From: Arctopsyche grandis
Lineage: Eukaryota > Arthropoda > Insecta > Trichoptera > Hydropsychidae
Length of the DNA: 64,000 nucleotides
Direction of reading: 5' to 3'
Assembly: GCF_051622035.1 (NCBI RefSeq)
Contig: NC_135360.1
Coordinates: forward strand, 28,413,206 to 28,477,205
Below are positions 1 through 64,000 of this stretch, in pieces (position 1 is the first letter of the stretch; the number at the start of each line of letters is the position of its first letter). The position numbers and the translations under genes are program-made. The notes beneath the pieces are model-generated. The model was given only the letters and a program-made list of their open reading frames with translations, was not told where the DNA came from and made no database searches.

Positions 1-1656
1 AAATGTTTTAAGCGAATTCTATTTTAAAGAATTCTGAGGAAAAATACAAGACTTGTTATTTTACATGAAATGCAAAGGAGGTATGTAAAAAATCCATTTA
101 TTTCATCGTTGTCATCATTGTTTTACATATTTATTTGCTGTATGAACAAATCTCTGGGATTACTAATTTTTACTGTCTATCTATGATAGTTAAACAACTT
201 TTTCTTTTTTTTCATGTGTGTATGCTCTTGTATACGCTCTTATACGCTCCCGCGCATTTGACGCTGACGCAACCCATTCCAACTCAGGCGCTCAATATCA
301 GGAGCATGATGCTCAGGTCCTCACTTCCCCGCTTCCCCGCGTATCTTCAACACAATCGGTACATTACGTATACTCCTGGTATTCTATTTTATTTTAAATT
401 TCCATACCTGTCAATGCACTCGCACATATATACAAACATCGCGTCCGTTTTTATATACATATTATTTTAAATATTTATTTTTCTACGGTGCCTTTTCGAA
501 TTCCTCCTGAGTTGCATATATGTATGGTATTAAGCCTGTCCATATATAGGTCCCCACTTCCCCGCTTCCTCGCTACTCCACGTCTCCTTGACACGATCGG
601 TCATCACGCCACATCCCTATGCATATATGTATATTATATATAAATATAATATAGCGATACAAACCGTTCACCCATTCGAAATGATGAATTAATGTGTGTG
701 TCTTCGTGGGATGTAGGTGTATGTGTGTACGCTCCCGTCACTGACATCACCTGTCGCTCAGTCTGATGTCGCACACGTCAAACGCTCCATCCCCCCCACC
801 CCACTTCCCCGCTTTCCCGCGTCTCCTCGACCACTTGACTATGATTGGCTGTGCGCCTCTGTGACTCTGATTGGCTGTGTCTCCACGCGTCTGCCACATA
901 CATACATATCCACATACATAAACACATCGCGTCCGTTTTTATTTAAAAATATGTACATACATAGTTCCAATTTACTTTACAGCCAGAAAGAAACACTCTC
1001 TGGTGTGTTCAATATTTTTGAATCGTTTAAAATTCAAAGTCTGCGGCCCGCCACTTGATATCTCCAGCATCCGTGACGTGTTCGTCCCGGGCCGTGTGAC
1101 GTCACAGGACGTTGCAGACATGCGCGGCTGTCGGCCCACCTGGTCGTAGTACCAGAGTAACCCAGCCGGGGGAGCAACAGGCGAACCCTCCCTCCCACCC
1201 ACCCACAATCCCACCCCACCCACCCCTACCGCCGGGTAGTTATTGGTTACAGCAGCCGCGGCTAAATATAGACACCCCCGCTACGCTAGCGTGGCCGCAG
1301 GAGAGACGGGAGGCCAGGCACGAAGGAAGGATGAGGGTGGGGTCAAATCAACCCCGTCCACCCACCCCCACCTCCCATTCAATTATCGCCGATTACGGCA
1401 GCCAGTCGTGACTATTTCCTTTATGGCTCGTAAACAGCTCACAGAGCCTAACCAATTTGGTCTGAAGAAGCCTACACGTCCATACACTTTAATTTCATAG
1501 AAAACTTCAACAAGCAGCTTTCTATTAATTGCAGAACCATTTAAACAGCACTTTTTGTTTTCACTACTAGACATATACTTCATTTGATAATTTTACTAAA
1601 ATCTGCGGGATATTGGCAGACCACTTTCGTGATAATCTTGAAGAACTGTCACTTAT
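1..1656. other. Gene-free 5' stretch with diverged 240-bp repeats and a GC-rich patch
   Basis: No convincing gene. A motif like CACTTCCCCGCTTCCCCGC recurs near 323, 554 and 802, and ACATCGCGTCCGTTTTTA recurs near 436 and 924, suggesting a diverged tandem repeat with a period of about 235-245 bp. From about 1040 to 1420 the base composition turns GC-rich with C-runs and a palindromic CRE-type octamer TGACGTCA at 1097-1104, as in a promoter or first-exon region. Open frames here are proline/glycine-rich by composition and overlap on both strands, so I do not call them genes. Confidence 0.5.
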
Positions 1657-1858
1657 CTAGTACCAGTTGTTTTACCAGGCTTCGCTCAGTATTTGTAATA
1701 TAAACAGCTTAAACATGGCGAATCTAATATTAAATATTCATTTGTTTTTTTATTAAATTTATTTGAATCTAAAAAAAAATATATCGAATCGTTGTCATTG
1801 AAACCAATCAACATTACATACATACTTACATACAAAGTCCCTTTCGGAATTATATATT
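1657..1858 (-). mobile_element. Helitron-like non-autonomous element, copy A
   Basis: Read on the minus strand it starts with a TATATAATTCCGAAAGGGAC-like 5' end and finishes with a short hairpin (CTGAGCGAAGCCTGG) followed by CTAG-type sequence. The same ends occur at 58443-58631, 60045-60221 and 60225-60412. A hairpin just inside a CTRR 3' end is the known Helitron terminus. The class assignment is inference; the repeat family itself is seen directly. Confidence 0.55.
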
Positions 1859-1888
1859 AGATTCTATTTTATTTTTATTTTTATTTTA

Positions 1889-2440
1889 TACCAGGAAGGT
1901 CTTACAAGTAAATCCCAATGCGCCTTCCTGGCCGATTACAAACAATACAGCATTTTTATTATACAAGTCGCTGAATTACGAGACACTGAAAATTCACAAA
2001 TTAACGAGACATCTATGAATTGTACATACATTTTATTGTACATTAATCATACTCAAATAGTGGTGACATAATAGGTAGGAAGGTTTTTAGCCAATTTTTA
2101 ATCGGGAACCGTTTCAACAATGAAATCAGAGAAAATTGGCAAACTCTGATCGACCTGGATATTTGTGACTCCAAGTTTCCTATCAGAGTTTGCCAATTTT
2201 TCCGATTTCATTGTTGAAACAGTTCCTCCATTAACCATCCTACCTACTATGTCACCACTATTTGAGTATGATTTATGTACAATAAAATTTATGTACAGGT
2301 CTTCATAATTCATAGATGTCTCATTAATTTCGAGTTTTTCAGTGTCTCATAATTCAGCGACTAACGTAATAAAATGCTGCATTGTTTGTAATTGGCCAGG
2401 AAGGCGTATTGGGGTTTACTTGTTAGGCCTTCCTGATATA
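1889..2440. repeat. Head-to-head pair of SINE bodies forming a ~550-bp palindrome
   Basis: The left half (about 1889-2155) is the minus-strand body and tail of the window's tRNA-derived SINE family. The right half (about 2165-2440) is the same body on the plus strand. Both have the CAGAGTTTGCCAATTTT block, the CAATGAAATC...GAAAC block, and the terminal GGCCAGGAAGG...CCTTCCTGG tail. Both lack the tRNA-like head, so the arms pair almost end to end around about 2160. The arms differ at scattered positions, so the inversion is not brand new. Confidence 0.8.
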
Positions 2441-2577
2441 TATATGTACATATGTATATGTATGTATGTATGTCTGAATGTCATATTTGTAATAAAACTT
2501 AGTTCGAGTAAACAGTAAAAATTAGTTCGAGATTATTAGTAGATTTAACTCGAAGAATTAGTACATTTAATTTGAAT

Positions 2578-2930
2578 CTAGCTGAACCTGGCATTCCTTG
2601 CAATGCCAGAATAAGGCATGCAATTCCCGTTCCCGTTTCAATTGAAGGCTGGAGCTCAACTAACGTCTCTTCAACGCAGTGTCGTCATAAACCAACAGGT
2701 ACCATGGTTACCAACAAACACATTTCCTTGACTACACAATGGCGCTTCAAACTTTCGCGTCGGTAAAATCGTAATTACGAATATTATTAAGAGGTTTTTT
2801 TTTTCATATTACGCTTCTCGGACATGCATACAACAAATCCTGAAAGTTCCATCGTAATCGGTTGAGTGGTTTAGGAGCCTATACGAGACAGACAGGCAAA
2901 CAAACAGAAATTTAATTTTATATATTATAT
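2578..2930 (+). mobile_element. Non-LTR-type 3' tail repeat, copy 1
   Basis: Shares with 21495-22005 the blocks GCTGAACC(T/C)GGCAT, TTCCCGTTCCCGTTTC, TTTCGCGTC(G)GTAAAATCG and the run CTGAAAGTTCCATCGTAATC, ending in a GAGACAGACAGGCAAACAAA-like tail. Such a tail is common at the 3' ends of arthropod non-LTR elements and the SINEs that use them. No open reading frame remains. Confidence 0.55.
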
Positions 2931-4173
2931 ACATATTTGTAGATGAAAAGCTATCATGATTGATTTTGACCAGTAAAATCCTTTCAACAGACAAACTGCG
3001 TCATATCGTGGTTTACATACCTGTCATAGAAGTTATCTATTTAAAATCGCTCAACTTTGGTTGCATAATTCGTTTTGGAGTATTTTATTTTAATAGTTAT
3101 TTCACAATGTTCTTCATTCCCTACTTCAATCATTCATATTTACATACATACTTACAGACTTTTTTTAGCAATTTTAAAATTATATTGATCAATTCATACA
3201 ATGCTGAGGATTTTAAACGATCTCTTGCCATTCAAAGTATCTCGGTAGTTTTTTTCTTATTTTCAAAAAAAAGGACAGATGTCGCAAACTTTTGTTTACA
3301 AATACACTCACGCACATGTTGGAAAACTCGCTCTCTAATCCTATCAAATCCTGCGAAGGATTACATCAAGATGGGCAGGTAAGAAGATTTGCGCACCCGC
3401 TATGTTGTCATTTAAAACCTTTGATATATCCTTCTTTACAAAAGGATCACAATGTGGATCAAATACGCTTCGTCGCTTGCGTATATGTACATTCTACTCA
3501 AACACACTATACAGCCATTCTATCATATGTACATACATACATACATTTATATGTACCTATTACACACCGCCTACAACCGTTTATAATATTAAAAAATATA
3601 TAATACACCCACTTATTCTTGGAGAGGGTTTATAAGGTATAATGTAAATTCCATGAAACACACTGCAATGGAAAAATATGTATATAAAAATAGATAAATA
3701 AGATAACGTTCTTATCTGATCCGAATTATTGGATTAGAAAAGAATGTAAACGTGTTGGAGAAGCTTTTATCCAGCCGTGGATGGTAAACAACCTACAAAT
3801 GATGATGATCATATGATATTAGTAGTGTTGTGCCCGATGAAATACCATCGCATGGATTATGGCAGAGCATCGCAACGTGAGTGCCCCGGCCCTTTTTATA
3901 CCGTAGACATGACTTTAATATAACACGTGCGAGTGAGATTGCGTGTGAAGGAGACAACCGATGTTAGTTAAAGTTTTATCACCTATGTATGTAGGGAGTA
4001 GCTAGCGACTACGGAAGTACTCCATGACTACAGAAGCACTCCTACATCCAAAAACTTTACGTCAAATATTGTACTAACGAGAACTCGAGTGTCAGATGTT
4101 CCGTGATCGAGATTTTAGTGACTTGGGCGAGATCACTTTTTTGCGGAATAATTCGTTTACCATATATTATACA
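2931..4173. other. AT-rich gene-free stretch; dispersed repeat near its right end
   Basis: No gene recognised between about 2931 and 3820; open frames lack coding character. Near 3826-3870 there is a copy of the GTTGTGCCCGATGAAAT repeat also found near 43630 and 55950. The block at 4060-4150 (TCAGATGTTCCGTGATCGAG...TTTTTTGCGGAATAAT) recurs at 5030-5095, and its leading segment recurs inverted at 4982-5005. Confidence 0.5.
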
Positions 4174-4700
4174 TTAAGAGGGCTGGACAGCAGCATCTTG
4201 TCCATACAAACGTACTATTCTTCTCCCTTCCTCAATTATGGCACTAGAGAAATTATTTTTTAATATGCTATGGATATCCACCATTGGGGTGCATCTATCG
4301 TTTTATTTTTTTGATTCTTTTTTATAGGACATAGGAGCCGCCAAACATCTATAAAATCGCCTCTTTTTTACACCTACGAAACGGGTCCAGCGTGCTTATT
4401 TAACGGTCGATTTAAAAAAAAATACTCCGATAGATGCACAGAAAGTATCTTTCTCATACCGATGATGATTTTTTTTTAAAAATTGGTCCAGTTTTGCAGG
4501 TGAAAATAGTAGAATACGAAACCTCGATTTTGTCAAATTAAAATACGTTTTATCTGGTCGAAGTGCAACTGTCGCATTCACTCAATATATATATATTGAT
4601 ATATATTGTCGCATTCACTCAATATATACATACACTCAATATATATATCGAAGAAAGGAACGGTAACAAAATTAAGGTTTCGGGTGTACAGCCCTCTTAA
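4174..4700. mobile_element. TTAA-flanked MITE (piggyBac-like target site), copy 1
   Basis: TTAA at both ends (4174-4177 and 4697-4700) flanks inverted termini GAGGGCTG...CAGCCCTC. A second copy of nearly the same length and sequence lies at 13268-13805. A TTAA duplication and short inverted termini are the piggyBac signature. The element has no transposase, so it is non-autonomous. Both copies keep a 61-codon minus-strand open frame (4396-4581 here) that I read as non-coding coincidence or relic. Confidence 0.8.
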
Positions 4701-6161
4701 GGCACCAAATTAAATGACCAGTATTTTAATCAATTTCGTTAAGTATATGAATCAGTTTTCAGCCAGTATTTTATTAACAAAATAGTCAGTATTATATTAT
4801 TAAATGTCAGTATAAATAACAAATGGACAGTATTAAAATCTGACGTACATTTGCCAGAACAAATAACAATGCCTGTTGGATGGAGTTGTCTATCAAGATC
4901 GGTAAACGGGCTATTGCGCAAATTGCGATCTCGCGCACGACAATGGTTGCCACAAAAATCTCGAATACGGAATATCTGGCAGTCGAGTTCTCGTTAGTAC
5001 AATATTTCGCGTGGATCGACGGAGTTTTTGGGTGCCAGATGTTCCGTGATCAAGATATTAGTGATGTGCGCGAGATAGTTTTTTGCGGAATAATCACCGA
5101 ACCTAAATACTGACCTTTTATTATTCATACTGACCACTTGTACGGACGCCAGGGGTTCTCAATCGAGAAGCCACCTGATGTCGTTTTAGCTGATCGTCGT
5201 CTGTGGTCTGTTCTCTGGTCTCTGCTGATGGCTGCTCTGCTCACTGTCTCCCTCTCTCGTACCGTGTGCGTATGTAAGCGTGATGTTTGGAGATGGAAAA
5301 TGGTGGGAGATTGTATATAATGACAACAGGTCGTAAATCTATTTTGTATGCAACTATATTTCAAGTTAAATGTACAGAGAGCAAGCAGGGGGGAAGGGGG
5401 GAGTTCGTATACAATGGTAGCATGTGTGCTTGAGGTTATGCACCAAGCACGTGTGTCTGAGTTGTCTGCCTTCGGGACGAAGACAGACCAGGCTTCCTCA
5501 ATACACCCTGGACGAATACTGGAGCTGGTCTCCAAGTATCGTCAAACATCACCAGTCTCGAACTGGTGATTCGGGAATGTGGTTGGCTGCGCCTCAGGGT
5601 GGCCAGCACAAAAAACATCGGCCAGCTCGTGGGTCGTAAGGCCACGAAAGCCGACCGTCAGACAATAGGTCTGAACACCACTTGTATTCTGAAAGATGGA
5701 TTCTATCCATTTAATATGGGTTTGGTGCAAACGATCGAAAAAGCGCCAGACAGATTGAACCACAGATTAACTGGATGGCTGCTTCAAACGCAATTATCGA
5801 CTTCACGAATGAAAAATTGCACATCAGATGACGAGTAACCTTTCGATGTGCACAGATGCAATTATTAAAATTGAGTTGGATCTTTCTGGCGAGTTTTTAA
5901 TAATTTAATAAGGAAAAATTCGGAACTAAGGTATCAGAAGCACATAACGTATACAGGGTAGGTATGTCGGGACTTCGGGTAGATTTCGCTCAGTGTAAGT
6001 GCGAGCAGGGCGCACGCATGAGGTACACGTGTCGTTAATCTATGGTTCAGTCTGTCTGGCGCTTTTCGATCGTTTGCACCGCATCAATTTAATATACATA
6101 AATACTGACCTTTCATATTTAAATACTGATAAAAGTAGACTAAAATGCAAGCCATATATGT
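4701..6161. repeat. Composite repeat with inverted CAGTATT clusters and a foldback core
   Basis: At 4720-4840 CAGTATT occurs about five or six times; at 5104-5135 and 6098-6130 the reverse complement AATACTG occurs several times. Such subterminal clusters suggest the two ends of a larger DNA element. Inside, about 4905-4985 and 5025-5095 form an imperfect inverted repeat around a GTCGAGTTCTCGTTAGTAC centre. The middle (5140-5840) is richer in GC and has several overlapping open frames with no recognisable domain. I cannot assign the class. Confidence 0.4.
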
Positions 6162-6165
6162 ATTA

Positions 6166-6709
6166 TGTAACGAACGGAACGGTCGTCGGGAAGCTGGCTC
6201 TGCGGTCGTCTTCTCGTTGAAGCACTGCTGGTCGGGTCACAGCAGCGGGAGGGGGAGGCAGGAGACAAACTCCGTACTGCCTCGTGTGGACACAAGATGG
6301 CGATCTCTGGGCGTCTCTGAAGACGCTCGGCGGAGATGCTGGATAGGGAGGTCCTTCCCGGATGACGGCTGGATGTCGAGAGAAGAGGCTCTGCGGTCGT
6401 CTGGTCGGTCCTCTCACGGCTGAGGTTTCTCCGGAAACGACGTGAGGAATGCAGGGGACGTTGTGCTGGAACTCAGGGGAGGGAGTGATGCTATACTCGA
6501 CCTCAAAGCGGTTCTTCAGCACTGATGGTGGATTTCTGGGCCCCGTCTCCCCCTGGAGACGTGCACAGGAGAGATCTTTCTTCGACGGGCGATCGCGGGT
6601 GAGAGAGGCTCGCTCTACATGCGCGCGCGCCTATAAGGCTTTTTTCTGGGTGGCCACTCAAAATAAAGGGCGAGTGTAAATGGGACGATGGGGAGAACGT
6701 CGCGTTACA
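6166..6709 (+). mobile_element. Solo LTR, family 1, copy a (LTR retrotransposon fossil)
   Basis: A 544-bp unit starting TGTAACG and ending CGTTACA, with a 4-bp target duplication ATTA on both sides (6162-6165 and 6710-6713). An AATAAA lies near its 3' end (about 6660) and a CCTATAAGG-like TATA element about 30 bp before that. No internal coding region adjoins it, so it is a solo LTR. The 3' two-thirds match 22025-22502 on the other strand. The TG...CA ends and 4-bp duplication fit a Gypsy-type LTR element. It ends about 350 bp upstream of the zinc-finger gene's start codon, in the same orientation. Confidence 0.85.
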
Positions 6710-6713
6710 ATTA

Positions 6714-7062
6714 ACATTTAATGTTCCCTATTGCAACTTTACCTAAAACAGATGTGTGTACACATCCTAAAATTCTGACTGGGCGATTTCATGTTCAATT
6801 TTTGGGCTGGCAACACTTTTGACCCGGCATCTTTCATAGGTTATGTACCCTTCTGGCATATTATTATTCCCGAGTACTAGTGGTCTATTTACTACCAAAC
6901 GTCACACTGCTTCACTTTAACAGGATGTAAATATTACTCCAAATTAAATATATCGAAAAACTTTTCATAATACTTTAACAAAAACTGTTTGAATTTGATG
7001 CATTTATTTTGTAGACATAATATGTAAATATTGACCTCACTGAAACTGTCAAAGATTAGAAA
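6714..7062 (+). promoter_or_regulatory. Upstream region / 5' UTR of the zinc-finger gene
   Basis: About 350 bp between the solo LTR and the ATG at 7063. AT-rich, with no repeat recognised. The transcription start should lie here or within the LTR, but no core promoter element can be fixed by eye. Confidence 0.35.
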
Positions 7063-10000
7063 ATGAGTGATCTGACCGGAGACTGCGCCCCAATTGAGGC
7101 ATCACCTTTGTCTTTGAGCTTCACTGAACCACTATCTCAGGTGAAACTGCTATATTCCATAAATATCTCGATAAACCATAACCCTATACATTCTTATCAG
7201 ACAAGCCTTATGCTTGATAGTGATGACGTGAATTGTTAATCTTCGATTGTTTTATTACTTCTTCAAATAATCATAATATCAACTTCAGTTTGGAATTAGG
7301 TTTGGACATCGATACATATTACACTTTCTCTAATGAATTCCTCTTTTAAGTAGAAGGTATTCAGTTTAAATATATCACACTGTTCCTTACTCTCATTTTA
7401 TTTTCAGACCAATGATCTGGTGTCGACTATAATTTTGACGTCGGAACAAATGGCGGAATTGGGTCTCAAGTTTCAACCATCCTCGGACGAGTGTGTGAAC
7501 GAGAACATGAACTTCAACATAATTGCCTACGATGCTGTACAAGACGTACAAATTGAGCCTGTTGTAGAGAAGAACACGAAACCCACCAATCGGGTATCGA
7601 ATGGTGGTTTTCAATTAATCACTGATCACATTTCCGGAGACTCTTCTATGGAGACTATAAATTTTACCATTGAGAAAAATTCAATCATTAAAACAAACCG
7701 TGTGACGATAAAACCGGAATTATCCGCTAGAAACCAAACCGCTTCAGTTTTGAACAATCACTTGGTTGTATCGTCTAATTTGCAAACAGATAAACCTCAT
7801 TTAGTCAAACCAAAACCCACATTTACAACTGCTGGACGAAATGTAAACAAATCCAATCATATTTCAGTACTTAAAAATGCTGTTTCATCTCAAGTTTTGA
7901 ATAGTAAAGTCAATAAGAATAATATTAAAAGCAAAAGTAATAAAAAATCGATTAATACTAAAGCTAAAAACAATTCAATGCCTTTGACGTCTATTCCATT
8001 GCTGCCAAAACCACCGAAAACATTGATTCAAACAAATACTACAGAAAATTTAAGGTGCTTGCATTAAATTTGCTCTATTAATCACTATACGTGTATCATA
8101 TTTTTACTTTATACATTAAACGTTTCAGTATAAGTAAAGGAAATCAGCATCAAACTGTGTATATTTTACAATCGGGAGATCAATTTCATAGGTTTGTATT
8201 CAAACTACATTTATTCGTATATACAATTGGTTGAATTAAAAGTTAATACAATTATTCATATAATCACAGTGTTGATAAACTGCAAGGTGATAATTTGAGA
8301 GTCGTCACTGATGCTGTGAACACCGTCGTCGGCGAACCAGAGAATAAAAATCATGTATTGTTTGATCCATTGTCCAAAACGAAAATTATATACAGGTTTT
8401 TCATACTGTTTACTTCGAAATGTTTATAAGTATTTATGCATTTTTATATATTTTTTTGTATTTTTAGAGTATTAAATCCTGAAGATTTAAATCTATACGA
8501 TCCCGGAGAAAATGTTCCAAAATATCCCGTTGCACCAGTACGAAAGTTAGCACCGAAACGGAACTTGAAAGTGAAGATGCCCGTTCAAAGTGAAACTATT
8601 ATTCCACAGGTTTTTTAGTTTTCTGACTTCTTCAATTCTATTTACCATTTAATATTATTTGTAAATACAGATTTGATTTGATTTTAGATTACTTCCGTGA
8701 CCCGCAGTGGACGGAATGTACGACCACCACGCCACATATCAAATGATTACAGCCAGATTAATACAGACAAAGATGAAGAAACAAATTATGAACTGAATCC
8801 GAAAACTTTAAACGATGATAAATCAACAGTAGAAAGAGTTCCGTTACGGCAAAGACATCGCTGTCCTCTATGTCTGAAGGTTTATCACAGCACAAAGAGA
8901 ATTGCTAGACACTTTATCTCATATCCAGATCATGCCATCAATACAAAATCCAGTGAAATCTTAAAAGAATACAAAAAAGCTTGTTTATCAAAGAAACCTA
9001 CGACTATTGATGTAGAATGCCAAACGGAATTTTTAGAACGTACTTGCAATATGACTGATTTGAGTAATTTAAAAGATAGACAGCATTTTAAAATAATTGA
9101 TGGTACTGCTATAAACGTAAGTAAATTAGACAGAGATAAAGAGGAGCGGAGTCTTTTTAAAATTTTCTTTAGAATCCTTCAAAGAACGGCGCCTGAAATG
9201 CGAGCTAACGTTTTCCTCCGTCAACTTACTCAATTGACTATGAAACTGAGGAAGCTAATGCCATGCTTGTTGCACAAATCTAAAGAAAGCTCGACGTGTA
9301 TAATTAACGATCCCATCGGAAAGTAAGTTTTCATGTAGCTTTCACTTAAAAATCAAATTTAAAAAAATAATCTAAATCTATATTAATTTTTTTAGAATGC
9401 TAGACTTATCACCAGGCGAATACAAATTAAACATGGACGCTATCAGCTGTGCCAAGTTTCAAACTGGAGCTTGTAAACATACAAAACCTAATGTAACCGA
9501 AAACATCTCCGATATATCGTATGACAATTTATGGAGTGATAAAAGTAAAGATTGCATGCAAAAAATCGATATCGACGAATGCGCCAGAACGAATCCGGTC
9601 GATAAATGGACGGCAACTGTGCCGAAGCGAAAGTGGATACCAATCGGCTCCGATAACGCTTTACAAGAACCGCTGAATGCCAACGACGAGAACTGGATTC
9701 CGACAGATTGCAACGTCCTAGTAAACAATCCTCCGTTCACTCAAAACGACGGGACTATCAAGACTTGGAACACGACTTTACACGATCATAACATTAAAAA
9801 CGACACTACCAACGGCAATTCCTGGATCTCCAACACGATGGAAGATCTGTCGAAGATAAACATAACCCAAGAATTGACTCCTCAGAACCATCTGCTGACT
9901 GCATCCGTCGACTCATCTTCGAATCTAGTTTATGAAATAGATAAAGACATGCTGCCATTGAACGGCATCACGTCTAATTCTTCCGTATGCGTCGACGAGA

Positions 10001-10617
10001 CTCCCGACACTGCAAATTTCGACTTCACCGACAGTCGCTTCGATATGCAAATCGACTCTGATAAATTAAACTTTTCAAACGCACAATACAACGAACTTAA
10101 ATACGGCAGAGACACTTTGCCGCCGTTTAGAAAAATAGAACCGAAGAGTATTCAACTGCCTGTTGGCTCGTTGAATAATATAACGTCCGATGCTGACAAA
10201 TTACACTTGCCGACTGACGATTCGATGCTGAACTCCGACAGCTATCCAATCACTTCGGAATCTTTAGATATTTCTATGGACGCTCCGCATCAGATCAATG
10301 CTTTAGATACTATAGTCGACTCGTGCAAAACTGTAACCATGGACTCTAGCGAGGATACGATTCATTGCAGTAGTGAAACCTTGTTGGGTAATTCCGATTT
10401 GAATCTACCGATAAGTGTCTCGGATAGAAACGAGACGATGTTATCGGTCAGCGAGTCGAGTTTAGATGAAGCGAGGTTGAATTTGTCTTCGAATCAATCC
10501 GTGTTGAATTTATTAGATCCATTGGGCACGGATTGTTTGTCGTTTTCTGATTCCGACCTCAATCCGAGAACGCCTCTGGATCTACAACTTGACCTGTTTC
10601 CCTTTCACAATTCATAA
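7063..10617 (+). CDS. C2H2-like zinc-finger nuclear protein, ZNF839-like (tentative), 970 aa in seven exons
   Basis: Exons inferred from GT-AG sites and continuous frame: 7063-7140, 7408-8054, 8129-8191, 8270-8395, 8468-8609, 8688-9322 and 9396-10617 (stop TAA). The joined frame is 2913 bp, an exact multiple of three. The N-terminal third is Asn/Ser/Lys-rich and low in structure. The middle has a basic RSGRNVRPPRH motif (about residue 358) followed by one finger, C411-x2-C414-x12-H427-x6-H434, whose tail reads SYPDH. The long C-terminal exon is acidic and Ser/Asp/Asn-rich, resembling an activation or disordered region, with no further fingers. The single atypical finger behind a basic RSGR motif recalls the ZNF839 group, but I am not certain of that. 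Likely nuclear; function unknown. Polyadenylation signals AATAAA occur just after the stop (10623-10628 and about 10647). The next gene, YPEL5, faces it tail to tail. Confidence 0.8.
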
Positions 10618-11682
10618 ATCATAAATAAAACGCGAAATTATTTTACAATAAATGTTATAATATTTATTATAAGTTTAAAACTATAATTTTTGTGAATATA
10701 AAAGTAATTTAAAAACAAAAATATTACACGATTGTGTATGTATTATGTATATGTATAATATATATGTACTTACATATGTATGTAGTTTCGTAAACGATAA
10801 ATTTTCTAACATTAGTTCAACAAAAATATTAAAATACAATAACAAAGAGAAGAGGCAATTGAAAGTAACACAGTGTTAAACTAGCCTTAATTTTATAGGA
10901 ATAATAAGACTTAACATATTTGCGTTATGTAATATTAAGTAATTTTTTTCAAACGACTTTATATTTTTTGTATTAAATATTTGATAAGAATGATATTTCT
11001 TTTAATTAGCTGCTACGATTTTATTATAATTTTGGAACACAAGCAATTTGGCCAAATTAAAGTGTTTTGGCATACAGATAGCACAAGTGTTTTAGTCAAG
11101 ATTTTATTTATTTAAATACATAAATTCTTCCAACTGCTAATGCAATGAAATTTGCTCTTCTAAAAATACTTAAAAAACTAATATATGTAAATACCGAAGT
11201 CAATTTAAACACATTCCTGATGATGAAGTAATCCAAATTCCAAAGAAAAATTGTTACTCCCGCAAAAATAAAGAGATCAAGCATATATCAATTACAGATT
11301 ATCAATATTGTATGTACATACTGATTAATTTTATTATTTAGGAGTTTTGTAGTAATAGTTCTATGAGATCTAAATTACTTCACCGATACAATGCATAAAC
11401 GTTTCACATTAGTACGATACAATACTCAAGCTTACGGATACTCAACATTCTCAATTCATACTTCTTCAGATGTTACTTTAAATTACTCTACCTCAAACCT
11501 TATATCCCAACGATAGACCATAACGTTGTTCATCTAATGAAAAACAAAACTTATGACATCTGAGATTCCTTTTAAAATAAAAGACATTCTCAACAATTTC
11601 TTTCGACCCGATTTCCTTAAATCAATTGATATTAGCGTCTTCTAACATTGAAGAAATCTCTATTGCTTTGATTAGTCCTGGG
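10618..11682. other. Convergent 3' UTR / intergenic DNA between zinc-finger gene and YPEL5
   Basis: AT-rich, with AATAAA signals for the plus-strand gene right after 10617 and TTTATT (AATAAA on the minus strand) near 11105 and 11330 that could end the YPEL5 transcript. No further gene or repeat recognised. Confidence 0.5.
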
Positions 11683-12183
11683 TCATTCCTCATGTTGAGA
11701 CACATGCTCTTCAATCCCGTCACTTTCGGTTACGAGTGCCCTCTCCAATATAACCCTTCCTTCCTTGTATCTAAAAATAAACATTTAATTAAAAAATCAA
11801 ACAAAATTAACAAATATCACAGTTCAATACAGACCTCTGGTTTTCTTCTGTTGCAAATTCATAGATCCATCCCAATTTCGTGGAGCAGTTCTTACAGGAT
11901 ACATCTCGCACCATGTGGCGACCAGTGAGCATAACACGATCTTGAACCTCGGAGTATACGAGGTTCACGACTTTGTTAAACAAAAACGCTCTGCCTAAAA
12001 GAATTAAATCAAAAAAATTAATATTCTTAAACAAATTTCCGAATTATAAATAAAAAAAACCTTACCAGTGGCTCCTGTAAAGCGTGTGCTGATGAGTTCT
12101 GATCGATTTGTTAGATTTGTATCGCAAGCAGCGCACAGAAAAAGCCTCGACCCACCAATGTGATCCAGAAAGATACGACCCAT
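11683..12183 (-). CDS. YPEL5: Protein yippee-like 5 (YPEL5), 121 aa in three exons
   Basis: Exons on the minus strand: 12183-12066, 11994-11835 and 11770-11683, joining to a 366-bp frame, exactly the family length of 121 residues. The protein begins [15 protein letters not shown] and carries the Yippee zinc-binding fold with two CxxC pairs, C17/C20 and C73/C76, and the conserved [10 protein letters not shown] block. The C-terminus [16 protein letters not shown] is characteristic of YPEL5 rather than YPEL1-4. The first intron has a standard donor; the second donor is a weaker GTCTGT. Vertebrate YPEL5 is associated with the CTLH/GID ubiquitin ligase and mitotic structures; a similar role here is inference. 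Upstream (12184-13267) should hold the promoter and any 5' UTR exons. I see no broken residue. Confidence 0.97.
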
Positions 12184-13267
12184 GTCGAAGTTTGCTATAA
12201 GAATGAAGAAAAAAAATGAATTCAATGTAAAATGTGCCACTTTTTGGAAGACAATGCTTCTAATTTTGTTCAGATTGAAACCAAAAGAGAGTATGATTTG
12301 TCTCAAATTTTCACTAACAAAAGCAATCGATGGAAAAAAATCAAACAATGCCAATAGGGCTCAAGTTATTCAGAAAAAGAAATTTGACCTCATACTCAAC
12401 CAACATTCATATGTAGCCTGATTTACTTCTCCATTCCCGAAAGTAATATTTTATAATACATTCCGCCATATTTGCTTATTATAAATGGTACGTACTAATG
12501 GATACATACATTTTACAACACAAGATGAGTCATCACTAGCTATGACAAACTCGGGGAATCAAATTAAAGCAAAATATATAAATTTACAATGTCCATTCGC
12601 ATGTACATATACACACTCCAGTAACATCACTCACTAGTGATAACAATGTGATAAAAAAACTGATTTTTTTCCGTCTATTGCTCACCAAAATTCGATGTAG
12701 ACAATTTAGCTTCGTGGGCTGTTCAGTGACGACATTCAATTTGCAAACGTGTAAAGAATACGTTTGGAATACGATAATAAAGTAAAGAAAGGCAATCTTA
12801 CATTTCGGGTGAACAATAACAAAGGAAACTATCCGATATATGGAGACAGCTGACTATTGACAGCACACAAATAATACTTTCATCTTGGTCGTAACAATAC
12901 TTTTGTTGTACAGGCACCACAGTAAAACAGGTAGGTAAACTGTGTATTTAAAACATTTACAAGTGTTATTGGCTTTTTTTATTCACGTGTAAAGACTTTG
13001 GCTGGACTTCATAAATTTAGATAGTGGTATTTACTGAAATTTAAGAGTTTTAATAGCCTCTTCTTCGCTTATCTAGAATAGCACATTAAGATTAACTGAA
13101 AATAATATATTAATGTATCATCAGTTAATAATGAAGCTTGGATATTGGGCGATCAATGGGTGACCAAAACTTGTCTTTTAATTAGCAATCTGGATTCACA
13201 ATATGAGGGAACTACGCTCCATAGCTAATAAGATTTCGTAACTAATCGACTGATAGACCTCACTACG
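12184..13267. other. Upstream region of YPEL5, no repeat recognised
   Basis: AT-rich stretch 5' of YPEL5. No further gene; the open frame at 12182-12421 on the plus strand is antisense to the YPEL5 leader and lacks coding character. The TTAA MITE begins at 13268. Confidence 0.4.
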
Positions 13268-13805
13268 TTAAGAGGGCTGGACACCAGCGCCTTGTCCATA
13301 CAAACGTAATACACTTCTCCCTTCCTCAATTATGGCACTAGAGAAATTATTTTTTAATATGCTATGGATATCCACCATTGGGATGCATTTATCGTTTTAT
13401 TTTTTGATTAGTTAGTTTTTATAGGAGCTAGGAGCCGCCAAACATCTATAAAATCGCCTTTTTTTTACACCCACGAAAATAGTCCAGTGTGCTTATTTAA
13501 CGGTCGATTTAAAAAAAAATACGCCGATAGATGCACAGAAAATATTTTTCTCATACCGATGATGAAATTTTTTTAAAAATTGGTCCAGTTTTGGAGGAGA
13601 AAATAGGAGAATACGAAACCTCGATTTTGTCGATTTAAAATACGTTTTATCTGGTTGAAGCGCAACTGTCGCATTCACTCAATATATATATTGATATATA
13701 TATATATATATTGTCGCATTCACTCAATATATACATACACTCAATATATATATCGAAGAAAGGAACGGTAACAAAATTAAGGTTTCGGGTGTACAGCCCT
13801 CTTAA
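13268..13805. mobile_element. TTAA-flanked MITE, copy 2
   Basis: Second copy of the element at 4174-4700: TTAA at both ends (13268-13271, 13802-13805), the same GAGGGCTGGACA...TACAGCCCTC termini and nearly the same interior. It is slightly longer because the internal AT run (about 13681-13711) is expanded. The two copies differ by scattered substitutions only, so both inserted from close relatives. Confidence 0.8.
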
Positions 13806-14158
13806 AGGTATATAAACATTTTGAATAAAAGATCAGCGAATCGCTTCGTTGATTTATGCGAAGCTGGCTATTCGAGGTGTTAGTGATAGATTAAGATGCA
13901 AATAATAAACTAAGTATTTTACCATGATTACTCGTTGTATAATATATTTTACTTCGATCTGGAAAACTTTTTTTGCGACTTAATTATCGAGAATATGAAG
14001 GGGTTCTCATTTTATAATTTTAGGCCTGGTACTAAATGATGAATAATATTTTCTTGCGAGCTATTTTTTTTGTTAATATTTATGTATAATTATAGCACAC
14101 ATTTGAACTTTTAATATAAATATACGGGTATATTCCATTCAACTAATAATATTTTAGA

Positions 14159-14301
14159 CACAGTGGCGCCGTCCACACGCACGGTATCTACTACCGATAT
14201 TTCCATATCCAGTTCCCATATTGCAACCTGTGGTTGCTATTTAGGAACTGGATATGTAAAATCGGTAGTAGATATCGTGTGTGTGGACGGCGCCAGTGCA
14301 T
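14159..14301. mobile_element. Foldback MITE abutting the left MULE end
   Basis: A ~140-bp near-palindrome: CAGTGGCGCCGTCCACAC at the left pairs with GTGTGGACGGCGCCAGTG at the right, and the arms also share TACCGATATT, CCAGTTCC and GCAACC. A relative lies at 21812-21955 without the GGCGCC ends. Its outer ten bases resemble the outer bases of the MULE right end (CACTGGCGCC), so it may be a MULE-mobilised foldback or be fused to the MULE terminus. Confidence 0.65.
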
Positions 14302-14591
14302 ATACCCGTAACCTCCGCAGAGTTGTCATGCGCTGTCATGCATATACACCTCTCACTCGTGCTGATAGTGAGAGAGTGAGAGGCGCATATGCGTTTCCGC
14401 TATTCGCCACAGATGTTCTAGTGGCGCTGTCGGCTACTTTTGCCGCTAGGTTGCCGCCTGCCTTGTCATCTGTCATCTGTCACTGTCACATTGTAGAGAA
14501 AGTCGGAGATATGGAACGTTGGTTGTTGTATTTTTGTGTTGCATATTCGTCCCTTTGTCAACCAACCTCAACGTGCAAATAAAGCCATCCA

Positions 14592-15780
14592 TTTATATGC
14601 GGTGGTGTAGACTGTAGTGTGTGGTGGTTATTTTATAGCATTCAACCGTTTGACGTTTGTTTTGGTGCGAGAACTCCCTATGTTTATTTTGCGATTTAGC
14701 TATTAACATGAACTGTCGGCTTCAATCAATACTCTCAAGATGTTCACATGTATGCTCGTTCTATTCCACAGTATGTTTATAGATAAACTTTGGCTGCTAA
14801 TTGAAGTTTAAAAGCATGAGCGCTTTTACCAAGTTAATTGCTAAATAAATATGCAGCATGTGTATTTTTTAAGAGGGAATGACATTAGCCTGCGGATTTT
14901 TGGATAAATATTATCCAACGTAATGCTGTCATTGTTTTAGCTATGAGGATAAACTTTGCACAGTAGTGGCCATCAAATTACATTGAAACAAGATTGTTTG
15001 ACGGCGATTTAAAATATTGTTAGTATGCTACAAGCCGTGTATTATGTAGCATACTAACAATATTTTAACCGTGGAAACCATAGTCGTAGGGCTCTTTTCT
15101 TAAACATTGTTTTTAAATTATAGTTTATACCTTTTTGTCCTAATTTTGGATTAGAGTAAAGTTAAAATCAAATTTAATTGTATGTGAGTTTCAATATATT
15201 TGAAACTTAACTTCATTTACATATATTCAGAAATTTCAATCTTCATTGACAATTATTTTTGATACTTCCCATTTCTCACCATTTCTCAGCTACCTTGGGT
15301 TTTCGGTTTTAAATTAAAATAAAAGCCAATTTATACCAATGAAATGGCATTTATTCATACAAAAAAAAAATTACATTTGTAATATTTAAAACATTCATAA
15401 CAAAAAAATATATACATTTTGGACATTCAAAGTTATTTACTAAATTTATATATGTATACTAAAAATTATAAAAATATTTAATTTACAAAAATTCAAATAT
15501 TACAATTCACATGACTTATAAGTGTCAAAAAAAAAAAAATTAAGCTTCTTTTCGTCAGTAGTGCTAAAACATTATAATTCTCAGTTGGGATAAAATTTAA
15601 TATAATACAATATTAGCAGTACTGTTCAGTGAGGACCACGAGAAGGTAGAAGCTTAAAACCTCACCAGGAAATGGTTAAGAATGGAATAGGAAAATTAGA
15701 ATGGGAGAACATTAGTAAGAATGAAGCTAAAAAGAGGTATGTAAAAATCATTATTATCCATTAAGAAAATAGATTAAGAA
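14592..15780. other. Non-coding left part of the MULE
   Basis: AT-rich, no gene. It contains an inverted pair near 15014-15068 (AAAATATTGTTAGTATGCTAC and its reverse complement, separated by about 10 bp) and A-runs at 15361 and 15527. No recognised function. Confidence 0.4.
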
Positions 15781-17488
<1,708 letters not shown>

Positions 17489-18474
17489 ACTCAAAATTTC
17501 AAATCCCATAGATTAAAACCATGATTTTTTTTATAAAATTAAAATTATAAATATGAAATAGTAACTAATTCGCAATATATTTCGCAAATAATACGCAAAA
17601 AATTGGATATCGTTAATGTTAATATAGTGACTGTATAATGATTGAAAAATTATAGTAAATCAACAATATGTATATTCATTATGAAAAATGCAAAAAAACA
17701 TTTTAAATTAGTTTATCGAAAGAGAATTAGTATTAAAAATTATTAAGTGCATAAAGGATTAACTATAGCAAAATAATAGCTTTCAAAAAGCGTGGACAAG
17801 GATAAAGGACAAAGTATTGTTATAATTACATCAAAATTGTCTCGCCGACCTGGTTGGCGACCGTTGCTCCAAGAGTCTAAGCTACCGATATGCGCCTTCC
17901 ACGTTAGGCAGTCAATATAGAGGTGGCTTATTGATAGTAAACATTTCATTATAAAAGGGCGTGCATATTATACATATATACAATATATCAAAAGAAAAAT
18001 AATCAATACTGCAAAGTTAAATTCTATTGTGGTTACAAAAAAAATACACTATAGAAGATTACGTTTGAAAATATTGGAAACGGAAGGAGAGTTGGTATTT
18101 AGTACATTGTGACCAATAAAGCGTTCTAATCAAACCAATTAAGCTAAAATTAGTATTCGAATTTCTAAAGATGATAGAGACCTTAAAGACATGTCGCAGA
18201 TGAAATAAACGGTAGTAAAATTTTAAATTTATTGAATTCCGTTCACGGTAGGATGAGTAAAAATATACTTCGAGTTGTGAATATTATTTAAGATATGCAA
18301 AAGTTTAAAATTTTCGAAAAGTATCAATTTTTGAAAAAAAGTTAGATAAAAAAGGTGATCTGTTTAAACGTCTACATATATATACGAGATAGATATTAGA
18401 TTGCTTAATCAATAAGGCTAACAAGAAAAAATGCATAAAACACATAGATTATGATTAATGAGTAATAATTAATG
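17489..18474. other. Downstream flank of the MULE transposase gene
   Basis: AT-rich, about 1 kb between the triplicated array and the transposase stop. No gene or repeat recognised; it probably includes the transposase 3' UTR on the minus strand. Confidence 0.4.
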
Positions 18475-20964
18475 TCACACAGCGTTAGGTCTATTTAATG
18501 ATATGTTTTCAGCCAAATTATGTCGTCTTTTCTTCTTCTTTTGAACACCCACCAATGCGGGGCGTCCAGAACTTAATCTTTTGTTACCTCTAGTAACGCC
18601 AGATCGCCTCCTGGCAACTGCTGTTGGTTGAACGTTTATTGGGGCTCTGTAGTGCTTTTTAATTAGTTTTCTTTCTGAAAAGCGATCTGCTATTGCTATG
18701 TAATCTGATGGATTTTTGCATTTTTCAATTGCAGAAAAAATCTTTTTACGATGATATATTGATAAGTTTTTATTTAGTTTATCAAAAGTTTCACGTTCCC
18801 AATTCAAAATTTCCTGATCATCTTGTACAGGGGCAATAATATTGTGAATGCATTCTGAAGTGGAAGAAAGCTGTTCAATAAGAACACTTGAAATTAAAGG
18901 CTGTTGAATGTCAGTCGAAGATGAAGGCGAAGGCTGTTGAATGTCAGTCGAAGATGAAGATGAAAACTGTTCTAAAGTAGGATGTTTTTCTAATGGTTTA
19001 TAAAATTCTTTAGTGTTAGCCTTGTCGCCTAACGCTAATACTGCAATACTGTATCTATTTTCTAGAGTCTTTTCTTTCACATTGTGAAACAAAGCAATGA
19101 CTCCAGCTTGGTGTTTGCACATATTTCCTAGATATCCAGTATTGCAAGTACAACATTCTAATCTAATATCTACTTCGTATACTAAATTTGGAATTTTTTG
19201 ACTGGGGACAATGTAAACGAAACCATTGTCACTCTCAACTATGTTGTCTTTTGTGAGATATGTAATTTTTTTAGTGAAAGGATTTAAAATATGCTTCTTA
19301 GCTGCATTTCTACCGTGTGCGAAATCCATTAACCGGTCCTTATAATATCGGTTCATTTCAACGCAAACATAGCCTATAATGTCTACTGCATTGAAAGCTT
19401 TACATCTATTCAATACAATGTCCTTAAAAATCCGAACAGTTATCTCGGCGTAATTGTTTGTTTGGTTGCCACGTGTAAATTGATTTCGATATGCGAAGCA
19501 CCAACTCTCTCTACGTTCCCAATACTTTTCAACATATTTAATCCACTGTAAATATTTTTGGCATATTCTAGAATTATTTAACTCAATTAAAGCTATATCG
19601 GCTTCAGGTTCGCTACTTGAAATAAGTATATTTTTAAAAAATTTATGTAATATTTTCCTGTCCTCTATTAAAATGCCATGTTTAGCATCCCAGAGCCACC
19701 TCCAAACCGCTTGCGAAATATGAAAAGCACATAACACTAGTTTTGAGTCCTTAAAAATACCACTAAGAGCTGAGCGTTCGGCATTAGAATCATCGGTCAT
19801 AATATACCGAGGATTTATGTCCCCCAAGAAATCTTTTAATAGAGTAAATGCCGATGAATACTCGGCAGTTGTTTGCCCTTTGGTAATAATGACAGCTAAC
19901 GGCACAGCACCTACCACACTTTCTGTTAAGACAAATGTGATAGTGTTTTGCTGCAGATCGCATGATGAAGTCGAGTCGATGAAAATTATGTCCTTTGTTG
20001 ATTGTAAATTTGAAGCTCTTTCCATCAATGGAGTCATAATGCAAACGGTGAATGGATCTTCAATGAATTTAATCTTTGCAGCCCCTACTTTCTCCATCGC
20101 TTCAATAGTGTCATATATTTTCTGTACAAAAAAAATCAAAATTTATTATGTACACAACCTTGTGTCATGTTCATTGCAATAAATTGTATTACCTTGATCA
20201 TTCCAGGAGCAGTTGTATCACCTAAATGATTTTTCTTCCATTTTTCATGCCAATGGGCGACTGTCCTACTTTTGGGGTTGAATGTACCATTCACCATTAA
20301 TTTATCATCATCCCCAAATTCTTCTTTAAGAAATGCAGCATGCTCTCGAATTGCTTCTGCCACACTCATTTTGCTGTGAAAATAGCATTGAAATCTATCA
20401 AATGTGGCAGAAGACGGAGCTAACGAAGTGAGAGCTTCGGCACTCTCCGTATCATGGGAATGTTGTAAATTAATGGTTATTATGGCAGGAAAATTATCCT
20501 AAAATAAACAAAAAAGTAAAAGAAATATAAATAAATTTTTTTGAAATAAAAGTATAAAATACTATGTATTTTTTACCTTCACGTGTTGGTAAAGATATCT
20601 AGTACGTGTATTCATATATTTCACTATAATGTTAATAGACGCTAAACAGTCAAAATTTATTTTTTTCAACTTTTTATTTTTACGGCTGAATTGGCATTTA
20701 TAATATTTTCTGTAAAAAAAAGGCATAAGTAACGCTTAAATTTGTATAGATATAGGTAATAGGAACTTGCCTGCAAACGTATTTTCCGCCATCGCCTCTC
20801 GACTGGGATACAATCCACCTCGAATTCGTAAGTTGGGCATACAAAGAAACCCAGTCGGCACAACCGTCAATGTCGTGGATTTCAGCAAAGATCTTCATCG
20901 ACAACCTATCGTCCGAAATCGAATCCACCTTATACTTATATTTCTCAGGAAATTTGAGGTCCAT
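18475..20964 (-). CDS. MULE transposase with SWIM zinc finger, ~759 aa in four exons
   Basis: Exons on the minus strand: 20964-20771, 20709-20577, 20498-20193 and 20121-18475, together 2280 bp with no internal stop; an upstream in-frame ATG at 20991 would add nine residues. The first intron has a GC donor (CAG|GCAAGT), the rest are GT-AG. The N-terminus carries a DNA-binding-like region with a C/H pattern (FDCLASINI, YLYQH). The centre holds the MULE DDE catalytic fold: FIDSTSS (D260), IMTDDSNAE (D321/D322) and NNYAE (E437). A SWIM finger follows: C535-x-C537-x8-C546-K-H548. The C-terminal tail is Ser-rich, has a short repeat (SSSSTDIQQP twice) and ends basic (KKKKRRH). It probably cuts and pastes the surrounding element. 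The similar Phantom-like insect MULE proteins share this layout. Intact frame suggests recent activity; domestication is an alternative, but the flanking inverted repeats argue for a live element. Confidence 0.85.
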
Positions 20965-21249
20965 GTTGAGGTGTATGAAAATGAACACCACGCACTATGT
21001 AGAGTAACGACAGCAAAAGAATCTCTCTCCTAATGGTGACCCAATCGTTGTGAGGTGAAATGGCCGATTTTTCACTTTGACCGTTGAGCATATCAAATGA
21101 CCGACAGCGCGCCACTAGAACGCCTGTTGGCGAATAGCAGAAACACATAACGCATCTCACTCTCTCACTATGAGCACGAGTGAGAGGTGTATATGCATGA
21201 CAGCGCATGACAACTCTGCGGAGGTTACGGGTATATGCGGCGCCAGTGT

Positions 21250-21494
21250 ATCACAACAAGATTTTTGACCCAGTACCAACTTCAAATACTAAAAAAGATA
21301 TTATGAAGCAAGAGTTGACAAAAAAAAAATACTTAAAGCCATAAAGCTTATTAAAAGCAGAAGTGTACAAATAAGTATTGGAGAATAAATGCAAATACAA
21401 AAAGTTTAGATAGTTTAATTGAGAAAATATGAACAATAATAAAGGGATATGTGGCTTCGAAAAACGTTGACATGATCATCGATAGTGCTATTAT
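21250..21494. other. Short unannotated spacer
   Basis: AT-rich spacer between the MULE end and the next repeat. Nothing recognised. Confidence 0.4.
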
Positions 21495-22005
21495 ATGAAT
21501 AGCTGAACCCGGCATGCGTTGCAATGCCACAGTAACGCTTACAATTCCCGTTCCCGTTCCTGTTCTTATTTCCGTTCCCGTTTCCGTAGTAGTGTGAAGT
21601 AGGCGTGGCGCGATTATTGTCACACTCGCGGTGAGATGCGTTGAAGACGGGAGGATAGCTTTACTTTCGCGTCAGTAAAATCGCAATTACGAATATTATT
21701 ATTAAGAGGTTTTTTTCCGTTTTTTTTCACAGTAATCTTCCCGGCATGCATACAACAAATCCTGAAAGTTCCATCGTAATCGATTCAGTGGCTTAGGAGC
21801 TCATTGGCTACGTCCACACTACCGATATCTACACCCGATATTTACGAATTTTTCCATAACCAGTTCCTAAATAGCAACCACGGGTAATATGGGAACTTAA
21901 TATGGAAAATTCGAAAATATTGGGTGTAGATATCGGTAGTGTGGACTTAGTCATTCGAGACACAGTCAGACATTAATTTTTATATATGTTTTTAGATAGA
22001 TATAG
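21495..22005 (+). mobile_element. Non-LTR-type 3' tail repeat, copy 2, interrupted by a foldback MITE
   Basis: Same family as 2578-2930: AGCTGAACCCGGCATGCGTT, TTTCGCGTCAGTAAAATCG, CTGAAAGTTCCATCGTAATC and a tail of CATTCGAGACACAGTCAGAC. Between GGAGCTCATT and CATTCGAGAC lies the foldback at 21812-21955, so the foldback inserted after this copy. Confidence 0.6.
21812..21955. mobile_element. Foldback MITE nested in the non-LTR tail repeat
   Basis: CGTCCACACTACCGATATCT at the left pairs with GATATCGGTAGTGTGGAC at the right; the arms also share TTTTCCATA-like and GTTCC(T/C) segments. It is the same family as 14159-14301 (shared CCAGTTCC, TAAATAGCAACC and TACCGATAT blocks) but lacks the terminal GGCGCC. 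A CATT occurs on both sides and may be the target duplication. Confidence 0.65.
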
Positions 22006-22024
22006 ATAACAAATCATTAAAATA

Positions 22025-22502
22025 TGTAACGCGACGTTTTCCCATCGTCCCATAGGGCAACACTCGCCCTTTATTTCGAGTGGCCACCCAGGGAAAAGCT
22101 ATATAGGCGCACGCGCATGTAGCGCGCGCCCTCTCACACGCGACCTCCCGTCGAAGAAATATCTCTCCTGTGCACGTCTCCAGGGGGAGACGGGGCCCAG
22201 AGATCCATCACCATCCGTGCTGAAGAACCGCCGCGAGGTCGAGTGTAGCATCACTCCCTCCCCTGAGTTCCAGCACAACTTCCCCTGCATTCCTCACGCT
22301 GTTTCCGGAGAAACCTCAGCCGTGAGACGACGAGGAAGCTGTTATCAACGCAGACGACTTGCAGTCAGGAACCTCCCCGACTATATACTTATATATATAA
22401 CTATCCCAAGGTTAGTCCACGTTTCTACATAACTCGACTCTTGGAAGAATAACGACGTATAACGCCCTCTGCATAAAGACGCGCGTAAATCCGTTCATTA
22501 CA
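22025..22502 (-). mobile_element. Solo LTR, family 1, copy b (LTR retrotransposon fossil)
   Basis: On the minus strand it runs from TGTAATGAACGG at 22502 to CGTCGCGTTACA at 22025. The 3' ~330 bp closely match the LTR at 6166-6709, including the TATA-like CCTATATAGC, the GGAGACGTGCACAGGAGAGA block and AATAAAGGGCGAGTG. The 5' part diverges, as the U3 of LTRs often does. Flanking tetramers AATA and AGTA differ by one base. No internal region adjoins. It lies about 340 bp upstream of the GC-rich Sar1 promoter region, pointing away from the gene. Confidence 0.8.
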
Positions 22503-22839
22503 AGTACCTTTTGTATACCGTATTTATAAAATTCAATAAATCTAAAATTAAAAAAGGATCTTTTGTTTCATTTTCGAGAAAAACTTACGATTATATTTTG
22601 CGATCAACCGGTAGTTTTCAACAACATTTCATTGGTCGCTCTTTCGTTGAAATAAAACTACTCCAAAATTTCATATAAAGTGACTTTATAATTTTCTAGC
22701 TGATCTCGCATCGGAACGTCTATTTATATATTTGAGCTCCCTATTTTTACAATAGTCCCGTTTTTCTGGAAACAACGACGAAATAATGATCGCATCAGAA
22801 TTGGACAGAGTAATCGTGCGTGGGAATACGAGCGATTCT

Positions 22840-23533
22840 ATTCGGACTCGGGGGGAGTAATAACGAAAGTGAAACGAGAGCGGAGAGCGTCGTGTTGTCG
22901 ATTTGCATTCGAGTGATGTGGAAGTAGAGGAGTTGCAGAGCGTGCGGTAAAAGGCGAGCGTCGACGGGTGCAGCCGTAGCGGCAGCTCCAGTCTACAGTA
23001 CATTTGCAACGTGCGTGGCCGCCGCTGACGTCACCGGGAGACCACCTCGCCCCTCGCCCCTCGCCCCTCAACTCTTCGCTCTCTGACCCTCGGACACACT
23101 TCAGGTACCCACACCACACACCCACCAACAAACTCCCCACAACACCTACACCCCACTCCTGTTCACTTTCCCCAGAGTCGAGTCGCGCACCCCGCCCTGT
23201 CTGCCCCACTGTGACAGAGCGTCGGCCCCACCCCTCGCCTCTCCACCCCCCGCACTCGATTTTGCACTCGCACTCTGACGACGACTATGAGATTCGTAGG
23301 CGACACGGAAGCGAATACGATCACGAATACGACCTCGTCAGCGTCGTGTCACGTCATTCCCCCTCCCCTCCCCTCCTCCCCGCTCGAATCTTCCCCCCTC
23401 CCCCCCAACCTTCGAATGTCACATCGCGCCGTTTTGTATGTTCGTCAATTACATACATTTGCATGAAATTCCGTTTCGCAATTGCATACCAATTTGCAAA
23501 ACATACGCCTCGTAAAATCATCATTTGCATCTA
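22840..23533 (+). promoter_or_regulatory. GC-rich promoter / first non-coding exon region of Sar1
   Basis: GC-rich, CpG-containing island in an AT-rich setting, with CCCTCGCCCCTCGCCCCTC-type repeats and a palindromic CRE-type TGACGTCA at 23026-23033. A consensus splice donor (CTA|GTAAGT) lies after 23533 and a consensus acceptor (TATTTCAG) ends at 24278, just upstream of the Sar1 ATG. I infer a 5' UTR exon here with an intron of about 745 bp. A 176-codon Pro/Ser-rich open frame spans it but reflects base composition. Confidence 0.6.
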
Positions 23534-24289
23534 GTAAGTACGTGCGCGTCTCGTTCGAAGAATCAGCTGTGTGACATTTATGGCGCGAAATGTGACATAA
23601 ATCGTGCATTCTTTTGTTTTTTTTTTTTACATTATTTAAAATTTTGTTTTTTAATTATTTTTAATATGCTCGTTCGTTTCTTTGTTAGAATCGAAACGCA
23701 ATGCAAAATGATAACATGTTCTATTGTGCATATGCGATTTATTTCTAATTTGATACGCAATTATATTCCAATTCGATTCCAACTGTACTCAGCTCAATTT
23801 TAAAATACTGTATTACATATATTATTGCCGTTGTTAAACTAAATTTCAACTTTATATTGCCTAATATGTAAAGAGTGATGAAGTTGTGGATGTTAAAAGT
23901 ACCCATAATATGGATCCATTATTTCAACATATCTTTAATAAGATACGTACATATATTAAGGATTAAGTTTTAAAAAATAAACAATTTTGCACACTTTCTA
24001 GTGCTGAATATTATGATTAATTCAAAACATGACACACATTTATCAAAAATTGTGTGAAAGTGTTAGATAAAGGAATTCCTTCGAGGCGAATTCATTGTCC
24101 GTACACTTCTATATATAAATCGTAAACTATCTTGAACTTTGTATCGATCGAAGTTCATTGTTATATGCATTATAATATTGGGATATGATTCTTACTCTGA
24201 CATTTATAATATAACACGATTTCATTCGGTTTTTTTATAATAAAAAATTGCTCAATTTATGTGTCATTTGTATTTCAGATTCAGACAAA

Positions 24290-27200
24290 ATGTTTATTTG
24301 GGATTGGTTCACCGGTGTGTTAGGATATTTAGGTGAGTTAAAAAAAACACATTGTTATCTATTGAAATTACTATATAATTGAAATCTGGCTTACGTTCGT
24401 GTTCAATTAATCAACTATCGTCCGAGCACGTAATTATGATAAGAATGAAGCTTTAATGCTTGTATCGACTTTAGGACTTACGAAGCGAAAACGATACGTA
24501 TTTGCTGGCCTTAAACATTCCGGAAAAAGAATGCTGATTGATCGGCTTCTCAAAGAAGGATTGATTCATCCATTGGATCAGTCCGCCTACGATAACAGCA
24601 TTGAATGCGAAGCAAACTCATCGATCACTCGTGAGCATTTTTTTTTTTGTTTAATTCTTAACGAGAACTAACTGCATGTGTTTGTTTGTTCGTGTAGGAC
24701 TATGGAAGAAATCCGGCAAATTGCTGTTTCTAGGGCTTGATAATGCTGGCAAAACAACACTTCTTCACATGCTTAAAGATGACAGGCTTGCTCAACATGT
24801 GCCAACATTGCATCCCAGTAAGCATCGCTTTTAATCTAACTTATGTACATAGATGTAGATGCATATAACATTGTTTAGAATTATTGCATTATGGATCGAC
24901 TCTTCTTAAGTGGATACCTATACTGAAGGATCTGCGGTTAACATGTAAACGATTTAATATAGATTTTCAAGTAGCTCAGAAGTTAACCCTTTGAATGCTG
25001 AACAACGCCGATCGGCGTTTTGCCAACAAGTCCATGGACCTGAAGAATGCTGATAGGCGGTGTATTTTGAACATGTATAAAGTAAACAAGATTACTACCC
25101 GCTAAGCTTTTCCAGGTAGCATTGAAAAAAAAATGCATTGAACATGGGTCGTGTAATCCATGTCATTCATTTGTCAACGTTTATGAAGACTGGCTTACAG
25201 CGGAATTTCTGAATTTATAACCATAGCAGAATCACCCGATTGAAATCCCTAACTGCCGAATATTTTAGATTGTGAGCATTACTTTTAACCCTTTGCCCGC
25301 GGCAATAAATATAGCGAACAAGCCCTGTACACGGCACCTTTTTCGCGAATTTGGCAATCGAGTTTTCGACCTTAAATACAGATTTTAATATTTACTCAAG
25401 TAACCAGATATGTTAATTAACACATAAAGTATTATTTTAAATAATAAAATACATAATATATCTCGTAGTTTTGACTTAATTGTCAAATAATTATTCTTCA
25501 TACAATTGAGACGTATCGTCGCCATTGGTCAACAGACGTGACGTCACATAAACGAGGTTTCAGTATGGTTCCACAAAAAACTAATTTTGACTGGTATATA
25601 TTCATTTTAAGCAAATTGAATAGATGGCATTCAACTCACAGTAATATATTCAACCAATTTTGAACCTTAACCCATTTGAACCCAGAGCTCGCGTGAAAAC
25701 ACATTTCCCATGTGCACAGGACTATTTTTTCGTTTATTTTCCAAAATCTTTGAGTTATTTCATGGGAAATATTTTTTATAGGATAGGGATTTTGGGTTCA
25801 AAAGTCGTAAAAACAAAATACATGAAGACAAAATAATTAATTATTATGATACGGTACAAAACATTTGTCATGCAATGGAATTTCACAGTTATCACAAGCG
25901 GAAAACGTTTTATTTTTACAGTGTCCACAATTTCTCCTTTTCTGTTTGACCAATATCAAATGTCTTCCAACTTCCTTTTGATTTTGATTAACTTTGCCGG
26001 GTCTGAATGGGACCAATTGTTTTCGTTTTTGACCATAACACTTGCACAACGTCTCTGTTACCTGTCTGATAAATCCTAATTTATCAAGTTTACAACCAAA
26101 ACTTTTGCTAAGAATCCAAGCGTTATTCACAGCTACATCGATGTTCCAAAACAGAATAGGCATGTACCATTTTTTCCCTCTAATACTTATGTTATAGTTA
26201 GAAATATGGTTATACATTTGATTAACCCCACCCATATATTTATTATACATATTTATACTAAATGGTTGATTGATTTCCACCCTACTTTTTTCTTTAACCG
26301 AATATCAGTTTCCAGGGGTGGTAATATGTATGTATATGGAATCCGGAAGTTGAGACTCGTCCCAATTATCAATTTCTTCCCGTATCTCTGCAGTAGTAAA
26401 ATTGCATTCTCTGGAAAAAAATATGTCATTATCCCAAGCAGTCATATACGACTCTGTCGACTTATGATTTTTTTTTTTCAGGAATATGAGATATATAAAC
26501 GCAATTTCTCTTATGCATATTATACAATAAGTCCTACTGTATTAGAAACATAAAGATAAATAAAAAATATGTAAAAATAAAAAAACTTACGTATGTTTTC
26601 TCTTCGACATATCTGCAAGTCGAAAAGCGCTCGATGTTATTGCCTCAAAACTCCAAAAGGAACTGATTTAATTTCGTGTGACTTTCTTAAAATTCATCAC
26701 CAACATCTAACCAAGCGGTTAGATGTTGGTGATGGCATACTATCGTGTAAGTTCATAACTGACCGCGTGGGTTCAAATGGGTTAAAACAGTTGAAATAGG
26801 CGCATACAAGCCTCAAAATCCCGTGCAAAGTTCAGAAATTCTATGGAAGACAATTGATGCAAGTCCAAAAGGTTCAACGACAAAATGTCGCGTCCCCATG
26901 GAAGACAGCCGCGCTATACCCTTGTCGCCCAAAGCTTCCATAGAAGACGGTTAACAGCAATGAAGAAGATGGAACTAGTTTTGGAAAAATACATTCATTA
27001 ATAGACTTCTTTTGCTTATTTTATATTGTTGCAAGATATATTAGAGTCTAAACACACCTTACAAAACTCGAAATCCTCAGCGGTAGTTACCTAGAGTAGT
27101 GTTTGAATTAGCCACAATTTTTATACCTGCTTTCTATTGGATTTCTAAATAATTCTAGTTGTTGAATTGTTGGCGAAATTTTCAGCCCGGCTGGCTTTCA

Positions 27201-27877
27201 ACAATAAAGACGTCAGCACTCAAAGGGTTAATTAACAATAGGAACTGGTTCTGTACGTGAGATTGTATATCCCTGTGTATTGTTTTCACATTCAAGTGCC
27301 GTAGTTTATTGTTTTCTTCGTTACCGTTAGCGATGTGTCGATTCCAATTAATCGTTCGATGTTTGTTTTTCAGCATCTGAAGAGTTGTCAATCGGAAACA
27401 TGCGGTTCACGACGTTCGATCTCGGCGGTCACACGCAAGCACGTCGAGTGTGGAGAGATTACTTCCCCGCTGTAGACGCGATCGTCTTCTTAGTCGATGC
27501 TTGCGATCGTGCCCGATTACCGGAATCCAAAGCCGAACTGGACTCGCTACTTACCGATGAAACGCTCGCCAACTGTCCTGTCCTTATTTTAGGCAATAAA
27601 ATTGATAAAGTTGGAGCAGCTAGCGAAGACGAACTCAGACAGTTCTTCGCCCTTTACCAACAGACGACTGGAAAGGTAAGAGGATTTTTTATTACTACAT
27701 ATTTCTGTGATCAATGTTGAAACGGTTGTTATAATTGTCTTGTTTTTTTTGTGTTTTCAGAGCAAAGTGTCGCGATCGGAGTTGGCCGGTCGTCCGTTGG
27801 AGCTGTTCATGTGTTCTGTTCTTAAAAGACAGGGGTACGGAGAGGGATTCCGTTGGTTGGCACAGTATATAGACTGA
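24290..27877 (+). CDS. Sar1: Sar1, small GTPase of the COPII coat, 193 aa
   Basis: Canonical exons: 24290-24332, 24698-24817, 27374-27675 and 27761-27877, joining to 582 bp, the exact insect Sar1 length of 193 residues. The N-terminus [15 protein letters not shown] is the amphipathic membrane-inserting helix. GTPase motifs are all present: G1 GLDNAGKT (27-34), switch I with TSEELSI (55-61), G3 DLGGH (70-74), G4 NKID (129-132), and the C-terminal block [20 protein letters not shown]. Residue 134 is Val where most relatives have Pro (NKIDKV). Sar1-GTP recruits Sec23/24 and Sec13/31 to ER exit sites. The intron between exons 2 and 3 is swollen to 2.56 kb by nested TTAA elements. An additional open exon-like block lies at 24475-24630 (separate entry). 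Polyadenylation probably uses the AATAAA near 27914. HIBCH faces it tail to tail. Confidence 0.97.
24475..24630 (+). CDS. Sar1: Candidate alternative Sar1 exon with a variant P-loop
   Basis: A 156-bp stop-free block bounded by an acceptor (ACTTTAG) and donor (GTGAGC), phase 1 at both edges, exactly like the canonical G1 exon at 24698-24817. It encodes [20 protein letters not shown]..., which aligns with the canonical [29 protein letters not shown] stands where GLDNAGKT is usual. The Thr that coordinates magnesium in Ras-like GTPases is replaced by Arg, while the P-loop Gly and Lys remain. Used instead of the canonical exon, or added in front of it, it keeps the whole reading frame (plus 12 or plus 52 residues respectively). 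Codon composition looks coding. Whether it is spliced into mRNA cannot be seen here; a decaying duplicate exon is the alternative. Confidence 0.6.
25667..26785 (-). mobile_element. Inner piggyBac element, internally deleted
   Basis: Left end TTAACCCATTTGAACCC at 25667 and right end GGGTTCAAATGGGTTAA at 26785: perfect 17-bp inverted termini including TTAA. It lies inside the element at 24983-27231, hence inserted later. It carries only the two ends of a transposase gene on the minus strand: an N-terminal acidic segment near 26420-26310 ([13 protein letters not shown]) and the C-terminal part at 26280-25837. The central catalytic region is missing, so it depends on a partner for movement. Confidence 0.85.
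25837..26280 (-). pseudogene. piggyBac transposase C-terminal remnant, 147 codons
   Basis: Reads [20 protein letters not shown], then [20 protein letters not shown] and a C-terminal zinc-ring-like cysteine cluster ([20 protein letters not shown]...C). These are the late DDE_Tnp_1_7 block and the Cys-rich tail of piggyBac transposases. The DDD catalytic core is absent upstream, so this is a truncated DNA-transposon gene. In full-length relatives MGGVD is usual; here it is MGGVN. Confidence 0.9.
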
Positions 27878-28593
27878 AACATCTCAAATCTCACCAACCG
27901 TATATACAAACTAAATAAAAGTAACACAATATTAAAGACTTAACAAGGGCTGTATACTCAAGATAAGCATGATGTTCCGTGCAATTCAAAATGTTCTTAC
28001 CTTCAAGTGAAGTGTTTTGCAACAGTTTGGTTTTTCGTTATTCTTCTTATTGAAAACTTAATTTCTGCTCCGGCAGCCGTTTGAATGTTAGTCAATGTAC
28101 TTTTTATTTATATATATTTTGTATTTGTCAAAATAGGTTTTTTTTATATCTAAATAATGCATTTTTGGCCTGTATCTTTTGGTTGGGTTTGGTAAGACTA
28201 CATATATATATATATATGTATATATTTATTTATATATATATGTATATATATAAATATAAAAACTCATTTATTTATTATTTTATGAATATTTTACTTGTGT
28301 ATCATCATCCCGCTCTTGTCATATCTGCTCAATTTAAGCAGCGATCAAGATCACCGAGCATTTCTTATACTTTGTATCTAATTCAGTATATATTTATATG
28401 ATTTGTTACTTCGCAGGGATGTGTGGAATTTGTTTTTTTTTTTACTGAAAATTTAAGATAAAAAAATAAACGTGCATTGATTGTTGCTTAAGTTTGGTTT
28501 TATTTTAAAAATATACAGTAGGACCTTGAAAAGTATAATGTTATTAAAAAAGTTGATATCAAAATATAAATATTTAATGGCACACAATTTGTT
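27878..28593. other. Convergent 3' UTRs of Sar1 and HIBCH
   Basis: AATAAA for Sar1 near 27914 and possibly a distal one near 28466; TTTATT near 28499-28504 is the likely HIBCH signal on the minus strand. An (AT)-rich TATATATG microsatellite lies at 28200-28260. No other gene. Confidence 0.55.
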
Positions 28594-29926
28594 TTAGAAT
28601 TTCAATTCGTTGTCCGCTGGCAGTTTTTTAAAGTAGCTTTCTATGTATTCGTCTGTAACGTCTTTCAAAGTTGCCGGATCCCATTTAGGAGTGTTGTCCT
28701 TGTCGATCAAGAGAGCTCTTACTCCTGGAAATAGAATAGGTATGTTGATTAATTACTCGTTGAAAATGTGTCGTTATTTAGATTTGAAATGGAATTGTGT
28801 TGGTACCTTCGATGAAGTCTTTGTTGACGAGAGCTCGGCAGGCTAATCTGTATTCCATTTGAAGACATTGTGTCAGGTCTAATTGAGACCCGCGCTGCAG
28901 TGCTCGTAAAGTTATTTTCAAGCTTCCTGGTGACATTTTGTGTAGCGTCTGAATTAAAAAAAATTAAATATGTACATGCTGCGTAGATTCATTGCAAGTT
29001 ATTTGATTAACATTCTTACCTGTGTGGTTTTTTTCGCCCATTCAGATTCGTCCTTTTCCAATCTTTCGAAAATTTCTTCTATAGTCGCTGCCGCAAAGCA
29101 ATAAGTGATTTGTTTCATATTTTCTTGCAGTGAAAATTCTCCAGACGGATCATTGAATTTATTCAAAAGATTGTACACTTCGGTCGGATTTTCAGTTCTC
29201 GTTAAAAGCGTTTGAAGCTCCGGCAGTTTACTGCTTTGCACAAAATGAGTAGCTATGCCAGATTTCAATACGTCTTTCCCTTTCAATCTTTGACCTATCA
29301 TGTGAGAGTAATTTTTAATTTATTTATTCCACGGCGGTATTGGGAATATTTAAGGACTTACCTGTCAATCCCAGGTAAAGTCCTAAGTTTCCCGGTAGTC
29401 TCGGTAAGAAATTAGTGCCTCCGACGTCGGGGAATAATCCTATTTGTGTTTCAGGCATCGCAATCATCGTCCTTTCAGTCGCTACTCTGTACTGGCCGTG
29501 TACTGAGAGACCCAAGCCTCCGCCCATCGTGATCCCGTCGATAAATGCTACGTAAGGAATGCTGTAGTTGCCTATGAGTCTATTCAATTTGTACTCTTCT
29601 CTGAAAAAGTCCTCGCCGAGCCTTTCGCCCTTCTTGGCAGCATCTGTGACGGCTCGCACATCTCCACCGGCACAGAATGCCTTCTCTCCGGCCCCCTTGA
29701 TGATCACAAGTTTCTTCTGGGTTTCCCAATTTCTCAACTTTGGATATATTTCATTCACCATGGGAAGATCGAGAGCGTTCAGGGTTTTCGGTCGGTTCAA
29801 TGTCACTATGCCGGTTTTATTCACCGACTCGAATATCACAGAATCAGTCGCCGTAGAGGACATGTTGGTCCTCAGAGACATGTTGGTTAACGCGATTGCA
29901 CATCGCGATGCCTTCAAAGAAAACAT
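28594..29926 (-). CDS. HIBCH: 3-hydroxyisobutyryl-CoA hydrolase, mitochondrial, 370 aa
   Basis: Exons on the minus strand: 29926-29362, 29294-29020, 28948-28807 and 28724-28594, joining to 1113 bp (370 residues plus stop; human HIBCH has 386). The enzyme hydrolyses 3-hydroxyisobutyryl-CoA in valine breakdown in the mitochondrial matrix. Visible are a basic, Ser/Arg-rich N-terminus lacking acids ([13 protein letters not shown]), fitting a transit peptide, and the crotonase-fold motifs: oxyanion-hole [11 protein letters not shown] (84-93) and [11 protein letters not shown]. The catalytic segment [14 protein letters not shown] has E159 and D167, equivalent to human E169 and D177. The C-terminal half ends [17 protein letters not shown] prefer the ATG at 29926 because it directly follows a TATATTTCAG acceptor, implying an upstream non-coding exon; an in-frame ATG at 29959 would lie in that intron. 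All splice sites are standard and no defect is seen. Confidence 0.96.
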
Positions 29927-31094
29927 CTGAAATATATTCGAGTAAAGTAAATTATACATGTGAAAATATGCTAAAATTTAGATAGTCTTTTGCGCACTGT
30001 TGAATTTATAATAAACTTTATTCAACGGTCACAAGATAAAATGGACAAAGTACTTGGTTATTTGTTTGTACGCTTTTATCTAATGTTTTTTCGAGATAAT
30101 GAGTTCATGTAATACGATGGAAGCGAACCTTTATGAAAAAAAATGCGTTCAAGATCAGATTTTTCCAAACTTGATAAGATGATAGCAACTAATGAAAAAA
30201 TCCACAATTTTTTAGTCACGGTTGTGCCGCCTTTTGACCATGACTACAAAAAAAGAGAATGACCACTTTCACCTATTATATGTATATGTAAATAAAAAAC
30301 TTAATAATATAAATAAAAAAGGTTATAATCTATATATAAAAACATATCAAAGCTAATAAGACTGTATGTAGATTTACTCGGAGTAAAAATTTGGGTACAG
30401 TAAACAAAAAAATAGTATACGTAATGTCAACTGATTGGTTACAAGGACATGACATTTTTGTAACACAATACGACTGAATAAATTAATGAATCCGATTTGA
30501 ATGATCAAACTGGCATTCATACCGGAACTATGAAAGAAAATTATGTTTTATATTATGCTCTTGTTTGCATTAGAATGGTTTTTTTGTGTTTCAAAGTTAT
30601 GAAGATCAGTTCACCTATTCTTATTAGCTTTTCAATATACTAAGTCAATAGGAGTTTGGTTCAGTTTAGGCTTATGTTGCAAATTAAGTCTTGACCAACA
30701 TAGAAACGAGTATAGAGGTGAAAACACACTGATGGGAACGGCACGGCACGTCTTCGTGCCTTTCAGAAAAAAAGGGGGGCGTTCACAGTTCATTGTTAAT
30801 TCGTACGACCTTATTATTTCAACAACTTTCTTCTAAATTTCTTCAAATATGGCAATTACCATTATCGATCACTGTCAATACAAGGATAAAATATCGCCGA
30901 AAACACTCCAGGAGGTGATTGATGGGATTTGGGGAGATTTTGAATGTGCATGAAAAAATACATTAAAAATGTACTAATCGTAGACAATCCGATGTAACGT
31001 GAGACTTGCGAGAACCGAGCATGCTGTCACATTCGTGCAATGTGTTGCAACATTGTAAGGACGTAAAATAATTTCTTTAATTTTTTTTTTAATT
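29927..31094. other. Upstream region of HIBCH
   Basis: AT-rich; should contain the HIBCH promoter and first non-coding exon but I cannot place them. No repeat family or other gene recognised. Confidence 0.4.
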
Positions 31095-31325
31095 CTTATT
31101 TAACTAAATGCTCAGAAACTAATTTGCCTAGAGGAAACATTGGTAGCAAACAGTATATATAGAAGTTTTTTTCTTTCGATATTATATTCGTACATTTTGT
31201 TGGCATTGCGTACTGCGATGTATCCCATATTCGTTATCGAACTGTGACGTACATTTGTATAAACGACTATTATATTACGGCGAGCGTTATCTCAGATACA
31301 CAGACAGAATAGTAGAATATTATAT
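31095..31325 (+). repeat. GCAAACAGTATATATAG repeat family, copy 1
   Basis: Contains AAATGCTC(A/T)GAAACTA, GAGGAAACATTGGTAGCAAA, CAGTATATATAGAA and later TTA(C)GGCGAG(C/T)GTTATC...CACAGA(C)AGAATAG. Matching blocks occur at 43425-43640 (minus strand) and 56560-56810 (plus). Class unknown. Confidence 0.6.
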
Positions 31326-31360
31326 AATATGAATATGATGATGCCATCATGATAAAATAA

Positions 31361-31800
31361 ACGGTTTCCGGAAAGTTGCACCAAATTGCACTGAAAAGTA
31401 GCGCAGTTTCGAGAAGTCCTAATTTTCAAAGGCGCTCAAAAAGTACTTACGCAATGGAATTCCACAAAAAAAGGTTAGCACCCTTGGATAACATACAAAT
31501 ACCCCTTGACGCTTTTTGGTGGAATTCTATTGCGTTAGTTCTTCTTGAGCATCTTTGAAAGTTGGGATTGCCCCAGAGTGCAACTATCTCGAGTGCATTT
31601 TTCCGGTCACCAAAATACGGTTCCCGGAAAGATGCACTAAAAAGTAGCGCAGTTTCGAGAAGTCCTAATTTTCGAAGGCGCTCAAAAAGTACTTGCGCAA
31701 TAGAATTCTACAAAGAAAGGTTAACATACAAATACCCCTTGATGCTTTTTTGGCAGTTGTCCTGTAATGTTTGAAAATCTTTTGCGCCCTTGATGGCGCT
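31361..31800. repeat. Partly duplicated inverted-repeat element
   Basis: CGGTTTCCGGAAAGTTGCAC at 31362 recurs as CGGTTCCCGGAAAGATGCAC near 31618, each followed by AAAAGTAGCGCAGTTTCGAG and GGCGCTCAAAAAGTACTT(A/G)C. Between them an inverted arm (GGAATTCTATTGCG...GTGCATTTTTCCGG) pairs with the first copy. This reads as one foldback element followed by a truncated second copy in tandem. Confidence 0.6.
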
Positions 31801-31832
31801 CAAGTTCACTACTAAAAACTGGTTCGGTGATT

Positions 31833-32093
31833 ACTAGTCAAATGTGAACCGGTCACAGGACAATCGGTCGCTCTAGATCGGTCACACGTGATCACCCGTC
31901 ACGAGAAAACTAGTCACACCCGAAAATTGGTCACGAAAAAACTGGTCACACCCAAAAATTAATCGAATTTTTAGGTGTGACCAGTTTTAGGGTGTGACCA
32001 GTTTTCTCGTGACCAATTTTAGTGTGACGGGTGATCACGTGTGACCGATCTAGAGCGACCGGTAGTCCTGAGACTGGTTCACATATGACTAGT
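31833..32093. repeat. Foldback element, ~120-bp arms
   Basis: ACTAGTCAAATGTGAACC at the left pairs with GGTTCACATATGACTAGT at the right, continuing through CGGTCGCTCTAGATCGGTCA, ACGTGATCACCCGTCACGAG and CACACCTAAAAATT at the centre. GTGACCAGTTTT-type units are repeated within each arm. No coding potential; probably a non-autonomous DNA transposon or foldback element. Confidence 0.8.
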
Positions 32094-33108
32094 AGTCCGT
32101 TTACCCTAAAAACTAAAAGGCGGATGGTCATTGGGGCAATGGCAAATAACAATAAATGTTTCAAGAGTTGATTGCAAGAGCGATAAAAAAAAGTTTTTGT
32201 ATGAAGTTAACAATAGTCATGTCTACATAGCAACCAGGAAGCATATTGTTTAAGTTCAAGCGGCCAATAACTACACTGTCGAAAAATAAAATGAAACAAC
32301 ACATATAGTAGTCGCCATTTGCTAAAGCGTAATAATGAGTGTGAAATATGTAGCATTATATTAGTTTTGAACATGGCATGAATTAGACAGAGGGGCACGG
32401 TTCAAGGGCAATGTCAGGCCATTGTTGATATTCGCTTATATGTATGTATGCAGCGAGAAGTAGGGAATGCGCACGTGTTGTGTTGCGTTGCGCATTCGGG
32501 AGGGCGCCACCGTCTGAGCGAGGGATGAAAGTGAAAGTGAAAGCGGAAACGGAAATGGAGGGTTGGATGGGGCGCGGGGCGGAGTCTCACCTCGAAGGGC
32601 GAAGGGCGACCCTACAGACTATAGAGTACAGCTGATGGGGAACACGATCGACGATCCACACGACGCACCAGCCGTCACTCCGATTGATAATGCGCGTCAA
32701 CACGACCACGTCGAACGCAAACACGACTAAGCGCGCCAAATTCAAATCGGGCAAATGGCACCGTGACATCTAGGATAAAACGCTGCACTTGTTGACCAGT
32801 GTGCGCATGTTGACAGCTGGATTTTAAATGAGGGCATTCCGATAAAACTGATAATATGTTGCCTTCACAATACTGAATGATATTGAGGCGCTTTATTTTC
32901 AAGCGACTAGTAAGGGCGAAATCACACAGCGGTGAATGTTGCACGTGGGCTTTTATTTTAGATAGTTTTAAACATAGAAAACATGTGGCGTTCATGGGAC
33001 GCGTGCATGGGATAGTCCTTTCAAAACGACACATTCGACCTATGTCGTTGAAATTGTATGGTAGTGTTCATTTTCGATAAAATTGTATCCTTGCTTGAGT
33101 GTTCGATA
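32094..33108. other. Gene-free stretch with a GC-rich island at 32440-32780
   Basis: Mostly unremarkable, but 32440-32780 is GC-rich with many CpG steps and GTGAAAGTGAAAGCGGAAAC-type repeats. It lies between the divergent genes HIBCH (minus) and PDF (plus), so it may be a shared regulatory island or hold an unrecognised first exon. The open frames there overlap on both strands and show no domain. Confidence 0.4.
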
Positions 33109-33318
33109 AAGGTCTGTTCATACCTATCCAGCACGACCCATATCCTGCAGGTGTCATGCAAGTGCGGATAGTATTCTTTGGTACATTATATGGACGTATT
33201 CATACTCCATTCGCGCATGCGCATTGACGCATTCATGCGCGTCCATATAGAATGTACTAAAGAATACTGTCCGTACTTGCAGGATTCGGGTCGTGCTGGA
33301 TAGGTATGAACAGACCTT
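33109..33318. mobile_element. MITE with ~90-bp inverted arms
   Basis: AAGGTCTGTTCATACCTATC at the left pairs with GATAGGTATGAACAGACCTT at the right; the arms continue through CAGCACGACCC(A/G), CCTGCA(A)G and TATTCTTT(A/G)GTACATT(A/C)TATGGACG. The loop is a short GCGCATGC palindrome near 33215-33240. Non-autonomous, class unknown. Confidence 0.8.
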
Positions 33319-33321
33319 AAT

Positions 33322-33410
33322 ACGTAAAAGGGCGAATGAAAGGCTGCAAGAAAGATGGGTGGACGAAATTAGAAAAATGTGTAGATGATTGGGAGTTAAA
33401 TTATAATATA
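33322..33410 (+). pseudogene. LINE endonuclease/reverse transcriptase C-terminal scrap
   Basis: One frame reads ERLQERWVDEIRKMCR then stops (33326-33388). RWVDEI(R/K) near the C-terminus is typical of RTE-like insect reverse transcriptase ORFs. It is a fragment of about 20 codons, so the assignment is modest. Confidence 0.45.
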
Positions 33411-34205
33411 GGTAACACGGAATAGTCATTAGTTAAATTATAAAATAGGTAGCACGGAAAAAATACATTTTTACTAAAAAGTCATGTTTAATTATCATAT
33501 AAATAAAGGTTTAAAAATAATGTCTGAACTGTGAATGCAAATTATTTTTAGCATTTTGAGATGTTAAAATTTTACGTTTGTGCAATTTTTCGTATTTATT
33601 TATATAAATTTTAATAATGAAAATTTTATATATGTTTATTTTTTTGTTTAATTTAATTTTTATATGAAAATTGTCCTGAAATCATGTATGTCATAAATTG
33701 TGTTCAAGTATTGAAATAGTCTCTATTTTAAAATGATGTCTTAAAGAAATAGAACTATTGAAATTGAAAAAATAGGTGTCTCTAGATATTTAATAATATT
33801 TAATAAAGCAAATTTATATTCAATAAAAAAGTTAAAAATACGATGATTTTATAAATCGGCTGTTATGTTCATAAGTAGGTATTTATTTATAATCTGAAAG
33901 CTATACCTATCTTATTCATAATTAAAAGATTGATTTATTTAAATAAAGCCATACCTTTTTTTAAAATAGAAAATTATTTTTTAATTAAATTGCGAGTGTT
34001 TTCTTAACATTTTAATAAAAAAAGTAGAATCAAATTAACAAATTAAATAAATTTTACATTTTCCCCAAAATGAAATAAAACGTAAAAACTTACTGTTTCG
34101 GCCAAAGTTGTCACTTATTGAAGTCTATTCATAACCTCAAATTGATTTTCATTTTGCGCAATCCTTGCACACTAAAATCTTTAAAATATTATAGTGACAG
34201 GCGTT
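33411..34205. other. AT-rich upstream region of PDF
   Basis: Very AT-rich, no repeat or gene recognised. A donor-like AAAG|TAAG near 34209 and an acceptor (ATTTTCAG) ending at 34378 suggest a short 5' UTR intron of the peptide deformylase gene, so its transcription start is probably near 34150-34200. Confidence 0.4.
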
Positions 34206-34382
34206 TAAAGTAAGTTTATTAAGTTTCAAGTTTTTAGACCTTTAGAGAACAAAGTAATTAAACGTGAAACATTTTTATTTTATGTTATTTGTGAGACAGC
34301 CCTTGGTATTTACAATAAAATGGTAACGGAAAAAAATGTATCCCAATGTATATATGTACATATGTTTGAAATTTTCAGGAAT

Positions 34383-35166
34383 ATGCATTCACCCATTCGC
34401 ACTCTTCTGAATTGGTATTCAAGAATCAGTCCAAAAAAAGCGCCAAATCCACCCCATTCTCACGTAGTTCAATTGGGTGACCCAATACTACGGCAGATAG
34501 CGAAACCCCTACCCTTACACGACATTAAATCAAACCAAACGAAAAAACTTATTAATAGTTTAAAAGATGTGATGCAATCATACAATTCGATCGGCATATC
34601 TGCACCTCAAATCGGAATAAGTAAACGTATCATAATCTTAGAATTTCATTTGGGGCACAAAGAATTGAATACAAAGTATTTCGAAGAGAAAGAAATGTCC
34701 ATTTTTCCACATACGGTTAGTTGTTTTTAATATTGTATAATTTTTTGAAAAATTGTTTCCTTCATAATTTTATGATTTCAGGTTATAATAAATCCTGTTG
34801 TGAGGCCGATCACTCACAAAAAAGTAATTTCTGAAGAGTCTTGTGAAAGTTTTCGAGGGTTCACAGCTAAAGTTCCTCGCTACCATGAAATTCAATTAAC
34901 TGGTAAAGAATTTTGTATTTGTATATGTTAAAATATTAATTTAATTTCGTTGAACAAATTTTATTATTGTTTCAGGATACAATGAAAATGCCAATGAAAT
35001 CAAATTAAATTTATCTGGTTGGATGGCGAGGGTAGCACAACACGAATTAGATCATTTAGATGCGAAAGTATTCACTGATATAATGATAAAAGAAAGTCTT
35101 TATTGTATGTGTTGGAAAGAAGTTAACGAATATAGTGGAAAAATTACTTTACCTTTTCGACCTTAA
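34383..35166 (+). CDS. PDF: Peptide deformylase, mitochondrial, 214 aa
   Basis: Exons 34383-34715, 34782-34902 and 34976-35166 join to 645 bp. It removes the formyl group from the initiator methionine of proteins made in mitochondria. The N-terminus MHSPIRTLLNWYSRISPKKA is basic and fits a transit peptide. The three PDF motifs are present: motif 1 as G71ISAPQ, motif 2 as ESC132ES, and motif 3 as QH174ELDH178. Cys132, His174 and His178 are the metal ligands, Glu175 the catalytic base. Motif 2 has Ser where the family usually has Gly (EGC), a variation to note but not at a ligand. I start at 34383 because an acceptor-like ATTTTCAG sits just upstream; an in-frame ATG at 34320 would add 21 residues read through that site. 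All introns are short and GT-AG. Confidence 0.95.
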
Positions 35167-36610
35167 TGTTTATATTAGAGTAATGTATTTTTAATTTAAT
35201 AGAAGATTTTAATCATATAAAGAAGTTTTTATTAAAAATATACACCTTGATTTTTTATTTTTAGGAATAGTAAAACGCTATCTCTTGTTTTTGTATTTAT
35301 TAAACCAAAAAATGTACATAATACATATGATATGGTATGAATGACATAACAAATATTATAAATATATTTTATTTGTGTATAATTATGGAATAAAATTCGA
35401 ATTATATAATATATCATATATGCAAAAATTGTAAATATGATTCATACGTGAATTGCAAAGTTATAATATACATATATATATAATATAAAGACAATAAAAA
35501 TAAAATTCAGTATACATATTTTTGGTAGACGCTGATTCATACTATAAAATATATAAAAAACCTGACATTTAAACCATTATTTATGACCGGTAGATGGACT
35601 TGGACAAGAAAATATAAAATTGTTGCAGACACATATTAATAATCGTCGTATTTTATATCACAAGATTCAATTTATTTCTATTTATAATAGAATCTTAGCT
35701 AATCTTTCAGTTTGAACTGTATATGATATTACAGTAAATACATTTTGTTATATTTAGAACATTCATTAAATCAATTTACGTAATTGAATATTAAAATGGA
35801 ATATTTCAACTGTCAACATCGATTAAAAATAATATATAATATATGTATTTATAATACAAAATTTATTAATATTCTCATAGACAAACATTACAAATTTAAT
35901 TTGAAATTGATAGCTCTAATAGGGAATGACTATGAAGAGCTCAGGGAAGTACAAATGGTTCTGCTCTTTAATATCAATAAAGCGAAAGTTACATCCAATT
36001 AATTTTAATAGTTACTAATCATTAGAACACTGAACTTTATGGTAGTTTAAATCTGCTGCAAAATCAACGAACATACATACGTATATACGAAAGTTGAGCG
36101 AGCTCAATGAAAATATATTTACAAAAGAAAGCAGTTTGCTTGGTCATGGATTGAATATACTCGTTGAATGGTACATTGTATCATATATAATAGTATTTTT
36201 ACTACTATAAAAATATGTGTTTACGCTAAGAGTTTGACTCATTCGTTAAATTAAATTCACATTTTTATATACAAATATTTTAGCATACAACAATATATAG
36301 TCCTTGATCTGCCTAATTGTAATAGATCAATTATAAAACTATATTTATACATATATTTTACGTGAATTGAGTTCAAACTCGTTCAGCCTATGCTTAAGAT
36401 GCGCACCGACGGAGAGATTCGTCAACAGACAAAAGTCTCTTGTAGTGTCTTGGGCTACGAATTATATTTTTCGTTATACATAAACTGTTTGTTCATATTA
36501 TACTAAGAAAGAACTGTGTGTAATCCATTATTTAATAATATTTTTAGGCCTCGAAATACTCGAAATATGAAATCATTACAAATTTTTATTTTATTTTTCA
36601 CATAGATATA
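35167..36610. other. AT-rich gene-free stretch after PDF
   Basis: About 1.4 kb with very high AT content and short microsatellites (TATACATATATATA near 35465). Neither a gene nor a repeat family recognised. Confidence 0.4.
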
Positions 36611-36727
36611 TATACCAGGAAGGCCTGACAGGTAGACCCCAATTAGATAATTAATTAAAAACATTGCAGCATTTTTTATTACATAAATCACTGTATTACG
36701 AGAGGCTGAAGAACACGAAATAAACAT
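36611..36727 (-). mobile_element. SINE tail fragment
   Basis: On the minus strand it holds the terminal part of the SINE family: TAATACAGTGATTTATG-type body and GGGGTCTACCTGTCAGGCCT near the tail CCTGGTATATATA. Head and most of the body are missing. Confidence 0.6.
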
Positions 36728-36779
36728 TTAATTAATCCGTTGAGTCATCATGGATTTAGACTTAAAACATAAATTTTTA

Positions 36780-37015
36780 TATAGTCAGCAGTTTGGTTTA
36801 ATGGTAGCGTACATATTTAGCACCACTGAGGTCGAAGGTTCGAGTCGTTGTCAAACTGCTGGTTAGGTTTGGGGGTTTTGTGACTCCAAATCGATCGTTT
36901 GTCTATCAGAGTTTGCCAATTTTATCTGATCATTGTTGAAATGGTTCCTGAAAATTGGTATTAGATCATTTCCTGTTGTCACAAAATCTGTGTGTATAAT
37001 TTGTAAAAATTATGC
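36780..37015 (+). mobile_element. tRNA-derived SINE with cloverleaf-like head
   Basis: The head has an A-box-like TGGTTTAATGGTAGCGTAC and a B-box GGTTCGAGTC. CAGCAGTTTG at the start pairs with CAAACTGCTG at about 36854, like an acceptor stem, so the tRNA-like fold is kept. The SINE body follows: GTGACTCCAAATCGATCG, CTATCAGAGTTTGCCAATTT. Not a functional tRNA: it continues into the body and the stem is extended. Confidence 0.7.
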
Positions 37016-37056
37016 ACAGTAAACTGAAATCTCTATAATTTCGTGTTTATTATCGG

Positions 37057-37435
37057 TCTCCGTGACGAGACAGAATGTTAAATTACAGAAAACGCAAATA
37101 TCGGAAGGCAAAGATCGAAAATCGAAAGATCTTAAGTCGAAAGATCAAAAAAAAAAAAAAAATGGTGCATGGTAAACGGTACATACTCACTTAATTTGCG
37201 CGAGCAGGATACAACAGGAACAAGAGGAACAGGCTTTTCCTCCCTTATTCTGCGCGCGCACATTAATACGGGAGGAAAAGCCTGTTCCTCTTGTTCCTGT
37301 TGTATCCTGCTCGCGCAAATTAAGTGAGTATGTACCGTTTACCATGCTCCATTTTTTTTTGATCTTTCGATTTTCGATCCTTGCCTTCCGATATTTGTGT
37401 TTTCTGTAATTTAACATTCTGTCTCGTCACGTAGA
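37057..37435. repeat. Very long near-perfect hairpin, ~170-bp arms
   Basis: GACGAGACAGAATGTTAAAT at the left pairs with ATTTAACATTCTGTCTCGTC at the right. The arms continue through AAATATCGGAAGGCAA, GATCGAAAATCGAAAGATC, TGGTAAACGGTACATACTCA, CGAGCAGGATACAACAGGAA and AGGCTTTTCCTCCC, with a loop of only about 20 bp (TTATTCTGCGCGCGCACATT) near 37255. Mismatches are few. Any transcript would be a strong double-stranded hairpin. Probably a young foldback element. Confidence 0.85.
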
Positions 37436-37660
37436 CCCGTTTATTATATGTATAAAAATTGTAATAATAATTGTACACAAAAATCTAAAAATAATCCATA
37501 GATGTCTCTATGATTATTATTTCTGTACTGATTAATTGTTATATGCTATGTATTCTGATTTCTGATTGTATATGTATTATTGTATTTTTGACCGTTATCG
37601 TACACTCGTCGCATTGGAGCGATCTGTAATGACGAGTGTATATTGATTGTAACAATAACA

Positions 37661-37662
37661 AA

Positions 37663-37757
<95 letters not shown>
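37661..37757. repeat. Poly-A plus (AT)n microsatellite
   Basis: A run of A (about 37661-37680) followed by (TA)n to about 37755. It lies next to a SINE and may have grown from its tail. Confidence 0.9.
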
Positions 37758-37758
<1 letters not shown>

Positions 37759-37764
37759 ACATAA

Positions 37765-37985
37765 ATCAAATTCAGATATTTGTGACAGCGGATAGTATGA
37801 TTTTTGCCAATTTGAGGATCTGTTTCAACAATGAAAATCAGATAAATTGGCAAACTCTGATAAGAAACGATCAACTTGAAGTCTAACCAACAGTATTATT
37901 AAAGATTAGCACGGGATCAAACTTGGTAATCTCTCGGTGCTAAACATAAACACAAAAACCGAGCCATACTGCTGGTTGGCCATAT
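37765..37985 (-). mobile_element. tRNA-derived SINE, minus strand
   Basis: On the minus strand it opens GCCAACCAGCAGTATGGCTC, has a B-box-like GTTTGATCCCG, then TCTTATCAGAGTTTGCCAAT and TTTTCATTGTTGAAACAG. The tail is lost into the (AT)n tract. Confidence 0.7.
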
Positions 37986-38207
37986 GCTCTTCGTTGCTAA
38001 GAAATAAATAAACAAATACTCAAAAAATTTCTAGAGGTATAGTATGTAAATAATCAATCTACCCGCAGATAAATCTCTTCGTCAGTGTCCGACTTATTGT
38101 ATCTTTTACAATTTTATTTAAAATATGGTGTATTTATTTACATTGGTTTGTAAGGAAGTACATACATACATACATACAGATGTTGAATGGAATATCAATT
38201 TTAGTAT

Positions 38208-38520
38208 TCATAGATGCTTAGGATTATATATGTAGTTAAATAGGAAAAATAGACAGTGATGCGTTGTAACTAGATGACTACGCCGATTTTCTTGTCGAAG
38301 GTGACTACTCGTCTGGGTGCTGTGGATGTAGCCGATGGCGATGGTCAGAGCCAGGTTCGACGATGATGGGGGAGTGGGGCAGGGCCTCCAGTTGGTGAAG
38401 TTGCAGACGGAGATCCGTTTCTGCAGCTGCCGTCTTCCCTCAATGGTCAAGATGGCGGTCGCCTCGTCCATCTCACCGTCGATCCCTGAGCTTGGAGTGG
38501 GATCCTCACCGAACCTGAAC
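38208..38520 (-). CDS. Candidate exon(s) of unknown gene
   Basis: A clearly GC-richer, open stretch in an AT-rich setting. On the minus strand an acceptor (ATTTGTGTTCAG) precedes GTTCGGTGAGGATCCC at about 38516, opening a frame with FGEDPTPSSGIDGEMDEATA, then ILTIEGRRQLQKRISVCN and FTNWRPCPTPPSSS; it stays open toward about 38270. I do not recognise the family and see no partner exon. A neighbouring frame also reads well near its end (VVTFDKKIGVVI, then stop), so the true boundary is unclear. It could be one exon of a gene extending on the minus strand or an unidentified transposon remnant. Confidence 0.35.
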
Positions 38521-38616
38521 ACAAATTATAGTCATAAGTATACTACAGAGATATGTACACAGGATGAATGTCAAATTTGAATCTTCGTACTAGTCTACAG
38601 TCATATATTTTGTTAG

Positions 38617-38828
38617 TACTGTGGCGGCTCGCTATACGACATGGTCGAGTTTGGTTACCTTCCTGCGAGTGGGGACCAACTCGGCTGGGTTCGGAGAGCG
38701 GCTACTCACTCTGCCTTCAGCTGTCACAAATAAAACACGTGCATTAACATGCCAGTCGTCTCATTCGTTCATCCCCCATAACTGGGGTAACCAAACTCGA
38801 CCATGTCGTATAGCGAGCCGCCACAGTA
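38617..38828. mobile_element. MITE with 43-bp inverted termini
   Basis: TACTGTGGCGGCTCGCTATA at the left pairs with TATAGCGAGCCGCCACAGTA at the right, the match running on through CGACATGGTCGAGTTTGGTT and ACC. The interior is only about 125 bp and holds CAAATAAAACACG. Non-autonomous DNA element; class uncertain. Confidence 0.8.
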
Positions 38829-39144
38829 CCATACATCATTAATTGGTTATTTTTTTAAGATTTTCATTCATAATGTTCTTGTTGGCTGCTTGCTACTTTC
38901 TAGAGTTGATTTTTGTTAGTCGTTTCATTCTATTATGAAAATTAAATAAAATTATTAAATACATGTACGGTTGTATGCTGGCGGTCTGTTGTCTGTGGTA
39001 GTCGTATCATTGTTCGCCGTGGTTCTGCTCTCGTTTCTCTTGCGATTAACCGGCATTATCAATGCTGCAACTAATGCTCGTAAAGAAATAATAAATCAAA
39101 TTGTACAGGGTATATTTTATACTGTTAGAGTTTTTTTTAAGTAT

Positions 39145-39545
39145 TGTTGCGTGGACGTGAAGTGGGGGCTTCCAGAATCGGAGAGAAAGACGCAGGAGTT
39201 GTAGTAGCGGTTTATTGGTCTGCTCTCGTCGGTGCTCCAAGTCGGAATGGTTTACAAGCCGAGAGCGCCCCATATTTATACCCGTTTGGGCTCCACAACT
39301 ATTGGTCGATCCCTTTGGCCGTTAAATACGGCTTATTCATTCGGCGAGGACATTTTGGCGCGAACGAGAGATCAGGTGATTAGCGCTCATAAGTAGAGAT
39401 AAGATAGTCACCGTGCTATCCATTGTTCGGCAAACCTTTAACAATGCATTTACAACCTTTGAACAATACACGGCCCTCTCAGGCTCCGGTGACTACTCAT
39501 AAGCCATCGGTCCACGAGCGCTACCCATCTAATCTCTACGTTACA
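39145..39545 (+). mobile_element. Solo LTR, family 2, copy a (LTR retrotransposon fossil)
   Basis: 401 bp from TGTTGCGTGGACG to CTCTACGTTACA, flanked by the 4-bp duplication GTAT (39141-39144, 39546-39549). TG...CA ends and a 4-bp duplication fit a Gypsy-type LTR. It shares ends and layout with 45656-46031 and 62263-62657. No internal region. Confidence 0.8.
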
Positions 39546-39589
39546 GTATTTTGAACCAAAGTGTTGTTTGAAACAATAATTGTTTTTTT

Positions 39590-40745
39590 ATTTATTTTAT
39601 CTATGTACGTAGTAACAATAGATGAAGTTTTGTGATCATGCGAAAATTCGAACTCGAGATTTTGACTGATTCCAACTCAGAATCGATCACTGATCACGTT
39701 TTTTTATGATCTAGAAAAATTTGTGTGTATCTGTGTGGGTGTCTGTGTATTTTGGGGATTTTTTGAACACTGTTTTTTTTTGTCCTATTGAACTGAAACT
39801 TAGTATCGGTTACTGAAATTCTGATCGATATGACGTTAATTTTTTTCAAGTTTTTAAGTTGACTGGAAATGGTACCTCCACTTATAGGTATCATCTTTTT
39901 TTTAAATTTTTGAATTCAATTATCTCCCAAGCTGCTAATCAAATCGGACTGATTTTTTACTTTATCTACATATATTTATTATAATATTTTTTAAATATTT
40001 TTTCGTAAGCCGTAAGTAGTACTTTTACTATAAAGAACCGAGGTTTTTTACGTTTTTCTCGGAAAACTTTTGGTTTATTGAACTGAAATTTCATATCTAT
40101 CAGTTTAAGCTGAATACCAAGTTATGTATAAAATTTGGTGGCAGCTTACTCTTGTTCGATTTTTCTTCCACTATTTTTTTCGACCCTTCAAGCACGTGTG
40201 CGCTTCACGAAAAAATCCAAGTATTATTCTTGTATGAAAATAAAAAAAAAAATCGCTAAATTTAATAAACTGGAAGTGGGATTTTTCCTCTTTGAAAAGT
40301 CAAAAATGTTGTGACTACGATTCTTTCCACACCCCTGATCTTGTCAAGTTGAAAATTTATATTTGTATTCTTTATGTACTAACTTAGAGTTGGTAAGGTT
40401 TTGGTCAGAATTCGTAAACCGGAAGTAGTATTTTTTTTTTAAAACAATATTTCATTATTTTATTAAGACTTTTTAAATTATTTTTATTTTCTTGATATTT
40501 TATGTGTATAATAATTATATTGATTATAAGTAATAAAAAAGTTTCGGACAAAATCTGACAACCGGAAGTAGAACTTTTGTCTTATGCAAGTTTGCATACA
40601 TTTGCGCCCAATTTGTATCGAAAATGCACCCATAACCGGTATGTGTGAATGTGTATGTATGTTTAATTATCAAATTTTGTTTTTTGACCTTCTTATATTC
40701 CTCAAATACATAGATAAAGTCATGGGTTGCTCACATCCGAATTTT
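39590..40745 (+). repeat. CCGGAAGTAG-rich interspersed repeat, copy 1
   Basis: Contains phrases recurring at 62165-63040: GGTCAAAAATGT(T/C)GTG, CCACACCCCTGA, ATTTGTATTCT(T/C)TATGTA, CAACCGGAAGTAGAA, TTTGTATCGAAAA(T/C)GC, ACCGG(T/C)ATGTGTGAA and GATAAAGTCATGGGTTG. Variants of ACCGGAAGT recur within the unit. No open frame. Class unknown, possibly a transposon 3' region. Confidence 0.6.
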
Positions 40746-40804
40746 AACCTCGTTTCCCTGAAGTATATTAATAACACTGATAGGCTTAAATAACTATATA
40801 TTTA

Positions 40805-41133
40805 GGCTGTGGCTATTTGCAGGTACTATATCTGCGACAGGCGCAAAGCCTTCTGCCATCTGCGAACTTATAATCCGATTATAATTTCTTACATTTAATA
40901 TATACTAGACTTGATTGAATTAATAATATAAACTAATTTGGATTATATTTTTACTCTACGTCACTTTACGGGTTCGAACTAAATTTTAAGAGGTTTAAAA
41001 CAAAATTTTAGAAGTAAACACGCTGATAGTGACAGTTCACGCGCATGCGCAGAAAGCTTTGCGCCTGTCGCAGATATAGTACCTGCAAATAGTCAATAAT
41101 TCGCAGATATAGTACCTGCAAATAGCCACAACC
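40805..41133. mobile_element. MITE with 45-bp inverted termini, one end duplicated
   Basis: GGCTGTGGCTATTTGCAGGT at 40805 pairs with ACCTGCAAATAGCCACAACC at 41114-41133; the arms include ACTATATCTGCGA and, on one side, CAGGCGCAAAGC. The right terminus occurs twice in tandem (TCGCAGATATAGTACCTGCA at about 41060 and 41100), so the end was duplicated. Confidence 0.8.
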
Positions 41134-41581
41134 ATATATTTATTATATATATTATTCATTAAAAAGTGCATATCATTGAAAATCAATTGACTTGGGGATA
41201 ATATTCAAATTTATTTGCTAGTTGTATGTATGATACATATTTACATATTTGTTAATATAAAAAATAGCTACATATGGATAGCTTATTATTGAATAATTAA
41301 ATTATGATCAATAGTCATATATTCAAAAGTGGGATTTTTTACCTTTCTAAGGTTGCGACGAATTTATTGATCTATAATACGTTGGTCTTTAGACGAAATA
41401 TGAAAATTCAATATATGAATGTACATATGTATGTATATGAAATGTCTCGTTCAATTGAGCAAAACAGCGTGGTAATCAAAATGCAATTGAGTAGTGAAGT
41501 TTTATTACATTTTAAATGAAGATATACAACAAAAATAGTCTTTGGTAATAAATATAGCATTCATATTGATATATGTATTAT

Positions 41582-41769
41582 CAGTGCCGGCCTTACACCC
41601 AATAGCGCCCTCAGGCCATTTTTTCTAAACACCCTTAGAAAAAAAATTTGTATGGCTTTTGGCGCTCTAATTTTAAAATTTAAAGCGCCTTTAATACATC
41701 GAGCGGCGCCCTAATTTATTTGGTGCCCTCGGGCACCGCCCGACCCAGCCCCCCCTAAAACCGGCACTG
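41582..41769. mobile_element. hAT-type MITE with perfect 8-bp target duplication
   Basis: 188 bp with termini CAGTGCCGGCCTTA and TAAAACCGGCACTG, flanked on both sides by TGTATTAT (41574-41581 and 41770-41777). An 8-bp duplication and CAGTGCCGG-like ends are hAT signatures. The interior is simple (GCGCCCTCAGGCC, GGTGCCCTCGGGCACC) and encodes nothing. Confidence 0.9.
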
Positions 41770-41799
41770 TGTATTATATACATATTATTATAAATAAAA

Positions 41800-42830
41800 G
41801 ATAAAAGGTTCTTTGCGTACGAAAACATTAAAGATGAGTCTTGCATAAGTGTTTATGATTCTGCTTCCATTGCAACTCAAGTTATTCCCGAGTGGGTTTT
41901 AATGTCAGCGCATTTGTCTACGCTTTAATAAACATTTAGACCGGCAATACTTGTATGAAGACACCATTTTGGAAATGCCGACTCAAATGAAGTATCTTCA
42001 CACTTTCTGTTTACGATTTTTACAAGCATCTCCTGAGGTGTGTGGACAGGTCCATGGAACCAGTTCTACAACGGTTTCAGCATCTGGAACAACGAGTGAA
42101 TATTACATATGTCTGATTAAGCTCGATTGTATAGTATTTTATTCGACCGATCGCCACAGTATAACCATAAATTATAATGCACGAAAGTATCCATAGAGAC
42201 GAATAAATAATGATTGCTTCATACAAGTACATAGTGGACATTTGCCATGCGATGTGAAGATATCCATAAATGATGCATTTTACCTGTACGAATACAGCAG
42301 AAGACACGAAATGGCAGAATTAATTATGAAGGAACTCTTTTCTTACAATATATAATTAGATAAATATAGCTGTGAAATTTTTATGTAGAGGATATTGAAG
42401 AAGATGAAAGCTGCACCTTCAGAAACATGAGGAATAAAGGAATGGTTTCAGAGAAATATTTGTTTTTAAATTTAATACTATTAGGAAGATGCGAAGCCAT
42501 CGAGTTTTCAATACCTGTAAATAAATCGATAAATGTAATGTACGGGAATAATATTCTCATTGAAATGTTTTACAAAAGTGGATGTAGTATTCAATGACTT
42601 TTGGAAACCGTGAGTCAAAATTTAAAATATCTAGAAACCTGTTGGTAAACAGATGTCTTAATAAATAAACTTTCATTTGGTAGTAATGTGTTTTTGAATT
42701 ATTCTCAAAAATATTCCAATAGTTAAGTTCATAGTAGCGTGTTCTTGAGTCTTGTTTATGTATGTTTATTTATTATCTTTGAAATATGTTTCAAAGGATT
42801 TCTATACATCCCTAATGACTAAAGATAAAT
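41800..42830. other. Gene-free stretch
   Basis: AT-rich; an 81-codon open frame at 41951-42196 and short frames after it show no recognisable domain. No repeat identified. Confidence 0.35.
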
Positions 42831-43324
42831 TGGTGCTACTTTAGTATGCGGTCTACCTTAGCATGCGATCTACCTTTGAATCGCAGTCGACTATTTTTTT
42901 TAATATTTGTATTGTAGCAACGAAATGTTTATCACAATTTTTATTGTCAAAGCATTTCTATCAAAATATCGTCAGCAGATACATATCTCCTAACCAAATC
43001 TTAAATGAATAGGGCCAACCTTAATTTAACCTAACCTATCCTGACCCTTAAATAAATAGGTGTTGGCTGCTAAGATATGTTTATTTTTGTGAAAATATTG
43101 ATGAAATAAAACTGACACCTATTTATTTAAAGGTCAAGATAGGTTAGGTTGAGTTAAGGTTGGCCGTATTAATTTAATATTGGGTTGTTAGGGTCGGTAT
43201 TATTTGGTCTCAGTGTTACACGCGAGAACAGAGACAGTGAGACCGCATATTAAATTAAAAAAATGAAGGTAGATCGCATACTAAAGTAGATATGTGAAGG
43301 TAGACCGCATACTAAAGTAGCACC
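42831..43324. mobile_element. Large foldback element, ~490 bp
   Basis: GGTGCTACTTTAGTATGCGG at the left pairs with CCGCATACTAAAGTAGCACC at the right. Subterminal copies of GGTAGATCGCATACTAAAGT lie at the right and GCATGCGATCTACCTT at the left. An inner inverted pair (AACCTTAATTTAACCTAACC, CACCTATTTATTTAAAGGTC) forms a second stem. No coding region. Confidence 0.8.
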
Positions 43325-43424
43325 GATAAATTTTTGATAAATTGTATCACATTGGTCATCATCCAAAAAAACAACAAAGACATGTAGGTACATGTAATAG
43401 CGCTATTCTATGTGTCGGCGATAA

Positions 43425-43640
43425 CGCTTGCCAATCAAGAAAAAACCTGTATATATACTGTTTGCTACCAATATTTCCTCTAGGAAAATAGTCTCACGAG
43501 CAATTAGCGCCATCCATTGAAAATTAATGTAATTAGATAATAAATTTTTCTATTAGTGTTTAATATTCTTTATGTAGTTTTTATTTACACCATGAAATCG
43601 GGTCAAAAACCACTCGTTGAAATATCAACGGGCACAACAC
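43425..43640 (-). repeat. GCAAACAGTATATATAG repeat family, copy 2
   Basis: On the minus strand it begins near ACGAGTGTTGTGCCCGTTGA and includes GACCCGATTTCATGGTGTAA, TTTTCAATGGATGGCGCTAA and AGGAAATATTGGTAGCAAAC. Together with 55945-56815 it shows the family's order: GTTGTGCCCG head, CGATGAAA hairpin region, GTAGCAAACAGTATATA block. Confidence 0.6.
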
Positions 43641-44603
43641 TCGTTTATTATAAAAGTATGTAATTTACAAATACACAAAAAATAATTTACAAATAACAGT
43701 TATTACGCGTATTTTATGGAAGAAATTATAATGAAATTATCGAAATGAATTATAATACACAAATATACATTATAAATAATACATTATAAATAAATATACA
43801 TAATATATGTGTGTAAAAACCATACATTATGTAGATACATATACCTATGTATAGTATTTATTGGAAAGGTTTTTGTCGAAGTCCATTATTACTCCTGAAT
43901 TTGAGTGATCGAATTGAATTCAAGTGTTTTGAACCTTAACAAAAATATTATTGGAAGCAAAGTGTTCGAAGTATGTGCTTGCGATTTATTTATTTTCATA
44001 ATATTGAAGCGAATCAAGGAAATGCCAATGTTTCCAGAGAAAACAATTTAATAGAAATAGTAAATACGAAAAACAACAATATTGCACGAAAGTTACATCA
44101 CAGCGATAGCTGTAATGTTAAATTATTTGATTTGCACTCAATTAAAGCGGTTGAATGGTTTGTTTTTATATTGAAAACTTCATCAACTTTTTGTACGTAG
44201 ATACATATTATATAATATAATATGTATCTAAGAACAAAAGATAACGTCTGAATTGTCTATCCTATTGAGGCTGCTTTAGGCCAATGCGGTTGACCCAATT
44301 TCGATGTGGTATTTTATAGCTCTATTATATTGGGAATTCTTTTGGGAGGGTTTTAAGTTATATGTATTTCATTATGGAATGACTCTAGGAGGGAGAGCAA
44401 TGAATAAAAGACAATTAAATTGATATAAGAGAGGTATATTGCAAGCACATATAGGAGAAAGAGATAATATGCTCACTGGTGTAATACGAAATGGGTTTTC
44501 ATTTTTAAATGTTTCAATTTAAAAATAATAAAGCTATTCAATGATTTTATGAGGACATTATCAATTATAGTGTGGAGCGTTTGATGTACATATGTATTTT
44601 GTC
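43641..44603. other. AT-rich gene-free stretch
   Basis: No gene or repeat recognised; the 75-codon open frame at 43973-44200 has no domain. Confidence 0.35.
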
Positions 44604-46296
44604 TAGGGATTGCAAAAATACTGGAATTTCTGATATCAGTATTATCGAAAAAAAGAACGATACTGTTATTACCGTTATTTTTTTTAATTAATTAATTTTT
44701 AATAAATAAAAACATCGCTTCTGATATCCCGAGCAGTGCTTGTATGTTTCAACATGTTTATTGAATAATACGCCAAACCCAAACATTCAAATATATAAGG
44801 ATATTCTGGTACAAAACTGTGAAGTAGGTACGTCCCAGGTATATAGGATCATAATGTTTCGTAGAAAATAGTGTTTTTTGAGTGTTTTTTTTTTGCAATC
44901 CGATTTAGGCTTATCAGATACCCAATCATCGCACACAAGATGTAAACGTAGAGTCAACCATCAGCTGGGGAATTACATAGATGTGGTAGAAAGACAATTT
45001 TTTTCCCATACACTAATTAGAAAAATAGTCCGTGTCATCATTGTATGTATATATCGTACTGAAAAATGTACCAAATAATATATTTTATCACATTTTCAAT
45101 ATATGTATGTACATATGTGCGTAATTAAAAAAAATCAGTACTTTATATTAAACATTTTCTTATTTAAATTAAAATTGAAAAGCTTTGCGAACTTGAGACG
45201 CATTGAAATGGGGCCGCGATACCGAAAATGCTCTCGAACATTGTATTTAACGATATGTATCGGAAAACAGTAAAAATCAAAGCAATTTTACAGACAACGA
45301 TATATGCAAAATATATATGCATTGGTCGTTTTCGTAGTTTTTAGTCATGGAGATATCGTTTTCGACAAATAATATGTACGAATTTGAAAAAAATCGATAC
45401 AATCGGTATTTCAATTTTTAATACCGGTATTACCAAAGGTTATTTTAGGTTAAAAACCGGTATTACAATTCTTAATTGTGTCAATATTATAATATGTCTG
45501 TGTACCAAAAAATATAATTTAAAATTTTTGGTAAGAAAAAGGTGATTAAAAAATGACCTGTCACTATCGACATCTGAATTAAAAACAATGATTACTATTC
45601 ATATTCAAAAATAATGATATTATATGTATCCGGAAATAGTCTCAGGTATTAGTACTGTTGCGTAGCTGTGGGTTCAGGATCTAAATGAAAGGCCAAAGCC
45701 GCTTCACGGCATTTATTTAACGATTCGGGAGGTCCACACGCAATCACCGTTCACTCCAGAATAATCTGATCTACCGTGTGTACCTCCTTATAAAGGACAA
45801 GTAACAAATGACAGCTTTCCCGATCCATTAATGTGTCTATTGTATTGGCACTTAAAGGCCTACCCTGGCGAGTCTATTGTTTACGCAAGCGCTCGCCCAG
45901 GTATTTGAGAACTCCAGCGTATCCTTTGTTCGGGCACTTACTGAGTCCCGTCAGCCTAATCCAGGGTCTCTATTGTTCACGCACGAATGCAATTAGACAG
46001 TCGATACTCTTTCTCATGTTCCCACGTTACAGTACGATATTTTTAGCATACTTTGATTTTAAATTTATGATACACTTAGCGGCTCCTTTGAATAGCAGGT
46101 CAAAAATGATATTTTGTGTTGACTCATTCTTCGACTGATCTATACAACGATTTCTTCTAAATTCAATGCAATTTGACTAACGAAAAATATAAATTATTAT
46201 ATTTCGACACTACCGGTAGTACCGAAGCTTGAATTTTGATAAAAAAACTGGTAGAACTGGTTTCGGTAGTACCGGAATTGTAATCTTTAGTCGTGA
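44604..46296. mobile_element. hAT-like non-autonomous element with an LTR inserted
   Basis: Left end TAGGGATTGCAAAAATACTG and right end CCGGAATTGTAATCTTTAGT resemble the TAGGGATTGCAA-type inverted ends of insect hAT elements with alternating ACCGGTA motifs inside (45360-45480, 46200-46270). Ends are diverged and I cannot find a matching 8-bp duplication. The solo LTR at 45656-46031 interrupts it. No transposase frame seen. Confidence 0.5.
45656..46031 (+). mobile_element. Solo LTR, family 2, copy b (LTR retrotransposon fossil)
   Basis: 376 bp from TGTTGCGTAGCTGTGG to TCCCACGTTACA with the 4-bp duplication GTAC on both sides (45652-45655 and 46032-46035). It has a TTATAAAGGACAAG segment that may be its TATA region. 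Same family type as 62263-62657 (shared AAGGCCA..., TTTATT..., CTCCTTATAA order). Confidence 0.8.
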
Positions 46297-47095
46297 CGAT
46301 GAATGATAGGTACTGTTACCTTACAAATTTATTAAAAACTTTTAAGAAAAATCGATTTTGTTCAAATCAAATTTCAAATTTTTGGAAAAAAAACCTTTAA
46401 CACAGTGCTAGTTCCATGTAATTATCAGATTAGATCTTTATTTATTATTTTAATACAAACATCAACACCATTATTAGACAAAGCAATGAAACGCAACAGT
46501 ATTTGAACTATGTATGTATAACAATGTGTTCAAACAATAAATTAGATGGAAATAGACTCGTGGAACAATTTAACAAAATTATCGAACATCATTACACTGT
46601 CTTTAACAAGGTGCTTTAAAGTTTTAACAAGGTGCAAAAGTTTCGCACGATAACAATACACGAACACCTAAAATTGACGAAATCACCCCTCGCGAAAGCG
46701 TATTTATTACAATGTAAAATTTGTGTACATATCTATATATAAATACAGACACGTGTATGTATTTCCGATCGACCGTAATTTACAAAGTCGAAGTTTTCAT
46801 CACATTTACAAGGGACTAAATGCTGGGGCAATTTTATTCGACGTTGCAAACTTTCGCAAAGTTCGAACGTTGCGTGTTTCCCAACCCCACAGCCCATACG
46901 ACACATGAATATTAAATGATATGGATTCAGTTTCTAACCGTTTCTTATTATGCGATGATGGTCTGGAGATCCTGAGCAAGAATAGCGAGATGTCAGCACT
47001 TCCCGTCTGGTCAGAGTTTCTGGTCCCACTTCGACGCAAGGACACCACGAAAAAAATTGCTTGAATCCTCGCCGAAATCTGAAAGCCAAAAAAAA
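46297..47095. other. Gene-free stretch
   Basis: No gene recognised. A 98-codon minus-strand frame at 46806-47102 is Ser/Arg-rich and lacks a domain. Confidence 0.35.
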
Positions 47096-47680
47096 TCATC
47101 ATTTATAAGGAGATACCATCTCGCCCAAGTTATTCAATGCAGAATTTTCAGGAACTTGGAATGGGACACAGCCGGAGTAAGAATCAACGGTCGCTTCTTG
47201 AGCCACCTTCGACGATATAGTTTTAATAGCTCGTAATTCAGCTGACCTACTTAACAGACTAGCACAACTGGACAGGGAAAGTAGAAAAGTAGGATTAAAA
47301 ATTAACGTAGATAAGATCAAACTAGTGTTCAATAGTTATTGCATGCATTCCATTAGATGATAAACCAGTAGAAGTCGTAAATAATTATTTATATTTAGGT
47401 CAAGTAATTGAAATGTCTGGTAGTAAAGATGAAGAGAAATTAGGATGGAGTGCATTTGGACGAATAAATGCGGTTTTTAAATAAAAAATGCCACTTTGCC
47501 TGAAGAAAAAGATCTTCAATCAATGTATGCCAGTGATTACGTATGGATGTGAAACTTGGACATTGAACGCCAAGTTGCTACACAAAGTCCAATGCACTCA
47601 AAGAAGTATGGAACGTTGTATACTTAGCATAACGAGGAATGGCAGGAAATGAAATTTAGTAAAGAATGATTAATTTCCAC
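47096..47680 (+). pseudogene. RTE-like LINE reverse transcriptase relic
   Basis: Fragments in successive frames match an endonuclease/reverse transcriptase: KGDTISPKLFNAEF, then the YADD-region DDIVLIARNSADLLNRL, REVGLKIN-like RESRKVGLKINVDKIK, the thumb-side YLGQVIE-like stretch, LKKKIFNQCMPVITYGCETW and ERCILSITRNGR. Order and spacing are those of RTE-like insect LINEs. Stops and frame changes are frequent: the reading frame shifts before DDIV, and stops occur after NSYCMHSIR and in the linker after it. The 5' half is missing. Confidence 0.75.
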
Positions 47681-48544
47681 TCCAGTAAGTAAAAAATGTG
47701 ATTTTTTGTTGCTCAGTGTTATCTTGAATAGATTTGATACGATCTGTAATCTTGTACGGTTCCGTTATTAAATAAAATTCCAATCATAATACATATGTAT
47801 ATATATTTTTTAAATAATAACGTAACTTTTGCCGAACTTTGTACTACATATATGTATAATACATAGTCTGTGGTTGTTTGCCGAAAGTAAATGAGATTGT
47901 ATTCTGGCACAGTGAGCGGAAAATTTGGGGTTTTCACCTCGTGTTTGCAACCCTCATGAACGAGTTACGGTAAATATGTATATAAAAAAGAAATAGACGA
48001 AAAATCTCCGACGCCACTGTTTCGCAGATCAATTTGTGTTTGGGTTAATTTTATACATTGAAGTTGATAGTCTGTTTATTTAGTTTGCGATGAAGTAAAC
48101 AAAGTTTAGGACCCGAAATCAACCCTCAGGATTTCAGGCAATTTGTTTTCAGTCGGAAAACTATAATATGTATTCATTATAAAGCTGAAAAAAGTATTTT
48201 GAAAAAGGCTAATGGATTGGAGGGGAGGGGGGGAAACAGACCAATACTTTATTGAAAATAAACAATTTGATTAAAAAAACAAATATTCACCAGCTAACGA
48301 CAGTCAAATTATTATTGCAAAATGCTAAATTGTCATTTTTTTAGACAGTTCATTACTTTTCTAAGCATAGCTGTCTAAAATTCACCGAATTTTCTCTCAG
48401 ATTTTATTTCTGGATAGTTTGAAGTTGATGAATATACATATAGATATGTATGTATATGTACACTTTCTACTTTAAATGGTCTTACAGGAAGACTATTTCA
48501 AGCTTTTTGAAGTCCAAGCAGCATTTCAGTGAAAGTTTTCAGAT
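47681..48544. other. Gene-free stretch
   Basis: AT-rich; no gene or repeat recognised beyond short ATATGTA microsatellites. Confidence 0.35.
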
Positions 48545-48791
48545 GAATTTTATTTACAGGTGCCCCAAATGTGCCTACCTGGCCAGAAAAATTGTACATT
48601 TGATACAAGTTTTATTATACAAAGTAAATATGTATCAATTAATATCCTCAGAGGCATTTATATTTAAATTTGTAAATTTGCAGCATTTTATACAATTCAG
48701 CGAAATCTGAGATTGCTAAAAACTCGAGATTTGAATGGAAACTCTGAAACGATCGACCTGGAGTCACAAATCCATAGTCTGGCCAGCAGTA
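48545..48791 (-). mobile_element. SINE fragment, minus strand, diverged
   Basis: On the minus strand it reads CTGCTGGCCAGACTATGGAT, TTGTGACTCCAGGTCGATCG, and ends near GGCCAGGTAGGCACATTTGG. The tRNA-like head is gone and the body is diverged. Confidence 0.6.
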
Positions 48792-49360
48792 GGGCTTCCA
48801 AGCCGGCTTAAACTGAAACCGAAAAACCGGCTTTTGACCATTCTTCAAAAAACCGGCTTTTTGAGACTTTCTTTAATTAATGTTTTTTTTCCTCAAAACT
48901 AGCAATTATGAATTTCAAATTTCTATAAAATATCAACAAAAAAATGTGTATATCCAAACTTTCTTGGGGAATAGGCGTAAATACATATTTTTCTTTGAAC
49001 AACAAAATAAGGTACAGCACTTAGCGGTGGCTTTGAGATTTAGTAATGGATCAGTTCATAAACCAATAAAATATTATTGAAAGTAGTTTCAATAACCTAC
49101 ACAAGGCCTTTCAGAATTTCGGCAAATTGGGTTTATATAATTTGTGGCTTATTTAAATCGTCTAATTTTTTGTGCATTTTTGTAATCTGCCATTTTACGG
49201 CTGTAATATATAATACAAAATTTATTATTTGTAATAATAGAATATATTTACAATTTTTCGACATAAAAATTTTAAAATAAAAAAAATCTAAATTTTCTGA
49301 AACCGGTTAACCGGCTTTTTATTTGTAAAAAAGCCGAAAACCGTGTTTTTCTTTCGGGCG
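48792..49360. mobile_element. AACCGG-rich hAT-like element, diverged
   Basis: Begins TAGGGCTTCCAAGCCGGC with alternating AACCGGCTTTT motifs (48800-48860) and finishes with GAAACCGGTTAACCGGCTTT and AAAAGCCGAAAACCG near 49300-49345. Inverted arrangement of these motifs suggests hAT-like subterminal repeats, but no target duplication or transposase is seen. Confidence 0.45.
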
Positions 49361-50830
49361 GTTTTTTTGTGAACTATGCAACTATTCAGTTGTGCCTTAA
49401 CCAAACCATTCCAGAATTTCAGTTTTTTTTATTCAGAAACTTCAAAAAGTTCAAAGATTATATTGAAATAAATGATGAATTATATCCGATAGATGTCACT
49501 TGATTGATATTGTAATCAAAACATAATTATTCGGTTATGTATATACATACAAGTTGTTGTAAAGTGTTAATTTTGGAGTTACTAATCGTCTGATTGTTTC
49601 CGCCCCACCCTGTATATCGATCGTTATTCCACGTCGTATGGTTTGTAAGATAACGAAGTGATATTATCAGAACTTGGTTCACTCTTGCGCAAAGCGGTCA
49701 GTATAATAATATATCGTTCAAATTGGCTTGTTTACGTTGCGTCAACCTGACGCGTATGAAAGTGACATTTCCAATATGGCCAATGTCGCAATGAGTTGGG
49801 ATAAAACAAATTGAAAAAGGAAAAAACAAATGTTATGAAGTAGTAATAAATTGTCGCCTACTTGATTTATATTTCATAAAGCAGGAAATATAGTGAATCG
49901 ACTGAGAGCTTCTATTAAACGTTCTTTTCCACGTATTAATTGTTATTAAAGCCTTGCAAGTGATGGAATAGTGTTTCGTATGAAAGCTCTGATGAATAAG
50001 CGGACTATTTCACATTTATGGATCATATTCCTGTGAGGCTTTGCAGGACTAAGTGTAAGCTTTCTCCGGTAAATTATTTTTCCTATTGATTTCGGCTTAT
50101 TCAGGCATGTTCATTTGACGAGACAAACATTTTTATATATTAAACATATTATATAAACTAAGAGAGAATTTAAAAACAATATATATTTAATATCACGTAG
50201 CACTGATTAATTGATTATAAAACGAAAAATTTATTTCTTTCGTCACTACATGAGTAAATTTAAGTTAGTTTTTCATTTGAAAACCAATCGATACATATTG
50301 CATATATGTATATATGTATATAATTATTGTAATTTCAACATAATTAATTTTTTTTTGTTAATTTTAAAGTTTTGATAATATTATTTTTAAATTTCACATT
50401 CGTATATTTCAATTGTTACCCGATTTATGTAAATACATAGTACGTACATATAAATATAATATAAGCTGCTCAAATTCAATTCCTGATTACTAAAGGTGGG
50501 ATCAGACGAACTTTTCATCATAAATTTTGAAAAGGACCTACCCTCTTCTAAATTCAGACAAGTTTATTTTTCATCCAAAATATTTCCATCTTGAAAATAT
50601 TGATCTGTAAGATTAACTAAGATATCTCCGCTTGCTATTCACTCTTTGGATTTCATTACTTATAATAAAATATACTTAATTTAAAAAATAAAATTTGAAC
50701 CCTTCGCTATTTTATTACTTTAATAAATACATACGTAGTATATAATTGTAACTACATATGTAAGTATCAGTAAAATACAGCTTGTAACAAGTTTTTTAAT
50801 TATTTGATTTGTATATTGATTCCATATATT
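49361..50830. other. AT-rich gene-free stretch
   Basis: No gene or repeat family recognised across about 1.5 kb. Confidence 0.35.
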
Positions 50831-51275
50831 AACCAGCAACGTCGTCTAGTGGTGATTATTGAATTCTTTCGTGCTTGATGTCACAGGTTCGATTCCCACT
50901 AAGAGTCTCGTTGTTGGCCAGACCTTGGTATGTCGAGGTCAATCGTTTCTTATCAGAATTTTACAATTTTTCTGATTTTCATTGAAACGGTTCCTGTAAA
51001 ATTGGCTTTTCCTTTTCAATTTTCTGTTGCAAACCTTGAGTTATTGTTATATCTCAGGTTTCACCAGATTTCTCACCATAGATGTCTCTGTGGTTGTTTA
51101 TCGAATGTAAAAATTCGTATTGTTACATGAAAAATGTTATTTATCGTATTTATACGATGTTTGTAATATCTGACCATAGATGTCAGGTAGTTTTCGATTT
51201 ACATGTGTATGTATGTAATAATTATGTATTTAGATGTCTCGTTAATTGTGAGTTTTCATGTCTTGTAATAAATTA
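50831..51275 (+). mobile_element. tRNA-derived SINE, nearly full length
   Basis: Starts AACCAGCAACGTCGTCTAGT (A-box-like CGTCTAGTGGTGATT), B-box GGTTCGATTCCCACT, linker TTGGCCAGACCTTGG, then CTTATCAGAATTTTACAATT and CATTGAAACGGTTCCTGTAA. The CATAGATGTCTCTGTGGTTG block lies downstream, followed by degraded tail. A second CATAGATGTC block near 51175 suggests a partial second copy. Confidence 0.75.
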
Positions 51276-51331
51276 GCCATAGTGACGACCTGGAGCTAGT
51301 CTGTAATGTCACTGTGGCGAAATTGTAAAAA

Positions 51332-53560
<2,229 letters not shown>

Positions 53561-53579
53561 CTAATCAACATTTTTTATT

Positions 53580-53774
53580 ACCAGATTCGTATTCACTGGG
53601 CATAGATCTATAAGAAAAGTCATATCTCGTCTCTGAACCATTTTTCGTGTTGAACAGTGTAATTGAAGCGCCTTTACCAAGTTCTGTGCGTCTCTCAAGT
53701 TCATCTTTCCAACCCTCAAATTCAAATTGCTCTTCGAATATAGAATATAAAATAAACATATTTAATAACAACAA
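53580..53774 (-). CDS. Candidate exon of unknown gene
   Basis: Minus-strand frame EEQFEFEGWKDELERRTELG, then KGASITLFNTKNGSETRYDF and SYRSMPSEYESG, ending at a donor-like CTG|GTAATA near 53581. Amphipathic charged composition looks coding and unlike its neighbours, but I do not recognise the family, the acceptor (ATTCGAAG) is weak, and no second exon is evident. It may be an orphan exon of a large-intron gene or a relic. Confidence 0.3.
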
Positions 53775-55534
53775 AGATTCACGAATCTTATATTGCAGGA
53801 ATATTTATTTTACAAGCCGCTTACCGCAGTGAAGGCTCTTTTTCCTTCGCTTACATTCCATTATATGTACATATGTACTACGACAGTATGTGGCGCTTTA
53901 ATGCAAAGGTATAACTTTCGCAACACTCTTGGTTAGAATGATAACACTACTTTCCATAAACAGTACCGCAAAACTAGGATCACGTGACAGTTTGAGAGCC
54001 GCCTCTATTACGCAAAACAGTCAAACGCTATAATAAACAACCCAACACGAACATTCAACACGTAATTCGCAAAGTCGGCAGGGTAACGGAGCGTTGCGTT
54101 AAAATCGCAAAAAGGCGGATTCGCGGTCGAATTACGAGAAACATTAAATTAAATAAATAAATGTCCGTGTATTCGTGTTTCGGTACGATTTTTCGGTTCA
54201 TTTATTGCATGTATTTCCAGCGTTTTCCGTACTTCATTCCACGTTCACCTTTGACTGCAGAGCGAGCGATGAAAAATTTCAGTTTCGCGGTTCGCAGAGC
54301 GCATAAACTTTAACGGAATTTTCATTACCGGCGGAAAATTCGTCGCCGAGAAAAGTCGGAAGTTGAAGCTTTGTATACCTGGTTTTCTTTGTTTTTTGCA
54401 AATGAACTGCTACACCGTTTGAAATGGTTGAAAGAGAATTTTTTGATGTGCATGATTTACGTATAAGGCAGTATATCATCAAGCTTATTTATTACATTTG
54501 GAGGTGAACATGGAAACAATTTTTTTAATCGTTATATTGCATGACATATGAGCCGCTATATTTGAAAGTGGTAAAGTCCAATTTTGAAAAAAAAGGGTTT
54601 AATGCTAGAATTAGGTAAACACGGATGTTCTTTTGTAAATTCTACATCAAAATAGATCCATATAATATGATCAGAAGAAATTTCACTGTAAAATATTATT
54701 GTACAGCTGTCATTGTTTGATTGTTAAATGCTTTTTATTATTACGAAATTACGTTCACAATACATCTTATATATATTGTAATAGCTATTGATTTACTGAT
54801 CATTTTATATTTTACAATTTTATTTTAATTTGGTTACTAATCATAGTATTGTATTATTCTAATGTTAATGTACAGCATAATAGGAAAACGAGCTCAAAAA
54901 CCTGTTATTGTTGATAGTAGAGTGAGTTCATATATATCATACTATTTTATCACTGCCTTTAATTTGATATGTCCAGAATCTCGGAAAACCAAATAGCAGG
55001 TTTCTAGTATTTTTAAATATTGTAAAACGGAAAACATTAAATATCTCGAAATGAAGAAAAGTGGACTTATGCCATTTTTAAATATAATGTCCCATACAAT
55101 TCCGTAAAAAAATAGTGAAGAGCTTTGATTGATACAGTTGAATATTCAAAACAAATGTGTAACAAAAGTACGTCAGCTCATCATGTTTAAATTTTCATTT
55201 AATATAAATTTTCTGTAGCCTGCTAGATTACTTGTTCTCCCTCTAAATTTGAACACAGGTGAGTAAATGATTTTTTGTCCATTCGAAAATGACATTTAAT
55301 TAAGGAAAATATTGCTTAAAATCTATTTGTAAGCTTTCCAAATGTTTCAAAAAGGATATCCAGTATAGTTTGAAACAAATCACTATCAAGATTTGTTGCT
55401 GAGATATGAAAAAAAAAACTAATTTCATTACAATTTCTATAGAAATAATCTTTATGTGTTTTCAATTATTGTGTAAGATCATTACTCTTCAGTGGTTGGT
55501 GACTTTATGTACATATACATATACATATATATGT
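53775..55534. other. Gene-free stretch
   Basis: AT-rich apart from a CpG-bearing patch at about 54030-54330. No gene or repeat recognised. Confidence 0.35.
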
Positions 55535-55735
55535 ATGACTCAAGGCAATAGTTTCCTATCAGATGTTGGCAATTAATCTTATTTAATTGTTGAAACTGTT
55601 CTTACCAAATTGATCACCTACCCTAATTTATCATCATTATTTGAAATTTATAATAATATTTTAAATTAATATAAAGTTCATCTGTTGCTACAAAATTGGC
55701 CATAGATGTCGCCTTGGGGAAATGTCGTAAAGACC
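55535..55735 (+). mobile_element. SINE body fragment
   Basis: GACTCAAGGCAATAGTTTCC, TATCAGATGTTGGCAATTAA, TTGTTGAAACTGTTC and GGCCATAGATGTCGCC are degraded SINE-body blocks. Head and tail are missing. Confidence 0.6.
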
Positions 55736-55944
55736 ATGATAAAAATTTTTGAAATACCCACTTATCTTGAAAATGTCCAATTTAGTAATAAAGCTTAATA
55801 GCCAAAGCTTTGATATTTGAAATCATTTTAAATTAAAAGTTAAAAATACATTTTTTTAATCGTATTATACTGAAAAATTGCATCTTATCCGAATAAAGGA
55901 TTTGCTTAATTAAAAAATTCATATTTATAATTATTATATTAATT
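55736..55944. other. Short unannotated spacer
   Basis: AT-rich, nothing recognised. Confidence 0.35.
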
Positions 55945-56799
55945 ACTGGTGTTGTGCCCGATGAAATATCATCGCATGGGTTATGGCATATTAAGTTATT
56001 AAATAATAAAAAAATTAAAAGATATGTGACGGTTCTGTGTTCGATTAATTAAAATATAATTAAAATATAATGTTTCTTACATATTTATTGAAACTGGCTG
56101 TAGGTGCAAGGCATTCCTTATGCTATATTTTATTTGATATTTTTACTTTATCTGTTATTATTAAATGCTATTTTTTATGTTTATGTATGGATGTATTTAT
56201 GTTTATGTTTAATTGTTATTTTGCTTTTTTTTCTTTTTTGTGTTATATTTTTTGACCATTGTGGCGCTTTAGGAATTCCTGTTATGCCACAATGGTCTGT
56301 TTAAAATAAATAAATAAATAAATAAATAATTAATTTAATACTTATATTTAATTGCATAATATGAAAAAAGGTTCAAAAGCGCGCTAAATCAAATTACCAT
56401 TATGTATTTTTTATATGGAGTGACGTAAGCAATATCTAACCTGTAACGGACCTGTAATATAGTGATAGACCCGATGAAAATTTAATCGGGTGTATTATAA
56501 GTAAAAACTACTTACTTACCTGCATATACATATATACAATATAAAACAGCAATAGAAAAATTAATTAATTTTCAATAGATGGCGCTAAATGCTCTGAAAC
56601 TATTTTCCTTAAGGAAAAATTGGTAGCAAACAGTATATATAGAATTTTTTTTTTCGTCTGTTATTATGTTCGTATTATATTCGTACATTTTTTTGGCAAT
56701 GTTTTAACTGTGACGTAAGTACATATGTACATATGTCGAATCGAAACTATTATAGTACGGCGAGTGTTATCGCACCAAGGCACACAGAATAGCGATATT

Positions 56800-56815
<16 letters not shown>
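55945..56815 (+). repeat. GCAAACAGTATATATAG repeat family, copy 3, split by a LINE tail
   Basis: GGTGTTGTGCCCGATGAAAT at the start, GACCCGATGAAAATTTAATC near 56468, then TTTTCAATAGATGGCGCTAA, GGTAGCAAACAGTATATATA and CGGCGAGTGTTATCGCACC. The LINE 3' end at about 56045-56330 sits in the middle and is absent from the other copies, so it inserted later. Confidence 0.6.
56045..56330 (+). mobile_element. LINE 3' end with terminal hairpin and (AAAT)n tail, copy 1
   Basis: GGCTGTAGGTGCAAGGCATT and TTGATATTTTTACTTTATCT lead to the hairpin GACCATTGTGGCGC...GCCACAATGGTC, then an AAATAAATAAATAAATAAAT tail. The same order occurs reversed at 61686-61925. The hairpin and short tandem tail resemble CR1/Jockey-like 3' ends. 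No ORF remains. Confidence 0.65.

Positions 56816-56875
<60 letters not shown>
56805..56875. repeat. (AT)n microsatellite
   Basis: About 70 bp of TA dinucleotide, directly after the GCAAACAGTATATATAG repeat. Confidence 0.95.
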
Positions 56876-56876
<1 letters not shown>

Positions 56877-57783
56877 GTGTATTATATTAATTAATTATTA
56901 ATACGAAAGCCATGAATTGCATAAAGGATTCTATACGATTTGAAATGATTGATTATTTAATATATATTTTATATTTGATACATATGTACATATGTATTTA
57001 CAAGATGTATTGCAATCATTGATGTGCATACAGGTCAAATATTGAATAAGCATTACGTGCTGTTTAATTAGGAGATGGTGTTAATAATCTGTGTAATCAA
57101 CAGCTTCCCTTTAGCCAACATTGTATTTCGATGGAAAATTGTGTATAGAAAGCTATCTCGATGTTTTATATTATTTGCTGATAGGCATTTATTTGTTGCT
57201 AACGAAATTGTGATTGTTTTCTATTCAATTCGAAACGAATTGATGTTATTTTTTTTTTCAGATATTGTTGTGTGAATGATGTGTTCCCAATATTGAAGTG
57301 TCAAAGCGTTCGCAGAATCGAAGTAATATAATATTGAGAATGAATGAATATTTTCGCTCGTTTGAGTCGGAAACAATATCGTAAGACGTATCATAAACTT
57401 GTTGAGTGTACAAAATTGAATAAAAACACGTTGTTTTTTTCTTGGAAATACTCTACATAAATACATATACAATACATTTTATCTCATTTCTTCCAATAAG
57501 GTATGTAATCTTATAGATAGACGAATCAATATTTTCCTTGTTTACAAAATTTTGTTCGTGTTTTCATTTAATTTCATTGTATATTATATGTGAACATATC
57601 GTAATGGAAATTTGAAGAGTGGTAAAAATTCTTATAAAGGTTTTTTGTACTCTTGAATTCTATACAATTTTATAGATATATTGAAGTTTTATTTAATCAT
57701 GTATCTTTCACAATTATTGACAATTCAGGTTCTTTGAAAATAAGTTTTTTTTTGTGGGAGGGATAGCTTAAATAATTTAATAT
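56876..57783. other. Gene-free stretch
   Basis: AT-rich; open frames at 57075 (+) and 57472 (-) have no domain. Confidence 0.35.
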
Positions 57784-58170
57784 CAGCAACGGGGAACTAA
57801 TATACAATGTGGTTAGCATATATGCTTTCGAACATAGTGGTCACGAGTTCGAGTCCCACTGGTTGCTGCTGGCCAGACCTTATTTTATGACTCTAGGTCG
57901 ATCCTTTCCTAGCAGAGTTTGCCAGTTTATCTGATTTTCATTGAAACGGTTCCAACAAATTGGCAACCTTTACCTATTTCTTGCAATTTTCGAGTATTCA
58001 GCATCTCCAATTTCACCGATTCGTATAAAAATGTTGTTAAATGGTCCAAAAAAATTATCCATATATGTTTCTGTGATGCTTTGCTTAAAATTATTCTAAA
58101 AATTGTAGATCAATATTTGTAATTGGCCAGGAAGGTGCATTCGGGTTTACCTGTTAGGCCTTCCTGGTAT
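57784..58170 (+). mobile_element. tRNA-derived SINE, full length with tail
   Basis: Head with A-box-like ATGTGGTTAGCATATATGC and B-box GAGTTCGAGTCCCACT, linker GCTGCTGGCCAGACC, body CTAGCAGAGTTTGCCAGTTT and CATTGAAACGGTTCC, and the complete tail AATTGGCCAGGAAGGTGC...GTTAGGCCTTCCTGGTATAT. The tail's AGGAAGG/CCTTCCT arms form a hairpin. It is the best reference copy in the window for the family's 3' end. Confidence 0.85.
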
Positions 58171-58285
58171 ATATACATATATGTAAGTAAAAATAAAATA
58201 TTTGCACATAAATAATGACTAAAAAAAACCCATTGAATATTCAATGGGTTTATTTTAGTGGGTTTATGGGTTTATTCAATTATTC

Positions 58286-58387
<102 letters not shown>

Positions 58388-58442
58388 AATATCGCTATAT
58401 GTATATTGTATTGCCATTAAAAATATGTATGTTTATATTCGA

Positions 58443-58631
58443 CTAGTTGTTTTACCAGTCTTCGCTCAGTATTTGTAATATAAACAGATTAAACATGGTG
58501 AATCTAATAGTAAATATTAATTTGTTTTTTTATTAAATTTATTTGAATCAAAAAATTTTTTTTAGCCATATCGAATCTACCAACAAACCTTATATACATA
58601 CATACAAAGTCTCTTTCGAAATTATATATTA
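58443..58631 (-). mobile_element. Helitron-like non-autonomous element, copy B
   Basis: Minus-strand copy with AATTTCGAAAGAGACTTTGT at the 5' side and ACTGAGCGAAGACTGG hairpin before the CTAG at 58443-58446. Closely similar to 1657-1858. Confidence 0.6.
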
Positions 58632-59887
58632 GATGTTAGTGAATTTAAAATAAGTAATTGTCAGAGTATTTGTTCACATCAGGTACTGTTAAGTTAAATA
58701 AAGCCTCGTAATGATAATAATCAAAATCAGACTCATTTTTAATTTATTATTATTCGTTCGTAAATCATGTCAAAAATAAATTGTAAATTAAATTTTGGCG
58801 CCTTGTATGGTAAAGAATTCATTGATTTTATTATAGAATATTATTTTTTATACGAATTTAATTAGATTGTATTGCAAATTTTTATGATCAACTTCATCCA
58901 GGCAATGCTAAATATAATTTCGAATATTTTTAAAGTACCATAGGGATCGCTTTTGCTCGGGCAACGTTAATTACCAAGGTTTATTTTTGTTGAACTGGAA
59001 AAACCTCACCTAACGGCAATTCATTAATTGAATGAATCACTGTGGGGTATTTTTGCTGAAATGCTATTTGTTCAATTACATTTCCACAATTATGTAGCAT
59101 TTTTAGGCGACATGTAACTAAAGCGGTATATAGATTTTACAATTTGATATTCAGCCGATGGATTTTTACATTGATAATTAAAATATACTATTTTTCGCTG
59201 TGGTTCGTTGTCATGCTTGCAATTTATTTTATCCAATTTGAGGCCCATGCTGTGGGTGGAATGAAAAATAAATGAAATTGTTTAAAAAATATACGGCATC
59301 CATTATTCTGTCGATTTCAATCATGCCGTTTTAAATTACTTCGTACGGTAAAAACTTATCGTGTGAAAAAGCTCACGATCCGGTATCCGAAAACGATTAG
59401 GTGTAACTTTTGCCGTTTTCCCAGCCGCGAAATAGCCCGCGTAAAACATTCGAAACCGTCTTGTTTGTTGGCCGGGATAACGGAGCTAATTTGTATCCGT
59501 TTATATATAGGTAATATTGTTTTTCAAGGGGGAGAACATCTCTCGAAATCGCTTTTGCTCATTTTCGCGGAGAAACTTTTCGTTATCCACTTCGCAAAAA
59601 TGATAATGAGGAAAATTCGCTGAAAAGTGACCCGCGTGCGGTCCAAGCAAAAATATTCCGAGTAGTCGAGAGCAAAATACGAAAACTTGGTAATTGAGTT
59701 TCGGGGGCATTCTATAAAGAATGTATTTTATTAGAAATATGTACACGTATACGTGTTGAAGATTTACAAATTTATTAAAATTGCCAGGGCTATTTTAAGG
59801 TATATCCATTTAAATATTGATTCATGATGTTTTTCAGAACGTCGAATGTAAATTTCAGGTTATAAATATAAATATACATACATCGAA
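58632..59887. other. Gene-free stretch
   Basis: AT-rich except a CpG-bearing patch at 59340-59660, where short overlapping frames occur on both strands with no domain. Confidence 0.35.
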
Positions 59888-60044
59888 TATATAATTTTGA
59901 AAGAGACTTTGCATATACATATATATGTATGTATGTATGTATTGTTCTATGACGATATATTTTCTTTTCGATTCAAATAAATTAGCCCCCTGGTCCTGAG
60001 GGGCGCCGAAGGCTCCGGGGGCGCAGGTGCCGGATTCTGGTTTA
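59888..60044 (+). mobile_element. Helitron-like element, truncated copy E
   Basis: Starts TATAATTTTGAAAGAGACTT like its neighbours but ends in an unrelated GC-rich hairpin-like block (CCCCCTGGTCCTGAGGGGCG, GGCTCCGGGGGCGC). The usual CTAG end is absent. Confidence 0.45.
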
Positions 60045-60221
60045 CATATAATTTCGAAAGAGACTTAATATATATATGTTTATTTTTTCGTGACAGTCAA
60101 ATTAATAAAAAAAAACCAAATGAATATTCAAATAAATTTATATAAAATGTTTACTATAAGATTGGTCATTTTTAAGCGGTTTATATTACAAATACCGAGC
60201 GAGGCCGGGTAAAACCACTAG
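60045..60221 (+). mobile_element. Helitron-like element, copy C
   Basis: From TATAATTTCGAAAGAGACTT to ACCGAGCGAGGCCGGGTAAA and ACCACTAG. The next copy begins four bases later, so the two stand in tandem as Helitrons often do. Confidence 0.6.
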
Positions 60222-60224
60222 TAG

Positions 60225-60412
60225 GTATATAATTTTGAAAGAGACTTTATATGTATGTATGTAAGTTTTAGTTCGTAGAATCCGTGACGTTAAATTTAAT
60301 AACATAACAAATGAATATTCAAATATATTTAAATAAAATGTTTACTATTAGATTAACCTTGTTTAAGCCGTTTATATTACAAATACCGAGCGAAGCCGGG
60401 TAAAACCACTAG
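60225..60412 (+). mobile_element. Helitron-like element, copy D
   Basis: From TATATAATTTTGAAAGAGAC to the hairpin CCGAGCGAAGCCGG and ACCACTAG. It has the clearest 3' hairpin of the family in this window. Confidence 0.65.
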
Positions 60413-60423
60413 TAAATATATAT

Positions 60424-60600
60424 AACCAGGAGCGTGGACTATTTATGCAAATATTTCTTGCAAATCTCAAGTAATTCAACGTCTTGAGTTTCGTCAATTT
60501 TTATGATGAAGTACTGCACAAATTTATCCATAGATGTAACTGTGGATGATGTTCGTATGAATTCACTTTGTATAAATACGCAAGTATTCATTCGAGAAAC
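60424..60600 (+). mobile_element. SINE copy with internal deletion
   Basis: AACCAGGAGCGTGGACTATT at the head jumps directly to the late body (TTGCAAATCTCAAGTAATTC, CATAGATGTAACTGTGGATG). The B-box and middle body are missing. Confidence 0.65.
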
Positions 60601-60640
60601 CGCATCACAGTTTGGAAAATACTGTGCATATATGTATAAT

Positions 60641-60985
60641 CAGCAGCGTGGACTAATGGTTAGCATATATGATTTCGAGTGGAGTGGTCACGGGTTCGTG
60701 TCCCACTGGTGGCTGTTGGCCAGATCTTGGTTTGTGACTCTAGGTCGATCGTTTCCTATCAGAGTTTGGCAATTTTGCTGATTTTCATTGAAACGGTTCC
60801 TGTAAATTGGCATTTATTTCAAATCTTTCTTGCAAATCTCAAGTTATTCAACGTCTTGAGTTTCGTCAATTTTTATGATGAAATGCGGCAAAAATTTCTC
60901 CATAGATGTCTCTGTGGACGATGATCGTATAAATTCGTATTTTATAAATGCTTGTATTGAACGTATTGTATAAATGCTTAAATTT
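60641..60985 (+). mobile_element. tRNA-derived SINE, nearly full length
   Basis: CAGCAGCGTGGACTAATGGT with A-box-like TGGACTAATGGTTAGCATA, B-box GGGTTCGTGTCCCACT, TTGGCCAGATCTTGGTTTGT, CTATCAGAGTTTGGCAATTT and CATAGATGTCTCTGTGGACG. The GGCCAGGAAGG tail is absent, so it may be a subfamily ending earlier. Confidence 0.8.
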
Positions 60986-61685
60986 TTTGAAATATCTTTT
61001 TACTTATTAATTCAGCTAGTCAAATATAAAATACTAAGATGCAATATTTTAAAATTAAGTTGTAAAACTAAAATCCAAAGTCGTCTACATTAAAGTCGCC
61101 TAAACCTAATTGCTTTTCACGTGAAAAAATTTAAATTAGTTTCAACTTAAACATAAGAAAAAGGGGTTTCAACATTTTCAGGCAATTAATCATTCAGATT
61201 TACATAATTTTTCCAACACACTTTTCGTTTTTCTGTTCACTCTCGTTCGTTCTTTATTCATAAGTGTAATAATAATCGGTGGGAGACAGAGGAAAAAATC
61301 ATTTATACCTGCGAACTTACAACTGATTTTTTCATCATTTAATTAAATTTAAATGTAATAAAATTAACCCCACGCAATTCTCTTTGAATAATAAATGAAC
61401 CAACCTTGAAACCGAGGACTGCTTAAAGCGCGAACATGTATGTATATTTAAAAAAAAAAACAAGCATTAAAATAATACGAAAATGTTATAAGTGCTCGTC
61501 TTTATAAACAAGCACGTCTCATGTTGTTTGCTAATCGTGATTATATAATATATTTGTAAGTCGTACATTATTAGAATTACCATTAACTGTGAATGTCTGT
61601 GCTAATATTGACATGGCAAACATTTGCATATTTTAAAATATGCATTTAATCCAAAGCATACACACTCTAAAATCTTTGAATGTAG
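60986..61685. other. Gene-free stretch
   Basis: AT-rich; no gene or repeat recognised. Confidence 0.35.
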
Positions 61686-61925
61686 AATAATATTATTTAT
61701 TTAAGTTTAAGTTTGGACCATTGTGGCATTACAGGAGTCCCTAATGCGCCACAATGGTTAAAAAAATACAAAGAGATAAGAAAAATGAAAATATATATAT
61801 GTATATCTATACACAGACAAAAATACATTTATACATAATTATAGCAATAGCAGATAAAGTAAAAATATCAAATAATAAAAGTAGGGAATGTCTTGCATCT
61901 ACAGCCAGCACCAATATATAAGAAC
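61686..61925 (-). mobile_element. LINE 3' end, copy 2, minus strand
   Basis: Reverse of the element at 56045-56330: on the minus strand GGCTGTAGATGCAAGACATT, TTGATATTTTTACTTTATCT and the hairpin ACCATTGTGGCGCATTAGGG...CCACAATGGTCC, then an AAATAAT-rich tail. Same family, clearly diverged. Confidence 0.65.
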
Positions 61926-62164
61926 GAGTCACAAATATAAAACATCCTTTAGAGGAAGATCAAAAGTCCACTCATACAATACATTCAATGAAAATAATGA
62001 TGAGCGCAGGCTACCAGACAAATAGGTTAAAATAATCTACGATATTCTACGCTCATTAAGATGAAAAATATCACATTTATGGAATTTTAACTAAGAATAT
62101 TTTGAATTGTATCTATCAAACATAATTCTGAACTATTTTTACTTTAACTAATTTTACTATCTAT
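61926..62164. other. Short unannotated spacer
   Basis: AT-rich, nothing recognised. Confidence 0.35.
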
Positions 62165-63040
62165 TTTTATTTGTTAATTTAATAAACCGAAATTGGGATT
62201 TTTTCCTCTTAAAAAGGTCAAAAATGTCGTGGCCACTATTCTGTCCACACCCCTGAACGTATTGTTGCGTAGGGGTGGGTGGAGGATCCAAGTAAAAGGC
62301 CATCAGTCGTTTCACAGCATTTATTGATGATTAAGGAGATACACGCACTGGCAGTGCTTAGTCCAGAATGACATGATATCGCCTACGTACCGCCTTATAA
62401 GGGGTAGATCTCTCAGGACGTCTAATCTGTTTACCTACTGTATAGTCACGTATTCGGATATGCATTCCCACGATATGAGAAGTGCAATCATTGTTTAGCT
62501 TATCTCCACTTAGCCTGTCGCTAATCCTTGAAACCACTTATACCAGTCGCACGGTATGCACTTAGTTAATCCGTTAACAGATATCCGTTACAGATAATCC
62601 TTGAACGGCCACACAGTCTCTGGGATTCTATTCGCTTAATCCGCGGCGTACGTAACAGTATCAAGCTGAAGATTTACATTTGTATTCTCTATGTACTAAC
62701 TTTCGTAAAACAGAAAGTAGTATTATATTTTAAGTAATATTTCATTATTTTATTTTGACCTTTTAAATTATTTTTATTTTATTGATATTTAATGTGTGTA
62801 ATAATCATAGTGATTTTAAGTAAAAAAAAAAATCGAACAAAATCCGACAACCGGAAGTAGAATTTTTGTCTTCTGTAAGTTTCCCTACATTTGCGCTCAA
62901 TTTGTATCGAAAACGCTCCCATAACCGGCATGTGTGAACGTGTATGTATATTTAATTATAGATTTTTTTGTGACTTCCTTATATTCCTCAAATACATATG
63001 TAGATAAAGTCATGGGTTGGTCACATCCGAATTTTATTTA
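62165..63040 (+). repeat. CCGGAAGTAG-rich interspersed repeat, copy 2, split by a solo LTR
   Basis: Same blocks and order as 40210-40745. The solo LTR at 62263-62657 lies between CCACACCCCTGAAC and CAAGCTGAAGATTTACATTT, which are adjacent (apart from a few bases) in copy 1. That comparison confirms both LTR borders. Confidence 0.65.
62263..62657 (+). mobile_element. Solo LTR, family 2, copy c (LTR retrotransposon fossil)
   Basis: 395 bp from TGTTGCGTAGGGGTGG to CGGCGTACGTAACA with the 4-bp duplication GTAT on both sides (62259-62262 and 62658-62661). Related to 45656-46031 across its 5' half (AAGGCCA, CAGCATTTATT, CTTATAAGG). The identical flanking tetramers suggest moderate rather than great age. 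Confidence 0.85.
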
Positions 63041-63047
63041 TTAAAAT

Positions 63048-63480
<433 letters not shown>

Positions 63481-64000
63481 ATATTAATTGTATTATTGTA
63501 TTGTATCTGTATTAGTCACTTTGGAGCAACAAACATTGTATGGCAGGATCCTAAAATGCAACTACGTATGTACTTGAATTATAATTGTCAACAGATACAT
63601 ATGTACATATATTGTCAAAGTTTACAGGATGTGACACGTTAACTATAGGGGGCATGATTTAATTTCCAAGCAAGTTAGTTCCCGCTTTCGTATCACCACC
63701 TGTCGAATAGTCTTTGGGATTCTGAGTCAGCTTCCTGACAATTAGGAAATTTCAACCGACATTTGCCCCACTCCCCCACCAGCTAGGGATTAGGTTTTCG
63801 ACATTCCAATATCGGATTCCTAGCATTTCAACAAATTCAATTTGCTCGCGAAGCGACCACCTCTCGAGAATGCTCTCTGCCATCAAACCCTGAACGTAGC
63901 TTCTGAGGCACAGAGAGAGGGTTTCTTCCTCACATCCTTGTACCCGCAAGGGTCCCTCGAGGGTCCTACAAGAACGCTTGTCTAAACCTGTTGAGACGAT
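63481..64000 (-). other. Window end with a minus-strand open frame of unknown nature
   Basis: From 63752 to the window edge the minus strand is open and reads ...LRVQGCEEETLSLCLRSYVQ, then ILERWSLREQIEFVEMLGIR and stops soon after WWGSGANVG. Base composition is more balanced than around it. I recognise no domain; it continues beyond the window, so it may be the 3' end of a gene or a transposon ORF. Confidence 0.35.

Follow-up and report, generated by a model that had tools for sequence, protein, structure and literature searches.

Sar1 is the switch that initiates protein export from the endoplasmic reticulum (ER; COPII). In the sections of the literature drawn on here, the T39N form of Sar1 is described as GDP-locked and dominant negative, blocking ER budding (PMC5102109), and serves as a GDP-restricted control (PMC1262696); dominant-negative Sar1 is a laboratory tool for blocking ER export (PMC5102109). 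Genes that carry tandemly duplicated exons and splice them exclusively are well established, as set out in sections of two further papers (PMC9741552, PMC5896119): tandem duplicated exon substitution events were reported in 154 D. melanogaster genes (PMC9741552), and mutually exclusive exons occur in G-alpha genes, namely GNAO exons 7-8 and, in amphioxus, preGNAI exon 6 and preGNAQ exon 5 (PMC5896119). Neither "GTPase" nor "Sar1" appears in the main text of PMC9741552 or in that of PMC3303723, on insect mutually exclusive exons.

The window, the 64,000-nt stretch of DNA that was analysed, contains a Sar1 gene with four coding exons and, in its first intron, a candidate second P-loop exon (hereafter, the block). 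The features of the locus are as follows.

24290..24332, plus strand: Sar1 coding exon 1, from the start codon to a phase-1 donor (translation and exon joining; donor U1 duplex -10.6 kcal/mol)
24472..24485, plus strand: 14-nt direct repeat spanning the alternative 3' splice site, 79% identical to 24695-24708
24475..24630, plus strand: candidate alternative G1 exon (the block), phase 1/1 (translation, similarity, splice-site and decay analyses)
24631..24697, plus strand: 67-nt intron between both P-loop exons (sequence; CTAAC whose branch A lies 27 nt ahead of the G1 exon)
24695..24708, plus strand: partner copy of the 14-nt repeat, spanning the canonical G1 3' splice site (repeat search)
24698..24817, plus strand: canonical Sar1 G1 exon, P-loop GLDNAGKT, phase 1/1 (translation; Pfam Arf 1.9e-13 for the exon alone)
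27374..27675, plus strand: Sar1 exon 3, with DLGGH and NKID motifs (translation; whole-genome Sar1 search)
27761..27877, plus strand: last coding exon of Sar1, including the stop codon (translation; whole-genome Sar1 search)

Joining the four coding exons gave a canonical product of 193 residues, whose sequence identifies it as Sar1 (GTP-binding protein SAR1b is the best PDB match, E 2.3e-94; Pfam Arf 3.3e-62, 209.5 bits). Among the best candidates scored in the whole-genome search, this was the single close Sar1 gene of the genome. A second, much diverged Sar1-type gene with the standard P-loop GIDNAGKT was found at positions 900-1340 of locus L005, at the end of the 82.5-kb contig C49; the region has about 30% G+C, and the gene may not be the animal's own but that of a protist or fungus carried along in the sample.

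Several other features were found in the window. An insertion within Sar1 intron 2 (25667-26785) has TTAA ends, 17-base matching inverted termini and, on the minus strand, an open frame that matches the final part of Pfam DDE_Tnp_1_7 (7.1e-9); from its TTAA ends, we take it to be a piggyBac-type element. On the minus strand at 18475-20142, an open frame of 555 codons encodes a MULE transposase domain (Pfam 9.9e-8). An enoyl-CoA hydratase/isomerase family gene (29324-29977, minus strand; ECH_2 5.6e-75), presumably resembling 3-hydroxyisobutyryl-CoA hydrolase, and a peptide deformylase gene (34209-34730, plus strand; 9.7e-15) are neighbours of Sar1. An identical 44-codon open stretch occurs three times on the minus strand, at 15809, 16377 and 16935, 558-568 bases apart and near TA-repeat open frames, and these copies are a repeat array.

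The block, located between Sar1 exon 1 and the canonical G1 exon, is 156 nt long and stop-free, is preceded by AG and followed by GTGAGC, and has phase 1 at both ends; translation reproduced its borders, phases, coordinates and peptide just as the preliminary description had given them. Translated with the base carried from exon 1, it encodes 52 residues, and the other five of the six frames contain stops; the enclosing open frame extends from 24411 to 24668 (86 codons). On exon joining, the block in place of the G1 exon kept the frame and gave a 205-residue product, and the block added to the G1 exon made an in-frame insert of 52 residues, in agreement with the insert proposed earlier. The exon-like block and its frame are direct observations.

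The P-loop of the block reads GLKHSGKR versus the canonical GLDNAGKT. Both Gly and the Lys are kept, together with the surrounding hydrophobic pattern; in Sar1 numbering, the substitutions are Arg at 39, Lys at 34 (canonical Asp34), His at 35 and Ser at 36. The codon at the block-exon 3 junction encodes Pro, and that at the canonical exon 2/3 junction encodes Thr. The P-loop of the block had been described as mirroring the canonical one: the similarity to the G1 exon does run in the same start register, but the two align only if a gap of one codon is placed ahead of the P-loop. Because the block is 12 codons longer than the canonical G1 exon, its switch-I end is not clearly homologous.

The suggestion that the block is a second, altered P-loop exon gained support, as it looks derived from the Sar1 G1 exon on the basis of a mutual best match, a joint null test and splice borders in the right phase. 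The homology of the block to the G1 exon appears well supported, and the two have the properties of a tandem exon pair: they are neighbouring homologous exons by the mutual best match and the joint null, with a score that is marginal on its own, and they share equal phase, the frame being kept by either exon. We infer that the block arose long ago by tandem duplication of the G1 exon and replaces it in some transcripts, in a mutually exclusive manner, and we put the chances of this reading at about even.

Retention of the block for its protein was compared with neutral decay. Over the 31 aligned codons, 11 residues were identical and 18 had a positive substitution score, at a DNA identity of 51.6%. 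The identity by codon position (14, 20 and 14 of 31) ran in the expected direction and was not significant (Fisher p 0.39), and dN/dS between the block and the G1 exon was saturated and varied with the method (0.70/1.09 and 0.86/0.63). In codon score, the block reached 0.124, the G1 exon 0.088 and seven nearby coding pieces -0.067 to 0.16 (leave-one-out); a share of 0.0612 among 768 open non-coding stretches equalled or exceeded the block. Taken with the decay simulations below, retention of the block for its protein is only moderately supported.

The strongest competing reading, which we consider unlikely, is that the block is a dead, unspliced copy of the G1 exon whose open frame and splice borders have been left by luck. 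The codon score is not decisive against it, and the Mg-binding and switch residues are gone, as expected under decay. In a simulation of 40 codons with free local alignment, which we deem fairer than one in fixed register, an open frame and a score of at least 41 were retained at the observed identity in 54, 232 and 375 of 10,000 runs under three transition biases; at 60% identity, the counts were 574, 1161 and 1370 of 10,000. In contrast, when decay to the same DNA identity was simulated in fixed register, the observed substitution score was reached in only 7 of 20,000 runs, and as many identical residues were kept in 569 of 20,000. Moreover, neither simulation charges for intact splice borders or for the frame through insertions, so that the splice dinucleotides, the frame over the 36-nt length difference and the open 12-codon tail came free of cost.

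The splice signals of the two exons are similar. The donors of the block and of the canonical G1 exon both pair weakly with U1 (-4.7 and -4.5 kcal/mol, respectively), whereas those of exon 1 (-10.6 kcal/mol) and exon 3 (-9.5 kcal/mol) are much stronger; of the 3476 GT sites in the window, roughly a tenth have U1 pairing as good as that of the block donor. Pyrimidines occupy 10 of 17 acceptor positions for the block and 11 of 17 for the G1 exon, and TTAAT lies upstream of the block, with the branch A 19 nt before it. In the 67-nt intron, the branch-point-like CTAAC leaves about 40 nt between donor and branch point, a distance near the lower limit for insect introns. Mutual exclusion by crowding in this intron is therefore possible but not assured. 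As candidate RNA pairings that might impose mutual exclusion, the repeat search gave six inverted repeats (10-13 nt), of which several are A/T runs. RNA families at gathering score and tRNAs were absent from the window. A retrocopy of the alternative isoform was also sought and discarded: the DNA and the peptide of the block each matched this site only (one candidate scored each).

The same short intron bears on a distinctly unlikely alternative, a cassette exon, in which the block and the G1 exon would both be included. The 52 added residues, among them the basic run TKRKR and an altered P-loop segment, would then separate the membrane helix from a normal G domain. The frame is kept on inclusion, and the 67-nt intron has its own donor and, 27 nt ahead of the G1 exon, the CTAAC, so that a single transcript could lose both introns. 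However, two beta1-P-loop-alpha1 units in tandem would probably be hard to fold, and the homology in exon register favours substitution of one exon by the other.

We regard it as highly improbable that the block is an ordinary intronic open frame that resembles a P-loop by chance, although some of the evidence would fit. The local BLOSUM62 score between the block and the G1 exon was 41, little above the best unrelated stretches of the window (up to 37), and the longer exon 3 as query scored 43 with an unrelated stretch. At this score, the block outranked every other non-self match of the G1 exon in a set of 2093 stop-free stretches (20 residues or more), and the two were reciprocal best non-self matches in the window. 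Scores of at least 41 arose in 4 of 5000 residue shuffles, in 3 of 4000 random introns and in none of 996 window tiles, and the similarity by itself is marginal. At the DNA level, it is weak (score 58, versus a mean of 41.0, an SD of 5.2 and a maximum of 62 in 500 shuffles). An 86-codon frame is not rare either, being found in 171 of 4000 random 365-nt sequences and in 125 of 996 real 365-nt tiles of the window on both strands (68 of 498 on the plus and 57 of 498 on the minus strand).

The whole-genome searches (475,669,232 bases, 189 contigs), which score only the best candidates from a loose first pass, left the two exons unlinked. The full Sar1 at E up to 1 (30 candidates scored) returned 26 matches, of which four were exons of this gene and the other 22 were 27-46% identical, and the block was absent; the block peptide at E up to 10 (1 candidate scored) returned the block alone, without the G1 exon. 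Among the open stretches of loci L001-L011, the best matches of the block were the two Sar1-type G1 regions (41 for its own gene and 43 for L005); the scores with L004, L006 and L008-L011 were 29-35, the best stretch in several cases not being the GTPase. Pfam found no Arf in the block alone, and its single match was SRPRB (E 0.097), itself an Arf-like GTPase family, which aligned over the P-loop part. The best PDB sequence match of the block was the Slr0869 protein (E 0.33), whose aligned segment holds a P-loop-like GAFSAGKS. In tblastn searches, no relatives were confirmed for the block in viral contigs or for Sar1 in viral and prokaryote contigs; these scans are uninformative on the conservation of the block because not even Sar1 confirmed a relative there.

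The reciprocal match argues against chance, and so does the joint test, in which an acceptor, a donor, phase 1/1, an open frame, a length of at least 90 nt, a score of 41 and an alignment whose start lies no further in than residue three of either exon were demanded together. These conditions were satisfied by 0 of 6000 and 0 of 360,000 third-order Markov introns (best score 37 in 360,000); the real odds are weaker than this, because the criteria were fixed after the block had been seen. In addition, the 79% identical 14-nt repeat lies over both 3' splice sites, as if the duplication had carried the acceptor along, with the caveats that it is partly the splice consensus itself and that short two-copy repeats often arise by chance. 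Finally, transcription from inside intron 1 with translation from the in-frame ATG at 24456, six codons ahead of the first codon of the block in an open frame that extends upstream to 24411, would give Sar1 without its membrane helix, but this leaves the AG acceptor and the repeat across it unexplained and is barely credible.

Under the preferred reading, a duplicate used in place of the G1 exon, splicing of exon 1 to the block and of the block to exon 3 would produce a 205-residue Sar1 whose N-terminal membrane helix and entire sequence from exon 3 onwards are intact. The swapped protein would carry GLKHSGKR for GLDNAGKT and a rewritten stretch towards switch I, 12 residues longer. The G1 motif is GxxxxGK[ST], and the Thr following the P-loop Lys binds Mg2+; this Thr corresponds to position 39 of mammalian Sar1, as query T34 aligned to PDB chain residue 39, and the same PDB search lists a structure named Sar1bT39N (8e0b). 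GLKHSGKR departs from the motif, with Arg for Thr. In the joined swapped sequence, at the sequence level only, G1 is altered and the junction Thr is lost, and the rest of the Arf/Sar1 domain is present (Pfam Arf 2.2e-43, 148.2 bits). An AlphaFold model of the block alone, from a two-row alignment, had helices at 14-26 and 32-48 and no strand (mean pLDDT 75.6, pTM 0.49), and a PDB fold search with it was uninformative, yielding nothing at E 0.001 or better.

With residue roles and partners taken from general background, we infer the following biochemical steps. The P-loop Lys would stay, and the Mg2+-binding Thr would become Arg and Asp34 would become Lys; where exons 2 and 3 join, Pro would take the place of Thr. 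Mg2+ binding and normal nucleotide cycling would then be lost, giving a pseudoGTPase unable to cycle, which would sit on the ER membrane and perhaps also on the exchange factor Sec12, though not on Sec23, and COPII budding would be damped. By analogy with T39N, the swapped protein is perhaps a COPII brake; an inert or differently wired product is also possible. We therefore propose only tentatively that splicing swaps the P-loop of Sar1 and thereby yields a membrane-bound pseudoGTPase, a naturally occurring equivalent of T39N, by which COPII is restrained or redirected and which exon choice would adjust. If this is true, the animal would make its own dominant-negative-type Sar1 by exon choice, and secretory flux could be set by splicing; a duplicated P-loop exon, with an active and a dead form, could then be sought in other small GTPases.

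Among the matches listed in the open-licence literature, there was no report of an alternative P-loop exon of Sar1, and two peptide strings of the block were absent from the open-licence literature searched; the swapped isoform may already be in genome annotation databases. Like the tandem duplicated exon substitutions, the block and the G1 exon are neighbouring homologous same-phase exons in one gene, and their swap is frame-neutral. Terms for ion channels, plasma membrane and muscle are prominent among the known tandem exon pairs in the sections cited (PMC9741552), whereas exclusion in Sar1 is here only predicted. The G-alpha genes share with this locus an exon duplication within a GTPase gene (PMC5896119). 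However, the GNAO exon pair maps to receptor-coupling regions, and the cited sections name no duplicated P-loop exon and leave the preGNAS exon unnamed (PMC5896119). Sar1 T39N is changed at the same residue as the swapped isoform, but it has Asn, whereas the block gives Arg together with changes at Asp34 and near switch I. Because of the Arg and these further changes, a nucleotide-free state would be as likely as a GDP-locked one. As for pseudoGTPases, a term used here as in the cited part of PMC5593906, p190RhoGAP pG1/pG2, CENP-M and Rnd are fixed domains or proteins, whereas the pseudoGTPase of Sar1 would arise by exon choice in the gene of an active GTPase.
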